Notes under the pieces: model-generated
Told to the model about the DNA's origin: nothing
The model's input: the letters and a program-made list of their open reading frames with translations, nothing else
Database searches by the model: none
Made by a program: the position numbers and the translations under genes
Shown: positions 1 through 57,501 of the stretch, one piece after another
How positions within the stretch are numbered: position 1 is the first letter of the stretch
How the letters are laid out: each line of letters begins with the position of its first letter
Origin: an uncultured Flavobacteriales bacterium
Lineage (GTDB): Bacteria > Bacteroidota > Bacteroidia > Flavobacteriales_G > Salibacteraceae
Length of the DNA: 57,501 bases
Direction: 5' to 3'
NCBI GenBank assembly: GCA_913062955.1
Contig: CAJXZP010000021.1
Location: 1 to 57,501, forward strand

Positions 1-11
1 TGCTACGTTAT

Positions 12-578
12 TTAGGATGCTTTGAAAAAGTCCTGTTTTCTTTTTACAAATTCTCCTTTGTAAAAAAAGAGAAAGCGACCCATTTCTTTTTTCTGATCCC
101 CAAAATCAGGACCTAGTAATTCTTTTAAAAACAGCTTGGTTAATTTTGGACAATATCGCTTGTTGTAATACTGATGGTTCGCAATGAAAATAGGGGATTT
201 GGAATGATTTTGTAATTCCATCATTTCCATATCGTAATATTCAGCTACCACAACCAGGTCATAGTTATTATCCGAACAGTACTTTTGGCAAGATAATAAG
301 GAAATACATACACTGCTATGACACTTGGGTGCCCAGATGTAGACCACAGAGGTATCTGATTTTGAAATAAATTCCCTTAACTGTTTCCCATTAATGGCGT
401 ATATTTTCTGATCATTTTCACGGTCAGTGATTGTTTCTTGTGGGTTTACAAAAACCACCTGTTCTATTTCTTTTTCCGATAGTCTTTCATACCCCACATA
501 AAACCCAGGAGTTTCTGTAATTACTTTGCAGCTTGCTGCAAATAAAGAGATCAATAGTCCCAGTATTAGCTTATTCAT
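12..578 (-). CDS. Putative thioredoxin-like lipoprotein
   Basis: This encodes a 188-residue protein. It starts with a short hydrophobic segment ending in a lipobox (FAASC, Cys at about 17), so it is probably a membrane-anchored lipoprotein. The middle contains 'VVYIWAPKCHSSVC', a beta strand followed by a Cys-rich turn. This resembles a thioredoxin-fold strand and active-site region, but the two cysteines are four residues apart rather than two. Later segments ('YDLVVVAEYYD', 'PIFIANHQYY') fit the alternating pattern of that fold. The thioredoxin assignment is inference from pattern only. The redox role is unproven and no partner gene is adjacent. The downstream end of the gene lies 11 bases from the window edge. 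Confidence 0.7.
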   Translation of the reverse strand: MNKLILGLLISLFAASCKVITETPGFYVGYERLSEKEIEQVVFVNPQETITDRENDQKIYAINGKQLREFISKSDTSVVYIWAPKCHSSVCISLLSCQKYCSDNNYDLVVVAEYYDMEMMELQNHSKSPIFIANHQYYNKRYCPKLTKLFLKELLGPDFGDQKKEMGRFLFFYKGEFVKRKQDFFKAS

Positions 579-631
579 AGGTGCTCGTTTTAATTATTCT
601 TTTAATGTTAAAATTCTAACATATAAGGGGT

Positions 632-838
632 TTAATCCTCTATGTAGGCAAGTATATCACCAGGTTGGCAATTTAGAGCCTTGCAAATTTCATCCAGGGT
701 TGAGAACCGTATTGCTCTGGCTTTTCCCGATTTAAGAATAGAGAGATTTGCAGTAGTTATCCCAATCAACTCGGCCAACTCCTTACTTTTCATTTTTCTT
801 TTTGCTAGAACTACATCTAGATTTATTTCTATAGCCAC
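632..838 (-). CDS. Small Cro/C1-type (YozG-like) helix-turn-helix regulator
   Basis: This 68-residue protein is almost entirely one helix-turn-helix domain of the XRE/Cro-CI type. The pattern 'KSKELAELIGITTANLSILKSGKARAIRFSTLDEICKALNC' covers helices 2 to 4, with the recognition helix near 'TTANLSILK', and the protein ends 'QPGDILAYIED'. Size and sequence match the YozG-like regulators that usually sit beside DUF2975 membrane proteins. The DUF2975 gene is directly upstream with a 3-base gap, so the two are probably co-transcribed. Inverted repeats over the operon promoter at 1373-1418 are candidate binding sites for this protein; that link is inference. The regulated stimulus is unknown. Confidence 0.92.
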   Translation of the reverse strand: MAIEINLDVVLAKRKMKSKELAELIGITTANLSILKSGKARAIRFSTLDEICKALNCQPGDILAYIED

Positions 839-841
839 TGT

Positions 842-1339
842 CTAAATTGTTAATTCATTATCTTCTTTAATCCCTTTAGCTTCCAAAATTATCTTGCTTT
901 GAATGATAAAAAAAGCACCAATAATCATTAGAAAAAACGGTACCATCACTTCATAATCCAATTCAATTTTCAATTCATTCCTGAGCAAATGGCTCACCCA
1001 CAAAAAGAAGGACAGGAATAAGCTTAATATACCTGTTAGGGTAAATAGCATTCCAGATCGGTATAAATTAGTGGCCATTGTTGACGTAAACTGATTATTA
1101 TTCAATATGTTCCTTGCCACTTTTCTTAAATAGAATAAGCCAGTTATAAAAAGGAAGTAAATAAACACACTTACCACAACATCCATCCAAGATTCTGTAT
1201 TCCAGCTAGCCATATTCATGCTTCCCGTTTTCGTAGTCATCCCGCCCATAGAAAGACTGAGTGCCATACCGATTACAACGAAAACATTGCAATAAAAAAG
1301 AATATCGATTAGCACTTTAAATGGTGTATTGTTTCTCAT
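842..1339 (-). CDS. DUF2975 family membrane protein
   Basis: This 165-residue integral membrane protein has four predicted hydrophobic segments, at about 9-30, 52-71, 93-116 and 130-150. The hydrophobic layout, the 'FYLRKVARNILNNNQFT' segment between the second and third helices and the short C-terminal 'NELTI' tail match the DUF2975 family. These proteins are typically encoded with a small YozG-like HTH regulator, which is exactly what follows here. Function is unknown; a role in membrane sensing or in controlling the regulator is inference. Transcription probably starts just upstream from a Bacteroidota-type promoter at 1360-1389 that carries a palindrome. Confidence 0.9.
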   Translation of the reverse strand: MRNNTPFKVLIDILFYCNVFVVIGMALSLSMGGMTTKTGSMNMASWNTESWMDVVVSVFIYFLFITGLFYLRKVARNILNNNQFTSTMATNLYRSGMLFTLTGILSLFLSFFLWVSHLLRNELKIELDYEVMVPFFLMIIGAFFIIQSKIILEAKGIKEDNELTI

Positions 1340-1359
1340 ATGATCTTAATTTGATAAGG

Positions 1360-1389
1360 CAATTATAGTGTATTATTATTGTTTACCAA
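1360..1389 (-). promoter_or_regulatory. Predicted promoter of the DUF2975/HTH operon
   Basis: Read on the minus strand, TTG (1389-1387) and TATAATTG (1367-1360) are separated by 19 bases. This fits the Bacteroidota -33/-7 consensus TTG...TAnnTTTG with one mismatch. The -7 element ends 20 bases before the ATG at 1339, leaving a leader of roughly 12-15 bases. Confidence 0.55.
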
Positions 1390-1395
1390 TAATAA
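1373..1395. promoter_or_regulatory. Inverted repeat over the DUF2975/HTH promoter, candidate operator
   Basis: TTATTATTG and CAATAATAA form perfect 9-bp arms around a 5-base spacer. The site covers the -33 element and most of the space between -33 and -7 of the minus-strand promoter, which is where a repressor would act. Binding by the 632-838 HTH protein is inference. Confidence 0.5.
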
Positions 1396-1401
1396 ATTAC
1401 C

Positions 1402-1418
1402 ATAAAACAATGTTTTAT
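1402..1418. promoter_or_regulatory. Second palindrome upstream of the DUF2975/HTH operon
   Basis: ATAAAACA and TGTTTTAT are perfect 8-bp arms around a single central A. The site lies 6 bases beyond the first inverted repeat, upstream of the -33 element. It could be a second operator. AT-rich palindromes also arise by chance, so confidence is modest. Confidence 0.4.
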
Positions 1419-1707
1419 TTCTTCTACCCACATTAATTGAGTTTAGAAAAACGGGTTAAACAAAGGATCCCCTTTAGATAAATAGTAATCACCTTTTAAA
1501 CCACCATCACTTACAACGTATTTATAAAATTAACTCGAACCATATCCCCTTAAAAGCGAATAAAAAGATTCAAGCCATTCCTATTTCCGATGCTATTCCC
1601 TTTCGATTTAGAGGTAAAGAGGGAGGGATAGGGTAAAATATCGGCACAAGTTTTGGAACTATCGCATACTATTTTCCGTTATTTAGAGTTACAATAAAAC
1701 ATTACTT

Positions 1708-2508
1708 ATGAAATTACACGCACTCATAATCATACTGATCGCCAGTTTTTTAGAACTAGCGTTTACTGCCAATCCCACAGGTAATGAATATACAACCCTT
1801 AAAATTGCAGATTACTCGGCCTTTTCAAAAGGTGAGAAATTGGAATATTTAGCCCATTATGGTTTTATTCATGCAGGTAGAGCAACCGTTGAAGTTACCC
1901 GAGGAGCTCATTACATAAATGGGAATATGTGTACCAAAGTGGATGGCCGAGGGTTCAGTACAGGAACTTTCGATTTCTTTTATAAAGTGCGTGATTCTTA
2001 TGTTACTTATATGAATACCAAAACCCTACAGCCCTACCGTTTTGTACGGCATGTGGATGAAGGTGGGTTTGTTTTTGACCAAGAATATAATTTCGATCAT
2101 GCCAACCGTACGGTAACCACCGAAAAGAAAGATACGGTTCAGGTACCGGTAGGAATACAAGATTTAGTGAGTGCCTATTATTATGCCCGAAGTATCGATT
2201 TAGATCATTACAAAATTGGGGACATCCTTACGTTTAAAGCCTTTGTGGATGGAATAGTTGAACCTATTCGAATCCGATACATTGGGAAAGAAACCATTAA
2301 AATAAAATCCGGTACTTACCGTTGTTTTAAGTTCCAACCGGTAGTTCAATCCGGTAGAGTATTTAAAGATGAAGACGATTTGATCGTTTATATTTCAGAC
2401 GACAAAAACAAAATCCCGGTACTTATCGAGGCAAAAATTATTGTAGGCTCCGTTAAACTAGAGCTCATAAGCTATTCAGGTTTGAGCCATCCACTAGCCA
2501 AGAATTAA
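1708..2508 (+). CDS. DUF3108 domain protein, exported
   Basis: This 266-residue protein has an N-terminal signal peptide of about 20 residues ('LIIILIASFLELAFTA'). The mature part begins around 'FSKGEKLEYLAHYGFIHAGRATVEV' and carries the hallmarks of DUF3108: 'FKVDGRGFSTG'-like strands, 'FYKVRDSYVTYMNTKTLQPYRF' and 'RKDTVQVPVGIQDLVSAYYYAR'-like text, ending in a beta-rich 'IPVLIEAKIIVGSVKLELISY'. DUF3108 proteins are periplasmic or envelope proteins of unknown function, common in Bacteroidota and Proteobacteria. The gene converges on radA with a 6-base gap and no clear terminator between them. Confidence 0.88.
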   Translation: MKLHALIIILIASFLELAFTANPTGNEYTTLKIADYSAFSKGEKLEYLAHYGFIHAGRATVEVTRGAHYINGNMCTKVDGRGFSTGTFDFFYKVRDSYVTYMNTKTLQPYRFVRHVDEGGFVFDQEYNFDHANRTVTTEKKDTVQVPVGIQDLVSAYYYARSIDLDHYKIGDILTFKAFVDGIVEPIRIRYIGKETIKIKSGTYRCFKFQPVVQSGRVFKDEDDLIVYISDDKNKIPVLIEAKIIVGSVKLELISYSGLSHPLAKN

Positions 2509-2514
2509 CGGAGT

Positions 2515-3876
2515 CTATCCAAACAAGTTTTGAAAAACATCATCTACTTTCTTAACTAATACCACTTTAATGGAATACTCCTTTATATCTATCAGTTTAT
2601 TAAATGTAGAAACAAATATTCGATCAAAACCTAGTTTCTCTGCTTCTTGAATTCGTTGTTCAATCCTAGATACCGGTCTAATTTCACCCGATAATCCCAC
2701 TTCACCCGCAAAACAAACTTTTCCCGAAATAGACATGTTTTCGCTCGATGAAAGTATGGCACAAACAACGGCCAGATCAATAGATGGATCATCTACTTTT
2801 ATTCCTCCAGCCATATTCAAAAACACATCTTGGGTACCCAATCGGAAACCACACCGTTTTTCTAATACGGCCAACAACATATTTAATCTTCGTAAATCAA
2901 AACCGGTAGCCGACCTTTGAGGGGTGCCATAAACAGCCGTACTTACCAACGCTTGGGCTTCAATCAACATAGGCCTCAAGCCTTCCGTTATAGCCCCAAT
3001 GGCAATTCCACTTAAATGTTGATCATGGGTAGAAATCAAAATCTCTGAAGGGTTGGACACTTGTCGTAAACCATTTCCTTGCATTTCATAAATACCCAAT
3101 TCATTGGTGGAGCCAAACCTATTTTTAATACATCGAACCAAACGAAATAAATGATTACGATCCCCTTCAAATTGGAGTACGGTATCTACCATATGTTCCA
3201 AAACCTTCGGTCCTGCAATATTACCGTCTTTGGTAATATGTCCAATAATAAAAATCGGTACGCCTGTTTCTTTCGCGTATTTTATTAATTGACTCGTACA
3301 TTCTCGAATCTGACTCACACTACCAGCCGAAGCCTCGATCAATGGAGAGCTTAAAGTTTGAATGGAATCAATGACCACCATTTCTGGGGCTAACTCCTTA
3401 AAATGATTAAATAATATATCCAATGTATTATCGTTTACTACATAACATTGTTCATTTGTAATTCCAGTTCTATCGGCACGCATCTTAATTTGGGACGCAC
3501 TTTCCTCGCCCGAAACATACAAGACTTTTATTTTTAGGGAAAGGGCCAATTGCAACATTAAGGTGGATTTTCCAATACCTGGTTCACCGCCAATTAAAAT
3601 TACGGATCCTCGAACAACACCGCCACCTAAAACGCGATCCAATTCCTGGTCCACCAACTGAATCCGTGGCAAGTCCTCAAACTTCACATGTTGAATTGCA
3701 ATGGGTTTAGTCGTCTTCTTATCCGATAATTTCTCAGCAAAGCTTTTGGGTTCCGGTTTCGAAATTATTTCCTCCACCAAGGTATTCCATTCATTACATG
3801 AACCACATTTGCCCATCCATTGCGGGAAATTTGCCCCACAGCTCTGACATATAAATGCTTTTTTAATCTTTGCCAT
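2515..3876 (-). CDS. radA: DNA repair protein RadA
   Basis: RadA is a RecA-related ATPase that drives branch migration during recombinational repair. Translated from 3876 it is 453 residues, a normal length. It has an N-terminal four-cysteine zinc finger (C10, C13, C24, C27), a Walker A motif GGEPGIGKST near residues 96-105, the RadA-specific KNRFG motif near 255, and a C-terminal Lon-protease-like domain ('GGIKVDDPSIDLAVVCAILSS', 'FAGEVGLSGEIRPV'). An in-frame ATG at 3897 is unlikely to be the start, because it lies inside a good -7 promoter element (3895-3902). The ATG at 3876, giving MAKIKKAF, matches the family. Confidence 0.97.
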   Translation of the reverse strand: MAKIKKAFICQSCGANFPQWMGKCGSCNEWNTLVEEIISKPEPKSFAEKLSDKKTTKPIAIQHVKFEDLPRIQLVDQELDRVLGGGVVRGSVILIGGEPGIGKSTLMLQLALSLKIKVLYVSGEESASQIKMRADRTGITNEQCYVVNDNTLDILFNHFKELAPEMVVIDSIQTLSSPLIEASAGSVSQIRECTSQLIKYAKETGVPIFIIGHITKDGNIAGPKVLEHMVDTVLQFEGDRNHLFRLVRCIKNRFGSTNELGIYEMQGNGLRQVSNPSEILISTHDQHLSGIAIGAITEGLRPMLIEAQALVSTAVYGTPQRSATGFDLRRLNMLLAVLEKRCGFRLGTQDVFLNMAGGIKVDDPSIDLAVVCAILSSSENMSISGKVCFAGEVGLSGEIRPVSRIEQRIQEAEKLGFDRIFVSTFNKLIDIKEYSIKVVLVKKVDDVFQNLFG

Positions 3877-3894
3877 AATCTCGTATTGAAAATT

Positions 3895-3902
3895 CAAATG
3901 TA
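3895..3902 (-). promoter_or_regulatory. Predicted -7 element of radA
   Basis: On the minus strand this reads TACATTTG, an exact TAnnTTTG match. It ends 18 bases before the radA ATG at 3876. No clear -33 TTTG is seen. Confidence 0.5.
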
Positions 3903-3970
3903 AGGTTCTATCCGCTCATTCCTCTATTTAATTTGGGCATTCCCTTTACCTCCGAACATTAACGAATGGT

Positions 3971-4043
3971 AAAGGTCGGGCTATACGCGCTCGCTCTTTT
4001 TTTAAAAAAAGGAGCTCAAACAACGCTGCTATCCCTAATGCAA
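3971..4043. repeat. REP-like palindromic intergenic element
   Basis: A long imperfect palindrome fills most of the radA-rfaE2 gap. The core is GCTC, seven T, seven A, then GGAGC (3993-4015). Outside it lie GGTCGGGCTATACGCG on the left and CAACGCTGCTATCCCTAATG on the right, which are partly complementary (GGGCTAT facing ATCCCT). From memory, such 'GTCGGGCTAT ... TATCCCT' palindromes are dispersed in flavobacterial genomes, but only one copy is visible here. It may also act as a terminator for radA or neighbouring RNA. Confidence 0.5.
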
Positions 4044-4050
4044 AGAGAAT

Positions 4051-4569
4051 CTACGACTTATTTAATTCGATGATTTTGTTCTCGAGGGCAGTCGTTGAAA
4101 ACCCTTCCAAAAATGGGATCACCAATACTTCTCCGCCATTATCTAAAACAACTTCGCGACCTACGATATACTTTTTACTACTAGCATCAGATTCGTTGGG
4201 ATGGTAATCTCCCCCTTTAATCAATACCTTAGGTATTAGCGCTTCAATAAGATGAATTGGAGTCGTATTATCAAAAATAATTACGGCATCTACAAACTGC
4301 ATTGCCGCCAAAATAATAGCCCTGCTTTCTTCATCCTTAATGGGACGTGCAACCCCTTTGGCTAGTGTTTTTACCGAGGCATCAGAATTTACTCCAATTA
4401 CAAACTTGGTTCCTTTACGCGCTGCCTCTTCTAAATACGTAATATGTCCACGGTGAATCAAATCGAAAACGCCATTTGTAAACACCACCTTTTCATCGTA
4501 TTGCTTCCAAACACCCACTTGTGTTTGTAAGGGACCTAGAGTGAATACTTTAGACTGGATTGACTTCAC
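4051..4569 (-). CDS. rfaE2: D-glycero-beta-D-manno-heptose 1-phosphate adenylyltransferase (RfaE2-type)
   Basis: This 172-residue nucleotidyltransferase corresponds to the C-terminal half of E. coli HldE. It would convert heptose 1-phosphate plus ATP to ADP-heptose for LPS core or other surface sugars. The nucleotidyltransferase motif is 'TNGVFDLIHRGH' at residues 31-42. The usual Cys of TNGCFD is Val here, while the catalytic HxGH pattern (HRGH) is intact. 'PKVLIKGGDY' and 'GFSTTALENKI' are typical later motifs. The separate kinase half (RfaE1) is not in the window. The start is a GTG at 4569 inside the upstream flippase gene (20-base overlap), which implies translational coupling. Confidence 0.92.
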   Translation of the reverse strand: MKSIQSKVFTLGPLQTQVGVWKQYDEKVVFTNGVFDLIHRGHITYLEEAARKGTKFVIGVNSDASVKTLAKGVARPIKDEESRAIILAAMQFVDAVIIFDNTTPIHLIEALIPKVLIKGGDYHPNESDASSKKYIVGREVVLDNGGEVLVIPFLEGFSTTALENKIIELNKS

Positions 4570-5569
4570 CTTTGGCGTTCTTATGTTTATTATAAATAGG
4601 CATTAATAGCATGGACCCTGCTCCTAACACAATGATCAAGACCGTCTGAGCAATCCACATAATCCAACCCAATGCGCCACCCGCAGCTTCGCTGAAACCA
4701 TAAATGGCAAGAGCAGCTTGAATCGCCAAAGGATATGCGCCAATCCCACCATTGGTAAGCGCCATGGCAAGACCACCTAAGGTAAATGCCGTTAATGCAG
4801 CACTAAACGAAATAGTGGATGTTTCTTCTAAAGCAAAGAAATTAAGATACAGCATAAAGAAATACATAACCCATATAAAAGCAGTATGTACTAAAAACCA
4901 CCCTTTATTTTTCATAGTAAGAATAGATGTCACCCCAGAAATAACCCCTTTAACCAGGTTTTGCACTTTAATTAAAATGGCTATTTTCCAATCTATTTTA
5001 TACACTAAATACAACCCGACTACGCCCGAAACAACAGCCCCGAACATAAGAACCAATATAAATGTGCCCGATATATTCCCAAAATAATCAGAAAGTAAAT
5101 CATTGACAAAGTCACTTATGATATCATATTGAATAAGGACCGTAATGGTTATTGTGGTTAGCAAAATAATGGCATCGGCTAACCGCTCAGCGATTACCGT
5201 TCCAAATAATTTATCAAAAGGAATTTTATCATACCGATTCATAAATCCACAACGGGAGATTTCGCCTAAACGAGGAACGGCAAGATTCACAGAATACCCA
5301 ATCATCACCGCAAAGAAACTATTGGCAAAATCGGGCTTATAACCCAGAGGCTCAAGGGTGTATTTCCAACGGTATGCCCTACTAACATGACTTAATATAG
5401 CGGGAATCGCTGATAATAATACCCACCAGTAATTAGCTTGTTTAACGGCTTCCGCAATTTGATCCTTTTCATCCGCAGAAAGGGTACTAAAAAAGTACCA
5501 AACCAAATAAGCTCCTAATCCAAGAGGGAGGCCAATTTTCAATATGGATATCGCTATTTTCTTTATCAC
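4550..5569 (-). CDS. UPF0104 / lysylphosphatidylglycerol synthase TM-region family protein (flippase-like)
   Basis: This 339-residue polytopic membrane protein has about eight hydrophobic segments. 'HVSRAYRWKYTLEPLGYKPDFANSFFAVMIGYSVNLAVPRLGEISR' and 'TNGGIGAYPLAIQAAL' are the signatures of the LPG_synthase_TM/UPF0104 family, related to the flippase half of MprF. The substrate is unknown. It begins with GTG 5 bases after the panD stop and overlaps rfaE2 by 20 bases, so panD, this gene and rfaE2 form one transcription unit. A lipid- or polyprenol-linked substrate related to the heptose pathway is possible but is only inference. Confidence 0.88.
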   Translation of the reverse strand: MIKKIAISILKIGLPLGLGAYLVWYFFSTLSADEKDQIAEAVKQANYWWVLLSAIPAILSHVSRAYRWKYTLEPLGYKPDFANSFFAVMIGYSVNLAVPRLGEISRCGFMNRYDKIPFDKLFGTVIAERLADAIILLTTITITVLIQYDIISDFVNDLLSDYFGNISGTFILVLMFGAVVSGVVGLYLVYKIDWKIAILIKVQNLVKGVISGVTSILTMKNKGWFLVHTAFIWVMYFFMLYLNFFALEETSTISFSAALTAFTLGGLAMALTNGGIGAYPLAIQAALAIYGFSEAAGGALGWIMWIAQTVLIIVLGAGSMLLMPIYNKHKNAKGEVNPV

Positions 5570-5574
5570 AGATT

Positions 5575-5925
5575 TTATTTAAGCAAATTAGTTTTTTCGA
5601 TTGGAAAAACGATGGAAGGGGTAAATTTTTTGGCTTCTTCAAAATCCATGATTCCGTAAGAAATAATAATCACGATATCACCTACCGCAACCCTACGTGC
5701 AGCGGGTCCATTTAAGCAAATTCCTCCTGCTCCACGTTTCCCTTTAATAACGTAAGTCTCCAAGCGTTCTCCATTATTAATGTTCACAATTTGAACTTTT
5801 TCTCCTTCTATCATGTTGGCCGCATCCAGTAAATCTTCATCAATGGTAATACTGCCTATATAATTTAAATCCGCCTCGGTAACTCTTACTCGGTGAATTT
5901 TCGATTTAAAAACTTCGATCTGCAT
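5575..5925 (-). CDS. panD: Aspartate 1-decarboxylase proenzyme
   Basis: PanD makes beta-alanine from aspartate for pantothenate and CoA synthesis. The protein has 116 residues from the ATG at 5925. The self-cleavage site is Gly24-Ser25 ('YIGSITID'); Ser25 becomes the catalytic pyruvoyl group. '[19 protein letters not shown]' and '[24 protein letters not shown]' are the standard family motifs. A longer in-frame start at 5949 is excluded because it falls in the TAAATTTG -7 element. panC lies just upstream on the same strand with its own promoter, so two consecutive pantothenate steps are grouped. Confidence 0.97.
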
Positions 5926-5946
5926 TCGTACTTCAAAAATTTTGCG

Positions 5947-5954
5947 CAAATTTA
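5947..5954 (-). promoter_or_regulatory. Predicted -7 element of panD
   Basis: The minus strand reads TAAATTTG (TAnnTTTG), ending 21 bases before the panD ATG. A TTTG at 5982-5979 is 24 bases further upstream, longer than the usual spacing. Confidence 0.45.
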
Positions 5955-6001
5955 CTATTAATCCATTACTAGGAAAGTCAAAAATAGCGGAAACAAAACG
6001 A

Positions 6002-6841
6002 CTAATAAAGGGCTATATTGTCTATTAATCGAATCCCTTCTAACTCCACGGCCATAAAGGCTCTGGCTTTATTATTCGTAGATTTCAAGGGTTGTAAATT
6101 TACTTCATCTACAATTTCGAAATACTCTAATTCCATAGCCGCATCCGTTTTGAAAGCTTTTTCTAAGGCTCGTTGAATTTCATTACCGTTGCTAAAGTTG
6201 AAATTATTCTTCACCCATTGTAATTGCTCGCTGATCAAAACGGCCTGTGTTAAACCCACATCGCTCAATCGTTTATTCCTGGAACTCATTGCCAAACCTG
6301 AATCCTCCCGCACAATGGCACATCTAACGATTTCAACCTTATAGTTTAGAACCCGCTCCATTTGTTCAATCACCGAAACTTGTTGAAAATCCTTCTCTCC
6401 AAAAAAGGCCTTTTGGGGTCTTATTTGATCAAAAAATCTTCCTACCACCTGAACAACTCCATCAAAATGCCCTGGCCGATGTTTTCCTTCCATTCTCAAG
6501 TCAATCCCTTTTAAATCCACTTTTGGACTCACCAGACCTTCCGGGTAGACTTCATCCACCTCTGGAATAAACACCACATCACATTGGTTTACTTCCAACA
6601 TTTGGATATCGACTTCTTCGTTTCGAGGATATTTCTTTAAATCCTCCACTTTATTGAACTGGGCCGGATTTACAAAAATAGAAGTAACAGAAATATCACA
6701 TAATTGATTGGATTTTTGTACCAAAGACATGTGTCCTTTATGCAGTGCACCCATGGTAGGAACAAACCCAATTGTCTTTCCGAATAGGTCCTTTTGATCG
6801 AGATATTTTCTTAAATCACTAAATGTTCTATAAACGAGCAT
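6002..6841 (-). CDS. panC: Pantoate--beta-alanine ligase (pantothenate synthetase)
   Basis: PanC joins pantoate and beta-alanine with ATP to make pantothenate. It has 279 residues, the usual size. '[15 protein letters not shown]' (HxGH motif, residues 34-37), '[20 protein letters not shown]', 'FFGEKDFQQ' and '[11 protein letters not shown]' (KMSKS-like loop, about 184) are all present. It sits upstream of panD on the same strand with a 76-base gap. It diverges from the glycogen-synthase-like gene at 6966, and the two promoters share an inverted repeat (6900-6919). Confidence 0.97.
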
Positions 6842-6877
6842 TGTTAAACTACTTTAAATCATGCATTGAATGAAGCG

Positions 6878-6885
6878 CAAAGCTA
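6878..6885 (-). promoter_or_regulatory. Predicted -7 element of panC
   Basis: The minus strand reads TAGCTTTG, an exact TAnnTTTG match, 36 bases before the panC ATG. No clear -33 TTTG; the inverted repeat at 6900-6919 occupies that position. Confidence 0.45.
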
Positions 6886-6894
6886 TTTGAAAAC

Positions 6895-6925
6895 TTGATT
6901 AGCACTATAAAAAGTGCTACTTTTG
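6895..6925 (+). promoter_or_regulatory. Predicted promoter of the glycogen-synthase-like gene
   Basis: TTG (6895-6897) and TACTTTTG (6918-6925) are 20 bases apart, matching the Bacteroidota housekeeping promoter. The start codon is 40 bases downstream. Confidence 0.6.
6900..6919. promoter_or_regulatory. Inverted repeat shared by the divergent panC / GT5-like promoters, candidate operator
   Basis: TAGCACT (6900-6906) and AGTGCTA (6913-6919) are perfect 7-bp arms around ATAAAA. The repeat fills the space between -33 and -7 of the plus-strand promoter and lies in the -33 region of the panC promoter. One bound factor could therefore affect both genes. The factor is unknown. Confidence 0.45.
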
Positions 6926-6965
6926 TGCGAATTTTCAACTCAAGTTAGAAAGTTAAAACATTTTT

Positions 6966-7790
6966 ATGAGTAAAATTAAAATCTTGTATGTTTCGCAGGA
7001 AATTACCCCCTACGTACCAGAAAGTGAAATGTCAACCTTAGGTAGGTATCTACCTCAACGTATGATGGAAAAAGGAATGGAAATTAGAACTTTCATGCCT
7101 CGATTTGGGAAAATCAACACCCGAAGACATCAATTACATGAAGTAATAAGACTTTCAGGAATGAACCTCGTGGTCAACGATGTGGATCATCCCCTTATTA
7201 TTAAAGTGGCTTCCATTCAACCGGCTAGAATGCAAGTGTATTTCATAGACAATGAAGAGTACTTTCAACGTAAAGCTTTCTTGTACGATGAAATGGGAAC
7301 CGCCTTTCCAGATAACGATGAACGTTCCATATTCTTCGTTAAGGGAGTCCTCGAAACGGTAAAAAAACTCGGTTGGTCACCTGATATTATTCACTGTCAT
7401 GGTTGGATGACTTCTTTATTACCTGTGTATTTAAAAACTACGTATAAGGACGATCCACTTTTCAATGAAAGTAAAATTGTTTATTCTGCTTTTAGTGATA
7501 TTCCCGATGGAGATCTCGATAAAGATTTAAAAGCAAAATTAAAATTCGATAATATTGGTGACGAATACCTTCAGCACCTGGACACCATCACATATGATGG
7601 TTTACATAAAACGGCTTTAGATCTTTCCGATGCTATTGTGGTAGGTGATGAAGCGATCAGTTTGGATGTTAGAGATCACATTGATTCCAAAGATGTGCCC
7701 GTTTTAGTTAATGAATTTGAGCCAGACGAATATGGAGAACCGTTTGAAAATCTTTACAATCAAATCATGGAAGAGGATACCATGGAGTAA
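6966..7790 (+). CDS. Glycogen/starch synthase-like protein, N-terminal domain only
   Basis: The 274-residue protein resembles the N-terminal (GT5) half of bacterial glycogen synthase: 'KILYVSQEITPYVP', 'VYFIDNEEYFQRK', 'FFVKGVLETVKKLGWSPDIIHCHGWMTSLLPVYLKT'. Full GlgA is about 480 residues. The C-terminal Rossmann half that binds ADP-glucose is absent, and the protein ends in an acidic tail ('FEPDEYGEPFENLYNQIMEEDTME'). The N-terminal KxGGL loop is replaced by 'PESEMSTLGRYLP'. Catalysis as a normal glycogen synthase is therefore doubtful. From memory, this short form recurs beside panC and glmS in Bacteroidota. Function is unknown. Confidence 0.85.
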   Translation: MSKIKILYVSQEITPYVPESEMSTLGRYLPQRMMEKGMEIRTFMPRFGKINTRRHQLHEVIRLSGMNLVVNDVDHPLIIKVASIQPARMQVYFIDNEEYFQRKAFLYDEMGTAFPDNDERSIFFVKGVLETVKKLGWSPDIIHCHGWMTSLLPVYLKTTYKDDPLFNESKIVYSAFSDIPDGDLDKDLKAKLKFDNIGDEYLQHLDTITYDGLHKTALDLSDAIVVGDEAISLDVRDHIDSKDVPVLVNEFEPDEYGEPFENLYNQIMEEDTME

Positions 7791-7827
7791 TCCCCTTTTT
7801 ATTTTTTTTAGGCTCACCACAATTTCT

Positions 7828-9144
7828 ATGAGATTATTATTTGCTATTCTGACTTTATCCATTGCTGTTTCCTCCACTTCGTGTAGGAAAGGGGAAATCA
7901 TTGGGCGTGAAGTCCAAGTGGGTAATAACGATATACTTCTTATAACTACGGATAGCTTCCATATTTCAGGATCTACTGTAGAAGCACAAACGGAAAGAAC
8001 AGATGAACGTTTTGAAGGAATGCTCGGAGCATATGTCGATCCTATATTTGGAACTAATGTGATCTCCTTTCATTCCCAATTTCATTTAGAGGAAGAAGGT
8101 TTTGTTTTTCCAAGTAATGCCGTTTTTGACTCCGCCTTTATCTCTTTTCGCTTAACAGGTGGCTATAGAGAAAAAGACATTCCAAATGAAAACGGAACCT
8201 TAGTGCATTTTGAAGTCTATGAACTGTCTGAAGACCTCAGTTATGAATCTCAATATCAATCCGATCAACAGATAGGAGTCAATCCAGCTTTAGTGGGTGA
8301 GTATAATGGAGAGGTGAATTTTGATAGTGTTTTTGTTAATGGAGTCGCTCAACCGGCACAGATTCGAATTCCGCTTTCACAAACTTGGACCGAGGCGATC
8401 ATGACCAGTGATTCTTCCAATTTTGAATCGAACACGGCATTTTCATCCTTTATGAAAGGCATGTCCATCAAACCCATTCAAACCAGTGACCCAAATAGCA
8501 ATGGAGCCATTTTTTATTTTAATCCCCTGAGTGCATTTACCGGGATAACCATCCATTACCATACGTCAAGCGACACCACTAAATTCGAATTCATTACCAG
8601 CAGCTTAACGGCCAACTTCATGACTTTTGAGCATGACTATGCGTCAGCACCCATTGGCTCCATATTAAATGACACCGCCATGGGTAGCGACAAACTATAT
8701 TTACAGTCCACCATTGGAACAAACATAGAGCTGGAATTAAAGGATATTGCCGCTTCTTTCGCTGCCAATCCAAAGGTAATTAACATTGCCGAATTATTTA
8801 TTCCAGTTGACACTTCTGAGGTATATACTCCTCTTTCGAAATTAACAGTGAGTAGAAAATTAGAAGATGGTACGGCAGAGCTTTTACCCGACCAAACCCA
8901 AACGGGTAATCGGATAATCGATGGTACGTTAAATTCGGATAGTAGTTATTACCGTTTTTTAATTACGCAATATGTTCAAGAAATAATTCATAATTATATA
9001 CCTGGAAGTGACAAATCTGAAATACTACTGATTAGTCCTACAGGAAATACGACATTAGCAAACAGATCCGTAATCAACGGCCCCAGACCTTTGAATCCTA
9101 GTGTTTCAAAGATGAAAGTTGTGATTACATATACACCCCTCTAA
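7828..9144 (+). CDS. DUF4270 family lipoprotein
   Basis: Read from 7828 the protein has 438 residues and a clear lipoprotein signal (MRLLFAILTLSIAVSSTSC, Cys at 19). An upstream in-frame ATG at 7711 would overlap the preceding gene by 80 bases and bury the signal peptide, so 7828 is preferred. The body ('RTDERFEGMLGAYVDPIFGTNVISFHSQF', 'FVFPSNAVFDSAFISFRLTGGY', 'FDSVFVNG', 'GMSIKP', late 'ISPTGNTTLANRSVINGP') is the pattern of DUF4270, a Bacteroidota surface or periplasmic lipoprotein family of unknown function. It lies 37 bases after the glycogen-synthase-like gene and 10 bases before glmS, probably in one operon. Confidence 0.9.
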   Translation: MRLLFAILTLSIAVSSTSCRKGEIIGREVQVGNNDILLITTDSFHISGSTVEAQTERTDERFEGMLGAYVDPIFGTNVISFHSQFHLEEEGFVFPSNAVFDSAFISFRLTGGYREKDIPNENGTLVHFEVYELSEDLSYESQYQSDQQIGVNPALVGEYNGEVNFDSVFVNGVAQPAQIRIPLSQTWTEAIMTSDSSNFESNTAFSSFMKGMSIKPIQTSDPNSNGAIFYFNPLSAFTGITIHYHTSSDTTKFEFITSSLTANFMTFEHDYASAPIGSILNDTAMGSDKLYLQSTIGTNIELELKDIAASFAANPKVINIAELFIPVDTSEVYTPLSKLTVSRKLEDGTAELLPDQTQTGNRIIDGTLNSDSSYYRFLITQYVQEIIHNYIPGSDKSEILLISPTGNTTLANRSVINGPRPLNPSVSKMKVVITYTPL

Positions 9145-9154
9145 ACTATTTAAT

Positions 9155-10999
9155 ATGTGTGGAATTGTTGGATATTTAGGCTCACGTGAAGCTTACCCAA
9201 TTTTAGTAAAAGGCCTTAAAAGGTTGGAGTACCGAGGTTACGATAGTGCTGGGGTAGCCTTAGGGACTCCTAATCATATTGAGGTAATCAAGAAACAAGG
9301 CAAGGTTGTCGATTTAGAAAAAGAGGCTATTGGAAAAAACATCACCGGATCGATAGGTATTGGACATACTCGATGGGCCACTCATGGAGTTCCAAATGAT
9401 GTCAATTCCCATCCCCACTTTTCTGAATCGGAAGAATTAGTGATCATCCACAATGGAATAATTGAGAACTATGATTCTTTAAAGAAGGAACTCATTAGTC
9501 GGGGTTACACATTTAAAAGTGATACGGATACCGAAGTTCTAATAAATTTTATTGAGGAGATCAAGAAAGCGGAACAAACTACACTTGAAAAAGCGGTCCA
9601 GATGGCCTTGACCCAAGTAGTAGGAGCCTATGCTATTGCGGTGATGGAAAAAGGGAATTTAACGGAGATGGTATTGGCTAAAAAAGGGAGTCCAATGGTT
9701 ATCGGAATTGGTGACAACGAATTTTTTGTCGCATCCGATGCATCGCCATTTTTAGAATATACCAAAGATGCTGTCTATTTAGAAGATGAAGAAATGGCCA
9801 TCATTAAACTGGGCGAAGGCATCACCATTAAAACCGTTCATGGTAATGTTCAAGTAGACCCCTTTATTCAAAAACTCCAACTTAATTTAGAAGCGATTGA
9901 AAAAGGTGGATTTGATCATTTTATGCTCAAAGAAATTTACGAACAACCCAAATCAATAAGAGATACCCTTAGAGGTAGAATGTTAGTGGATAAGGGAATC
10001 ATTTCTATGGCTGGATTTCAGGAGTATGAAGCCAAATTTCTAAATGCAAAAAGAATTATCATCATTGGATGTGGTACTTCGTGGCATGCGGGTTTAGTCG
10101 CAGAATATTTGATAGAACAATTTGCAAGAATTCCTGTAGAGGTAGAATATGCCTCAGAATTTAGGTATCGAGATCCCATTATCAATTCGGATGATATTGT
10201 CATTGCCATTTCACAATCGGGCGAAACTGCAGATACTCTTGCGGCTATTGAACTAGCCAAAGAACGAGGAGCGACCATTTTCGGTATTTGCAACGTAGTG
10301 GGTTCCACAATTGCACGAACTGCTCACGCTGGAGCCTACACCCATGCAGGCCCAGAAATTGGCGTTGCATCCACAAAAGCATTTTCTTCTCAAGTTGCGA
10401 TTTTGACTTTAATCGCCCTCCATTTAGGACATAAAAAAGGAAATATCGCGCAATCGAGATTTCACGAACTACTGACGGAATTGGATTCTATCCCGGAAAA
10501 AATAGAAACCATGTTAAAATCGGATGACCGTATTTTAGAAATCACTGAGAAATACGGCCAAATGAGCAACTTCCTTTATTTAGGTCGAGGCGTTAATTTC
10601 CCGGTAGCTTTAGAAGGAGCTTTAAAACTAAAGGAAATCTCCTATATTCACGCGGAAGGATATCCGGCAGCGGAAATGAAACATGGTCCCATTGCGCTAA
10701 TTGATGAAAGTATGCCTGTGGTTGTTATTGCAAATCAAGGATCACAATACGAGAAAATCGTATCCAATGTTCAAGAAATAAAAGCGAGAAAAGGTCAAGT
10801 AATTGCGATCGTTAACGAAGGGGATCAAACCATTAGTGAATTGGCAGATTTCCATATCGAAATTCCGGTAACAGAGGAAGCGTTCACCCCATTAATTACA
10901 ACCATTCCACTTCAGTTATTATCCTACCACATCGCTGTATTAAGGGGTTGTAATGTAGACCAGCCTAGAAATTTAGCGAAATCAGTTACCGTTGAATAA
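9155..10999 (+). CDS. glmS: Glutamine--fructose-6-phosphate aminotransferase (isomerizing)
   Basis: GlmS makes glucosamine-6-phosphate from fructose-6-phosphate and glutamine, the entry point to peptidoglycan and LPS amino sugars. It has 614 residues. The N-terminal glutaminase begins with the catalytic Cys2 ('MCGIVGYLGSREAYPILVKG'), followed by 'RLEYRGYDSAG' and 'GHTRWATHG'. Two SIS sugar-isomerase domains follow ('IIGCGTSWHAG', 'ISQSGETADTLAA', 'GRGVNFPVALEGALKLKEISYIHAEGY'). The C-terminus is the conserved 'RNLAKSVTVE'. I saw no ribozyme-like leader; the gene follows the DUF4270 gene by 10 bases. A strong hairpin lies 13 bases after the stop. Confidence 0.98.
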   Translation: MCGIVGYLGSREAYPILVKGLKRLEYRGYDSAGVALGTPNHIEVIKKQGKVVDLEKEAIGKNITGSIGIGHTRWATHGVPNDVNSHPHFSESEELVIIHNGIIENYDSLKKELISRGYTFKSDTDTEVLINFIEEIKKAEQTTLEKAVQMALTQVVGAYAIAVMEKGNLTEMVLAKKGSPMVIGIGDNEFFVASDASPFLEYTKDAVYLEDEEMAIIKLGEGITIKTVHGNVQVDPFIQKLQLNLEAIEKGGFDHFMLKEIYEQPKSIRDTLRGRMLVDKGIISMAGFQEYEAKFLNAKRIIIIGCGTSWHAGLVAEYLIEQFARIPVEVEYASEFRYRDPIINSDDIVIAISQSGETADTLAAIELAKERGATIFGICNVVGSTIARTAHAGAYTHAGPEIGVASTKAFSSQVAILTLIALHLGHKKGNIAQSRFHELLTELDSIPEKIETMLKSDDRILEITEKYGQMSNFLYLGRGVNFPVALEGALKLKEISYIHAEGYPAAEMKHGPIALIDESMPVVVIANQGSQYEKIVSNVQEIKARKGQVIAIVNEGDQTISELADFHIEIPVTEEAFTPLITTIPLQLLSYHIAVLRGCNVDQPRNLAKSVTVE

Positions 11000-11000
11000 A

Positions 11001-11372
11001 TTATTCTGCCCACATAAACACTTTTTCACTCGGTGAAAAAGTGTTTATGTCTTTGGTAGCCAAAATGGCGATAATATCGCTCACCATTAAAATGCCAAAT
11101 CCGCCACCTAAAGTTAAGGTATAAATTATGGGCACTTTATTGGATGTACCGAGGTACAATCGATGTACTCCAAAAACACCTAAGGTAAGCGCAAGAACAA
11201 TAGCAACGGACTTCTTTTTAATCCTAACTTCCTCCCTAATCGAATCCATCTCCGGGTAAAAAACAGCCATCTCCAAAACCACTGGCGCCTCCATTTTTAT
11301 AGCATTGGCATAACCAACAGTACCACCAATAATAAAACCCAACACCAAGAAAATACGTAAAAACCACTTCAT
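11001..11372 (-). CDS. TM2 domain-containing membrane protein
   Basis: This 123-residue protein has an N-terminal signal or membrane segment (residues 1-24), a short loop, then the TM2 domain: 'KSVAIVLALTLGVFGVHRLYLG', a 'GxxGxHRFYLG'-type motif, then 'LGGGFGILMVSDIIAIL'. TM2 proteins are small two-helix membrane proteins of unclear function. It starts 2 bases after the S41 protease gene and is likely co-transcribed with it. Its last 13 codons before 'WAE' coincide with a perfect hairpin (11012-11050), so the C-terminal peptide DINTFSPSEKVFM is encoded by self-complementary DNA. It converges on glmS with a 1-base gap. Confidence 0.87.
   Translation of the reverse strand: MKWFLRIFLVLGFIIGGTVGYANAIKMEAPVVLEMAVFYPEMDSIREEVRIKKKSVAIVLALTLGVFGVHRLYLGTSNKVPIIYTLTLGGGFGILMVSDIIAILATKDINTFSPSEKVFMWAE
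11012..11050. terminator. Perfect 18-bp hairpin between convergent glmS and the TM2 gene
   Basis: Arms ACATAAACACTTTTTCAC (11012-11029) and its exact complement (11033-11050) flank a TCG loop. It starts 13 bases after the glmS stop and lies entirely inside the end of the TM2 coding sequence. It probably terminates glmS transcription, and being symmetrical it would also fold in the opposite RNA. There is no long T run after it. Confidence 0.7.
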
Positions 11373-11374
11373 AT

Positions 11375-12994
11375 TTACCTTCCTAATACACGATCAACAT
11401 CCAAGGATATTGCTTCATTTATGGTTCGATCCCTTTCGTTCCAAATAGGATAAAACCCTTCATTACCCCAAATATTTCGAGCTATATTAGCCTTTAATCT
11501 GGAAATTATAATATTCTCTGACCTTTCAAATCCAGACGTATCAAAAACGACACCTTTATCATCTGCATATGAAATAAAGTCTTTCATCAACTTATCACTC
11601 ACTTCAAAGGAGGTTTTGAAATCCAAAGGATTTTCATAAATGCCAAAGGAAGCTCTATTATAATCTGCATACTGAAAAGCGAAACCATAAATGACTCCAT
11701 TATAGAGCAGCTGATTCAGGAACGCAGAACCTTGAGTCGTATCCAATGCAACAAATACATCCGGTATAATTCCCCCACTACCAAATACCGTACGCCCATT
11801 ATCCGTTTTATAAATACTTGAATCGGTAATATTAATACTGTCTTTTGACAATAGCTCCCCTGTTTCGTACCGATGATAATAATCGTTATTATAGGCATCT
11901 ACACCATTAGAATATGGCTTTTGAATGCAACGACCCGAAGGCGTATAATACCTAGCAATAGTCAAGCGGGTGGCACCACCATTAGGCCATATATTCTGTT
12001 CTTGTACTAAACCTTTTCCGAAAGACCTACGACCCACAATCACCCCTCTATCATGATCTTGTATGGCACCGGCAAAAATTTCACTAGCTGAAGCGGAACT
12101 TTCATCCATCAGAACAACGACTTCTATATGGTCAAATTCTTCATTTGACCGAGCAAAAGACTCCGATTTAGCACGGGATTTCCCTTGGGTATACACCAAT
12201 AACTCACCCTTATCAAAAAAACCATCTAACATATCCGTAGCCGCATTCATGTAGCCCCCTCCATTTCCTCGCAAATCGATCAAAATCCGGTCTGCATCAG
12301 ACGCAACCAATTTTCTCATTCCAGAATAAAATTCTGCTGAAGTGTTGGCCCCAAATCGATCTACTTTAATGTAACCACATTTTTCATTTAGCATATAACT
12401 TATACTCACACTATGAATTGGAATTTTGTCTCGAATAATGGAGAAGTTTAATTCTTCCGTTTTTCTACGGGTAACGGTAATAGTCACTTTAGTTCCTTTT
12501 TTTCCCTTTAATAATTTTAGAACGGTTCTATTTCTAACCCCAACTCCAGCGATCAATGAGTCGTTAACCCGGATTATTCGATCACCAGCTTTGATCCCCA
12601 CTTTTTCCGATGGTCCTCCAACAATAGGATCAATAACCACCAGGGTATCATTTTGAATATTAAACTGGATTCCAATTCCATCAAAGTTCCCTTCCAAAGG
12701 TTCATTCATTTCCGCTAGTTCTTCTGGGGAAATATAATAGGAATGAGGATCCAGGTCTTTCAAAATACGCTTAACCGTCTTTTCAATTATTTCATTTTTA
12801 CTCACTTCGTCCACATATTCCGCATCAATATAATTAATGACCTCTGTGAGCATATCAAAGCCGTTATCCGATCGGTTGGATACTACTTTCCCACTTTCTT
12901 CCGTAACAAATGTGGTTCCCATCCAAAAGCCAAAAGCCAACGCTAGCCCAGTAACAAAAGGAACAAAAACTTTCCAATTCTGATTATTTTCCAT
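11375..12994 (-). CDS. S41 family C-terminal processing protease (CtpA-like)
   Basis: This 539-residue envelope protease has an N-terminal membrane anchor or signal ('VFVPFVTGLALAFGFWMG', about 9-26). A PDZ domain covers about 95-175 ('FDGIGIQFNI', 'PSEKVGIKAGDRIIRVND'). The S41 catalytic core contains 'ILIDLRGNGGGYM' (237-249), the nucleophile in 'DESSASASEIFAGAIQDHDRG' (Ser near 300-304) and the general-base Lys327 in 'FGKGLVQEQ'. Such Ser/Lys proteases trim C-termini of periplasmic or outer-membrane proteins. A C-terminal region of about 190 residues extends beyond the core, as usual in Bacteroidota members. A TACCTTTG promoter element lies just upstream. Confidence 0.95.
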   Translation of the reverse strand: MENNQNWKVFVPFVTGLALAFGFWMGTTFVTEESGKVVSNRSDNGFDMLTEVINYIDAEYVDEVSKNEIIEKTVKRILKDLDPHSYYISPEELAEMNEPLEGNFDGIGIQFNIQNDTLVVIDPIVGGPSEKVGIKAGDRIIRVNDSLIAGVGVRNRTVLKLLKGKKGTKVTITVTRRKTEELNFSIIRDKIPIHSVSISYMLNEKCGYIKVDRFGANTSAEFYSGMRKLVASDADRILIDLRGNGGGYMNAATDMLDGFFDKGELLVYTQGKSRAKSESFARSNEEFDHIEVVVLMDESSASASEIFAGAIQDHDRGVIVGRRSFGKGLVQEQNIWPNGGATRLTIARYYTPSGRCIQKPYSNGVDAYNNDYYHRYETGELLSKDSINITDSSIYKTDNGRTVFGSGGIIPDVFVALDTTQGSAFLNQLLYNGVIYGFAFQYADYNRASFGIYENPLDFKTSFEVSDKLMKDFISYADDKGVVFDTSGFERSENIIISRLKANIARNIWGNEGFYPIWNERDRTINEAISLDVDRVLGR

Positions 12995-13010
12995 ACAAAT
13001 TCTAAAAGCT

Positions 13011-13018
13011 CAAAGGTA
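13011..13018 (-). promoter_or_regulatory. Predicted -7 element of the S41 protease gene
   Basis: The minus strand reads TACCTTTG, ending 16 bases before the ATG at 12994. A TTTG at 13046-13043 lies 24 bases further upstream. Confidence 0.45.
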
Positions 13019-13318
13019 AATTTTATCCGAGGAATTAATCTCCAAATACAGCACCGATTTTTTAGCGCAACCATATTTCCTATTTGCCAAGGAATATTTA
13101 AGGATCAAATAATCCAGTAATAAATATAAATTTAATATTCCACCAAATTTTATTCGCTCTCTTTAATTGCAACGTCATTTTCTTTAAATATAGAGTCAAA
13201 GAAACATTACGTAATCAAAAACTTTAATAAAAATTAACATAGTCGACCAAATGTTTATACATTTTAACTCTGAATGTGAGAATCAACCAATTGTAGGCGT
13301 TGAGATTACTTTCAAAAA

Positions 13319-13374
13319 AATCCTTTGCTACAAGGATTCAACCCGTTAAGACATTGTATTTAGGCGTCTTAGCG
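13319..13374 (+). promoter_or_regulatory. Two consecutive stem-loops in the probable SusC leader
   Basis: The first stem-loop is AATCCTTTG CTA CAAGGATT (13319-13338, one bulge). The second pairs CGTTAAGAC (13344-13352) with GTCTTAGCG (13366-13374) through one G-U pair and a 13-base loop. They sit 5 bases apart and 40 bases before the start codon. Together they may fold in the mRNA leader. Any regulatory role is inference. Confidence 0.35.
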
Positions 13375-13414
13375 ATCTATTTATTTATTTTTTTGTAACA
13401 ATTAAAACTATGCT

Positions 13415-16400
13415 ATGAGGAACAAAAACTACTTTTTGTTATTTATCGGGCTTTTATTCGCCACGATTTCCTTTGCCCAGGTCACGGTAAAAGGTACCGT
13501 CACGGACAAAGATGACAACTCCCCCATCCCGGGAGTAACAGTTGTAATTCAAAACACAACTAGAGGCACAATCACCGACATTGACGGTAAATACGAATTA
13601 CAATTAGACTCCCTAGGACAAACCCTGGAGTTCAAATTCGTAGGAATGCAATCCGTAACGCAAATAGTCACCACCACCACCGTAAATATTGGAATGAGTG
13701 CGGGAATGGAATTACAGGACGTTGTAGTTACTGCGTTAGGTATCTCCAGAGAGAAAAAGGCACTGGGATATTCTACACAAAAAGTAGATGGTGAAGATCT
13801 AAACAATGTAAAATATGATAACATCGTTAATTCCATGTCTGGTAGAGTTGCCGGAGCCCAAGTAAAACAAAGTGGGAATTTCGGTGGATCCACCAATATT
13901 GTGTTAAGGGGAGCTACCTCTTTAATAGGAAACAACCAGGCCTTATTTGTAATTGATGGTGTTCCCTTAGATAATACCAATTCAAACAGTTCCTATCAAG
14001 CCCAAGGGGGTGGTGGATACGATTATGGAAATGCCGTTTCGGATTTAAATCCAGACGACATTGAGTCCATGAATGTTTTAAAAGGAGCTGCAGCAACCGC
14101 CCTGTATGGTGAAAGAGCAGCAAATGGTGTAATTATGATCACCACAAAAAAAGGTTCAGCCACTGGTAAAAAGGGTATTGGAGTTACATTCAACTCTAAC
14201 TACACATTTGGAAAAGTGGATAAATCTACATTTCCGAAATATCAAACGAATTACGGAGCAGGTTATGGACCGTATTATTCTGGAGCAGATGGCTCAGACG
14301 ATGCAGGAGATGGTGGAACCAAAGCAGGTTTTGAATATTACGATTTTGATGGGGATGGAACCAATGATTATGTGGTACCATTTACGGAGGATGCTTCTTT
14401 CGGAGAAAAATTTGATGGCACGGAAGTTTTCCAGTGGGACGCTTTACATCCTGCTTCACCAAATTACATGAAAAAAACAGCTTGGCAAGAGGCTGAAAAC
14501 GGAGGTATCACTTTCTTTGAAACCGCACAGTCATTTACAAATAGTTTGGCTTTAACCGGAGGTGGAGACAAAGGAAGTTTCCGTATTTCCTACAGGAACT
14601 TAGACCAAAAAGGTATTTTGCCTAACTCGCAGTTAGAGCGAAACAACATCTCTTTTGGATCATCTTATAAAGCCACAGATAAATTGACGGTTTCTATTGA
14701 TGCAAATTACGTTAACACAGCAGCTACTGGAAGAAATTCTACAGGGTATTCTGACAACATAATGAGTATGTACAGACAGTGGTGGCAAACGAATGTGGAT
14801 GTGGGTACTTTGAAATCTATATACGAAAACAGCGATCAAAACATCACTTGGAACCCAAATTATTCTTACGGACAAGGAAGTACAAATCCAATCTATTGGG
14901 ATAATCCATACTGGAGTCGTCACGAAAATTACCAAAATGATGTTAGAAATAGAATTTATGGTAATGTATCTATGAATTACAAAATAACTTCCAATTTAAG
15001 CGCTTTAGTTCGATTTACATTGGACTCTTATTCCGAAACTAGAGAAGAAAGAAGAGCCGTAGGTTCCATTTCAGCTCCATTTGGCGTACCCTCTGCGGGA
15101 GAAGTTACCCCAGCAGATCAAGCCTCTGGATATGGAAGAGCTGAAAGAAATTATTCAGAAAGTAACGTTGATTTCATATTAACCTACAATAAGGATTTAA
15201 ACAAAGACTTAAATCTAAATGTTATGGCGGGAACCAATTACCGGAAGAATCAACTCACCGAAATTAGAAGTTCAACCAACGGAGGATTAATTATCCCTGG
15301 GTTATATTCCCTTTCGAACGCACCTTCAACGCTAACCAGCGAAAGAGACGAAACCAAAGCAGTTTCCAGTGTTTACGGAGCGGCAACATTTGGATATAAA
15401 AGATACCTATTTCTAGATATTGCCATGCGAAATGATATGTCTTCTACCCTAGGCGCTGATAACAGAAGTTATTTTTACCCAGCCGTTTCGGGAAGTTTTG
15501 TCTTTTCTGAATTCACTAAATCCAAAGCAATTTCCTTTGGAAAGGTTAGATTAAACTATGCACAAGTAGGTAAGGCAGCTCCATGGGGTGTTACAGCTAC
15601 TACTTATAGTATACCGCCTTCATTTACGAGTCCGATTACATCTGCAAATAACACAGAAAACAATCCAGACTTAAAACCAGAAAGAACAAATTCTATTGAA
15701 GCTGGTTTAGAAATGTATTTCTGGAATAGAAGATTAGGTGGAGATATTGCGGTTTATCAAACCAACTCCAAAGATCAAATCGTTCGAGCACCAGTTTCAA
15801 GAGCATCAGGTTATTCATCCAAATGGATAAATGCAGGAGAAATCGAAAATAAAGGAATCGAAATCACCATTAACGCGGTCGTTATGAAGAAAAAAGACTT
15901 TCAATGGGATATCGGTTTAAACTGGGCTAGAAACGTAAATAAGGTAAAATCCTTAGCTAGTGGAATTGATAACTTAGAACTAGGAAACTTCCAAGGTGGG
16001 GTTAGTATTAATGCACGCGAAGGAGAAAGTTACGGAGCTATACAAGGATCTGATTACATCTACAAAGATGGTGAAAAGGTGATCGGAACAGATGGGTATT
16101 ACCTCATTACCGAGACCAATGACCAAGTTATCGGAAATATCACCCCCGACTGGACTGGAGGGATCACTAATTCCTTTAAATACAAAAGTTGGGCAATGAG
16201 TTTCTTAATTGATTGGCAAAAAGGTGGTGATATCTTTTCTTTGGATCAATGGTACGGAATGGGTACAGGTCTTTACGAAGAAACAGATTATACCAACGAC
16301 CTAGGTAACCCGGTTCGAAATCCTATTGATGATGGAGGAGGGTTAATACTAGACGGAGTAAAAGAAGATGGTTCTGCAAATGACATTAGAGTTTCAGGGA

Positions 16401-16699
16401 ACGATTACAGAGTTAATGGTTGGTCAAGAAATCCAAATAAAGGGTTTATTTATGACGCTTCCTATGTAAAATTACGTGAAATTGCCGTTCATTATTCCAT
16501 CCCAAAGAAAACTTTAGAGAAGACATTTATTGCGAATGCTACTATAAGTTTCATTGCTTCCAATTTATGGATTATTCATAAAAACTTACCCCATGCAGAT
16601 CCAGAAGCAGGTTTAGGTTCGGGTAACCTACAAGGATTTCAATCTGGGGTTTTACCTACGACAAGAAACTTTGGTTTTAACTTAAAATTAAACTTCTAG
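13415..16699 (+). CDS. SusC/RagA family TonB-linked outer membrane protein
   Basis: This 1094-residue outer-membrane transporter has a signal peptide ending at 'FATISFAQ' (about 22). A carboxypeptidase-like regulatory domain follows at about 24-100 ('VKGTVTDKDDNSPIPGVTVVIQNTTRGTITDIDGKYEL'), then the SusC-type TonB-box region 'DVVVTALGISREKKALGYS'. The plug runs through 'GRVAGAQVKQSGNFGGSTNIVLRGATSLIGNNQALFVIDGVPLDN' and 'MNVLKGAAATALYGERAANGVIMITTKKG', and a large beta-barrel ends in aromatic 'NFGFNLKLNF'. With the SusD partner downstream it should import a ligand too large for porins. No glycoside hydrolase, peptidase locus or anti-sigma system flanks the pair, so the substrate cannot be inferred. 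Confidence 0.96.
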   Translation: MRNKNYFLLFIGLLFATISFAQVTVKGTVTDKDDNSPIPGVTVVIQNTTRGTITDIDGKYELQLDSLGQTLEFKFVGMQSVTQIVTTTTVNIGMSAGMELQDVVVTALGISREKKALGYSTQKVDGEDLNNVKYDNIVNSMSGRVAGAQVKQSGNFGGSTNIVLRGATSLIGNNQALFVIDGVPLDNTNSNSSYQAQGGGGYDYGNAVSDLNPDDIESMNVLKGAAATALYGERAANGVIMITTKKGSATGKKGIGVTFNSNYTFGKVDKSTFPKYQTNYGAGYGPYYSGADGSDDAGDGGTKAGFEYYDFDGDGTNDYVVPFTEDASFGEKFDGTEVFQWDALHPASPNYMKKTAWQEAENGGITFFETAQSFTNSLALTGGGDKGSFRISYRNLDQKGILPNSQLERNNISFGSSYKATDKLTVSIDANYVNTAATGRNSTGYSDNIMSMYRQWWQTNVDVGTLKSIYENSDQNITWNPNYSYGQGSTNPIYWDNPYWSRHENYQNDVRNRIYGNVSMNYKITSNLSALVRFTLDSYSETREERRAVGSISAPFGVPSAGEVTPADQASGYGRAERNYSESNVDFILTYNKDLNKDLNLNVMAGTNYRKNQLTEIRSSTNGGLIIPGLYSLSNAPSTLTSERDETKAVSSVYGAATFGYKRYLFLDIAMRNDMSSTLGADNRSYFYPAVSGSFVFSEFTKSKAISFGKVRLNYAQVGKAAPWGVTATTYSIPPSFTSPITSANNTENNPDLKPERTNSIEAGLEMYFWNRRLGGDIAVYQTNSKDQIVRAPVSRASGYSSKWINAGEIENKGIEITINAVVMKKKDFQWDIGLNWARNVNKVKSLASGIDNLELGNFQGGVSINAREGESYGAIQGSDYIYKDGEKVIGTDGYYLITETNDQVIGNITPDWTGGITNSFKYKSWAMSFLIDWQKGGDIFSLDQWYGMGTGLYEETDYTNDLGNPVRNPIDDGGGLILDGVKEDGSANDIRVSGNDYRVNGWSRNPNKGFIYDASYVKLREIAVHYSIPKKTLEKTFIANATISFIASNLWIIHKNLPHADPEAGLGSGNLQGFQSGVLPTTRNFGFNLKLNF

Positions 16700-16703
16700 A
16701 AAA

Positions 16704-18146
16704 ATGACTATGAAAAACAAAATAATATTAGGTGGATTAGCATTATTCTCAATGGTATCATGTACCAAGAATTTTGATGACATGAACACCGATAAAAAGA
16801 ATCCTACGGAGGTTGATGGTCAATCCATATATGCTAACGCAGCCAAAATGGCCAATAGGCAAGTGGCACATTTAAATGTTAATTACAATAATCTAAAACT
16901 GTGGTCACAATATTTTACACAAACCACCTATACGGATGAAAGTAATTACGACCTACGAACTCGAAACATTCCAAACCGAGAATGGCAAGTTATGTATCGA
17001 GATGTGCTTCAAGATTTAAAGGAGGCAAAAAAGTTCACCGAACAAGAGTCACCTATTTTGGCAGAAGACGTAATGGCACAACAAAATCGATTAGCAATAA
17101 TCGAAATTATGAGCATTTACTCTTATGAAAGGTTAACTTCAATATTTGGAAATGTACCTTATACAGATGCATTAACGGGGACTAACCTTCCCGCATTTGA
17201 TGACGCACAAACCATATATTCAGATTTATCCACCAGACTGGATGTTGCTATAGCGCAATTAGATGAATCTGGAGCCAGCTTCGATGGCGGATACGACAAT
17301 CTATTCGAAGGAGATGTAGCTAGTTGGAAAAAATTTGCATATGGTTTAAAGCTCAAAATGGGTATTACCATTTCAGATGTTGATCCATCCACTGCTTCTT
17401 CCTTAATATCGGATGCTTGGGACCATGTAATTTCTAGCAATTCAGAAAACGCGAAATTTCACTTCCTAGGAGATCAACCCAATACAAATCCAATTTATGA
17501 GGATTTAGTAATTTCCGGGAGATCTGATTTTGTGGCTGCGAATACAATTATCGACACGATGAATTCCTTAGGTGATCCACGTATTGGAATGTATTATACA
17601 ACGGCACCGGATACCACAGCATATATTGGGGGTGCTTTCGGAGCATCCAACAGTTACGGTGTAAACAGCCATGCTGGAGCAAGCTTGAACGATCCAATGT
17701 TCCCATCCACTATGATGGATTATGCAGAAATGGAGTTCTATAAAGCGGAAGCTATTGAAAAAGGCTTATATGCTGGAACTGCGGAAGATCATTACAACAA
17801 TGGAATAACCGCTTCAATTCTAGATTGGGGAGGTACAGCTGCCGATGCGACCACTTATTTAGCAAATCCGGACGTAGCCTATACTACTGCAACAGGTGAT
17901 TACAAGATGAAAATTGGAACACAAGCTTGGATCGCTTATTTCAACAGGGGCTCGATAGCATGGAATTCCATACGAAGATTGGATGCTCCAGGTTTAAATA
18001 TTGCTGAAAATTCTCAAGAAGATACCCCAAAAAGGTATTCTTACCCAACCAATGAACAAACTTTGAATAGCGCAAATTACTCTTCTGCAGCGTCTGCGAT
18101 AGGAGGGGATTTAAAGTCCACAAGGTTATGGTGGGATGTTAATTAG
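16704..18146 (+). CDS. SusD/RagB-like nutrient-binding outer membrane lipoprotein (SusD-like_2 type)
   Basis: This 480-residue surface lipoprotein acts as the lid or binding partner of the upstream SusC. The signal is MTMKNKIILGGLALFSMVSC (Cys at 20). The mature part begins 'TKNFDDMNTDKKNPTEVD', typical of the SusD-like_2 branch rather than classical starch SusD. Helical TPR-like segments follow ('WQVMYRDVLQDLKEAKKFTE', 'YERLTSIFGNVPYTDAL', 'FAYGLKLKMGITISDVD'), then the late 'AEMEFYKAEAIEKGLYAGTAEDHYNNGI'. The start may instead be the second ATG at 16710. It lies 4 bases after the SusC stop, and a strong terminator follows. Confidence 0.95.
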   Translation: MTMKNKIILGGLALFSMVSCTKNFDDMNTDKKNPTEVDGQSIYANAAKMANRQVAHLNVNYNNLKLWSQYFTQTTYTDESNYDLRTRNIPNREWQVMYRDVLQDLKEAKKFTEQESPILAEDVMAQQNRLAIIEIMSIYSYERLTSIFGNVPYTDALTGTNLPAFDDAQTIYSDLSTRLDVAIAQLDESGASFDGGYDNLFEGDVASWKKFAYGLKLKMGITISDVDPSTASSLISDAWDHVISSNSENAKFHFLGDQPNTNPIYEDLVISGRSDFVAANTIIDTMNSLGDPRIGMYYTTAPDTTAYIGGAFGASNSYGVNSHAGASLNDPMFPSTMMDYAEMEFYKAEAIEKGLYAGTAEDHYNNGITASILDWGGTAADATTYLANPDVAYTTATGDYKMKIGTQAWIAYFNRGSIAWNSIRRLDAPGLNIAENSQEDTPKRYSYPTNEQTLNSANYSSAASAIGGDLKSTRLWWDVN

Positions 18147-18162
18147 CCAATCCTTATAACAT

Positions 18163-18194
18163 AAAAAAGGCCGTTCAAATGAACGGCCTTTTTT
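18163..18194. terminator. Bidirectional intrinsic terminator after susD
   Basis: AAAAAAGGCCGTTC and GAACGGCCTTTTTT form a perfect 14-bp stem with an AAAT loop. The T run gives a classic terminator for the SusCD operon on the plus strand. By symmetry it also serves RNA coming from the tRNA-Leu gene on the minus strand. Confidence 0.93.
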
Positions 18195-18195
18195 G

Positions 18196-18279
18196 TACCC
18201 CGGGGGGGAATCGAACCCCCACTCCCTTGCAGGAACTGGATTTTGAATCCAGCGCGTCTACCAGTTCCGCCACCGGGGC
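18196..18279 (-). tRNA. tRNA-Leu (anticodon CAA)
   Basis: The minus strand folds as a class II tRNA. The acceptor GCCCCGG pairs with CCGGGGT, the anticodon stem is CTGGA/TCCAG, and the loop TTCAAAA gives anticodon CAA (UUG codon). A long variable arm follows, then a T arm of GGGGG TTCGATT CCCCC. The discriminator is A, as expected for leucine. CCA is not encoded. Confidence 0.95.
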
Positions 18280-18438
18280 ATAAAAAGAATAAAGTTTCTA
18301 TTCTTGATCTGGTAAAGACAGCGCAAATGTACTATTCATTTTAAACTTTCACCTCTTTTTTTTTACAGAATTGAAAAAAAGTCAATAAAATCAGGTGTTT
18401 ATGAAATTGAAAAAACAAAAAACAAGTAGACGTAATTA

Positions 18439-18471
18439 TTTGGAAAAGTGATGATTATTTAATTAAATTTG
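18439..18471 (+). promoter_or_regulatory. Predicted promoter of prs
   Basis: TTTG (18439-18442) and TAAATTTG (18464-18471) are 21 bases apart, a good Bacteroidota promoter match. The -7 ends 26 bases before the GTG start of prs. Confidence 0.65.
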
Positions 18472-18497
18472 CAGCCCTTTTTCAAGCAGGATATAAC

Positions 18498-19433
18498 GTG
18501 GGAGACAGATTAAAATTTTTTACAGGCAACGCAGACAAGAATTTAGCAGCAAAAATTGCTAAAGCTTATGGATCTGGTTTAGGGGATGTTTCCATTCCTC
18601 AATTTAGTGATGGTGAGTACACTACGTACTTCAACGAAACGGTTCGTGGCCAAGATGTATTTATTATCCAATCTACCAATCCACCGGTAGATAATTTAAT
18701 GGAGACCTTGCTTATGATTGATGCTGCTAAACGCGCATCGGCAAGACAGATCATTGCGGTTTTGCCCTATTTTGGATTTGCACGTCAAGACCGGAAGGAT
18801 AAACCTCGTGTGGCTATTGGATCTAAGCTGGTAGCAAACTTATTAACTGCTGCAGGAGTAACCAGAGTCATGACAATGGATTTACATGCCGATCAGATCC
18901 AAGGATTTTTTGAGGTTCCTGTAGATCATTTATATGCATCGAGTATATTTTTACCATATATCAAAGAAAACTATAATCTCGAGAATTTGGTCATGGCTGC
19001 ACCAGATACCGGAGGAACAAAAAGAGCCAATGCCTATTCAAAATATTTAGGTTTAGAAATGGCTATTTGTTACAAACAAAGAAGTGAAGCCAACAAAATT
19101 GATAATATGTTAGTGATTGGTGATGTCGCAGGTAAAGACATGCTAATCGTGGATGATATTATTGATACAGCCGGAACAATTTGTAAAGCGGCAGAATTAA
19201 TGATGGAACAGGGAGCTAAAAGTGTGAGTGCGATGTGTACTCATGCCGTACTTTCGGGACCCGCATATGAAAGAATAAACAACTCTGCAATAAAGGAATT
19301 AATCGTAACAGATACCATTGCTTTAAAACAGAAATCAGATAAAATAAAAGTTTTAACAGTTGCAAATTTATTTGCTGAAGTTATTCGTAATGTAGAAAAT
19401 CACGAATCCATCAGCAGTAATTTTATAGTATAG
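18498..19433 (+). CDS. prs: Ribose-phosphate pyrophosphokinase
   Basis: Prs makes PRPP from ribose-5-phosphate and ATP for nucleotide, His, Trp and NAD synthesis. It has 311 residues. Characteristic parts are 'FSDGEYTTYFNETVRGQDVFIIQST', 'RASARQIIAVLPYFGFARQDRKDKPR' (flexible loop and ATP site), 'MTMDLHADQIQGFFEVPVDHLYA' and the PRPP loop 'MLIVDDIIDTAGTI'. The start is a GTG at 18498; no in-frame ATG lies between the promoter and this codon. rplY follows 15 bases later and pth after it, a common grouping in Bacteroidota. Confidence 0.97.
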   Translation: MGDRLKFFTGNADKNLAAKIAKAYGSGLGDVSIPQFSDGEYTTYFNETVRGQDVFIIQSTNPPVDNLMETLLMIDAAKRASARQIIAVLPYFGFARQDRKDKPRVAIGSKLVANLLTAAGVTRVMTMDLHADQIQGFFEVPVDHLYASSIFLPYIKENYNLENLVMAAPDTGGTKRANAYSKYLGLEMAICYKQRSEANKIDNMLVIGDVAGKDMLIVDDIIDTAGTICKAAELMMEQGAKSVSAMCTHAVLSGPAYERINNSAIKELIVTDTIALKQKSDKIKVLTVANLFAEVIRNVENHESISSNFIV

Positions 19434-19448
19434 AAACAATCACGTAGA

Positions 19449-20054
19449 ATGAAAACAATATCAATTACAGGTGCTCTAAGAGCAGAATTGGGAAAAATAG
19501 GAGCTAAAGAAGCTAGAAAAAACGAATTAGTACCATGTGTAATGTATGGAGGGGGTAAATCGGTAAACTTTACTATTGATAGAAAGTCTTTCGATAAGAT
19601 CATCTACACAGCGCATGTTTACAATGTAGTAATTACAGTAGACGGAACGGAATACAGTACTACTTTAAAAGAAGCTCAATTTCATCCCGTAACAGACGCT
19701 GCAATTCATGCTGACTTCATTATTCTTGAAGAAGGTAAAGATGTATTTGTATCCTTACCTGTAGCTTTAGCAGGAGATTCAATCGGTGTAAAAAATGGTG
19801 GTAAATTACGTACCCCATTAAGAAAATTAAAAGTATCTGGATTATTAGCTAGTATTCCAGAAGCGATAGAAATTGAGATTTCTGAACTAAGAATTGGACA
19901 ATCTATTAAGGTTGGAACAATGGACGTGGAAGGATTGTCATTTTTAGATCCAGAATCAAACGTAATTGTAGCTGTGAAAAGAGCTCGTGGATCGGTTGAT
20001 GAGGCTGAAGAAGAAGGGGAAGCTACTACAGAAGGAGCTGAAGCAGAAGCTTAA
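19449..20054 (+). CDS. rplY: 50S ribosomal protein L25/general stress protein Ctc
   Basis: This is the long (Ctc) form of ribosomal protein L25, which binds 5S rRNA. It has 201 residues: an N-terminal L25 domain (1-90: 'ITGALRAELGKIGAKEARKNELVPCVMYGGGKSVNF', 'FHPVTDAAIHADFIIL') and a C-terminal TL5/Ctc beta domain (to about 180). It ends in an acidic low-complexity tail rich in E, A and G. It sits between prs and pth with gaps of 15 and 8 bases, so it is probably co-transcribed with both. Confidence 0.96.
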   Translation: MKTISITGALRAELGKIGAKEARKNELVPCVMYGGGKSVNFTIDRKSFDKIIYTAHVYNVVITVDGTEYSTTLKEAQFHPVTDAAIHADFIILEEGKDVFVSLPVALAGDSIGVKNGGKLRTPLRKLKVSGLLASIPEAIEIEISELRIGQSIKVGTMDVEGLSFLDPESNVIVAVKRARGSVDEAEEEGEATTEGAEAEA

Positions 20055-20062
20055 GATACATC

Positions 20063-20626
20063 ATGAAATACCTTGTATTTGGGTTAGGGAACATCGGTTC
20101 TGAATATACAGAGACAAGACATAATATAGGATTTAAGATACTCGATGGACTCGTTCGTTCATCGGGTATTTTTTTTGAATCAGATAAACTAGCCTCTAAA
20201 GCTATTGTCAAGTTTAAAGGGCGCCAATTAATCTTACTAAAACCCTCCACCTACATGAACTTAAGTGGCAAATCGGTTAATTATTGGATGCAAAAGGAAA
20301 AAGTTCCAATTGAAAGAGTTCTAATACTTACGGATGACCTTGCTTTACCCTTTGGTAAGCTCAGGTTACGCGGTAAAGGTTCTGATGGTGGACATAATGG
20401 TCTTAAAAGCATCAATGAGATCTTAGGAAATAACAAATACGCCCGATTAAGATTTGGAGTTGGTAGTGAATTTAACCCCGGGTCACAAGTAAATTATGTT
20501 TTAGGAAACTGGAGTACTGAAGAACAAAAGCAAATGGACGAAAGAATAGAAACCTGTTCGGAACTTATCAAATCATTCGCTAGTGTAGGACTAGGCTCAA
20601 CCATGAGTAATTTCAATAATAAATAG
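20063..20626 (+). CDS. pth: Peptidyl-tRNA hydrolase
   Basis: Pth releases tRNA from peptidyl-tRNAs dropped by stalled ribosomes. The 187-residue length is normal. The catalytic motifs are all visible: 'FGLGNIGSEYTETRHNIGF' (Asn near 9, catalytic His near 20), 'KPSTYMNLSGKSV' (Asn in TYMN) and 'LTDDLALPFGKLRLRGKGSDGGHNGLKSI' (Asp and the GGHNG loop). It follows rplY by 8 bases. Its stop codon is inside the stem of a hairpin (20621-20678) that separates it from the convergent gene downstream. Confidence 0.97.
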   Translation: MKYLVFGLGNIGSEYTETRHNIGFKILDGLVRSSGIFFESDKLASKAIVKFKGRQLILLKPSTYMNLSGKSVNYWMQKEKVPIERVLILTDDLALPFGKLRLRGKGSDGGHNGLKSINEILGNNKYARLRFGVGSEFNPGSQVNYVLGNWSTEEQKQMDERIETCSELIKSFASVGLGSTMSNFNNK

Positions 20627-20678
20627 TCAGGTTCTACGTCCTTACCTACTTGATCGGGTAGAATGGCCTGATCTATTT
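20621..20678. terminator. Imperfect hairpin between convergent pth and the coiled-coil gene
   Basis: Left arm AAATAGTCAGG plus TTCTAC (20621-20636) pairs with GTAGAA and CCTGATCTATTT (20658-20678), with one bulge and a three-base internal mismatch. The stem includes the pth stop codon and the last codons of the minus-strand gene. It is probably a two-way terminator. Confidence 0.5.
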
Positions 20679-21584
20679 CAAAATCATTGAAGCCGCACCA
20701 ATTTCGTACCCTTCCATATATGCTTTCACGAAGTATTCACCCGGAGACAACCCATTTATCACATCCCAATACATACATAGGTCCAAAGGTTTATTTTCAT
20801 AATTCACTTCTTTTTTAACACTATATAAAACTTTCGAGCCTTCAAAATTAAAGGTATTGGAATTATCTGACCGCTCTGCGAGAACCGTTCCTTCCGGAGT
20901 CATAATCCTCAAATAAACCATTTTCTTACCCGGTTCTGCAATCTCATTTTTATCAATAGTAAAGCAGGCTTTGATTTTTTCAGTATTACTCGCTCTAGTG
21001 GTTTCCTTATGCACCGTATTCCGTTTTACTCTTTGTCCATAAACAATAAAGTTAAGTGCAGCTAACTTGGCCCCTAATTTCACCTTGTCCTGTAACTCCG
21101 AGTTATTTTCCTTTAATTGGTCGTTTTCTTTTTCCTTCACTCCTAAGGCTCCTTTAACCGATATATTTTCAGCCCGCAGTACCACATTCTCTGTATTTAA
21201 AGAATCTATGGTCCGAACATATCCCTTCATAATTTCCCGCAAGGTAGAAGCCTCTTTTTTTAATTTATAAATGGACCAATTATATTTCTTAGCATCCGCC
21301 ATCAATTTATCCACCTTTCCTTTTTGATCAATTAGCTCCACATTAATAGAATCGTTATTGGTCATTAACGAATCATATTCACCTGCCATTAATTTCAAAT
21401 CAGACATGACTTCCAATCTCTCACCCTCAGAATCATCAAATGAAACGCCACAATCGGCCAGTTTCCTCTTTAAATTACTATTCTCGTTTACCAGAAAAAT
21501 TCCAATACCCGATAACAAGACTAAAAGCCCTATTAAAACATATTGCACGATGATTTTTTTTTGGGTATCTCCCTGATTTTCCAT
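20673..21584 (-). CDS. Membrane-anchored coiled-coil protein conserved in Bacteroidota, function unknown
   Basis: From 21584 the protein has 303 residues. It has one N-terminal membrane helix (about 11-33, 'IIVQYVLIGLLVLLSGIGIFLV'). A long coiled coil follows (about 35-170, with 'SIYKLKKEASTLREIMKGYVRTIDSLN'), then a globular beta-rich C-terminal domain ('IKACFTIDKNEIAEPGKKMVYLRIMTPEG' through 'LSPGEYFVKAYMEGYEIGAAS'). The protein is probably inner-membrane anchored with the bulk outside the membrane. Similar proteins in Flavobacteriales are sometimes labelled as ParA-like; there is no Walker motif here to support that. The upstream ATG at 21608 lies in the -7 element, so 21584 is the likely start. 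Confidence 0.85.
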   Translation of the reverse strand: MENQGDTQKKIIVQYVLIGLLVLLSGIGIFLVNENSNLKRKLADCGVSFDDSEGERLEVMSDLKLMAGEYDSLMTNNDSINVELIDQKGKVDKLMADAKKYNWSIYKLKKEASTLREIMKGYVRTIDSLNTENVVLRAENISVKGALGVKEKENDQLKENNSELQDKVKLGAKLAALNFIVYGQRVKRNTVHKETTRASNTEKIKACFTIDKNEIAEPGKKMVYLRIMTPEGTVLAERSDNSNTFNFEGSKVLYSVKKEVNYENKPLDLCMYWDVINGLSPGEYFVKAYMEGYEIGAASMILK

Positions 21585-21591
21585 ACTTTTA
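21560..21591 (+). promoter_or_regulatory. Predicted comF promoter, giving a nearly leaderless mRNA
   Basis: TTTG (21560-21563) and TACTTTTA (21584-21591, one mismatch to TAnnTTTG) are 20 bases apart. Expected initiation near 21597-21599 would put the start site almost at the comF ATG (21600). Confidence 0.4.
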
Positions 21592-21599
21592 ATCCAATT

Positions 21600-22322
21600 A
21601 TGGCCCAAAAGTATTGCAAACCGAACTATTTTAATACTCTTTTAACGGATTTTATCGCTTTACTCTATCCAGAGATTTGCATTGGCTGTGGAAACGTATT
21701 AAAACAATCGGAGCACTTAATTTGCATCGCCTGTTCCTTGGACATGCCACGGACCTACTATGAAAAACATCGAAACACCCCCATAGAAAAGCTATTTTGG
21801 TACAAAACAGACATCCACGAAGCTACTTCTGCCTATTTCTTTACAAAAAAAAGTAGAATTCAACAAATGGTACACTCCTTTAAATATCGAGGAAATAAAG
21901 ACGCTGCTTTCGTCTTGGGTGAGAAAATGGGAATCATATTAAAAGAAAGCCCACGCTTTAACCAATTGGATTGTATCATTCCAGTCCCCTTACACCCCAA
22001 GAAAATGAAAATTAGAGGTTACAATCAAGCAGAAATATTAGCACAGGGCGTTTCCTCCGTACTGGACATCCCCTTAGAATTGAACACCTTAAAAAGAAAA
22101 AACCATAATAACACCCAAACAAATAAAGGACTTTTTAATAGGTGGACGAATGTTAATTCCATTTTTTGCATTGAAAACCCTCAGAAAATAGCTAATAAAC
22201 ACGTGCTTTTGATAGATGATGTAATTACATCAGGATCTACTATTGAAGCGTGTGCGCAACAAGTATTGACCGTTACCAATACAAAAGTGAGTATAGCCAC
22301 ACTAGCCATTGCCACAGGATAG
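21600..22322 (+). CDS. comF: ComF family protein (phosphoribosyltransferase-like)
   Basis: This 240-residue protein has the ComF layout. An N-terminal zinc-finger-like region carries cysteines at 27, 30, 42 and 45 ('CIGCGNVL ... CIACSLDMP'). Then come 'MVHSFKYRGNKDAAFVLGEKMG' and 'IIPVPLHPKKMKIRGYNQAEILAQGV', with the PRPP-binding motif 'HVLLIDDVITSGSTIEAC' near 200. ComF is linked to DNA uptake and natural transformation in several bacteria; whether that holds here is unknown. The ATG at 21600 is preferred over an in-frame ATG at 21543, which would add residues antisense to the neighbour's N-terminus and absent from the family. Confidence 0.93.
   Translation: MAQKYCKPNYFNTLLTDFIALLYPEICIGCGNVLKQSEHLICIACSLDMPRTYYEKHRNTPIEKLFWYKTDIHEATSAYFFTKKSRIQQMVHSFKYRGNKDAAFVLGEKMGIILKESPRFNQLDCIIPVPLHPKKMKIRGYNQAEILAQGVSSVLDIPLELNTLKRKNHNNTQTNKGLFNRWTNVNSIFCIENPQKIANKHVLLIDDVITSGSTIEACAQQVLTVTNTKVSIATLAIATG
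21606..21613 (-). promoter_or_regulatory. Predicted -7 element of the coiled-coil gene, inside comF
   Basis: The minus strand reads TACTTTTG, exact TAnnTTTG, 21 bases before the ATG at 21584. It lies within the third to fifth codons of comF. Confidence 0.45.
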
Positions 22323-22379
22323 CACAATAAAATAACATCTCTTATATTAAATAGTATTAACCCAAGAAGAGCATGTAGC

Positions 22380-22387
22380 TATATTTG
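22380..22387 (+). promoter_or_regulatory. TAnnTTTG element immediately before the fRMsr gene
   Basis: TATATTTG is an exact -7 match but ends only 4 bases before the ATG at 22392. If it is used, the mRNA would be leaderless or begin slightly inside the gene. It may also be a chance match. Confidence 0.3.
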
Positions 22388-22391
22388 CACC

Positions 22392-22877
22392 ATGGCCGAA
22401 GATTTAAACATTTCAACAAGCAGTAAGGAGGAAGCTTTTCAAACGCTCCTTCCCCAACTACGGAGCCTCGTATCTGGAGAACCAAATATCATCGCAAATC
22501 TAGCCAACATGGCCAGTGCTATAAAAATGACCTTTGATCATTTATGGGTAGGTTTTTATATCGTAGAAAATGAAGAACTCGTTTTAGGCCCATTTCAAGG
22601 ACCAATTGCCTGCACACGAATTGCGAAAGGAAAGGGTATTTGCGGAACTTCTTGGGAACAAGCTGAAACCCTAATCGTCAAAGACGTCACCCAATTTGAT
22701 GGTCATATTGCCTGTAGTTCCGAAAGTAATTCTGAAATTGTAGTCCCTATATATACAAAAGGAGGTGGCATTTTTGGTGTTTTAGATGTGGATAGTCATC
22801 AACTAAATTCTTTTGACGTAACAGACAAACACTACTTTGAACAAATAGCACGATTAATAACCGACTCTATTGCTTAA
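22392..22877 (+). CDS. Free methionine-R-sulfoxide reductase (GAF domain)
   Basis: This 161-residue single-GAF-domain protein is of the fRMsr (YebR) type, which reduces free methionine-(R)-sulfoxide. Three cysteines at 74, 84 and 108 have the same 10- and 24-residue spacing as catalytic and resolving Cys 84, 94 and 118 of E. coli YebR. 'VGFYIVENEELVLGPFQGPIACTRIAKGKGICGTSWE' and 'HIACSSESNSEIVVPIYTKGG' are family hallmarks. It is cytoplasmic and NADPH/thioredoxin-dependent by analogy. The stop codon is followed after one base by the next ATG (22879). Confidence 0.94.
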   Translation: MAEDLNISTSSKEEAFQTLLPQLRSLVSGEPNIIANLANMASAIKMTFDHLWVGFYIVENEELVLGPFQGPIACTRIAKGKGICGTSWEQAETLIVKDVTQFDGHIACSSESNSEIVVPIYTKGGGIFGVLDVDSHQLNSFDVTDKHYFEQIARLITDSIA

Positions 22878-22878
22878 C

Positions 22879-24549
22879 ATGAAAATATTCCAATTATTCT
22901 TTATTGGAGCGATTGCTCTAATTTTCGTCACCTGTGCACAACCACGAGGATTAACCGGAGGAGAAAAAGATACCCAAGCCCCAAAGGTTTTGAAATTAAG
23001 TCCTCAAAACTTAACGACTGGCTTTCGAGGCCACACGATCGCGATGGAGTTTGATGAATTCGTTCAAATAAAAGGGTTAAACAGCGAACTCGTAGTTTCC
23101 CCCCCATTAGACTATCCGGTCACCTATAAAATGAAAGGTAAACGTGTGTTCTTTGAGATTCAGGACACCCTTCTTGAAAACACGACTTACAACTTTAATT
23201 TTGGAAATGCTATCGTAGATTTAAATGAAAACAACCCACTAGATAGTAATCTTTTTGTTTTCTCAACAGGTCATTACTTAGACTCTGGATTACTAAAAGG
23301 AACGGTCATGGACGCCTACACCCAAAAACCTACCAAGGGGGCTAAAGTACTCTTATATTCCGCAGCTAAAGATTCGGCAGCCTATAAAGGCGATCCAATT
23401 TATGTGACCCATACCAACGCTCAAGGAGAGTATGAGTTACGTTATCTAGCAGAGGGGAATTTCCAAATATTTGCCTTAGAAACTCCCGGAGAAGATTTTA
23501 AATTCATTCCTTTAACAAAAATTGCTTTTCATTCCACTTTCGCTAATTCCACTCAAGAAGAATCCGTTAATTTGGTTTCATTTAAAGAGGTGGATACCCT
23601 CCAATATATTAGCAAGGCATTTTCTAAGGAGTATTTCTCATTCAATATAGGATTCAATTTAAACTTGGTAAATCCTTCGTTTACTTTTACCCCGTCTAAC
23701 GACACCATGGAGTATTTCATTGAAGAGATACGGTCAGATAGTTTCAAGTTTTGGATTCCTGGGGATAGAGATATTGATTCCGTACATATATATATTTCTG
23801 ATAAAACAGGCTATTTAGATACTGCGATAATAGATATTTCAGATCGCACCCAATATTTAAAAAAACTAAAAAAACGTAAACAACCACAGGTACCCCTAAA
23901 AATTAGCCTAGGATCAAGTGCGGGTGTACATCACTATTTTGACACCTTACGATTAAAATTTAACCGACCTTTAGAAAAATGGATATTGGACAGCATGCTG
24001 TTTGTTAACGGGAACGATACCATGTCCATGCAAAAAGCATTTGATTCTAACATAATAATGGCACAACTTCCCATAGAGCATAAAGGCTCGAGTAAAAATC
24101 TTAGAACTATCACTATCACCCATAAATGGCAACCGAGTACGGAATACGCCTTTATTTTTGACAATGGAGCCTTTACAGATATTCTTTCATTGACAAATGA
24201 TTCCACCACTTTAAAATTTAAAACCAAAAACTTTGAAGACTATGGAAGTTTTCGTTTCACGGTTAAAGTAGAAGAGTATTCGGGACCATTACTGTTGGAA
24301 TTACTGGATAAAAAGGGAGCGTATTTAAGAACATATTCTATTAAATCAGGAGATGTCATTTTCCATGAACTTGCGGTTCCTGGAACCTACAAATTTCGCA
24401 TGATTCTAGACGAAAACAATAATGGTAAATGGGATACAGGAGATTTAGACCAAGAAATTCAGCCCGAGAAAATAGTTTACTACAAGGGTACAATTGACAT
24501 ACGTGCAAATTGGGATATGGAAGAAACGTGGGAAGTAGATTTTAAATAG
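22879..24549 (+). CDS. Ig-like (Big_5) domain lipoprotein
   Basis: Starting at 22879 the protein has 556 residues and a lipobox signal (MKIFQLFFIGAIALIFVTC, Cys at 19). The mature N-terminus 'PRGLTGGEKDTQAPKVLKLSPQNLTTGFRGHTIAMEFDEFVQIKG' is the typical opening of Bacteroidota lipoproteins with a Big_5 Ig-like domain (about 30-125). A carboxypeptidase-regulatory-like beta sandwich follows (about 135-205: 'LKGTVMDAYTQKPTKGAKVLLYS', 'TNAQGEYELRYLAEGNFQIFALE'). The rest is beta-rich, ending 'ILDENNNGKWDTGDLDQEIQPEKIVYY'. Function is unknown. It runs 8 bases into the end of the convergent nitrilase-family gene. Confidence 0.88.
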   Translation: MKIFQLFFIGAIALIFVTCAQPRGLTGGEKDTQAPKVLKLSPQNLTTGFRGHTIAMEFDEFVQIKGLNSELVVSPPLDYPVTYKMKGKRVFFEIQDTLLENTTYNFNFGNAIVDLNENNPLDSNLFVFSTGHYLDSGLLKGTVMDAYTQKPTKGAKVLLYSAAKDSAAYKGDPIYVTHTNAQGEYELRYLAEGNFQIFALETPGEDFKFIPLTKIAFHSTFANSTQEESVNLVSFKEVDTLQYISKAFSKEYFSFNIGFNLNLVNPSFTFTPSNDTMEYFIEEIRSDSFKFWIPGDRDIDSVHIYISDKTGYLDTAIIDISDRTQYLKKLKKRKQPQVPLKISLGSSAGVHHYFDTLRLKFNRPLEKWILDSMLFVNGNDTMSMQKAFDSNIIMAQLPIEHKGSSKNLRTITITHKWQPSTEYAFIFDNGAFTDILSLTNDSTTLKFKTKNFEDYGSFRFTVKVEEYSGPLLLELLDKKGAYLRTYSIKSGDVIFHELAVPGTYKFRMILDENNNGKWDTGDLDQEIQPEKIVYYKGTIDIRANWDMEETWEVDFK

Positions 24550-25321
24550 TTATACTAAAGCTATCACTGTCATTTAGAAACCTAAATTTAGACTGTACCG
24601 TTTCAATTTCTGATTTACGAATAGTGGCAAAAATTATTTCTTCTCTGCCTGGTACGGCTTTCGAAATCACATTTCCCAAGGGGCCCAGACAAACGGAATC
24701 ACCGGTATGGGAGAAATGGTTCCCATCCTGCCCTACTCTATTCACACCAATTACATACGATTGATTCTCAATAGCCCGTGCGACTAATAATTGCGACCAA
24801 AAAAAGGATCTTCGTTCGGGCCAATTGGCTACATATATAACCAAATCATAATTTAAATCATTTCTACTCCATACCGGAAATCGAAGGTCATAACAAATCA
24901 ATGGCATAATACGGAAACCTTTTAACGTCACTATTAAACGCTCCTTTCCAGGCTCATAATATTTTTCTTCTCCCGCTAAGGAAAAGAGATGTCTTTTATC
25001 ATAAACCTGGAAATTACCCTCGGGATCCATCCAGACCAAACGATTAAAAAACTGGCCATTTTCTACAATTATTAGGCTTCCAGTAATTACACAACCCAAT
25101 CGCCCAGCCATAGACCGAAGCCAATTTACTGAAGTTCCATCCATCTGCTCCGCAAATTTTTCAGGGTTCATAGAAAAGCCAGTGGAAAACATTTCTGGTA
25201 AAACAATAAGATCGGGTTGAGACGAAATGGACATTAATTTGTGCGTAAACATATCCAGATTTGCGGTTGGGTTTTCCCAATGCAACGGAGTTTGAATCAT
25301 ACAAATATTTAATTCACTCAT
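24542..25321 (-). CDS. Nitrilase-family amidohydrolase, omega-amidase (YafV-like)
   Basis: This 259-residue carbon-nitrogen hydrolase has the catalytic triad Glu43 ('VLPEMFSTGF'), Lys109 ('YDKRHLFSLAGE') and Cys143 ('PLICYDLRFP'). The sequence around 'FSTGFSMNPEKFAE' and the C-terminal 'VQSKFRFLNDSD' fit the YafV/omega-amidase branch, which hydrolyses alpha-ketoglutaramate or alpha-ketosuccinamate as metabolite repair after glutamine transamination. It follows the small Cys-rich lipoprotein gene by 3 bases, so the two are co-transcribed. Its end overlaps the convergent gene by 8 bases. Confidence 0.93.
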   Translation of the reverse strand: MSELNICMIQTPLHWENPTANLDMFTHKLMSISSQPDLIVLPEMFSTGFSMNPEKFAEQMDGTSVNWLRSMAGRLGCVITGSLIIVENGQFFNRLVWMDPEGNFQVYDKRHLFSLAGEEKYYEPGKERLIVTLKGFRIMPLICYDLRFPVWSRNDLNYDLVIYVANWPERRSFFWSQLLVARAIENQSYVIGVNRVGQDGNHFSHTGDSVCLGPLGNVISKAVPGREEIIFATIRKSEIETVQSKFRFLNDSDSFSITI

Positions 25322-25324
25322 TTT

Positions 25325-25744
25325 CTATTCCGCCTGAATTTGATTTGGGGTTTCACAATTTGAAAGGTAGAAATAACACACAGTTACTTTTTTAGAATCA
25401 CAATTCCCATCGACACAAAAAACCTTTTTAGCAGATTCCCCACATTCTCCATCGCCATAATATACCATGGCAACCGTTTTTCCATTTTCAACGTATTTTA
25501 CGACACCTTCCACAATACAATTACAATCAGCAGAAACAACAAGCGGCTTTACCATGTAAACATCTAGGTTTTCAGATTGAATATAGGGGTCTTCAAAGCG
25601 TAAATCATCGCATTCATCATACGCCTTCATTCCACATTCCCAATACTCAAATTTTTCCTTTTCGTATTTTTCATCCTCATATTTTTCACAGGATACTACT
25701 CCAACAAAAAACAAACCAACCCACACTATATGTAACCACCTCAT
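25325..25744 (-). CDS. Cysteine-rich lipoprotein of unknown function
   Basis: I do not recognise this 139-residue protein. It has a lipoprotein signal (MRWLHIVWVGLFFVGVVSC, Cys at 19). A charged tract follows ('EKYEDEKYEKEKFEYWE'), then a domain with nine further cysteines ('ADCNCIVEG', 'GDGECGESAKKVFCVDGNCD'), which suggests disulfides in the periplasm or at the surface. It precedes the omega-amidase gene by 3 bases. A weak -7 match (TATTTTTA, minus strand 25771-25764) lies 19 bases before the ATG. Confidence 0.75.
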   Translation of the reverse strand: MRWLHIVWVGLFFVGVVSCEKYEDEKYEKEKFEYWECGMKAYDECDDLRFEDPYIQSENLDVYMVKPLVVSADCNCIVEGVVKYVENGKTVAMVYYGDGECGESAKKVFCVDGNCDSKKVTVCYFYLSNCETPNQIQAE

Positions 25745-25790
25745 AATTAGAATTTTTAAGATTTAAAAATAGCGAAAAATTTCCGGAAAA

Positions 25791-26219
25791 CTAAATCGTA
25801 GCCATACATTTCAATTCTATAGCAATTGGAGTGGGGAGCGCATTAATCTCTACGGTAGTTCTACAAGGTTGAACTTCTGAAAAATATTCTGCATAAATTT
25901 TATTAAAGGTCAAAAAATCACGTTTCATATCCACTAAAAACACAGTAACATCCACTAGGTTTTCCCATTTAGAACCGGAAGCTTCTAGTACTGCACGAAC
26001 ATTTTGAAAAACCGAATGACATTGCGCTTCGAAATCAAAATTCACAAAATGACCATTGGCATTTACTTCTAATCCTGGAACTTTAGAATCTGTTCCATCC
26101 GAACCAGCCGTTCGAGGTCCAACTCCCGATAAAAATAATAAATTTCCAACTTGACGTGCATGCGGGTATGCCCCAACTGGTTTTGGCGCTCCTGAAGCGT
26201 TAATTCTATCTTGACTCAT
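25791..26219 (-). CDS. Rid family deaminase, resembling 2-aminomuconate deaminase
   Basis: This 142-residue YjgF/YER057c/UK114 (Rid) protein contains 'KPVGAYPHARQVGNLLFLSGVGPR', 'FEAQCHSVFQNVRAVLEASGSKWENLVDVTVFLVDM', the substrate-binding Arg near 120 ('QPCRTTVEINALP') and 'PIAIELKCMATI'. The extra 'TAGSDGTDSKVPGLEVNANGHFVNF' insert and overall pattern resemble the aminomuconate-deaminase-like subgroup of kynurenine degradation, but no other gene of that route is nearby. The ATG at 26219 is chosen because one at 26243 lies inside the TACATTTG -7 element. Confidence 0.9.
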   Translation of the reverse strand: MSQDRINASGAPKPVGAYPHARQVGNLLFLSGVGPRTAGSDGTDSKVPGLEVNANGHFVNFDFEAQCHSVFQNVRAVLEASGSKWENLVDVTVFLVDMKRDFLTFNKIYAEYFSEVQPCRTTVEINALPTPIAIELKCMATI

Positions 26220-26240
26220 TTTATACTTTTTGATTGCGGA

Positions 26241-26248
26241 CAAATGTA
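26241..26248 (-). promoter_or_regulatory. Predicted -7 element of the Rid gene
   Basis: The minus strand reads TACATTTG, ending 21 bases before the ATG at 26219. No clear -33 element. Confidence 0.45.
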
Positions 26249-26349
26249 GTGAAACCCTGGCAAAAACTATCCTTTGGACCGTAACAGGCCCTTCCTATTT
26301 TAACGGATAATTTATGGTTTTAAAAAAGGGTTCATTTACACTCATTTTC

Positions 26350-26357
26350 TATCTTTG
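26350..26357 (+). promoter_or_regulatory. Predicted -7 element of the acyl-CoA carboxylase gene
   Basis: TATCTTTG matches TAnnTTTG and lies 57 bases before the ATG at 26415. A -33 TTTG is not evident. Confidence 0.4.
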
Positions 26358-26414
26358 AAAACCAATTTCCCAAGTAAATTGGAAATCACATTTTTGAATA
26401 AACACACCTGATCA

Positions 26415-27956
26415 ATGGACGATAAATCTAAAAGATTACTAGATATAAAAAAGGAAGCTCTTTTAGGGGGCGGCCAAAAGAGAATTGACACCCAACATAA
26501 AAAAGGTAAATTAACGGCACGAGAACGTGTACAATTTTTACTAGACGAAGGAACATTTCAAGAACTGGGTCAATTGGTGACTCATAGATCCTCCCTTTTT
26601 GGATTAGACAAACAGAAATTTTTGGGTGATGGCGTGGTTACCGGATACGGTAAAATAAACGATCGATTGGTATATGTTTTCTCTCAAGACTTCACGGTAC
26701 TGGGAGGTTCCTTAGCGGAAGCACATGCTGAAAAAATTGTGAAAGTGATGGATCTTGCGATGCGAAATGGAGCGCCTATTATTGGTTTAAATGATTCCGG
26801 GGGAGCTCGTATTCAGGAGGGAGTGGTTTCTTTGGGTGGTTATGCCGATATCTTTTACAAAAACACTTTAGCGAGTGGTGTTATCCCTCAACTTTCTGCA
26901 ATTATGGGCCCTTGTGCGGGTGGTGCAGTGTACTCACCAGCTCTTACAGATTTCATCATGATGGTAGAAAACACCTCCTACATGTTTGTTACCGGGCCTA
27001 ACGTAGTTAAGACCGTAACGCATGAAGTTGTTTCTTCGGAAGATCTGGGTGGTGCCTCTGCGCATTCTATGAAGTCGGGTGTAAGTCAAATCACAGCCGC
27101 AAATGAAATTGAAGCTTTTGAAAAGTTAAGAAACTTACTTTCCTACATTCCTCAAAACTGCGAAGAAAAAGCCCCTTCTGTTCCTTACAAATTTGGAAAT
27201 GAAAAAAGAGAAGAGTTAAAAACTATTGTTCCTGAAAACGCCAATCAACCTTATGATATTCATGAGGTGATTCAAGGAATAGTGGATTATGATTCCTTTT
27301 ATGAAATCCATAAAGATTACGCAGAGAATATTGTCGTTGGTTTTGCCCGTTTAGGAGGTAAGTCTCTTGGCATTATAGCGAATCAACCTGCAGTACTGGC
27401 TGGTGTACTGGATATCAAATCATCTACAAAAGCAGCCCGATTTGTACGTTTCTGTGATGCATTTAATATTCCGTTATTAGTGCTAGAAGATGTACCCGGT
27501 TTTTTACCTGGAACGGACCAGGAATGGAACGCCATCATTACCAACGGAGCCAAGTTACTGTATGCTTTTTGCGAAGCTACTGTACCTAGAATTACAGTCA
27601 TTACCCGTAAAGCATATGGGGGTGCATATGATGTAATGAACTCCAAACATATTGGAGCTGATTTCAATTTTGCATGGCCCGGAGCTGAGATTGCAGTTAT
27701 GGGAGCCAAAGGTGCTGCGGAAATTATTTTCAGAAATGAGATCAAAAACGCTACTGATCCTGAGGCAATTTGGAAACAAAAAGAAGCCGAATATGCGGAA
27801 GAATTTGCCCATCCTTACCGAGCTGCTGCAAGGGGGTATGTAGACGATGTTATTTTACCGGAAGATACCCGTGAAAAACTAATCATCGCTTTTGAAAGTC
27901 TAGAAAATAAAGTCGTTTCCTTACCAAAGAAAAAACACGGTAACATTCCATTATAA
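26415..27956 (+). CDS. Acyl-CoA carboxylase beta subunit (propionyl-CoA carboxylase type)
   Basis: This 513-residue carboxyltransferase chain has two crotonase-fold halves. The N-terminal half contains '[22 protein letters not shown]', '[41 protein letters not shown]' and the acyl-CoA oxyanion region '[17 protein letters not shown]'. The C-terminal half contains '[19 protein letters not shown]', '[24 protein letters not shown]' and '[42 protein letters not shown]'. It most resembles propionyl-CoA carboxylase beta; a methylmalonyl-CoA decarboxylase alpha role is possible. The biotin-carboxylase partner is not in the window. The thioredoxin-like gene follows by 5 bases. Confidence 0.95.
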
Positions 27957-27961
27957 AAATC

Positions 27962-28573
27962 ATGAAAAAAATAACTTTACTGGTTGTTCTTGCGATTTCC
28001 TTCCTAGGTTATGCGTTTGTTTCAACCCATAACGAACATCTTGCTATAGGACAAACAAGTGAAGCCTTACAATTTCCTGTCACCCATTTAAATGGGGATG
28101 AAACTCCGTTAAACTCCTTTGCAAAGGAGAACGGTCTTCTGATTATTTTCTCATCTAATACCTGCCCATTTGTTATTGCTTGGGAAAATAGGTATCCTGC
28201 ATTAGCTAGTTTTTGTGATGAAAACAAGATTGGGTTTGTACTCTTAAACTCCAACGAAGCCAGACGCACAGGGGAAGCCTCTTTAAGTGAGATGAATCGG
28301 CATGCGAAAGAAATGCATTACGATTTCTCTTATGCGATTGATCCTAATTCCAAAATAGCCAATGCATTTGGAGCAAAAGCAACTCCTCAGGTGTATTTAT
28401 TTAATGAAAAAAGTTCATTGGTTTATCGGGGCGCAATTGATGACAACCACAAAGATCAGAATGCGGTTACTCATACCTATGCGATGGACGCCCTAAATAA
28501 TTTAGCAATGGGCAAAAAGATATCACCTGCAACTACCAAGGCACTAGGCTGCAGTATTAAGAGAGTTAAATAA
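27962..28573 (+). CDS. Exported thioredoxin-fold protein (PRX_like1 type)
   Basis: This 203-residue protein has a signal peptide ('ITLLVVLAISFLGYAFVST', about 4-22) and an AhpC/TSA-like thioredoxin fold. The active-site loop is 'SSNTCPFVIAWENRYPAL', the 'CPFV' motif of the PRX_like1 group with a single Cys instead of CxxC. A second Cys is in the C-terminal 'LGCSIKR' tail, which is also conserved in that group, as I recall it. 'AFGAKATPQVYLFNEKSSLVYRGAIDDN' carries the cis-Pro. The likely place is the periplasm, with a redox role. It is co-transcribed after the carboxylase gene (5-base gap) and followed by a strong terminator. Confidence 0.88.
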   Translation: MKKITLLVVLAISFLGYAFVSTHNEHLAIGQTSEALQFPVTHLNGDETPLNSFAKENGLLIIFSSNTCPFVIAWENRYPALASFCDENKIGFVLLNSNEARRTGEASLSEMNRHAKEMHYDFSYAIDPNSKIANAFGAKATPQVYLFNEKSSLVYRGAIDDNHKDQNAVTHTYAMDALNNLAMGKKISPATTKALGCSIKRVK

Positions 28574-28577
28574 TAAG

Positions 28578-28599
28578 AAAAGGGGATTCGTCCCCTTTT
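28578..28599. terminator. Intrinsic terminator with a UUCG tetraloop
   Basis: AAAAGGGGA and TCCCCTTTT form a perfect 9-bp stem around TTCG, followed by T on the plus strand and by AT-rich sequence on the other side. It terminates the carboxylase/thioredoxin unit and touches the last stop base of the minus-strand YdeI gene. Confidence 0.9.
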
Positions 28600-29198
28600 T
28601 ACTTTCTATACTTATCATTTAACCCCTTCCCTTCCCATATCATTGGCACAATTTTATTCAACCGGTCTATTTTTGTTTTCTCCCTTTTTGCAGAATCAAG
28701 ATGTGCCACAAACTCCCGCTTTTTGGTCAAGTTTAATTCATCAAAAGCAGATTTCAAACCCGTAACCTTTTGAAATTCATCTTCGAGTTCTTGCGGAATA
28801 ATCAACACCTTTTTGATCCGAGGCATCATTACGTTACCAACCTCTACATTAGCCATAGACTCTCTTAAATACATTTCGATTTCTTCCAAATTTTCAACCA
28901 CCTCCTCTAGGCTATGAAAGCGCCATTGACGCATTGCAGTGGTTTTTCCTTCTTGCGCATTATGCAATTTTTCAGAAACATCTTTTAAGAGAACACCATT
29001 AAAAAACCAAACCCCAAAATGGTTCTTAAAGGCACCCAAACCAACTACATTTTTCTTTTTGAAGGCATATACGGGGGCGCTCCATTTATAACACTCTTCC
29101 ATACCCACAAGCAAAATAGACTCTCTTAACAAGTCTAAAGCCTGCGACCATTTTTCATGTTTTAAAACATACGCATCCACCAACTTTAATTTTCCCAT
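28599..29198 (-). CDS. YdeI/OmpD-associated family protein with DUF1801 domain
   Basis: This 199-residue protein has an N-terminal DUF1801 region (about 15-115: 'LLRESILLVGMEECYKWSAPVYAFKKKNVVGLGAFKNHFGVWFFNG'). The YdeI/OmpD-associated C-terminal region follows ('LIIPQELEDEFQKVTGLKSAFDELNLTKKREFVAHLDSAKREKTKIDRLNKIVPMI'). Members are cytoplasmic proteins of unknown biochemistry; E. coli YdeI has been tied to peptide resistance. The gene follows the YciI-like lipoprotein gene by 6 bases on the same strand. Confidence 0.92.
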   Translation of the reverse strand: MGKLKLVDAYVLKHEKWSQALDLLRESILLVGMEECYKWSAPVYAFKKKNVVGLGAFKNHFGVWFFNGVLLKDVSEKLHNAQEGKTTAMRQWRFHSLEEVVENLEEIEMYLRESMANVEVGNVMMPRIKKVLIIPQELEDEFQKVTGLKSAFDELNLTKKREFVAHLDSAKREKTKIDRLNKIVPMIWEGKGLNDKYRK

Positions 29199-29204
29199 GC
29201 GTTT

Positions 29205-29708
29205 TTAATCTAAGCTATTTTCAGGCTTACTCACCCTTTTATGCAAATCATTTAATCCCATCAACCCCGCACTTCCATACCACGGAACCAACTCCATTTT
29301 CAAAAAACCAGATTGAACCGCTGGATCCGAATTCGTTAAGGCCTCTGCTTCCAAAACAGTTTCCACATTAAACACATACAACCCTCGCAACTCTTCATTA
29401 TCTAAAAAAGGTCCCGCCAACACCAAGTCCCCATTTTCAGCCATACGAGTAATATTTTCCATGTGCAATCGAAAAATTTCCGCTCGATACAATTTATTGG
29501 TATCCTTATTCGCACCCGTTTTTAAAAAAGCGATAACATATTTTTTCATCCCATATTCATCCGCTTCATAACTTTTTGCCAAAACCGAATCATACACGGG
29601 CGGAGTTTCTCCAACCATTATCGGGGCTATGTCTTTTTTGTTACTGGCATAATTCAAACAGCCACCGAGCACCATACACAAAAACAAGACTCCTAAAGAG
29701 TTTTTCAT
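29205..29708 (-). CDS. YciI-like domain lipoprotein
   Basis: From 29708 the protein has 167 residues and a lipoprotein signal (MKNSLGVLFLCMVLGGC, Cys at 17). The mature part contains the YCII-related pattern: 'MKKYVIAFLKTGANKD', 'LHMENITRMAENGDLVLAGPFLDNEELRGLYVFNVETVLEAEALTNSDPAVQSGFLKMELVPWYGS'. Most YciI proteins are cytoplasmic, so an exported lipid-anchored version is slightly unusual. The in-frame ATG at 29726 lies within a TACTTTTG -7 element, so 29708 is the better start. Function is unknown. Confidence 0.88.
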   Translation of the reverse strand: MKNSLGVLFLCMVLGGCLNYASNKKDIAPIMVGETPPVYDSVLAKSYEADEYGMKKYVIAFLKTGANKDTNKLYRAEIFRLHMENITRMAENGDLVLAGPFLDNEELRGLYVFNVETVLEAEALTNSDPAVQSGFLKMELVPWYGSAGLMGLNDLHKRVSKPENSLD

Positions 29709-29723
29709 AAATAACAGTTTCAT

Positions 29724-29731
29724 CAAAAGTA
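29724..29731 (-). promoter_or_regulatory. Predicted -7 element of the YciI/YdeI unit
   Basis: The minus strand reads TACTTTTG, ending 15 bases before the ATG at 29708. Confidence 0.45.
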
Positions 29732-29824
29732 TGAAAGTTTATTCAGGCATAATTTTTCTTGCTTTCAAAAGACTCCAAAAATTAGGTAATCTATTACCTT
29801 TACATACTCAAACTAAACTTTGCC

Positions 29825-31288
29825 ATGCCAAAATTATCTCTAGAAAAACTCATTCAATCCCTTTCCCAGGGAGAATTACGAGCTTTCAGCCTTTCTATAA
29901 CAAAAGATAACAACCCTAGTTATTACAAACTTTTTAATGACATTAGATCTGGTAAATCAGAAGGAATTCAAAAAAAGGACAATAACGAAATTCAAAGAAG
30001 AAACTATTTATACAATAGTATATTGGAATCCTTGGTTAAAAGCTCTAACACCATTGACTCTCAAATATCCAAGGGACTCCATCATGTAGAAATTCTTTAC
30101 AATAGACCCTTAGAAAAAGAAGCATGGAAAGAGTTGGAAAAAGTAGAGAAGTTAGCGAATAAACATGAACGCTTTGGATACATTATCCAAATTCTAGAAT
30201 GGAAAAAAATTCTTGGTTCCCGTCTCAATTCCTTTACGAAGGAAGACTATGTATTGACATCCGAATTAGAAAAAGAAACGATGGAAAAGTACAAGACCTA
30301 TTTAGATGCGTCTAATTGGTATCATGAACTTAATCAAGAGAAATTAACTCGAGGATACATACATGATTTAGAGGTCTCCTCCTTAATTGATTTCAAAAAC
30401 CCGCATGATGACATTGAACCTCCAAAAAGAACCCTCTATTATAAGAGAATGGCCAAGGCTATTCATTTATGCCTTACTCAAGATGTGATTGCCCAATACA
30501 AACTCACAAAACTTATCATAGAAGATGTGGTAGTCATTAATGAAGCAAACGAATGCCTACAGGCCTATTTTGAGCATTTAACAAGTTGTATCTGTCTTGG
30601 TCGATTTGATGAATTAATTAAACTTATAAAGAAATTAAAACTAGATTTTAGCAAAGGAAAGTTTGGGACAGACCCTAATATAAAAATAAAATTGTTTTAT
30701 TACTCTGCCAATTACGAAACCATGGCATACACCTATTTAGGCGATCATGTTAGACTAAAGATGAAAATAAAGGAGGTTGAACTTGGCTTAAAAAAACTAA
30801 ATAGCCATCTTTCTGAAGACATGAAATTGACCATTTTTTCTGCCCTAAAAATGGCCCACTACTATTTGGGCAATAACTCTCAAGGTAAAAACTATGTCCA
30901 TTTAATTTTAGCCACAGAAGCATTAAATACCAGACGAGATATTTACCAAGATTCCTTATTTTTTAATCTCCTTATTCAAACCGATGAAAACAATGCACAA
31001 GGGATGGAAGATACCTTAAGGAAAATTGAAAGCCAATCTGATTTAAACCAGGGTGAATATGTATTTGAAAAAGGTTTAAAACAAATTTTTGACAAGTTCG
31101 TAAAAGACGAACTCAATAAAAAAGAGCTTTTCACCCATATTATCTCCTGTTTTTCAAGATCTAGCTATACCCTACCCTCCGGACAGAAATACACGGAAAA
31201 CTATTACCCTTACTATTTATGGGCAAAGGCAAGACTTGAAAACATCCCGGTTTTAAAGGTGAGTCTAAATAATTTAAGCAATTTCTAA
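29825..31288 (+). CDS. Large helical protein of unknown function
   Basis: I cannot assign a function to this 487-residue protein. It has no signal peptide or membrane segment and appears all-helical and highly charged, which suggests TPR-like or other alpha-solenoid packing ('HHVEILYNRPLEKEAWKELEKVEKLANKHERFGYIIQILEWKKIL'). The N-terminal part ('LIQSLSQGELRAFSLSITKDNNPSYYKLFNDIRSG') followed by 'RRNYLYNSILESLVKSSNTIDSQISKGLHHVEILYN' reminds me of a protein group seen in several copies in some Flavobacteriales. It stands alone, with flanking genes on the other strand and a terminator 200 bases downstream. Confidence 0.8.
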   Translation: MPKLSLEKLIQSLSQGELRAFSLSITKDNNPSYYKLFNDIRSGKSEGIQKKDNNEIQRRNYLYNSILESLVKSSNTIDSQISKGLHHVEILYNRPLEKEAWKELEKVEKLANKHERFGYIIQILEWKKILGSRLNSFTKEDYVLTSELEKETMEKYKTYLDASNWYHELNQEKLTRGYIHDLEVSSLIDFKNPHDDIEPPKRTLYYKRMAKAIHLCLTQDVIAQYKLTKLIIEDVVVINEANECLQAYFEHLTSCICLGRFDELIKLIKKLKLDFSKGKFGTDPNIKIKLFYYSANYETMAYTYLGDHVRLKMKIKEVELGLKKLNSHLSEDMKLTIFSALKMAHYYLGNNSQGKNYVHLILATEALNTRRDIYQDSLFFNLLIQTDENNAQGMEDTLRKIESQSDLNQGEYVFEKGLKQIFDKFVKDELNKKELFTHIISCFSRSSYTLPSGQKYTENYYPYYLWAKARLENIPVLKVSLNNLSNF

Positions 31289-31488
31289 TTATTATAACTC
31301 TAATGCACTAAAGCCACAAACGACTATTAATCATTATTTTAAATGGATAAAATTAATTTATAACCCTAAGAACAACCCCGTTAATATTACCCCAAATGAT
31401 TTGCTTAACCTATATTTGAAATATCCATCTACTGAACCAAAAGACGTTATAGTTGAGATACTGTTAATCTTTAAAATGGGTGAATATG

Positions 31489-31524
31489 AAAAATGGGGTT
31501 GTGTATTTACACAACCCCATTTTT
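31489..31524. terminator. Strong bidirectional intrinsic terminator
   Basis: AAAAATGGGGTTGTG and CACAACCCCATTTTT form a perfect 15-bp stem around TATTTA, with further T on the plus strand. It lies 18 bases beyond the stop of the minus-strand secreted-protein gene and about 200 bases after the plus-strand helical-protein gene. Confidence 0.92.
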
Positions 31525-31542
31525 TTGTTCTTTGTTTTGAGT

Positions 31543-33012
31543 TTATTGTACCTGTAACTTTGTTTGGAACACAGTTCCATCAACGTTTACATGAACAACA
31601 AACAACCCCTTTTTATCGGTAGGCATTCCTATTTGTTTAGTCCCCTTCCCTTGCTCTTCTAAAACTAATTTACCATCCAGGGAAAATATTTTTATACTCC
31701 ATGAGTCCCGTGTATTTAGGGTAAATGTTCCCGAAGTAGGATTTGGATATAAGGACACGGAACCATTGGAATTCAAGTCATAAACAGAGGTTAAATCGTC
31801 CACAATAAATTCTTCCGTATTAGAGCAACCATTATTATCAAATACAGTTACGGTATACGTACCACTTGTTAGATTACTAACATTTTTTGTGGTAACTCCG
31901 TTTGACCAAGAGTAAACAAAAGAAGGCGTTCCTCCAGATACAGCAATATCAACAAAACCATTATCGGTACCATCATCATGCCCAATCGAAGTAGAAACTA
32001 TGCCAATAGTATCCGGCTGTGAAACAAACATACTTAAGGAGTACGTATTACTAGCAGCATCGGTTACGGTAACGGAATAACTTCCAGCACCCAAATTAGA
32101 AATCATTTGAGAAGATGCCCCAGTACTCCAAGTATAGGTATATGGAACTGTTCCACCAATTACAGCAACCGCTACCATTCCATTAGAACCGCCATTACAA
32201 TCCACATTAGTTTTGGCCGAAACACCTGCTAGAAGGCTGTTTCCTGCTTGAAAATCGGCCTTTATCACACTCCCATTTTGAGCGGCTTCCACCTGTAATA
32301 CGTAATACGATTTTCCTTTGGCCAAAAATTTATAATAATCTTTAGAACCCGTTGCCGCTTGAACCTCTTGCCAAGAACCGAATAGTTTTCCCCATACGGT
32401 ATCAGATGCAACCTCAACATCATGCTGTCTGAGTACATTATAGTTTCCATTTGGCAAATTCAATGTTCCGAAAGCATCAACTACACTTGAAATATTAGTA
32501 ACTCTTTTCAATCTCAAAGAATCAAAAATTCCCGTAAAAGTATCCGCAACAATGGTATCAATAATTTGAGAAGAACCATAATTAGTGCCCAAGGTTAATG
32601 GAAACGGACTTAACAATACATTCGGATTAAAGTTAATTGCACTTACCACCCCTACATCCATGGGATCTCCATAAACACCATCAACCACAGCAGATGACTG
32701 GGTTTTAATGAGATAGGTCAAATCACCCCCGGAAGCGCTTAATACCAAATTCGAATTTGGAAAATTAGAAGCCCCCATCATACCGGTAGGGTCCATAAAA
32801 CTTAACGTATCAATTCCGGAAAAACCCAAACTTGAGTAGTCAAATGTTTGCGCATTTGTAGATGCAGGCAATACGGAAATACCAGACACGGCAACATCGC
32901 TTAAATTAATAACCTGATCGCCAATCATTCCAATATCTGTGGAATCAATGGTGATTTGTGCCATTGAAACGAAGGAGGTTAGCAGGAGTAATGAGGTAAT
33001 TGTTTTTTTCAT
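31543..33012 (-). CDS. T9SS-secreted protein with SprB repeats and type A sorting domain
   Basis: This 489-residue protein has a signal peptide ('MKKTITSLLLLTSFVSMAQ'), an N-terminal domain of about 240 residues I do not recognise, and two SprB-type repeats. The first is at about 270-330 ('DCNGGSNGMVAVAVIGGTVPYTYTWSTGASSQMISNLGAGSYSVTVTDA'). The second, at 340-405, is more divergent ('GHDDGTDNGFVDIAVSGGTPSFVYSWSNG'). It ends in a type A T9SS C-terminal domain ('SVSLYPNPTSGTFTL ... KGLFVVHVNVDGTVFQTKLQVQ'). It should be exported and anchored on the cell surface or released. It follows the ABC exporter gene with a 1-base gap. Confidence 0.9.
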   Translation of the reverse strand: MKKTITSLLLLTSFVSMAQITIDSTDIGMIGDQVINLSDVAVSGISVLPASTNAQTFDYSSLGFSGIDTLSFMDPTGMMGASNFPNSNLVLSASGGDLTYLIKTQSSAVVDGVYGDPMDVGVVSAINFNPNVLLSPFPLTLGTNYGSSQIIDTIVADTFTGIFDSLRLKRVTNISSVVDAFGTLNLPNGNYNVLRQHDVEVASDTVWGKLFGSWQEVQAATGSKDYYKFLAKGKSYYVLQVEAAQNGSVIKADFQAGNSLLAGVSAKTNVDCNGGSNGMVAVAVIGGTVPYTYTWSTGASSQMISNLGAGSYSVTVTDAASNTYSLSMFVSQPDTIGIVSTSIGHDDGTDNGFVDIAVSGGTPSFVYSWSNGVTTKNVSNLTSGTYTVTVFDNNGCSNTEEFIVDDLTSVYDLNSNGSVSLYPNPTSGTFTLNTRDSWSIKIFSLDGKLVLEEQGKGTKQIGMPTDKKGLFVVHVNVDGTVFQTKLQVQ

Positions 33013-33013
33013 A

Positions 33014-34882
33014 TTAATTGTTTTTATTATAGGATTGAAGCTCGTATAATTTTTTATATGTCACACTGTTTTCTAATAGGTTAACATGTGTTCCTTGCTC
33101 AATAATACGACCTTTTTCGATAACGAAAATACAATCCGCATTAACAATTGTTGACAATCGATGGGCAATAACAATAGAAGTTCTTGATTTCATTAACTGA
33201 TCCAAGGCTTCTTGAACTAATTTTTCACTTTCGGTATCCAAAGAACTCGTAGCTTCATCTAATATTAAAATTGGCGGATTATTGAGAATGGCCCTTGCAA
33301 TACTCAATCGTTGTTTTTGTCCACCCGAAAGTTTTGTCCCTCCATCGCCCACATTATAATCGTAACCCCCAGGAAGGCTCATAATAAAATCGTGCGCATT
33401 GGCAACCTTAGCGGCCTCCTGAACCTCTTCAAACGAGGCATTTGGATTTCCAACGAGAATATTTCCCTGTACCGTATCGTTAAACAAGATGCTTTGCTGA
33501 GTCACCATACCAATCAGACTTCTTAATTCCTCTACCTTCATTTCTTTGGTAGAAATTCCATCAATGGAAATCATCCCTTCCGTTACATCATAAAAACGAG
33601 GTAATAAATCGGCAATAGTCGACTTCCCACTACCAGATGGCCCCACTAAGGCAATGGTTTGTCCTTTTGACACCTTGAAGGATATTCCTTTGAGCACCTC
33701 CTCCTCTTGGTATTTAAAACGCACAGCAGCATATTCTACTTCCTTTTCAAAGGATCGTTTTTGAATTGGCTTAGAAGGATTGACTATCACATTTTCGGCC
33801 AGTAATATTTTATCAATTCGATCCAAAGACGCTCTCCCTTTTTGCACATTATAAATAGCAACGGTAAACGATTTTACGGGAGGAATTACTTGGGTAAAGA
33901 TGACTATATATACGATGAACTGAGATGCCGATAAGGCACTTTCTGCATTAAGGAGTATCAGGCGTCCGCCATACCAGATGACAAAAACCAAAATCAAAAC
34001 CCCTAAGAATTCACTTACCGGAGATGCCAAATCGCGTTTCCTATACATCTTGATCATCAACTGGGTGTAACTTTCATTTTGCCGAGAGAACTTACTTATC
34101 GTTAATTTTTCGGCTGTAAACGCCTTAATGATTCGTAACCCAGAAATGGTTTCCTCCATCATAGCGACTAACCCACCCATTTGCTCTTGGCCATCATCTG
34201 AAGTCTTTTTTAGGGACTTTCCAATACTTCCAACGATAAAACCTGAAACAGGTAAAATCAAAACCACAAACAAGGTTAATTCCGGACTTATCATCACCAG
34301 GGTAATTAAATAAACGATAATGGAAAACGGGTCCCTAAACATCATTTCTAAAGAGGTCATTATCGTCCATTCTACCTCCTGAACATCATTGGTCATCCGG
34401 GACATAATGTCCCCTTTTTTCTCTTCATTAAAGTACGAAATTGGCAAACCAACTACTTTATTAAACACACTATCCCTTAGGTCTCTCATTACTCCTGTTC
34501 TTACAATGGCAAGAAAGAAATAGGAAAAGTACCGTGTCAAATTTTTCAGAAAGATGAAGGTAATAATCAGAATACAAATAAGAACCAGTGCATTCATTTT
34601 ACCACCTTGCGGATCACTCACAATTAAATCGGCCATGAAATAATAAAAATGATCTACAATCAGGTCCGCATTTACACCTGACCACGATAGAGCTTCGGGA
34701 ACTTTTTCTAGATACTCCGCATATTCTCCATCTGTTTTTAAAAATATCAGATTCAAGAATGGGGCTAACATCCCTAAAGAAAACAGTCCAAATATGACGG
34801 ATAATAAATTGAGAACCACATTTAAAAATGCGGATAGTTTATACCCTTTAATGAGTCCAAGTAAACTAAATAACTTTTTCAT
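33014..34882 (-). CDS. ABC transporter, fused permease/ATPase (MsbA-like exporter)
   Basis: This 622-residue half-transporter has an N-terminal six-helix ABC exporter domain (about 15-345) and a C-terminal ATPase. Walker A is GPSGSGKST at 414-422, and the Q-loop region is 'LIGMVTQQSILFND'. The signature is LSGGQKQR near 518, Walker B is 'ILILDEATSSLD', and the H-loop is 'VIAHRLSTIVNAD'. It would act as a dimer. Similarity to MsbA suggests lipid or lipid-linked export, but the substrate is not shown by sequence. It lies between ribE (17-base gap) and the type A secreted protein gene. Confidence 0.95.
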   Translation of the reverse strand: MKKLFSLLGLIKGYKLSAFLNVVLNLLSVIFGLFSLGMLAPFLNLIFLKTDGEYAEYLEKVPEALSWSGVNADLIVDHFYYFMADLIVSDPQGGKMNALVLICILIITFIFLKNLTRYFSYFFLAIVRTGVMRDLRDSVFNKVVGLPISYFNEEKKGDIMSRMTNDVQEVEWTIMTSLEMMFRDPFSIIVYLITLVMISPELTLFVVLILPVSGFIVGSIGKSLKKTSDDGQEQMGGLVAMMEETISGLRIIKAFTAEKLTISKFSRQNESYTQLMIKMYRKRDLASPVSEFLGVLILVFVIWYGGRLILLNAESALSASQFIVYIVIFTQVIPPVKSFTVAIYNVQKGRASLDRIDKILLAENVIVNPSKPIQKRSFEKEVEYAAVRFKYQEEEVLKGISFKVSKGQTIALVGPSGSGKSTIADLLPRFYDVTEGMISIDGISTKEMKVEELRSLIGMVTQQSILFNDTVQGNILVGNPNASFEEVQEAAKVANAHDFIMSLPGGYDYNVGDGGTKLSGGQKQRLSIARAILNNPPILILDEATSSLDTESEKLVQEALDQLMKSRTSIVIAHRLSTIVNADCIFVIEKGRIIEQGTHVNLLENSVTYKKLYELQSYNKNN

Positions 34883-34899
34883 TTCATTAAAAAATTATT

Positions 34900-35493
34900 C
34901 TAAGCTTTAATGTTAGCCATATAGGTAGCTACATATTTACCAATTACATCAAATTCAAGATTCACACGCGTTCCTTCTTTAAAAGAATGAAAATTGGTAT
35001 GCTCAATCGTGAATGGAATAATAGCCACACTTACATGTCCAGGAGAAGAATCTACCACGGTTAGGCTAACACCGTTAATGGTAATTGAACCCTTGGATAC
35101 CGTTAAATTTCCTTGGTTTTGATCGTAATCGAATGCATACTTCCAACTTCCACTCTCTTCCGAAATAGCGGATACATTAGCTGTTTGATCCACATGACCT
35201 TGTACAATATGCCCATCAATACGACCGTTCATCACCATGCTACGTTCAATATTCACTTTGTCACCCACGGTCAAATCACCAATATTTGCTTTGTCTAAAG
35301 TTTCTTTTATAGCCGTAACCGTATAGTTCTCGCCATCAATTTGGACCACCGTTAAACACACCCCATTATGGGCTACACTTTGGTCAATTTTCAGTTCTGA
35401 AGTAATTTTAGATTTTAGGGTGATATGAAGATTTTCTTGATCTTGTTGAAGAGCGACAACTACAGCCAGCTCCTCTATAATTCCTGTAAACAT
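34900..35493 (-). CDS. ribE: Riboflavin synthase (alpha chain)
   Basis: This enzyme dismutates two 6,7-dimethyl-8-ribityllumazines to riboflavin. The 197-residue protein has two lumazine-binding repeats. The first starts 'MFTGIIEELAVV' with 'VAHNGVCLTVVQIDGENYTV', and the second has 'GHIVQGHVDQTANVSAI' and 'ITINGVSLTVVDSSPG'. No other riboflavin gene is nearby. It lies 6 bases after the 906-residue secreted protein gene and 17 bases before the ABC exporter, inside an otherwise envelope-oriented operon. Confidence 0.97.
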   Translation of the reverse strand: MFTGIIEELAVVVALQQDQENLHITLKSKITSELKIDQSVAHNGVCLTVVQIDGENYTVTAIKETLDKANIGDLTVGDKVNIERSMVMNGRIDGHIVQGHVDQTANVSAISEESGSWKYAFDYDQNQGNLTVSKGSITINGVSLTVVDSSPGHVSVAIIPFTIEHTNFHSFKEGTRVNLEFDVIGKYVATYMANIKA

Positions 35494-35499
35494 AATTTG

Positions 35500-38220
35500 C
35501 TAATTACTGGGTTCCCCCGATTCTTCTCGAAGCAAAGTTACGGTTCCTTTGAGAACTCGCTCTACAATTCCACTTAATCTTATTTCATACACGGTACATA
35601 CGTAAAAGTATACCCCATTGGTTACCACAACATCTTCATTCGTATTCCCATTCCATCCCAAACCAGGATCTTTTGTCGTATAGAGTTCTTCGCCCCATCT
35701 ATTGTATACATGCATATCCACTTCCTGAACATACCTCCACCCTTTTAAGGGAACAAAATAGTCGTTGTAACCGTCTTTCCCTGGGGTGAAAATATTGGGC
35801 AATTCGTAGTAGGGACAATTATCCACACACACCGTGTTACTTAATTCACTTTCATTATTAAACGAATCCACGGCACTTACATTATAACATCCAGCTACGG
35901 ATTCTAATTCTGTAAACTGAATAGAAGTATTTTCAGCACCATTCACCGTGGTAATTATTTGTGATTCTCCTTCTTCAAAAGGGCGGAAATAAATATTATA
36001 GCTTACCACATCATCCGTGGTATCACAAATATCATTTGGATTCAACCACGATAAATCATTGTAAAACAACTCACATGAAGAATCTATATCTAATTCTTCG
36101 GGTCCACAAGGAGCTTGTTCATCCTTAGGGGTTCCACAAATAATTTGAGAATTATTTAATAAGGGACTTTCAATAGAGTTATCATGGTACTCACCTACTG
36201 TTGTAATATAATAACAGTATTCATTTCCATTAATTAAAAATGAATCGGTATAGTTCATCTGGTATGCGGTATCCAGAAAATTAAAATGACCATTTCCATC
36301 TTCTTTAAAAATAATCATTTGTTCATTTTTCCAAGGAACGTCAATATCTAATGTCAGCTTCAATCGATTATCAAGAGGTTGTGTATGTAAATACGGGGAC
36401 GTTGCCACACTGGATGGCCCCACTAAATCACTCCCGCTATAGAGTTCAATTTTATACCGATACTGTATATCGGTAGTATTTAAATTGGAATCAATAAAAA
36501 CCGTATCAATTACATTTAAATCGAAATTCAAACTGGACACAAATACCTCAGTAAAACTGGCCGAAACACTCCCTCGTAAAACCTTATACCCATAAGGCCC
36601 TGGAAATAAATTCGAATCAACTTCCATAGGTTTCGCCCATTTAATGGTATCCGATCCCGAAGTTGTATTTGTATTATTTACACTTACTCGAGTAATTATG
36701 GGTACCTCCTTGCGTAATGAGGCACACGTTTCTAGGGATGGATAACTTTCCGCACCATCCTCAAAATAGGCATATACCATATAACAGTATTTAAGTCCAA
36801 TTGTTAACCCTTTTCCATTTCCATCATCCACAAATGTAGTAGATGATGGCCCCACCGTACTCCCGACCAATTGATACCCGGTAGATGCCGGAATTCCCGT
36901 TTCACAATTAGGCGCCACATATCCAATGGAGTCCAATTTTCTGTACACCCTATAACCCGAAGCATTGGTACATGTATTATACCCCCAAGAAACACGTATA
37001 CTAGAACCTTCGGCTTGAGAAGACACATCCGTGGGTGCAGGACCATTGACTTCTATCCGCCAGTCCAGATAATCTACCAAGTTTACGGGGGCACCATTAT
37101 CGCCTGCACGAAAAACGACAAAATAAGGGTAAGCACGGATATGGTTACATTGGGTCGCCCATCTAAACTCTTGGGTGACTTCCCTTTCATCCGACTTTCT
37201 AGGAAATGTTGCCTGGTTCCCCTGAACTTCAAAAGGGTCCCCTTTAGCCTGAAGCTCCACTCTTTGATATTGACCCTGAATAAAATCATTATCAAGAGCC
37301 GTAATACTTTTTAACAAAACTTCCGTAGCCGTTACACAGGTGTCATTAATGGGTACGATATGAGGAGGGGAATTTTCGGTACAACTGGCAATAGTGATTT
37401 GCAAATCGCGTAGAATACTCCCTACTTTAATTTTATTATTACCAAACCTCCGCCATTCTTCTATCAATATCGCCACATTATATTCCCCAGCAATTTTAGG
37501 GCTGTCCCAAATAATAGTTCCTGTTACTGGATCTATCGTAATATTATTATTGGGTCCCGCAGGCCATTGATCAGGAAGAGTATAACTAGGGATAGTAGCC
37601 CCACCATTACCTAGGCAAGCGACCAAAGAATAAGATAAACTATCACTTTCACCATTATTAGAAATATCCTGGTCTACCGCTCCTGGATTGTGTTTATACA
37701 GCTCATTTAAACACCCATTATCAATTGGAGGATAGTGTAAATAAGGAGATGAATTGGGAACTCCAGATGGAAAAATAATAAGCTCGGCATATACAAAAAA
37801 CACCACATCTATAGAATTAGGAATATTCACTACCCCAGAATTTCTATTCGGGTCTTCCATGGTTATGCGATAAGACCCAGTTCCCGGAAAAGTATGTTCC
37901 CCTACATATTGATTTAACTTTGTACCACTCACCCCTAGCGAAATAGCGTCTCCACAATGTAAACATTGCGGGAAATTTCCAGTACACGGAGATCCATTTA
38001 CCCGAGGCAGAAAAGTACTCGAACCATCCCCAAAAAAAACTTCTAGCTCACATCTATCGGCAGTAAAAGACTGTAGATCGGTATAAGTGGTAACGGTAAT
38101 TCGGTATGTAAAGCCGGAAACATGTTCATAGGAAATTTCACCCGCCCGATTATGAGTAGCAAACGACTTGATAGAGGCGAGCCCCAAAAAGAAAAACAAT
38201 CCAATTAAAATCTTCCTCAT
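35500..38220 (-). CDS. Large T9SS-secreted protein with type B (gliding-motility-associated) C-terminal domain
   Basis: This 906-residue surface or secreted protein has a signal peptide ending near 'FFLGLASIKSFA' (about 21). The N-terminal region ('THNRAGEISYEHVSGFTYRITVTTYTD', 'CELEVFFGDGSSTFLPRVNG') opens a recurring Bacteroidota architecture. Fibronectin-III-like modules follow at about 395-510 and later ('SIRVSWGYNTCTNASGYRVYRKLDSIG', 'DSNLFPGPYGYKVLRGS'). The C-terminus is the type B sorting domain ('YELPNIFTPGKDGYNDYFVPL', 'MHVYNRWGEELYTTKD', 'WNGNTNEDVVVTNGVYFYVCTV'). An adhesin-like role is inference. It is the first gene of the run with ribE, the ABC exporter and the type A protein. 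Confidence 0.93.
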   Translation of the reverse strand: MRKILIGLFFFLGLASIKSFATHNRAGEISYEHVSGFTYRITVTTYTDLQSFTADRCELEVFFGDGSSTFLPRVNGSPCTGNFPQCLHCGDAISLGVSGTKLNQYVGEHTFPGTGSYRITMEDPNRNSGVVNIPNSIDVVFFVYAELIIFPSGVPNSSPYLHYPPIDNGCLNELYKHNPGAVDQDISNNGESDSLSYSLVACLGNGGATIPSYTLPDQWPAGPNNNITIDPVTGTIIWDSPKIAGEYNVAILIEEWRRFGNNKIKVGSILRDLQITIASCTENSPPHIVPINDTCVTATEVLLKSITALDNDFIQGQYQRVELQAKGDPFEVQGNQATFPRKSDEREVTQEFRWATQCNHIRAYPYFVVFRAGDNGAPVNLVDYLDWRIEVNGPAPTDVSSQAEGSSIRVSWGYNTCTNASGYRVYRKLDSIGYVAPNCETGIPASTGYQLVGSTVGPSSTTFVDDGNGKGLTIGLKYCYMVYAYFEDGAESYPSLETCASLRKEVPIITRVSVNNTNTTSGSDTIKWAKPMEVDSNLFPGPYGYKVLRGSVSASFTEVFVSSLNFDLNVIDTVFIDSNLNTTDIQYRYKIELYSGSDLVGPSSVATSPYLHTQPLDNRLKLTLDIDVPWKNEQMIIFKEDGNGHFNFLDTAYQMNYTDSFLINGNEYCYYITTVGEYHDNSIESPLLNNSQIICGTPKDEQAPCGPEELDIDSSCELFYNDLSWLNPNDICDTTDDVVSYNIYFRPFEEGESQIITTVNGAENTSIQFTELESVAGCYNVSAVDSFNNESELSNTVCVDNCPYYELPNIFTPGKDGYNDYFVPLKGWRYVQEVDMHVYNRWGEELYTTKDPGLGWNGNTNEDVVVTNGVYFYVCTVYEIRLSGIVERVLKGTVTLLREESGEPSN

Positions 38221-38256
38221 TCTTTCCTTACATGGAGGTTAACGTAGAATCCTATA

Positions 38257-38264
38257 CAAAGGTA
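38257..38264 (-). promoter_or_regulatory. Predicted -7 element of the secreted-protein/ribE operon
   Basis: The minus strand reads TACCTTTG, ending 36 bases before the ATG at 38220. It is the same octamer as upstream of the S41 protease and gcvH. Confidence 0.45.
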
Positions 38265-38365
38265 TAGTTTATCCTAAACTTTTCACCATCACTTTACCAG
38301 AAGGTAAAGACGCCAATCACCAAATTTAGGTTGCTCTAAAGTACGATACATTTTACACGGATGGC

Positions 38366-38373
38366 TATTTTTG
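38366..38373 (+). promoter_or_regulatory. Predicted -7 element of pdxA
   Basis: TATTTTTG is an exact TAnnTTTG match, 48 bases before the ATG at 38422. No clear -33 element. Confidence 0.45.
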
Positions 38374-38421
38374 TACCGTAGAATGGAAAATTATTCGATT
38401 CTAAACTCAAGGCAAATAATC

Positions 38422-39465
38422 ATGAAGAAAGGTTCAGATAAGATTAAGGTAGCAATTTCGTGTGGCGACATTAACGGAATTGGATTAGAAGTGTTGATCA
38501 AATCATTTTTAGATACTAGAATGTTTGAATCATTTACGCCATTAGTTTATGGCAATCCAGCAACATCAAAAGCATACCGAAAGCAATTAGGGACTCAAGA
38601 CTTCAGCTTTCATATGATTCAAAATCATTTGAAGTTCAATGCAAAAAAGGTAAACCTAATCGAAATTACCGATACCGAAGTGGACATAAAATTTGGAAAC
38701 GTCACACCAGAAGCCGGTAAACTTGCCTATGAATCCATAAAAAGTGCCACGGATGCCCTAGCGGCCAATCATGCGGATGTTTTGGTAACTGCCCCCATAC
38801 ACAAACAAAATATTCCTTGGGAAGATGAAAACATAAAGGGGCACACGGAGTATTTAGCCAATTATGCGGGGGAAGAAACTCCGTTAATGATGATGGTCCA
38901 CAACAATCTAAGAGTGGGTGTCGTTACGGGTCACATACCTCTTAAAGAGGTTTCAACTGTTCTTACCAAAAAGAAAATTGTGGATACTTTAGAAGTATTT
39001 AGAAAAAGCTTGGTTCAAGATTTCAATATTCACCAACCTAAAATCGCTGTACTTGGATTAAATCCACATGCGGGTGATAATGGCGTAATTGGTAAAGAAG
39101 AACTAGATACCATTATTCCTGCCCTAGAGGAATTTAATTCAAATAACAATATTGCCATAGGCCCTTTTGCCAGCGATGGCTTTTTTGGCTCTGGTCAATT
39201 CAAAAAATTTGACGGTGTTTTGGCCATGTATCATGACCAAGGATTGATTCCCTTCAAAACAATATCTAACAATGAAGGCGTGAATTTTACTGCGGGATTA
39301 CCCATTGTAAGAACTTCACCAGATCATGGTACTGCTTTTGATATTGCTGGAAAAAATGAAGCGGACCCTATGAGTTTTAGAAACGCTATTTATTTAGCGG
39401 CTGACATTTTTAGAAATCGAAAAATGTATCGAGAAATAACTCAAAATTCATTAAAAACTAAATAA
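38422..39465 (+). CDS. pdxA: 4-hydroxythreonine-4-phosphate dehydrogenase
   Basis: PdxA oxidises 4-phosphohydroxythreonine in the DXP-dependent route to pyridoxal phosphate. It has 347 residues from 38422. 'VAISCGDINGIGLEV' (N-terminus), 'TAPIHKQNIPWEDENIKGHTEYLA' (metal and substrate His), 'NPHAGDNGVIGKEE', 'YHDQGLIPFKTI' and 'RTSPDHGTAFDIAGKNEADP' are diagnostic. In-frame upstream starts exist at 38383 and 38371, but they overlap or touch the predicted -7 and transcription start. The downstream ATG gives the normal family N-terminus. Confidence 0.96.
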   Translation: MKKGSDKIKVAISCGDINGIGLEVLIKSFLDTRMFESFTPLVYGNPATSKAYRKQLGTQDFSFHMIQNHLKFNAKKVNLIEITDTEVDIKFGNVTPEAGKLAYESIKSATDALAANHADVLVTAPIHKQNIPWEDENIKGHTEYLANYAGEETPLMMMVHNNLRVGVVTGHIPLKEVSTVLTKKKIVDTLEVFRKSLVQDFNIHQPKIAVLGLNPHAGDNGVIGKEELDTIIPALEEFNSNNNIAIGPFASDGFFGSGQFKKFDGVLAMYHDQGLIPFKTISNNEGVNFTAGLPIVRTSPDHGTAFDIAGKNEADPMSFRNAIYLAADIFRNRKMYREITQNSLKTK

Positions 39466-39547
39466 TTTGAATGGGGGGGGGTAAATAAACTTAAACAAAA
39501 CCACTTTCGCTCATGAGAGCTTACCGTATCCAAGGAGATTAAATAAA

Positions 39548-39575
39548 GAAAGAGGAGCTCCTTAACTCCTCTTTC
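39548..39575. terminator. Hairpin downstream of pdxA
   Basis: GAAAGAGGAG and CTCCTCTTTC make a perfect 10-bp stem with an 8-base loop. The flanks are T/C-rich but lack a clean T run on the plus strand. It may serve as a terminator for pdxA. Confidence 0.5.
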
Positions 39576-39785
39576 ACTCCTTTCACTCATGAAACTACTA
39601 AGAACCAAATTCTATAGTAATAACAAACCTAAACATTAGTATATACGATGGATTTTCCTTAAAGTTTCGTTTTGATCAACGAAAAGACAAAAATGTTCTT
39701 CCTATTTACTCAAACACTTTTTATTCGGGGATTTACCTCCGGGGACTGCTGTTTTCAGTATCCCTTTTCAAAATTCGTTAACCAT

Positions 39786-39817
39786 AAAAAAGGGAAACCT
39801 CTCGATTCCCCTTTTTT
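39786..39817. terminator. Intrinsic terminator-like hairpin
   Basis: AAAAAGGGAA pairs with TTCCCCTTTTT (one bulged C) and ends in a T run on the plus strand and in A/T on the other. It is likely a terminator for transcripts entering this convergent region. Confidence 0.6.
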
Positions 39818-40069
39818 CCCTTTCACCCATGTTATTACGTAATGACTATCTGTCTGTAATAACTTATCTAAACTAAACTTCCTTAGTTTACGGGACTTAC
39901 TCATAAAAGTTTCATTTATAGTAATAATTACTTTTTTTTCCAGTTGTACAGATGTCACGAAAAGGACAATACACCTTTTTGCTACCCAAAGTATAAGCAA
40001 AAGAGTGGTAGGTTTTAAGTGGAGTTAAATATCCAATTCTTAAGAATTTCCGAGAAACTCAAATTTTTG

Positions 40070-41635
40070 CTATTTAATTTTCACCCCATTTTTAAACACC
40101 ACGGTTTTTAATGGTTTTCCATCTTCACCAAAAATCTCATACTTCCCATTTAATCGGCCGTTTTTATACGAGCTATGATTCACCAGAATCCCTTTTTCAT
40201 TGTACACTTTACAACTTCCATTGGGGCGATCATTTTTAAAATATTGCTCTCGCTTTATCTGTCCTTGCGGATAGTTGAAAATCCACTTACTTGTTTTTGA
40301 ACCCGCTACATACGCACCGGCAGATTCCAACTTCCCGTATTCCGTAAAATACTCCCACTTTCCATCTTTCAGGTTGTCTTTAAACAGACCCTGTTCACGC
40401 TTTACGGATTTAGGATACCAAAACGTCCACTCACCGGTACGGACACCATTATTCCATGGCCCCGCATATTTGGGATACCCCGCTTCAAACCAACCTTCCC
40501 AATCTCCATCTAACTTTCCGGCTTTAAAGCTTCCTTTATCCTTTAGTTTACCGGTCTCGAAATAAGAGATCCAGGCTCCTTCTTCTTTTCCTAATTGATA
40601 AGATCCTTGGGTAAAAACCTGCGCATTTTCCCAGTAACTCGTCCATTCGCCTTCTTCCAAATTCGATAGGTAAGTACCTGTTCTAAACAGTTTACCACTT
40701 TCAAAGTAAAAACTCCAAGTACCATTTTTTTCACCATTCACATACTCACCTTCCGACTCCTTATTCCCATTTGAGAAATAGACTTCCCAATGGCCATCCT
40801 CTTTCCCTTCCACATATTCTCCCGTCCAGTCTTTATCTCCATTATCGAAAAAAGCCTCCCAAGCTCCATTTCTAAAGTTATTTTTATACTGACCCGTATG
40901 ACTCAATTGTCCGTTCTTAAAAAACAACTCGTAGGCACCCTCAATCTTACCATTTACAAAATTCATCTTTTTCCATATATCCCCACCTTCATACCAATAG
41001 GTCCATGCACCCGAAAGAGCACCATCGGCAAATTCGCCTTGGTATTTAGCTTGTCCGGATTCAAAGTACTTTTTTGTTCCGCCATTACGAACTCCTACTA
41101 AAATAGAGGACTCCTCCTTTAATTCGCCTCCTGCATAATAATATCTAACCTTACCCGAACCGGAAACCACAATCTGTTCTCCATCCACGTCCCAAAAATC
41201 AATTATTTGACGAGCTCCTTCCACGCAATTTTCCGTTTTCCACAATTTTCCTGCAGGAGTCCAGAACCTCCATAGGGAATCACAGGCATCTTTTTTAAAG
41301 AACCCTTCTTCTCTTTTGGTTCCATTCTCATACCATGCGAGGTAAACACTATCTCTAACACCTCTTTTATAGTAGTTTTCAACTTCCTTATGTCCGTTTT
41401 CGTAAAACAGAATTTGTTTCCCATTTACGAATCCCCTCCGATATTCGGTTTCCTCACTCACTTTCCCCGAAGGGTACCAATAGGTCCATAAACCGGATTC
41501 TTTCCCGTCTAGTAAATCACCCTCACTACGTTTTTGAGTTTCAGCCTTGTCGTAGTATTCCACTAAATGGGTTAGCTCTTGTCCAAAAACCGGTGTAATT
41601 AGTCCAATAAAGAAGATAAAAATGATGTGACGCAT
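40070..41635 (-). CDS. MORN-repeat (YwqK-like) protein, exported
   Basis: From 41635 the protein has 521 residues: a signal peptide ('MRHIIFIFFIGLITPVFGQ') and then almost only MORN-type repeats of about 23 residues, around 20 in all. Each has the form 'NG.WE.YF.NG....GEYV.GK..G' (for example 'DGHWEVYFSNGNKESEGEYV'). Databases often label such proteins as YwqK antitoxins; nothing here suggests a toxin partner. The repeats would form a long beta-hairpin ribbon, probably periplasmic or on the outer surface. The ATG at 41653 overlaps a TACTTTTG -7 element, so 41635 is preferred. Confidence 0.9.
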   Translation of the reverse strand: MRHIIFIFFIGLITPVFGQELTHLVEYYDKAETQKRSEGDLLDGKESGLWTYWYPSGKVSEETEYRRGFVNGKQILFYENGHKEVENYYKRGVRDSVYLAWYENGTKREEGFFKKDACDSLWRFWTPAGKLWKTENCVEGARQIIDFWDVDGEQIVVSGSGKVRYYYAGGELKEESSILVGVRNGGTKKYFESGQAKYQGEFADGALSGAWTYWYEGGDIWKKMNFVNGKIEGAYELFFKNGQLSHTGQYKNNFRNGAWEAFFDNGDKDWTGEYVEGKEDGHWEVYFSNGNKESEGEYVNGEKNGTWSFYFESGKLFRTGTYLSNLEEGEWTSYWENAQVFTQGSYQLGKEEGAWISYFETGKLKDKGSFKAGKLDGDWEGWFEAGYPKYAGPWNNGVRTGEWTFWYPKSVKREQGLFKDNLKDGKWEYFTEYGKLESAGAYVAGSKTSKWIFNYPQGQIKREQYFKNDRPNGSCKVYNEKGILVNHSSYKNGRLNGKYEIFGEDGKPLKTVVFKNGVKIK

Positions 41636-41650
41636 TTGATGTATTTTCAA

Positions 41651-41658
41651 CAAAAGTA
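41651..41658 (-). promoter_or_regulatory. Predicted -7 element of the MORN-repeat gene
   Basis: The minus strand reads TACTTTTG, ending 15 bases before the ATG at 41635. Confidence 0.45.
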
Positions 41659-41768
41659 TACTGGCATCCGATTGGAATACCTAGGTTAACGAAAATATAT
41701 CCACATTTATTTCAGAATATATAATTGGTCTAATAATTCTTACTTTAGCAAAAAATACGAAGTACACC

Positions 41769-42452
41769 ATGGCCATTTCCAAAAGCACCATTCAGTTTTT
41801 AAAAGACCTTTCTAAGAATAACAATAGGGATTGGTTTGCCGAAAACAAATCCACCTATACTTCTGCACATGAAGACATCATTTTGTTTGCGGATAATGTA
41901 CTTGAATTATTAAATGAGTTTGACAAAATTGAAACCCCAAGTGGAAAAAAAGCTGTCAAACGTATTTACAAGGATGTACGGTTTAGCAAGAACAAAGATC
42001 CCTATAAGAACAATTTTGGACTGGGTTATGTTCGATCTGGAGCCAATAGAAGAGGGGGGTTTTACGTTCACATTCAACCCGACTCCCATTTTATTGGGGG
42101 TGGTTTCTGGTCTCCTGAAAAAGAAGATTTACAACGTATCAGAAAACACATTGAGACAGACGATTCCGAACTAAGAAGGGTTATTAATTCAAAATCCTTT
42201 ACATCCACTTTTGGGGAACTTCAAGGGGAACAACTTAAAACTGCCCCTAAGGGGTTTGATAAAGAACATCCTGCTATTGATTTATTGCGATACAAACAAT
42301 TTCTAATAGGAAAAGAGTTTAGTAACGAAGAGGTTCTCGCTAAAGACTTCCCAAAAACAGCAGCCGAAACATTAAAGGCAATGTTGCCATTTTTCGATAT
42401 AATGACAGAAATGCTAACCACCAACTTGAATGGAGAAAGCCTAATCGATTAA
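41769..42452 (+). CDS. DUF2461 (TIGR02453) family protein
   Basis: This 227-residue cytoplasmic protein has the DUF2461 hallmarks. 'FLKDLSKNNNRDWFAENKSTYTSA' is at the N-terminus, then 'RIYKDVRFSKNKDPYKNNFGLGY' and 'GGFYVHIQPDSHFIGGGFWSPEKEDLQRIRKHIE', and 'LKTAPKGFDKEHPAIDLLRYKQFLIGKEF'. Function is unknown. It directly abuts the end of the convergent RemB-like gene with no intervening base. Confidence 0.93.
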   Translation: MAISKSTIQFLKDLSKNNNRDWFAENKSTYTSAHEDIILFADNVLELLNEFDKIETPSGKKAVKRIYKDVRFSKNKDPYKNNFGLGYVRSGANRRGGFYVHIQPDSHFIGGGFWSPEKEDLQRIRKHIETDDSELRRVINSKSFTSTFGELQGEQLKTAPKGFDKEHPAIDLLRYKQFLIGKEFSNEEVLAKDFPKTAAETLKAMLPFFDIMTEMLTTNLNGESLID

Positions 42453-44051
42453 CTAAAAGTCCCAATCTTCATTAAATATTCCGGTACGAATTCCAATTCG
42501 CGGCCAAAAGATACTTCGAGAAACACCATCAATGGTTTCATTATACGTGGACAGGTTAATTTCTGCTCGAATATTGGCTTTTGCACTTAATAAATAGGAG
42601 GCTTTTAAATCAAATGTGGTTAACAATCTAGATACTCCTTGCCCAACTTCGACCCCGTAATCATAAGGTCGTTGATCATACGGTTTAAAAATATTAGCAC
42701 CATAACTAACGGTGTCACTACCCGAATCAATTCCCTGCATTAACACAGTGGTTTTCAATTCAATATAGAATTTATTAATGTAGTAATTCGCTAAAAACAC
42801 CCCTTCATTAAAGTTCGCCCCCGCAGCATGCGCTAAGGGTTGATTCATATGTCCGTATGCTTGTGACGATAGATTATGACTATACGTATAGGGTCTCACA
42901 TAATTAAACTCCCCTTGAAGGGTTAATCGATCAATATTAAAAGCATCGTAATATTTAACTCCGAGTTGCACCCCATATTTGTTTGCCCACCATCCCGTGT
43001 TGTCTCTTATTTCACTCAATTTAAATTCGTCCAAAACCAATTGACTATACAGTTTAACTTGGTTGGAAGCTTTAAAACTTACATTTAATCCCATCAATGC
43101 ATTATCACCCGAACCCATACTAAATTCAACTGGGCGAAGGAAAATAATTGGATTTAAATAGTTAGGGTCAAAGCCTCTATCCACCACCGAATCCTGCCCC
43201 ACCCATTGAATACTTTCAAAAAGGCCAACGCTCCATCTTCTAGCAATATTTATAGATAAATAATGGGAACTAGAATACTTGTCATTAGAGTTATCGGGTG
43301 CTCCAGGCACCTCATACACATCATCCATTTTGGCAAACAAATTTACATATTTAAAGCGCCAAATATTTGTGGTTATTCGAAAGTAATTATAATTCGTACT
43401 GGCATCACTTAATAATAAAGAGCGGTATCCTTCTCCAAACTTATTTTTCCCTCTACCCAATGTGAAATTGAAGTATTTGATAGGAGAATAACTAATATAC
43501 CCGTTTGAATTATTATAGTAATAGCCTAAGTCAGATCGGTAGCCCCACCCTTGACCTGGCACCACTTTATTTCTAAACACATAATTCTCGACATAACTTG
43601 GGAAACTGGAATTACTCCCCATAAAATTAATATTGACATCCAATACTTTCCCAACCATTCCCGAAAAGTTAAGTCCAATTCCTGTTTGGGCAAACGTTTT
43701 TGCATCTCTACCAGACTCAAACCCTACCAAAGCTTCACCCACTGGGGTTAAAGACAGCTTAACCGGAAATTTAACGGAATTCTTATTCAATTTCACATCC
43801 AATAAAAACTTATCGGTATAAAAGTCCGCTTGATACACTTGCTGGAACCACTCCGCACTATCTACATCCTGAGTTTGATACGGGAAAATATCTGGATGAA
43901 ACATAGAACCTAAAGTATCCATGTTATTTTGAATCGGAAGATTTATTTGCCTTTGAAAAGGAAGGTACAATCTATTTTGTGAGAATGTCTCTAGACTTAA
44001 AACAGTAATGGTCAACACCAACCAAAAACGATATGTATGGGTATATCTCAT
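42453..44051 (-). CDS. RemB-like outer membrane / Wzi-like beta-barrel protein (copy 1)
   Basis: This 532-residue protein has a signal peptide ending near 'LETFSQ' (about 25). The rest is rich in beta strands with alternating aromatic residues. Shared features with its upstream neighbour are 'NSSFPSYVENYVFRNKVVPGQGW', 'GRGKNKFGEGYRSLLLSDASTNY', 'FDPNYLNPIIFLRPVEFSMGSGDNALMGL' and 'LTLQGEFNYVRPYTYSH'. These fit gliding-motility RemB-type proteins and, more loosely, the capsule-assembly Wzi fold. An outer-membrane barrel role is inference. The start overlaps the stop of the upstream paralogue by one base (TAATG), so translation is probably coupled. Confidence 0.82.
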   Translation of the reverse strand: MRYTHTYRFWLVLTITVLSLETFSQNRLYLPFQRQINLPIQNNMDTLGSMFHPDIFPYQTQDVDSAEWFQQVYQADFYTDKFLLDVKLNKNSVKFPVKLSLTPVGEALVGFESGRDAKTFAQTGIGLNFSGMVGKVLDVNINFMGSNSSFPSYVENYVFRNKVVPGQGWGYRSDLGYYYNNSNGYISYSPIKYFNFTLGRGKNKFGEGYRSLLLSDASTNYNYFRITTNIWRFKYVNLFAKMDDVYEVPGAPDNSNDKYSSSHYLSINIARRWSVGLFESIQWVGQDSVVDRGFDPNYLNPIIFLRPVEFSMGSGDNALMGLNVSFKASNQVKLYSQLVLDEFKLSEIRDNTGWWANKYGVQLGVKYYDAFNIDRLTLQGEFNYVRPYTYSHNLSSQAYGHMNQPLAHAAGANFNEGVFLANYYINKFYIELKTTVLMQGIDSGSDTVSYGANIFKPYDQRPYDYGVEVGQGVSRLLTTFDLKASYLLSAKANIRAEINLSTYNETIDGVSRSIFWPRIGIRTGIFNEDWDF

Positions 44052-45556
44052 TAAAAATCGTAATAAAGGTTGCGTAAATTTGTTTTCACCCCAAAGTAAA
44101 CCCAGTTGGTATTAGGCCCAAAGGAATCCACTCGGTATCTCACTCCCATATTCACCATCAGGTTTGTTATAGGATTAAGCAAATAGGCCACATTAGCCTC
44201 GTAATTATCTATCAGATGTTGTTTAGTTGCCGATTTGTTTAAATGTCCAATAACCCCTCGAAGGCTACCCAGAACACGCTTATAACGATAACTAATCCTG
44301 AAATTTAATTCCGTAAAATCTTCCATTTTTTGCAATGCCAAGGGTTGGTTAAAATGAAAGTAATCGACATAGTTATTTTGGGTGCCATAAATATTTTGCC
44401 CTACCTGATTAAATTCCGCTTGAAGATTCAATCCTTGAACCTGTAGCACATCGTACATTTTAGTTCCTATTTGAAACCCGGAACCACCTCCATTTGTGCC
44501 GTAAGAAAACTGCCCGTAAAACCCCACATGGGTAAATGGTTTTACAAATGCATTCAAACCTAAAATGGAGCTCACCAAGGTATCATTACTCTTTATAGCG
44601 GTCGTTAGAAAAGGAACAGGATTCAAGAACACCGGGTCAAAATCTTGGGATTTGGTATATTCATTCCAACGCTCCCATATCACTCCTTCAAATAAACCGA
44701 TTTCAATTTTTGGACTGGGCTTAAAAGTCAGGTAATTAAAATTAGCTTGTTTTTTAGCAAATAAATCATCCCCAGTGGTCGATTGCACTCCCTTAACCCG
44801 AGTCAAATTTTGAAGTGACGCCCAATTGGCATGGTAATTCACTTTATTCTCAAATAGACTCAACCCTACCTGTAAAAACAAATAAGGAGCGGTATTATCA
44901 GATAACAGTAAGGACCGATATCCATTTCCAATAAACATTTTATCCTGCCCAAATTGCACACTTACATTCTTGGAGGCTTGGAAATTAACAATACCGGTAA
45001 CTACCGGGTAATCATATCCCGAATATTTGAAAGGCTTTGCTTTTCCTTGACCTGGAACTACGTTACTGGCACGGATCATACTGTCTACATAACTTGGGAA
45101 ATAGGATTGTGTTTCATAGAAATCGGTCCGGAAATACACTTTATCTGTAATATTACCTTGAACCAATATAGCCCTCGTATTAGTCGTTATCTGACCTTCC
45201 GAACTGTCTTCAAAATCATTCCCTAATTCCAAGTTCATTAATACATCAAAGGTCAGGTACAAATCCTCCGCTTCAATTACCACAAGGTTTTCCCGAAACA
45301 ACTTCCTTCCTATCCAGTTTTGATATTCTCTAGTGGTATATCTGTCGTTGGTTCTTTTGACCAGGGTATCGTAATCGGACTTATTTAAAAGGAGCGGTTT
45401 AAAAGACAAATGAATAATTGAATCACTTTCATACAATTGGCGCATGGCGTCATGACTAGTAACCGGATCAAAGGGTAGCAATGTTTTTTGTGCCATGACC
45501 TGGGTAAATCCCAAGTAGAGTGAAATAAATAGAAAGCAGATTATAACTTTTTTCAT
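44051..45556 (-). CDS. RemB-like outer membrane / Wzi-like beta-barrel protein (copy 2)
   Basis: From 45556 the protein has 501 residues with a signal peptide ('VIICFLFISLYLGFTQVMAQ'). It is a clear paralogue of the next gene: 'QSYFPSYVDSMIRASNVVPGQGK', 'GQDKMFIGNGYRSLLLSDNTAPY', 'FDPVFLNPVPFLTTAIKSNDTLVSSILGLNAF', 'LNLQAEFNQVGQNIY' and 'NQPLA' match at the same relative places. The two sequences have diverged widely outside these blocks. deoC lies 19 bases upstream on the same strand and may share a transcript. A role in gliding or surface polysaccharide is inference from RemB/Wzi. Confidence 0.82.
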   Translation of the reverse strand: MKKVIICFLFISLYLGFTQVMAQKTLLPFDPVTSHDAMRQLYESDSIIHLSFKPLLLNKSDYDTLVKRTNDRYTTREYQNWIGRKLFRENLVVIEAEDLYLTFDVLMNLELGNDFEDSSEGQITTNTRAILVQGNITDKVYFRTDFYETQSYFPSYVDSMIRASNVVPGQGKAKPFKYSGYDYPVVTGIVNFQASKNVSVQFGQDKMFIGNGYRSLLLSDNTAPYLFLQVGLSLFENKVNYHANWASLQNLTRVKGVQSTTGDDLFAKKQANFNYLTFKPSPKIEIGLFEGVIWERWNEYTKSQDFDPVFLNPVPFLTTAIKSNDTLVSSILGLNAFVKPFTHVGFYGQFSYGTNGGGSGFQIGTKMYDVLQVQGLNLQAEFNQVGQNIYGTQNNYVDYFHFNQPLALQKMEDFTELNFRISYRYKRVLGSLRGVIGHLNKSATKQHLIDNYEANVAYLLNPITNLMVNMGVRYRVDSFGPNTNWVYFGVKTNLRNLYYDF

Positions 45557-45575
45557 AATGGAAATATACAATGGA

Positions 45576-46394
45576 TTATGTCAGGTCAGCGATAATGTTC
45601 TTTAACAAACTGCTTGCTCCAATTCTAAAATAACGTTTATTCATCCAATTATTACCCAATACATGCTGTACCAAATTCCAATATTGCATAGCGTCACTTG
45701 AACTAGAAATACCACCAGCCGCCTTAAATCCGACCATTTTTTGTGAATTAAAAAAATGATCCTTAATGGCCAAACACATGACTAGGCTCGCTTCGATAGA
45801 TGCACCAGAAACACCTTTCCCGGTGGATGTTTTAATGAAATCAGCGCCATTTTCCATCACCACCATAGCGGCCAAATACACCTGTTCCAGATTTAATTCA
45901 CACACCTCCAATATGACCTTGAGATGAGCCTTCCCTGCGGCATTCGCAAAGGCTTTAATTTCTTTCCCTAAGGATTCATAATCATTATCCAGAACCATCC
46001 CTCTATTAATGACTACATCTATATCATCGGCCCCTGCCTTCGCAGCGTTCGCGACTTCCAAGACTTTCGACTCTAAATTGGCTTGACCATGAGGGAAAGA
46101 TGCAGCTACACATGCAGTGCTAATCTCGCTACCTTTCAAGAGTTTCGATACTTCAGCGGTGAAATTAGAATAAACACATATGGCCGCTACCTTGTCCCTA
46201 TTATTCTTCTTTAGTAATTTCAATCCATTAACTACAAATGCATTTACAGAAGCAGGACTATCGTTCGCATGTAAGGTGGTTAAATCTATACACGTTAATA
46301 CTTTTGTTAAATCGGACGCATTAAAATTTGAACTAAAATCTTGGTTTGATCTCATTTCAGTGCGTACCCAATCTTGTAGTTCCGTATGGTTCAT
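45576..46394 (-). CDS. deoC: Deoxyribose-phosphate aldolase
   Basis: DeoC splits 2-deoxyribose-5-phosphate to glyceraldehyde-3-phosphate and acetaldehyde in deoxynucleoside catabolism. The 272-residue protein shows 'CIDLTTLHANDS' and 'GADDIDVVIN' (Asp126). The Schiff-base lysine is K188 in 'ADFIKTSTGKG', and the second active-site lysine is K224 in 'VGFKAAGGIS'. No other nucleoside-catabolism gene is adjacent. A TonB terminator (46423-46451) lies just upstream, so deoC is probably transcribed separately from the tonB genes. Confidence 0.96.
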   Translation of the reverse strand: MNHTELQDWVRTEMRSNQDFSSNFNASDLTKVLTCIDLTTLHANDSPASVNAFVVNGLKLLKKNNRDKVAAICVYSNFTAEVSKLLKGSEISTACVAASFPHGQANLESKVLEVANAAKAGADDIDVVINRGMVLDNDYESLGKEIKAFANAAGKAHLKVILEVCELNLEQVYLAAMVVMENGADFIKTSTGKGVSGASIEASLVMCLAIKDHFFNSQKMVGFKAAGGISSSSDAMQYWNLVQHVLGNNWMNKRYFRIGASSLLKNIIADLT

Positions 46395-46420
46395 AGTCTA
46401 AAATTGAAGATCTAAAAGTA

Positions 46421-46451
46421 AAAAAGCCTTGACAACTAATGCCAAGGCTTT
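46421..46451 (-). terminator. Intrinsic terminator of the second tonB gene
   Basis: AAAGCCTTG (46423-46431) and CAAGGCTTT (46443-46451) form a perfect 9-bp stem with an 11-base loop. On the minus strand the stem is followed by six T. It lies 23 bases after the tonB stop at 46474. Confidence 0.9.
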
Positions 46452-46473
46452 CCATTCTATTTGTAAATTACAG

Positions 46474-47145
46474 TTATTGTAACTTAAATACGATAGGTAA
46501 ATTAAAACGAACCCTTACGGCTTTACCACGTTGTTTACCGGGACTCCAGGTAGGCATTGATTTCACTACTCGAATAGCTTCTTCATCACATCCACCACCA
46601 ATTCCACGTAAAACACGTACATCGGTAATCTTACCATTTTTCTCTACTACGAAAGACACATATACCCTACCCTGAATATTGTTATCCTGAGCAATATTTG
46701 GATAATTCATATTTTTACCGAGATAGGCATACATTTTTGCATCCCCACCAGGAAAGGAAGGATTAGTCTCTACAATTGTAAAAATTTCCTCTTCAGCTGC
46801 TTCTTCCTCTTCTTCTACGGCCACAATCTCAATGATTTCATCTTCATCGGATTCAGAGTCCTCAATTTCCAACTCTTCTTCAATCTCCTCATCATCTTCC
46901 ACAATCTCAATAATGGTTGCTGGTGGTGGGGGTGGAGGGGGTGGAGGTAACTCTTGTTGCGTAATAGGAATAATTTCTTCATCCTCTTGATCCAATACTA
47001 GTTTACCTAGTTCTTGAAGGCGCGCATCATACGTTTTCCATTCAAAGGACAATAACAACACTGAAAGTGCCACTACTGCTCCAATCATGAAGTACATAGA
47101 CGTCTTTTTATTTACATCAACTTCTGGATTTTTTTTAACTTCCAT
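46474..47145 (-). CDS. Energy transducer TonB, acidic-linker type
   Basis: This 223-residue TonB-family protein has a single N-terminal membrane helix (about 17-34) and a periplasmic linker. The linker has nine consecutive Pro (67-75), then a strikingly acidic stretch rich in E and D (about 80-120). The C-terminal TonB domain reads 'NPSFPGGDAKMYAYLGKNMNYPNIAQDNNIQGRVYVSFVVEKNGKITDVRVLRGIGGGCDEEAIRVVKSMPTW'. It would carry proton-motive energy from an ExbB/ExbD complex (not in the window) to outer-membrane transporters such as SusC. It follows a second TonB gene by 62 bases. Confidence 0.95.
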   Translation of the reverse strand: MEVKKNPEVDVNKKTSMYFMIGAVVALSVLLLSFEWKTYDARLQELGKLVLDQEDEEIIPITQQELPPPPPPPPPATIIEIVEDDEEIEEELEIEDSESDEDEIIEIVAVEEEEEAAEEEIFTIVETNPSFPGGDAKMYAYLGKNMNYPNIAQDNNIQGRVYVSFVVEKNGKITDVRVLRGIGGGCDEEAIRVVKSMPTWSPGKQRGKAVRVRFNLPIVFKLQ

Positions 47146-47207
47146 GTGTATCCAATTTTTAGTTTGCTAAAATAGCAAGAATATTTTTAATATTTGTCAG
47201 CTCTATG

Positions 47208-47879
47208 TTACTTTAACGTAAAAATAATAGGGAGTACATAATATACCCCTACCTTTTTACCTCCCTGTTTTCCAGGTTTCCACAACGGCATACTAGAAAT
47301 AACACGAATTGCTTCTTCATCAAAACCAAATCCCTGCGGATTTAAAACCTCTACTTCCGATATAGAACCATCTTTATTAACGATGAATTGGACAAATAGT
47401 TTGGATTCAAGTCCGTTTTCTTGTGGGAAATTTGGATAATTGGTATGTCTCCCCAAATACCGATACATGGCGGGCTCTCCCCCAGGAAATTCTGGCATCT
47501 GTTCCGGTATCCTCATTATCGTTTCTTCCACAAACGGTTCTGGTTCTGGAGTGAAAATAATAGTAGCCGTCACCTTGGGTTCCGGTTTCACCGGTTCCAA
47601 TAGTGGCTCTGGATCTGGCTCCACAAACGGCTCGTCCGAAGGTTTGGGAGGCACAGGTTTAGGTGGGGGTGTGGTCTTTGGTGTACGTAAAGTTATCGGA
47701 GGAAGGTCATCCGGTATATCAATAACCTGCCCGAGCGGGTTACAAACAATTACGGGTTCCACAGGTGATCTATATTCAAATGCGAGTAGGGTGGTGCTTA
47801 AGGCCACAATTAATCCTATCAGGAAATACTGTGGTGATTGTCTTCTGTAATCTTTGTTGGAGGACTTTTTTTGTTCCAT
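47208..47879 (-). CDS. Energy transducer TonB, proline-rich-linker type
   Basis: This is a second 223-residue TonB protein with the same layout: N-terminal helix (about 18-34), linker, and C-terminal domain ('MPEFPGGEPAMYRYLGRHTNYPNFPQENGLESKLFVQFIVNKDGSISEVEVLNPQGFGFDEEAIRVISSMPLWKPGKQ'). The linker (about 58-118) is Pro-rich and mixed-charge, not acidic. The N-terminus 'MEQKKSSNKDYRRQSPQYF' parallels 'MEVKKNPEVDVNKKTSMYF' of the next gene, supporting the start at 47879 even though it overlaps the VanZ gene by 61 bases. Probably duplicated and now specialised for different receptors (inference). Confidence 0.95.
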   Translation of the reverse strand: MEQKKSSNKDYRRQSPQYFLIGLIVALSTTLLAFEYRSPVEPVIVCNPLGQVIDIPDDLPPITLRTPKTTPPPKPVPPKPSDEPFVEPDPEPLLEPVKPEPKVTATIIFTPEPEPFVEETIMRIPEQMPEFPGGEPAMYRYLGRHTNYPNFPQENGLESKLFVQFIVNKDGSISEVEVLNPQGFGFDEEAIRVISSMPLWKPGKQGGKKVGVYYVLPIIFTLK

Positions 47880-48259
47880 GTCTTAAAGTTTTTAGGAGAT
47901 CCATAAATAATTAAAAACAGAATTACACCTATAATACCACCAACAGTGTTGGCATAAAAATCGGCTAACTCTGCGGACCTAGAAACAAACTTCGTGCCTT
48001 GAATTATTTCCACCAGACCTCCGAATGGAACAGACACGGAAAGAGCGAATAAAATGGGATGTTTTTTTAATGTTGGAAATTGCGTTTGACGCACATTCCC
48101 TAGGATTAAAAGGAAAGTAAAAACACAATAAAAAAAGAAGTGTACGACTAAATCAGCATTGGACATATGTACTTTAGGAAATTCCCTTCCAGGAATAAAA
48201 CTGAGCACCGCAATTAGCAGTGCCCAGAATAGTGTGGCTTTGTTTTTTTGTAAATACAA
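47819..48259 (-). CDS. VanZ family membrane protein
   Basis: This 146-residue VanZ-like protein has four predicted hydrophobic helices (about 9-23, 38-55, 69-83 and 106-121). The family pattern is 'LSFIPGREFPKVHMSNADLVVHFFFYCVFTFLL' and 'PFGGLVEIIQGTKFVSRSAELADFYANTVGGIIG'. Function is unknown; VanZ itself gives low-level teicoplanin resistance. The reading frame opens with TTG at 48259, and no ATG or GTG lies between it and an upstream in-frame stop, so TTG is the probable start. The gene is 13 bases after gcvH and overlaps tonB by 61 bases. Confidence 0.87.
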   Translation of the reverse strand: MYLQKNKATLFWALLIAVLSFIPGREFPKVHMSNADLVVHFFFYCVFTFLLILGNVRQTQFPTLKKHPILFALSVSVPFGGLVEIIQGTKFVSRSAELADFYANTVGGIIGVILFLIIYGSPKNFKTWNKKSPPTKITEDNHHSIS

Positions 48260-48272
48260 AGCAAATTATATG

Positions 48273-48653
48273 TTAACCTGTAATTAAAGCTTCGTAAGCT
48301 GCTGCATCCAAAAGGTCATCTAATTGAGAAGGCTCAGAAATTCTAATCTTCACCATCCAACCTGCACCAAAAGCATCCGAATTAACCGTTTCTGGAGCAT
48401 CTTCTAGGTCTTGGTTAACTTCCAAAACCTCCCCCGATAAAGGCATATACAAATCAGACACGGTTTTAACCGCTTCCACAGTACCAAAAGTTTCTTCTCT
48501 ATCCAAAGTATCACCTTCAGTGTCTACTTCAACGTAAACAATATCACCAAGCTCTCCTTGAGCATAATGGGTAATTCCAATAGTAGCAACGTCACCATCC
48601 ATTTTAATCCATTCGTGATCTTTTGTGTATTTTAATTCTGCAGGTATTGCCAT
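48273..48653 (-). CDS. gcvH: Glycine cleavage system H protein
   Basis: GcvH carries the aminomethyl group on a lipoyl-lysine between the P, T and L proteins. The 126-residue protein shows '[37 protein letters not shown]', the lipoylation site K63 in '[20 protein letters not shown]' and '[26 protein letters not shown]'. The other glycine-cleavage genes are not here. Its place between sprA and vanZ is the usual flavobacterial arrangement as I recall it and probably reflects conserved order, not shared function. Confidence 0.97.
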
Positions 48654-48694
48654 GATAAATTATATTAATGTTTTTATGTTCAAAATTTGAATCC

Positions 48695-48702
48695 CAAAGG
48701 TA
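48695..48702 (-). promoter_or_regulatory. Predicted -7 element of gcvH
   Basis: The minus strand reads TACCTTTG between sprA and gcvH, 41 bases before the ATG at 48653. It would allow gcvH-vanZ-tonB transcription independent of sprA. Confidence 0.4.
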
Positions 48703-48712
48703 TTATTTTTTC

Positions 48713-51700
48713 CTACCCGCTTAAGTTAAATCGAATACTAAATCCACCGTTAGTAGTCGAATTAGGATAAGAAAGAGAGATCACTGGTGTATTCGAGATA
48801 TAGTCAAAGAAGAGACGAAGAGTTAATTTAGAACTCAATTTGTAATCCCCTGTCAGTTTCAATGACAATGAATTTTGACCATTGGTAGGCGTATTTGGAT
48901 TAATCTCAGTATCCAACTGACGAGTGATACTCAAACTCTTTCTTATGGAAAAATCACCTCGCACTTTGAAATCACTTTTTATGGCTCTTCGCTTGGTTTT
49001 TGGTTGGAAAGGCGCTCTTAACTTCTTAAAAGTATAGCCTAGGCCAATGGTTAATTCTTCTCCTCTAATTTCTAATACTTGTAAACTACGGGTACTTAAA
49101 TTTAAAGTTCTGTTTTTCTTAAAGGCAAATTTCACTTGAATGGAATTCTTTAAGGTAACATCAATTCCAATAAGAGGACTAAACGACTCGTTGATCGTAA
49201 TTCCATTAAAGTTGTTTTTTGCCGTGAAATTATTATTAATGGAACTCGTATCCCTTACGGAGGTAAATCCAGTTCCAAGCTTATCATCATACTGCACATT
49301 TGAGGTATATCCACCCACTATATACGCTGACTTATAGCCCGAAGTAATACTAATATTTCTAAATTTCTTTTTTAACGCAGGGATTTTAGCCAACCCAGAA
49401 TAGGTTAAGCGCATATTGGGAATATAAATTTTACTAAAAATATTTGTACTGTAATCCTCGGCATCCTTTCCACTATATGCCGCCAAAAATGCTGGAATCA
49501 ACACATCGGAATGATTGGGTCCAAAACCATCATAATAACCACTTGAGGTAGCTCCGTCAGAATATGCGGTATCATTTTTTGCAATAGACGCCTCCCCTAA
49601 CCTTTTAGAAATTATCACCCTGTTTTCCGAAAACTGTTCAAATGCCTGACTGATATAATTATCCCCATCCTTACCAAATGCGGTACCAAACATAAAGAAT
49701 GAGGAAGTGAAATTACCTTGCATGATTGGGCTATCTCTTTGAAATACATCCGTCACCAACTCACCCTCAATTTCAATTTCATCGTAATATCGATTGTACG
49801 TAGAATAGCTTTGCACATCATTCCACATGGTATTTAATTCCACCCTAAAATCACGGATAGGTTCTAAGGTTAACTTCAAATTTAATTTCTCACCCGTGGT
49901 GGTTCGATACTGATTATTAAAATCCGGATTCTTCCAGAGCCATTCATTCTTTTCCGCATAACCCAAGTAATCTTCGGAATCTCCAAAACCCGCTTGTTGT
50001 CCAAAAACAAAACCCCATCCTGGAGCAGACCAATCCGAATTCATCCCCATAGCTTCGGTTTGTGGGATATAACCCGGAAGCATAATACCTTGAGTATGTC
50101 CATAACTCGCATCCCCTTTTCGCACCATCATCAATACTCTGGCAAATGCATCTACAAAAGCAGGGGGGCCTGTCTTTTTAGGTTTTTTAGATTTTGCACT
50201 CCCCGTATCCGCATCCGACTTAGCCGTTTTAGAACGTGATTCCGCTGTTTCTCGTTTCTTAGCTCCGGGTCGCTTGGAGTTGATTCTTTTTAGGTACTTA
50301 GATTTATTATATAGGTTCACAAAATTCAACGATCCATTTAATTGAATGTTTTGGGTGTTTTGAATGGTGTTATTCGAATCCTCATTAATAATTAAAGGTC
50401 CTCGAACCCAACTATAGGTAGACCCATACTTGAAAGTAGTTTTGGTCCAATCTAAGACGGGGATTTTATTAATGGGTACATTCCACGTTAAATTAAACCC
50501 ATGATTGTAATTCATCGTTTTACCAAACTCCCTAATACTTGCCATTACCGTATCTCTCCAATATTCTTCATCTTGCGGACGTTCCGCAGTTTCTTCAATT
50601 AAAGATTTATTAGTTGCGTTAAAGTCAATTTTTAATCCTTTCGCCAAATCCCAACGAAATCCATACTTTCTGTTCCAATCGAAGGTTTTATTAACGTAAA
50701 CTGGAATATCGGTCAACAATTCTGGGTTGTTGTTTCGGGTACGAGATTCTTGATATTGACGATTTACATCGGTAGAAAAGGTGAAAGATTTGGGATAAAG
50801 GTTAAAGTTTAAATCTTTCACCAAGGCAAACCAATCGGAACTATTTAAAAATTTGTTTTGTGCAAATGGTTTAATGTTTTTGGGAGACGTAGAGAAATTA
50901 TACCCCAATCCACCCCGATATGTTTTTGTGTTATCGAATTCGGTTTCAAAATCATGCATTTCGGTAGAATTAAACGAATAGTTCAATGCAAAATTGGAGA
51001 TATCATACACTTGGCGTTTTTTCTTAACATTGGTTTTTTCCTTCCGTACATTGGTAAAATTCAAACTCTTTCGAGTCACCACTCTTTGCTGCACATTCCG
51101 TACCGAATCTTGTTGCCTCCCCGCAGGGAATGCTTCTTTCACGTAGGTATTAAATTCCACATCTGGAGCCAATGGTGCATATTGAGGTTTTACAATCCCA
51201 ATAGTATAACCTGCATAAGCTGGAATTTTAATTCCCGATTTCTTACCAAAGAATTTACCCAAATCTGCATTGGCTTGTAGATCCAAATCTTGACGAGTTT
51301 CCCGTTGACGTTCACTAATTTTCTTTTCAATACTTCCCCATCCTGGAGTACTCATACTACCTGAAACCGAAACATTGGCAAAGTCAGCCAGTTTTGCATT
51401 TGCAGTTACAATAGCTGCCCATCCACTTTGGTCATCAAAATCAGAAAGACGTAATTCATTAAACCAAATTTCGGCACATTTAGCCTCTCCATCATCCGTT
51501 TCATCGCCTAGTTTTTTTCGGGGATTACGAACCCCCAACATGATTGTTTTTACTCCACTTAAAGTTGGATTACCTACAATGGTTATTCTCGCTTTACCGA
51601 CTTGCAAAGAATAAGGATTTGAGAAATCAGCTAGTCCCCCGGCCAAAATAGCTTCCTTGCCTCTTTTTAACTTGACGTCCTTAAAATCATTTAAAGAAAT

Positions 51701-54700
51701 CTCCATATTATTCGCTTCCGGCCAAACAATTAACCTTTGTTGGTCGTCATCCCCATTATATTGTCCTTCTGGCGTAATTTTTAGCGGGATTTCATATTCG
51801 TAATAGTTATTTTCAAAATCGGTTCCTACGCGCATAAATGCGACCAATTCATTATCGTTTACCGGCATTTCATCAATATAAGACTCGGCATGCACAAACA
51901 TCTTAATGGTATTATAAGACAACATATCGAGATCAAAAGATCTATACACCCCTCTACCTTCTCCATCCGGTAAGGCACACAAGTTAACCGCTAAAGACTG
52001 CTCATTTAACTGGTTTTGGTTCGTAGAACCCACATTAGTTTCTCTATTAATAGCAGGAGGTAGTACATAATTAACGGGTATTTTTGACGAGTTCACCTCA
52101 ATATTTACGGCAGATACATCAAAATTGGTATTGTCATCTCCTAAAATATATTCACCGGCATCTTCTAAACTACCATCATACTTTCTCCATTCCCCACGAA
52201 CCAATTCGAAACGCGCCAAACGCATCACCGCTTCATGTTCGAACCCTCTCATGAACACCCGCATAAAACGAATAGAATTGAAATCTCTAGCTCCACCTAC
52301 AGAAATACCCTGACGAATTGGGATTTTTAATTGATACCAATCAATTTCTCTATCCCGGCCATCTTTGGTAGGGATGGTGGCAGTACGAACATCTGTAATG
52401 TAGTTATTTCCTACATTATCTCGGTTAAAATCAGATTTACTCACTTTAATCTTATACTGCCAATAAGATTCCGTTTCATCTACATTTTTATCCTTATTAA
52501 TATCCTCTTGATTGGGACGAGAAGAACCTAGAGCATCCCCATCGGAACCACTAATTGGGGAGTTTCCTTCGTACCCATTAAACTTTTTATACCGAGTTAA
52601 AATATCCGCTTCGGCATTATCATAGGCATCTGTTTTAAAATACTGGAAGTTATCTTGAGAAATATCATTGGCAAGAACAGGAATATTGGCTACCTGAGAA
52701 GCATAATTAGAAAAGAATATTTGCTCTTCACCATCTCTTAAACCATCTAAACCCACATCTTGGTATTGCCGTGCATCTGGGTCATTATCAAAGCCATCTA
52801 CAATTTGGTTACCAGGAGTGTATCTACCCCAGCTAGAAGTAAATGGCTCCGTAGCAATATCGGTGGGTGGTACCGAAATTCCATTTTCAAAAAAGTTTTG
52901 CCCATCTCGTTGCACATCTTCAGAGATAGAACCTAAATTGATATACATTTCACCCTTGTCATCCGAATACGCATAATCCTCATTAAATGGATCCATTACC
53001 CAAATTTGGATGTATTCAATATTGGATGCTTCAAAGTTCTGTTGGGTAATTTTTCGTTGAATTCCACCCCATCTCGTTTCAGGAGCTAAAAGAGACCCAT
53101 CATTAAGGTCAATACCCTCACTATATTTTGTCCCGATAGAATCTTCCCCGTTAAAATCGTAGTTGTTTTGGCCTTTTTCTGAAGGATAAAAGGCCAAATC
53201 TAAGGTACGTATATTCTGATTTTGAACACTACTAACTTGTTGATTTTCAAAAACCTCCGTCACGGTGATTTCACGCATAAAGTGATTACTGGTCATGGTT
53301 GGATCATTCTTGATATGCGCAGGTGTTCTAGAGTCATCTCTAAAAAACAATTGATCAATTTGATACCAGGAAAATAAAGCTCTATTAAAACCCAAGGCTA
53401 CATTATTAGACAAAGAAGCTTCTGGAAACAGATTGGATTGGTTTTGAGGAATAGAAGCCAAAGACCAAGAACTCTGGGTCATTAATTCAATGGTGGATTG
53501 ACTACCTTCAAAATCATCAATATAAGAATTTCCATCTTTTCCAATTGCTTTGGAGTGTCCTGGAAGAAACTGTGCAAATTCACCTACTACGGAAAAATTT
53601 GATTTTGCCTTGGTATCAATTCCAGGAATCTTATCCACCAATCGAGTTAATAACTGAGACTCTGAACGGTAAGTTCCATCCACCCCCCAAACGGTATTTG
53701 AAATAGGCTCATCCCCATAACTCGTTTTTTGAGTTAATGGTCTTTCGGATAAATTCATAATAGTACCCCCAACTAAGAAATCTTTCGAGATTTTGAAATC
53801 AAAACGAGCCGCCATCATGGTTTTGGTTTGAATGTTAAATAGCGAATTACTTTCTAAAGAAATTTTGATAGGAATACCGGACTCCAATAAACCTTGATTC
53901 AGTATTTTCACTCTACCTCTATTGTAATCTACGGTATAATCAGATCCTTCTACCAGTTCTCTTCCACCAGCAGTTACCTTTACCGAACCTTCTGGTATTT
54001 GCATGGCGCCCACTGAGATATCACTACTTACGGAAGATTCATACTTTCCTTTAAAATAAAATCTATTCTTATTTGGGAACTTGGCCTTTGCTTCTGGCTG
54101 TGTATTGGTATATAAGGAATCGAATGCGTATTTCTCAATAAAATCAGCGTCTCCATTGGAAATATTATGAATATGACTTCCAAACGGTTCCAATACCGGG
54201 AAGAAAATCTTACCATTTCGGGGATTAATATTAGGGACATGCGTTGGGGCGGATAAGAAATCAAAAACGCCATCCGGACCTTTTCTCATATTCCGATCCA
54301 TTACATCTAAACCCATTACTTGAATTAACGGAATCCCTGAAACCAAATCAGACCCTGTAGGAAGGTAATTGGTAGGCACTCCGGTTCTTCTATCCAAATA
54401 CCAAATATCAAATTTGAAGTTATTCGCTTGAATTTGGTACGCCCCAATCGAATATACATTCTTCATCATCAAATCCCACATCGGTGCCTGAGTATTGATT
54501 TTTGAACTCTTCAACATTTTGGTAATCATGGCTTTTTCGTTCGCTACATCGGTAGAAAACTCACCTACTTGAAACACTTCATTTTGATACGTATATTGGT
54601 AGGCTACTGACAACACCTGATTGGGTTGCATTTCCATGTTTAAGGAGATCACTCCAAGCAAAGGATTGAATGAATAATCGTTTGCGGCAAGTAATCTAGC

Positions 54701-56029
54701 CAAACCCACTTTTTGATAATCTTCTTGCGACACATAACCCATAGCCTCCAGAACAGGGGTAGCTTGGTTATAATTTTTCACGGGGTCAATATTAACTTGA
54801 CTAAACAGGGAATTGGAATTATTACTTGGATATTCCGAACTAGAATAAACAACCAAAGGTCCACGGCCATCTTGGTTGAATACTTTCGTGGCATCCACTT
54901 CTCCTAAATCTTGAAATGCGATTAAGTTTCTTGTATTTTGAGTGGTGTTATTATTGTTAGTTACCCACACTTCGATACGAGTTACATTAAATCTGGACGA
55001 TACAAAAGGAGGACTACTAGACATAGCCTCTTCGTAATTATCTCGAAAGTATTGTGAAATAAAATAATGCCGGTTATCATCGTATTCATCGGCCTTTAAT
55101 TCGTATTCCTTTACTTGTGCCCCACCCTTTACCTCAATCTCTTCTTTTTTACCTTTTTGTTGGGAGATTACACTCGTTACTTCTAATCTTCCAAATTTCA
55201 ATTTGGTTTTTAAACCAAACAAACTTTGCGAACCTGTAATTAATGACCCGGATAATGGGAGAGCTACGTTACCGGCTTCAATTTTTTGAATAATGTCGTC
55301 ATCATAACCCGTAAAATCAATTTTTACTTGATTTTCGAAATCGAAGGTAGCCTCGGTATTGTAATTGATGGACATTTTCAACTTATCGCCAATATTCCCA
55401 ATCAGGTTAACTTGTATTTGTTGATCAAAGTCAAAAGTGGTGATACTCCGCTGTCTTTCGGACAGAGCCGGATTTTGGGTTTTGGAATTCTTTAATCCAA
55501 ACTTTACTTGAGCCGATCCACTTGGACGAATATCAATAGTATTTCCACCAAAAATATTATCAAATCCCTTGCTATCAATATTTAAAGCTGGAATCAGGTC
55601 TTTACTTTTAGGATTATCTTTACTAAACTCACTAAGTGTCGCATTCTTTTCTCGCCAATAGTCAGATAACGCTTTATTTAAATCATACTCTTTATATTCC
55701 TCGAAATTCATCGTGCTAATGGGACGATAATCCAATGTATCCCCAATTTTGGTCACGATATAATAATTTCCAGAAACAGGATCGTATTGAATTTCTTGGG
55801 TGATATTGTCCGGATCTTCTAAATTTATTGGAGATTCGGATTGATTAAACGGGCTGACACTATTGTCTTCGTACGGATATTTTAAATCAATGGTATCTCC
55901 TGAATCTGTTGGGATTACCTCATACGAATACTCGTAAGCTATCTTTGATGCTTGTACCGAGAAATTAGCCATAAAAAACATGGCTAACCCTACTAGTAAA
56001 ATTCTTATCCCGTAAATATTATCCAACAC
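48713..56029 (-). CDS. sprA: Cell surface protein SprA (T9SS outer-membrane translocon)
   Basis: SprA is the giant beta-barrel that forms the outer-membrane channel of the type IX secretion system and is needed for gliding. The 2438-residue length agrees with known SprA proteins (about 2400). There is an N-terminal signal (to about 'FSVQA', 27), followed by 'IDIRPSGSAQVKFGLKNSKTQNPALSERQR' and 'LIGNIGDKLKMSINYNTEATFDFENQVKIDFTGYDDDIIQKIEAGNVALPLSGSLI'. Many barrel strands and conserved blocks follow, such as 'EIWFNELRLSDFDDQSGWAA'. A Lys/Arg/Ser-rich stretch near 1930-1985 precedes 'PPAFVDAFARVLMMVRKGDASY'. The C-terminus is aromatic-poor 'GGFSIRFNLSG'. The start codon is GTG at 56029, 19 bases after ruvA. 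Confidence 0.97.
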   Translation of the reverse strand: MLDNIYGIRILLVGLAMFFMANFSVQASKIAYEYSYEVIPTDSGDTIDLKYPYEDNSVSPFNQSESPINLEDPDNITQEIQYDPVSGNYYIVTKIGDTLDYRPISTMNFEEYKEYDLNKALSDYWREKNATLSEFSKDNPKSKDLIPALNIDSKGFDNIFGGNTIDIRPSGSAQVKFGLKNSKTQNPALSERQRSITTFDFDQQIQVNLIGNIGDKLKMSINYNTEATFDFENQVKIDFTGYDDDIIQKIEAGNVALPLSGSLITGSQSLFGLKTKLKFGRLEVTSVISQQKGKKEEIEVKGGAQVKEYELKADEYDDNRHYFISQYFRDNYEEAMSSSPPFVSSRFNVTRIEVWVTNNNNTTQNTRNLIAFQDLGEVDATKVFNQDGRGPLVVYSSSEYPSNNSNSLFSQVNIDPVKNYNQATPVLEAMGYVSQEDYQKVGLARLLAANDYSFNPLLGVISLNMEMQPNQVLSVAYQYTYQNEVFQVGEFSTDVANEKAMITKMLKSSKINTQAPMWDLMMKNVYSIGAYQIQANNFKFDIWYLDRRTGVPTNYLPTGSDLVSGIPLIQVMGLDVMDRNMRKGPDGVFDFLSAPTHVPNINPRNGKIFFPVLEPFGSHIHNISNGDADFIEKYAFDSLYTNTQPEAKAKFPNKNRFYFKGKYESSVSSDISVGAMQIPEGSVKVTAGGRELVEGSDYTVDYNRGRVKILNQGLLESGIPIKISLESNSLFNIQTKTMMAARFDFKISKDFLVGGTIMNLSERPLTQKTSYGDEPISNTVWGVDGTYRSESQLLTRLVDKIPGIDTKAKSNFSVVGEFAQFLPGHSKAIGKDGNSYIDDFEGSQSTIELMTQSSWSLASIPQNQSNLFPEASLSNNVALGFNRALFSWYQIDQLFFRDDSRTPAHIKNDPTMTSNHFMREITVTEVFENQQVSSVQNQNIRTLDLAFYPSEKGQNNYDFNGEDSIGTKYSEGIDLNDGSLLAPETRWGGIQRKITQQNFEASNIEYIQIWVMDPFNEDYAYSDDKGEMYINLGSISEDVQRDGQNFFENGISVPPTDIATEPFTSSWGRYTPGNQIVDGFDNDPDARQYQDVGLDGLRDGEEQIFFSNYASQVANIPVLANDISQDNFQYFKTDAYDNAEADILTRYKKFNGYEGNSPISGSDGDALGSSRPNQEDINKDKNVDETESYWQYKIKVSKSDFNRDNVGNNYITDVRTATIPTKDGRDREIDWYQLKIPIRQGISVGGARDFNSIRFMRVFMRGFEHEAVMRLARFELVRGEWRKYDGSLEDAGEYILGDDNTNFDVSAVNIEVNSSKIPVNYVLPPAINRETNVGSTNQNQLNEQSLAVNLCALPDGEGRGVYRSFDLDMLSYNTIKMFVHAESYIDEMPVNDNELVAFMRVGTDFENNYYEYEIPLKITPEGQYNGDDDQQRLIVWPEANNMEISLNDFKDVKLKRGKEAILAGGLADFSNPYSLQVGKARITIVGNPTLSGVKTIMLGVRNPRKKLGDETDDGEAKCAEIWFNELRLSDFDDQSGWAAIVTANAKLADFANVSVSGSMSTPGWGSIEKKISERQRETRQDLDLQANADLGKFFGKKSGIKIPAYAGYTIGIVKPQYAPLAPDVEFNTYVKEAFPAGRQQDSVRNVQQRVVTRKSLNFTNVRKEKTNVKKKRQVYDISNFALNYSFNSTEMHDFETEFDNTKTYRGGLGYNFSTSPKNIKPFAQNKFLNSSDWFALVKDLNFNLYPKSFTFSTDVNRQYQESRTRNNNPELLTDIPVYVNKTFDWNRKYGFRWDLAKGLKIDFNATNKSLIEETAERPQDEEYWRDTVMASIREFGKTMNYNHGFNLTWNVPINKIPVLDWTKTTFKYGSTYSWVRGPLIINEDSNNTIQNTQNIQLNGSLNFVNLYNKSKYLKRINSKRPGAKKRETAESRSKTAKSDADTGSAKSKKPKKTGPPAFVDAFARVLMMVRKGDASYGHTQGIMLPGYIPQTEAMGMNSDWSAPGWGFVFGQQAGFGDSEDYLGYAEKNEWLWKNPDFNNQYRTTTGEKLNLKLTLEPIRDFRVELNTMWNDVQSYSTYNRYYDEIEIEGELVTDVFQRDSPIMQGNFTSSFFMFGTAFGKDGDNYISQAFEQFSENRVIISKRLGEASIAKNDTAYSDGATSSGYYDGFGPNHSDVLIPAFLAAYSGKDAEDYSTNIFSKIYIPNMRLTYSGLAKIPALKKKFRNISITSGYKSAYIVGGYTSNVQYDDKLGTGFTSVRDTSSINNNFTAKNNFNGITINESFSPLIGIDVTLKNSIQVKFAFKKNRTLNLSTRSLQVLEIRGEELTIGLGYTFKKLRAPFQPKTKRRAIKSDFKVRGDFSIRKSLSITRQLDTEINPNTPTNGQNSLSLKLTGDYKLSSKLTLRLFFDYISNTPVISLSYPNSTTNGGFSIRFNLSG

Positions 56030-56048
56030 TAAATTTATTGCTCCGAAA

Positions 56049-56630
56049 CTATAGTTTTTTCAGTGCTAATTTCACCAATTCCTCCACGGGCATTTCCCCA
56101 TTGTTTTTCACTAGGTTATCTACCATTTTGGTTGATTTATTCTTATCAAATCCTAGAGCGAACAATGCAGATAACGCCTCTTCTCGGCTAGTATTGTGTG
56201 CGGTTAAAGAAATATCTGAACCACCTTCAATCTGAGTGACTTTATCCTTTAAATCAATAATGATTCTTTGAGCTGTTTTAGTACCAATTCCTTTGACCGA
56301 TTGAACGGTTGCAGCATCCCCATTTGCAATGGCTGAAATTGCCTCACTTGGAGACAACGAACTGAGTACCATTTGGGCCGTACTAGCTCCGACTCCCGAA
56401 ACTGAAATTAACTGTCTAAAAAAAGTACGTTCTTCTTTATCGGCAAAACCATAAAGCACATGCGCATCATCCCGAATAGCCAAATGAGTAAATAAGCTCA
56501 CAACCTCTTCATCTCCCAATAAACTGAAAGTATTCAATGAAATATTTACATAATACCCTACCCCGTTACATTCAATAACAGCGTAACTGGGGTTTTTTTC
56601 GGCTAATCTACCTTTTAAAAATTCTATCAT
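56049..56630 (-). CDS. ruvA: Holliday junction branch migration protein RuvA
   Basis: RuvA binds Holliday junctions and loads the RuvB helicase. The 193-residue protein has domain I ('MIEFLKGRLAEKNPSYAVIECNGVGYYVNISL') and domain II with two helix-hairpin-helix motifs ('LISVSGVGASTAQMVLSSL', 'VQSVKGIGTKTAQRIIIDLKDKV'). The C-terminal domain III is the RuvB-binding helix bundle ('SREEALSALFALGFDKNKSTKMVDNLV'). The start overlaps the malic enzyme stop by 4 bases (ATGA). ruvB and ruvC are not in the window. Confidence 0.97.
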   Translation of the reverse strand: MIEFLKGRLAEKNPSYAVIECNGVGYYVNISLNTFSLLGDEEVVSLFTHLAIRDDAHVLYGFADKEERTFFRQLISVSGVGASTAQMVLSSLSPSEAISAIANGDAATVQSVKGIGTKTAQRIIIDLKDKVTQIEGGSDISLTAHNTSREEALSALFALGFDKNKSTKMVDNLVKNNGEMPVEELVKLALKKL

Positions 56631-57501
56631 TTTAATTTTTTAGCTTGAGCATCTACACAGGCAACTTTCACCATATTGATGATTTCCCGTACCGTACTCC
56701 CTAATTGTAAAACATGGAAAGGTTTGCCCATTCCGAGTAAAATAGGACCAATAGCATCTGTGGAGGCTAATTGTTGCGTGATTTTATAGGCAACATTTCC
56801 AGCGGTAAGGTTTGGGAAAATTAAGGTATTCACCTTTTCATTTACCAATTTAGAGAATGGGAATATCTCTTCTAACAACTCATTATCTAAAGCAAAATTG
56901 GCTTGCATTTCTCCATCCACTAACACTTCTGGATGATCTCGATGTAATATTTCAACCGCTTGTGAAGCTTTACTAGCACTTGGAGTACTTGAAGAACCAA
57001 AGTTTGAATAGGACAACATCGCAATAACAGGCTTAATCTTCATTCTTTTTACCGCTTCATCTACCTGTCGGGTAATATCCACCAATTCCTCCGCAGTAGG
57101 GTCAAAATTTATGGTTGTATCTGCGAAGAACAAGGGCCCATTTTTAGTGATCACCACATACATACCTACCAATCGTAAAGCATCCTTATCCTTACCTAGA
57201 ACCTGCAATGCTGGACGAATAGTATCTGGATAATTTCTAGTTAAACCAGAAATAGCAGCATCGGCCATTCCTAATTCTAGCATACCGGAAGCGAAATAAT
57301 TTCGTTCCCGCATTAATTTGGTGGCTTCATACAAGGTTAACCCTTTACGCTTCCGTTTTTCGAAGAACATCTTCCCAAAACGGGCTCTTAACTCTTCTGT
57401 TTCTTCCGATCTTGCATCCATGATTTCGCATCCTGTAAGATCCAGAGAGAATTCATCGGCTATTTTTTTAATTCTCTTTTCGGCACCCAATAATATGGGT
57501 A
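56627..57501 (-). CDS. maeB: NADP-dependent malic enzyme, C-terminal phosphotransacetylase-like part (partial)
   Basis: The reading frame runs off the window edge, so only the C-terminal portion (about 290 residues) is present. It is the phosphate-acetyltransferase-like domain found at the end of MaeB-type malic enzymes. Residues include 'PILLGAEKRIKKIADEF' (read through a non-start TTG at 57490), 'YFASGMLELGMADAAISGLTRNYPDTIRPALQVLG', 'TINFDPTAEELVDITRQVDEAV', 'MLSYSNFGSSSTPSASKASQAVEILH' and 'NTLIFPNLTAGNVAYKITQQLASTDAIGPILLGMGKPFHVLQLGSTVREIINM'. The malic catalytic half lies outside, so a free-standing Pta cannot be ruled out. The position before ruvA-sprA supports malic enzyme. Confidence 0.88.
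   Translation of the reverse strand, partial: PILLGAEKRIKKIADEFSLDLTGCEIMDARSEETEELRARFGKMFFEKRKRKGLTLYEATKLMRERNYFASGMLELGMADAAISGLTRNYPDTIRPALQVLGKDKDALRLVGMYVVITKNGPLFFADTTINFDPTAEELVDITRQVDEAVKRMKIKPVIAMLSYSNFGSSSTPSASKASQAVEILHRDHPEVLVDGEMQANFALDNELLEEIFPFSKLVNEKVNTLIFPNLTAGNVAYKITQQLASTDAIGPILLGMGKPFHVLQLGSTVREIINMVKVACVDAQAKKLK

Follow-up and report, generated by a model that had tools for sequence, protein, structure and literature searches.

The stretch of DNA analysed here, called the window (57,501 nt from an uncultured Flavobacteriales bacterium), carries a glmS gene and a gene for a TM2-domain protein that face each other tail to tail, their stop codons 1 bp apart. We infer the name glmS from the domains of the product, a glutamine amidotransferase plus two SIS stretches. 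The TM2 protein matches Pfam TM2 (PF05154) with an E-value of 3e-11 and 43.8 bits, above the gathering cut-off of 27.9. Because only 2 bp separate the TM2 gene from the S41 peptidase gene upstream of it, the two probably belong to the same operon. Elsewhere in the window, a 2438-aa open reading frame (ORF) occupies positions 48713-56029 on the minus strand. Inside the last codons of the TM2 gene lies a perfect inverted repeat (11012-11050) with 18-nt arms, 100% complementary, and a 3-nt spacer. The features of the junction are as follows.

9155 to 10999, plus strand: glmS, glutamine-fructose-6-phosphate aminotransferase (assigned from domains), stop codon 10997-10999
11001 to 11372, minus strand: gene for the TM2-domain protein, 123 aa, convergent with glmS, stop codon 11003-11001
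11375 to 12994, minus strand: gene for a PDZ-containing S41 peptidase, upstream of the TM2 gene by 2 bp
11012 to 11029, plus strand: left arm of the hairpin, ACATAAACACTTTTTCAC; on the minus strand, codons for (S)EKVFM of the TM2 protein plus the first W121 base
11030 to 11032, no strand assigned: loop of 3 nt, TCG on the plus strand and CGA on the minus strand
11033 to 11050, plus strand: right arm of the hairpin, GTGAAAAAGTGTTTATGT; on the minus strand, codons for DINTFS plus the first base of P
11044 to 11058, plus strand: imperfect U-rich tail (score 3.39), TTTATGTCTTTGGTA, that follows the 11-bp core stem when read in the glmS direction

Twelve bases separate the glmS stop from the stem, which in the TM2 gene runs from the second base of the D108 codon to the first base of the W121 codon (DINTFSPSEKVFM). 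The first-pass annotation had described a perfect 18-bp hairpin with a 3-base loop in the C-terminal TM2 codons, starting 13 bases after the convergent glmS stop, and every one of these details agrees with the coordinates (glmS 9155-10999, stem from 11012). Folding of 68 nt of RNA gave -26.9 kcal/mol (z -7.6) for the plus strand and -25.1 kcal/mol (z -6.3) for the minus strand, and none of 200 shuffles was equally stable on either strand.

The perfect stem is not attributable to chance. Across all synonymous ways of encoding the peptide, with codon usage as the weight, the probability of a perfect 18-bp stem was 6.8e-5; the most frequent outcome was 13 of 18 pairs, so the peptide alone goes far towards the palindrome. 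We sampled 1,211,785 bases of the genome (31% of 3.91 Mb), a non-random set of 61 pieces of up to 20 kb that comprised 60 stretches of the longest contigs and the window, in which any ORF reaching 70 aa was called as a gene, without a trained gene finder. This sample held seven perfect stems of at least 18 bp with loops of 3-10 nt, five of them intergenic, one at an ORF edge and one, the junction hairpin, inside an ORF. Several other in-ORF stems that lie 3-15 nt from a called start probably reflect mis-called starts. We also shuffled synonymous codons 15 times in 837 ORFs no shorter than 150 aa, a set for which the TM2 gene itself is too short; no shuffled stem exceeded 15 bp, and stems of 14-16 bp numbered three in the real sequences against a mean of about 0.33.

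A search of the genome sequence with the 25-nt core of the hairpin found one other place within 3 mismatches. With a core this close to single-copy, membership of a repeat family, a REP-like element or a mobile element is ruled out. An Rfam scan of positions 9000-13500 yielded no family, its two matches both falling far under the gathering score. The hairpin might also act as DNA, for example as a protein-binding site or a cruciform, and its 39-bp symmetry, perfect except for the loop, would suit such a role; yet an essentially single-copy core leaves no regulon for it to serve and the palindrome sits at gene ends, not at a promoter, and we consider a DNA-level function very improbable. Separately, two nearly identical 17-bp intergenic stems elsewhere in the same genome (L060:13362-13398 and L065:10973-11009) may form a small repeat family.

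The hairpin had also been labelled a terminator in the first-pass annotation. That label holds to the extent that a stable hairpin lies 12 nt past the glmS stop, but the sequence that follows the stem scores low. Among 100 intergenic stems of this genome the median U-tail score is 4.99; with the 11-bp core, the junction stem scored 3.39 towards the glmS side and 3.05 towards the TM2 side. The composite score, from a d'Aubenton-Carafa-type formula that can be used only for ranks within the genome, was -11.7 in the glmS direction, higher than 14% of the intergenic stems, and in the TM2 direction exceeded 12% of them. A consensus terminator scan did not list the hairpin, and as a canonical intrinsic terminator it is a weak candidate.

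The same annotation had implied that the hairpin serves both genes as a true bidirectional intrinsic terminator. The outer stem is symmetric (ACATAAA/TTTATGT), and on both strands the core is preceded by A-rich and followed by U-rich sequence; a scan of the 110 nt beyond the TM2 stop revealed no other terminator; and PMC7566282 cites E. coli intrinsic terminators as often working two ways between convergent genes. In addition to the weak tails in both directions, the position of the stem speaks against this proposal: in the TM2 direction it closes 9 nt ahead of the first base of the stop codon, and thus a transcript ending at the usual distance of 7-9 nt past the stem would be expected to lose part of that codon. 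Moreover, the other long stems of the genome are mostly intergenic, with an A-run and a T-run around a G+C-rich core, an architecture that the junction stem does not share. The junction resembles the bidirectional terminators of E. coli and Z. mobilis in having a hairpin at two convergent gene ends and a symmetric, A/U-biased outer stem, but differs from them in its weak U-tract and in lying inside coding sequence, where a transcript end costs part of a stop codon. Taken together, these points make a bidirectional terminator improbable.

To place the junction among comparable gene pairs, we collected 147 convergent pairs with gaps of up to 400 bp in the genome sample, 61 of which were tight (gap below 25 bp). 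Of the 61, the glmS/TM2 pair alone had a perfect stem (10 bp or longer) within 100 nt, which indicates that tight pairs normally do without one. Looking up to 110 nt past the stop, and hence into the opposing gene, we found terminator scores above 0 at 4 of the 122 tight-pair ends, compared with none of 77 control stretches deeper in opposing genes; the glmS end ranked fifth of the 122, behind these four clear terminators. Where the gaps were wider, terminators were found at 28 of 54 ends (25-60 bp) and at 49 of 118 ends (60-400 bp). The four clear hairpin and T-run terminators at tight ends (L076, end 8046; L041, 18110; L073, 13458; L039, 15266) finish 58-95 nt past the stop, within the opposing ORF. 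Tight convergent genes are thus common in this genome, with 118 of 122 ends lacking a clear intrinsic terminator, and a strong stem in the codons of the opposing gene would illustrate one possible way for the RNAs of these genes to end.

Neither hairpins at the ends of convergent genes nor palindromes within coding sequence are new. Work by Ju in 2019 and Wang in 2023 is said to deal with bidirectional terminators and polymerase collisions. A literature search that was not directed at glmS/TM2 by name turned up no description of this junction. For Flavobacterium psychrophilum, PMC9723704 reports 287 transcribed regions antisense to 281 genes (12% of genes), which stem mostly from imperfect termination or non-canonical starts; on that account, an overlap of the glmS and TM2 RNAs would not be unusual. 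A further parallel is the hairpin of the E. coli convergent terminator ynaJ-uspE, which in vitro, according to PMC13082048, fixed the stopping point of head-on polymerases and gave the collided complex a half-life (T1/2) of 150 +/- 40 min, against 6 +/- 3 min without the hairpin. By analogy, the junction hairpin, folding behind either polymerase, could hold it, so that both transcripts would end near the stem without a strong U-tract. Both systems place a hairpin between convergent genes, and the weak U-tail of the palindromic stem, like the 1-bp distance between the two stops, would fit. The junction hairpin, however, is embedded in codons and known here from sequence, perfect stems of 10 bp or longer are missing from 60 of the 61 tight pairs in the sample, and TM2 transcripts that ended at the stem would be left without a complete stop codon. 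A role as a collision site is possible by this analogy, though we judge it decidedly unlikely.

Next, we examined the junction in relatives. A TM2 match was found in 34 of 80 genomes searched (the window's own included), with loci for 29 of the matches, and a scan of genome contigs gave 39 TM2 loci, about ten of which came from the same genomes and had identical endings. Convergent glmS and TM2 genes no more than 60 bp apart were present at 11 distinct loci, with two further loci at 118 and 298 bp, a count that omits loci where glmS lies further away or outside the fetched flank. The tail-to-tail arrangement is seen in the window (9155-11372) and in relatives L004-L008, L010, L022, L026, L027 and L110. 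It occurs within the genus and as far out as other families in the class, a spread that points to an old arrangement.

The stem, by the same comparison, appears young. TM2 endings hold a 14-residue spacing in the relatives scored, which makes the stem comparable in register. From 64 loci, after setting aside 10 same-genome duplicates and 10 loci without an [MGLF]W ending (three of these end in FIW), 44 distinct endings were scored. Pairing was complete in the window (18 of 18) and nearly so in the congener G002 (16 of 18); only 6 pairs form in the congener G001 and 3-11 in each of 41 further relatives, with one ending among these 42 (L032) registered on the wrong W. The first-pass annotation had taken maintenance of the stem in relatives as a test; in general it is not maintained, and a structure conserved across the class is ruled out, only the window and G002 pairing well. 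G001 has the same convergent junction and lacks the stem. In glmS, G002 shares 577 of 614 residues with the window and G001 shares 539, which makes G002 the closer relative; the stem may have been gained on the line leading to the window and G002, or lost in G001, gain being the simpler reading.

We then compared stem strength at the tight junctions with that of control stretches from the same loci, which overlap one another; duplicates and the junctions with gaps of 118 and 298 bp were omitted. The junction stems of two of the three genus genomes, the window (-22.8 kcal/mol) and G002 (-20.3 kcal/mol), were matched by none of 76 overlapping controls in each. Two other junctions were borderline: G008 has a stem with a T-run in its 56-bp gap, equalled by 5.8% of controls, and G019 an 11-pair stem across the TM2 stop, equalled by 4.5%. 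In L110 a stem spans the overlapping gene ends, and 11.5% of controls were as strong. In all, 7 of the 11 tight junctions were equalled by 11.5% or more of their controls. With only the window and G002 beating all controls, the idea that the glmS junction is a general hairpin site is unsupported. The absence of the stem from G001, together with those seven junctions, indicates that glmS generally needs no hairpin here.

Within the lineage that has the stem, silent sites were compared between the window and G002. Among stem codons that specify the same residue, 8 of 9 are identical; the corresponding counts are 23 of 62 for the remainder of the TM2 gene (one-sided Fisher 0.0045) and 274 of 563 for glmS (one-sided Fisher 0.017); with the loop codon included the count is 8 of 10 (one-sided Fisher 0.014). 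These figures come from one species pair and a stretch picked post hoc. The last five glmS codons, which lie outside the stem, are also identical, and the conserved block may thus exceed the hairpin. The sole silent change in the stem codons, GAA to GAG, faces a change from TTT to TAC on the other arm, so that pair 14 is T-A in the window and C-G in G002, both changes falling at codon third positions. This is one case of the compensatory third-base change that the first-pass annotation had proposed to look for, but pairs 10 and 13 are broken in G002 through second-position changes, and covariation measures on the three congeners did not rise above shuffles. Overall, the comparison is moderate, though not conclusive, evidence that the stem is of importance to the lineage that the window shares with G002.

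The earlier suggestion that peptide and palindrome must be kept at once is borne out in that the same bases serve both, although the burden is lighter than was claimed: in an alignment of 11 chosen TM2 homologues, M120 is the only invariant residue of the 13 at positions 108-120. TM2 homologues more widely share a common ending shortly before the stop, D-[IL]-x-x-[FY]-x-x-N-x-x-[VI]-[FI]-M-W, which in the window occupies 11007-11050 on the minus strand.

A protein motif of this kind could have seeded the palindrome with no function attached, replication template switching or drift having perfected the quasi-palindrome that the motif sets. Template switching is reported in PMC8794818 to make and repair perfect hairpins in one event, and template-directed repair could also yield the double change at pair 14. 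The youth of the stem, absent from G001 and from the 41 further relatives and with two pairs broken in G002, agrees with such an origin. The template-switch hairpins in RNA genes (PMC8794818) and the mitochondrial coding palindromes (PMC6649704) share with the junction a perfect inverted repeat whose arms are both functional sequence, and a one-step origin is possible for it too; the junction hairpin differs in being short, single copy and at a convergent gene end. What speaks against a neutral by-product is that silent sites are better conserved in the stem, with 8 of 9 codons identical, than in the other same-residue codons of the two species, of which 37% (TM2) to 49% (glmS) are identical. 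We regard neutrality as possible but on the unlikely side; if it holds, the junction illustrates well, on a small scale, how a protein motif can seed a palindrome.

We favour, at about even confidence, the reading that the hairpin is an RNA structure specific to this lineage; it would mark the 3′ end of glmS mRNA, and its location within the last codons of the facing TM2 gene would be incidental. The sequence data show the hairpin and its position, predicted stability, rarity and spread among relatives, as well as the silent-site conservation in one species pair; the function of the hairpin, the effect of ribosomes on it and its origin are all inferred. In the glmS direction, the hairpin would fold just past a ribosome on the glmS stop. 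It could then cause weak termination through the 11-bp core stem and the imperfect U-rich tract; or Rho, or collision with the facing polymerase, might end the RNA downstream, with the hairpin subsequently blocking 3′-to-5′ exonucleases. In the TM2 direction, the hairpin would lie in translated RNA and be melted by ribosomes, and no efficient termination would be expected because the mRNA would end without a complete stop codon. The hairpin may be tolerated in the TM2 gene because ribosomes would open it and most residues over it vary. As to origin, the common TM2 ending D-I...M-W would pair the outer bases if D is encoded by GAC before Ile (gACAT / ATGTgg), after which point mutation or template switching may have converted the arm over the variable residues into a reverse complement of its partner.

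A stronger proposal is that the junction forms a one-way, translation-gated transcript end: the palindrome would end or stabilize the untranslated glmS RNA, ribosomes would hold it open in the TM2 RNA, and the DNA would be selected both as peptide and as a direction-dependent 3′-end signal, with covarying silent sites. We consider this proposal doubtful. The junction offers a clean place for separating selection on RNA structure from selection on protein.

Away from the junction, a 14-bp terminator-like stem at 18163-18194 of the window abuts a tRNA-Leu(caa) gene (18195-18279, minus strand).
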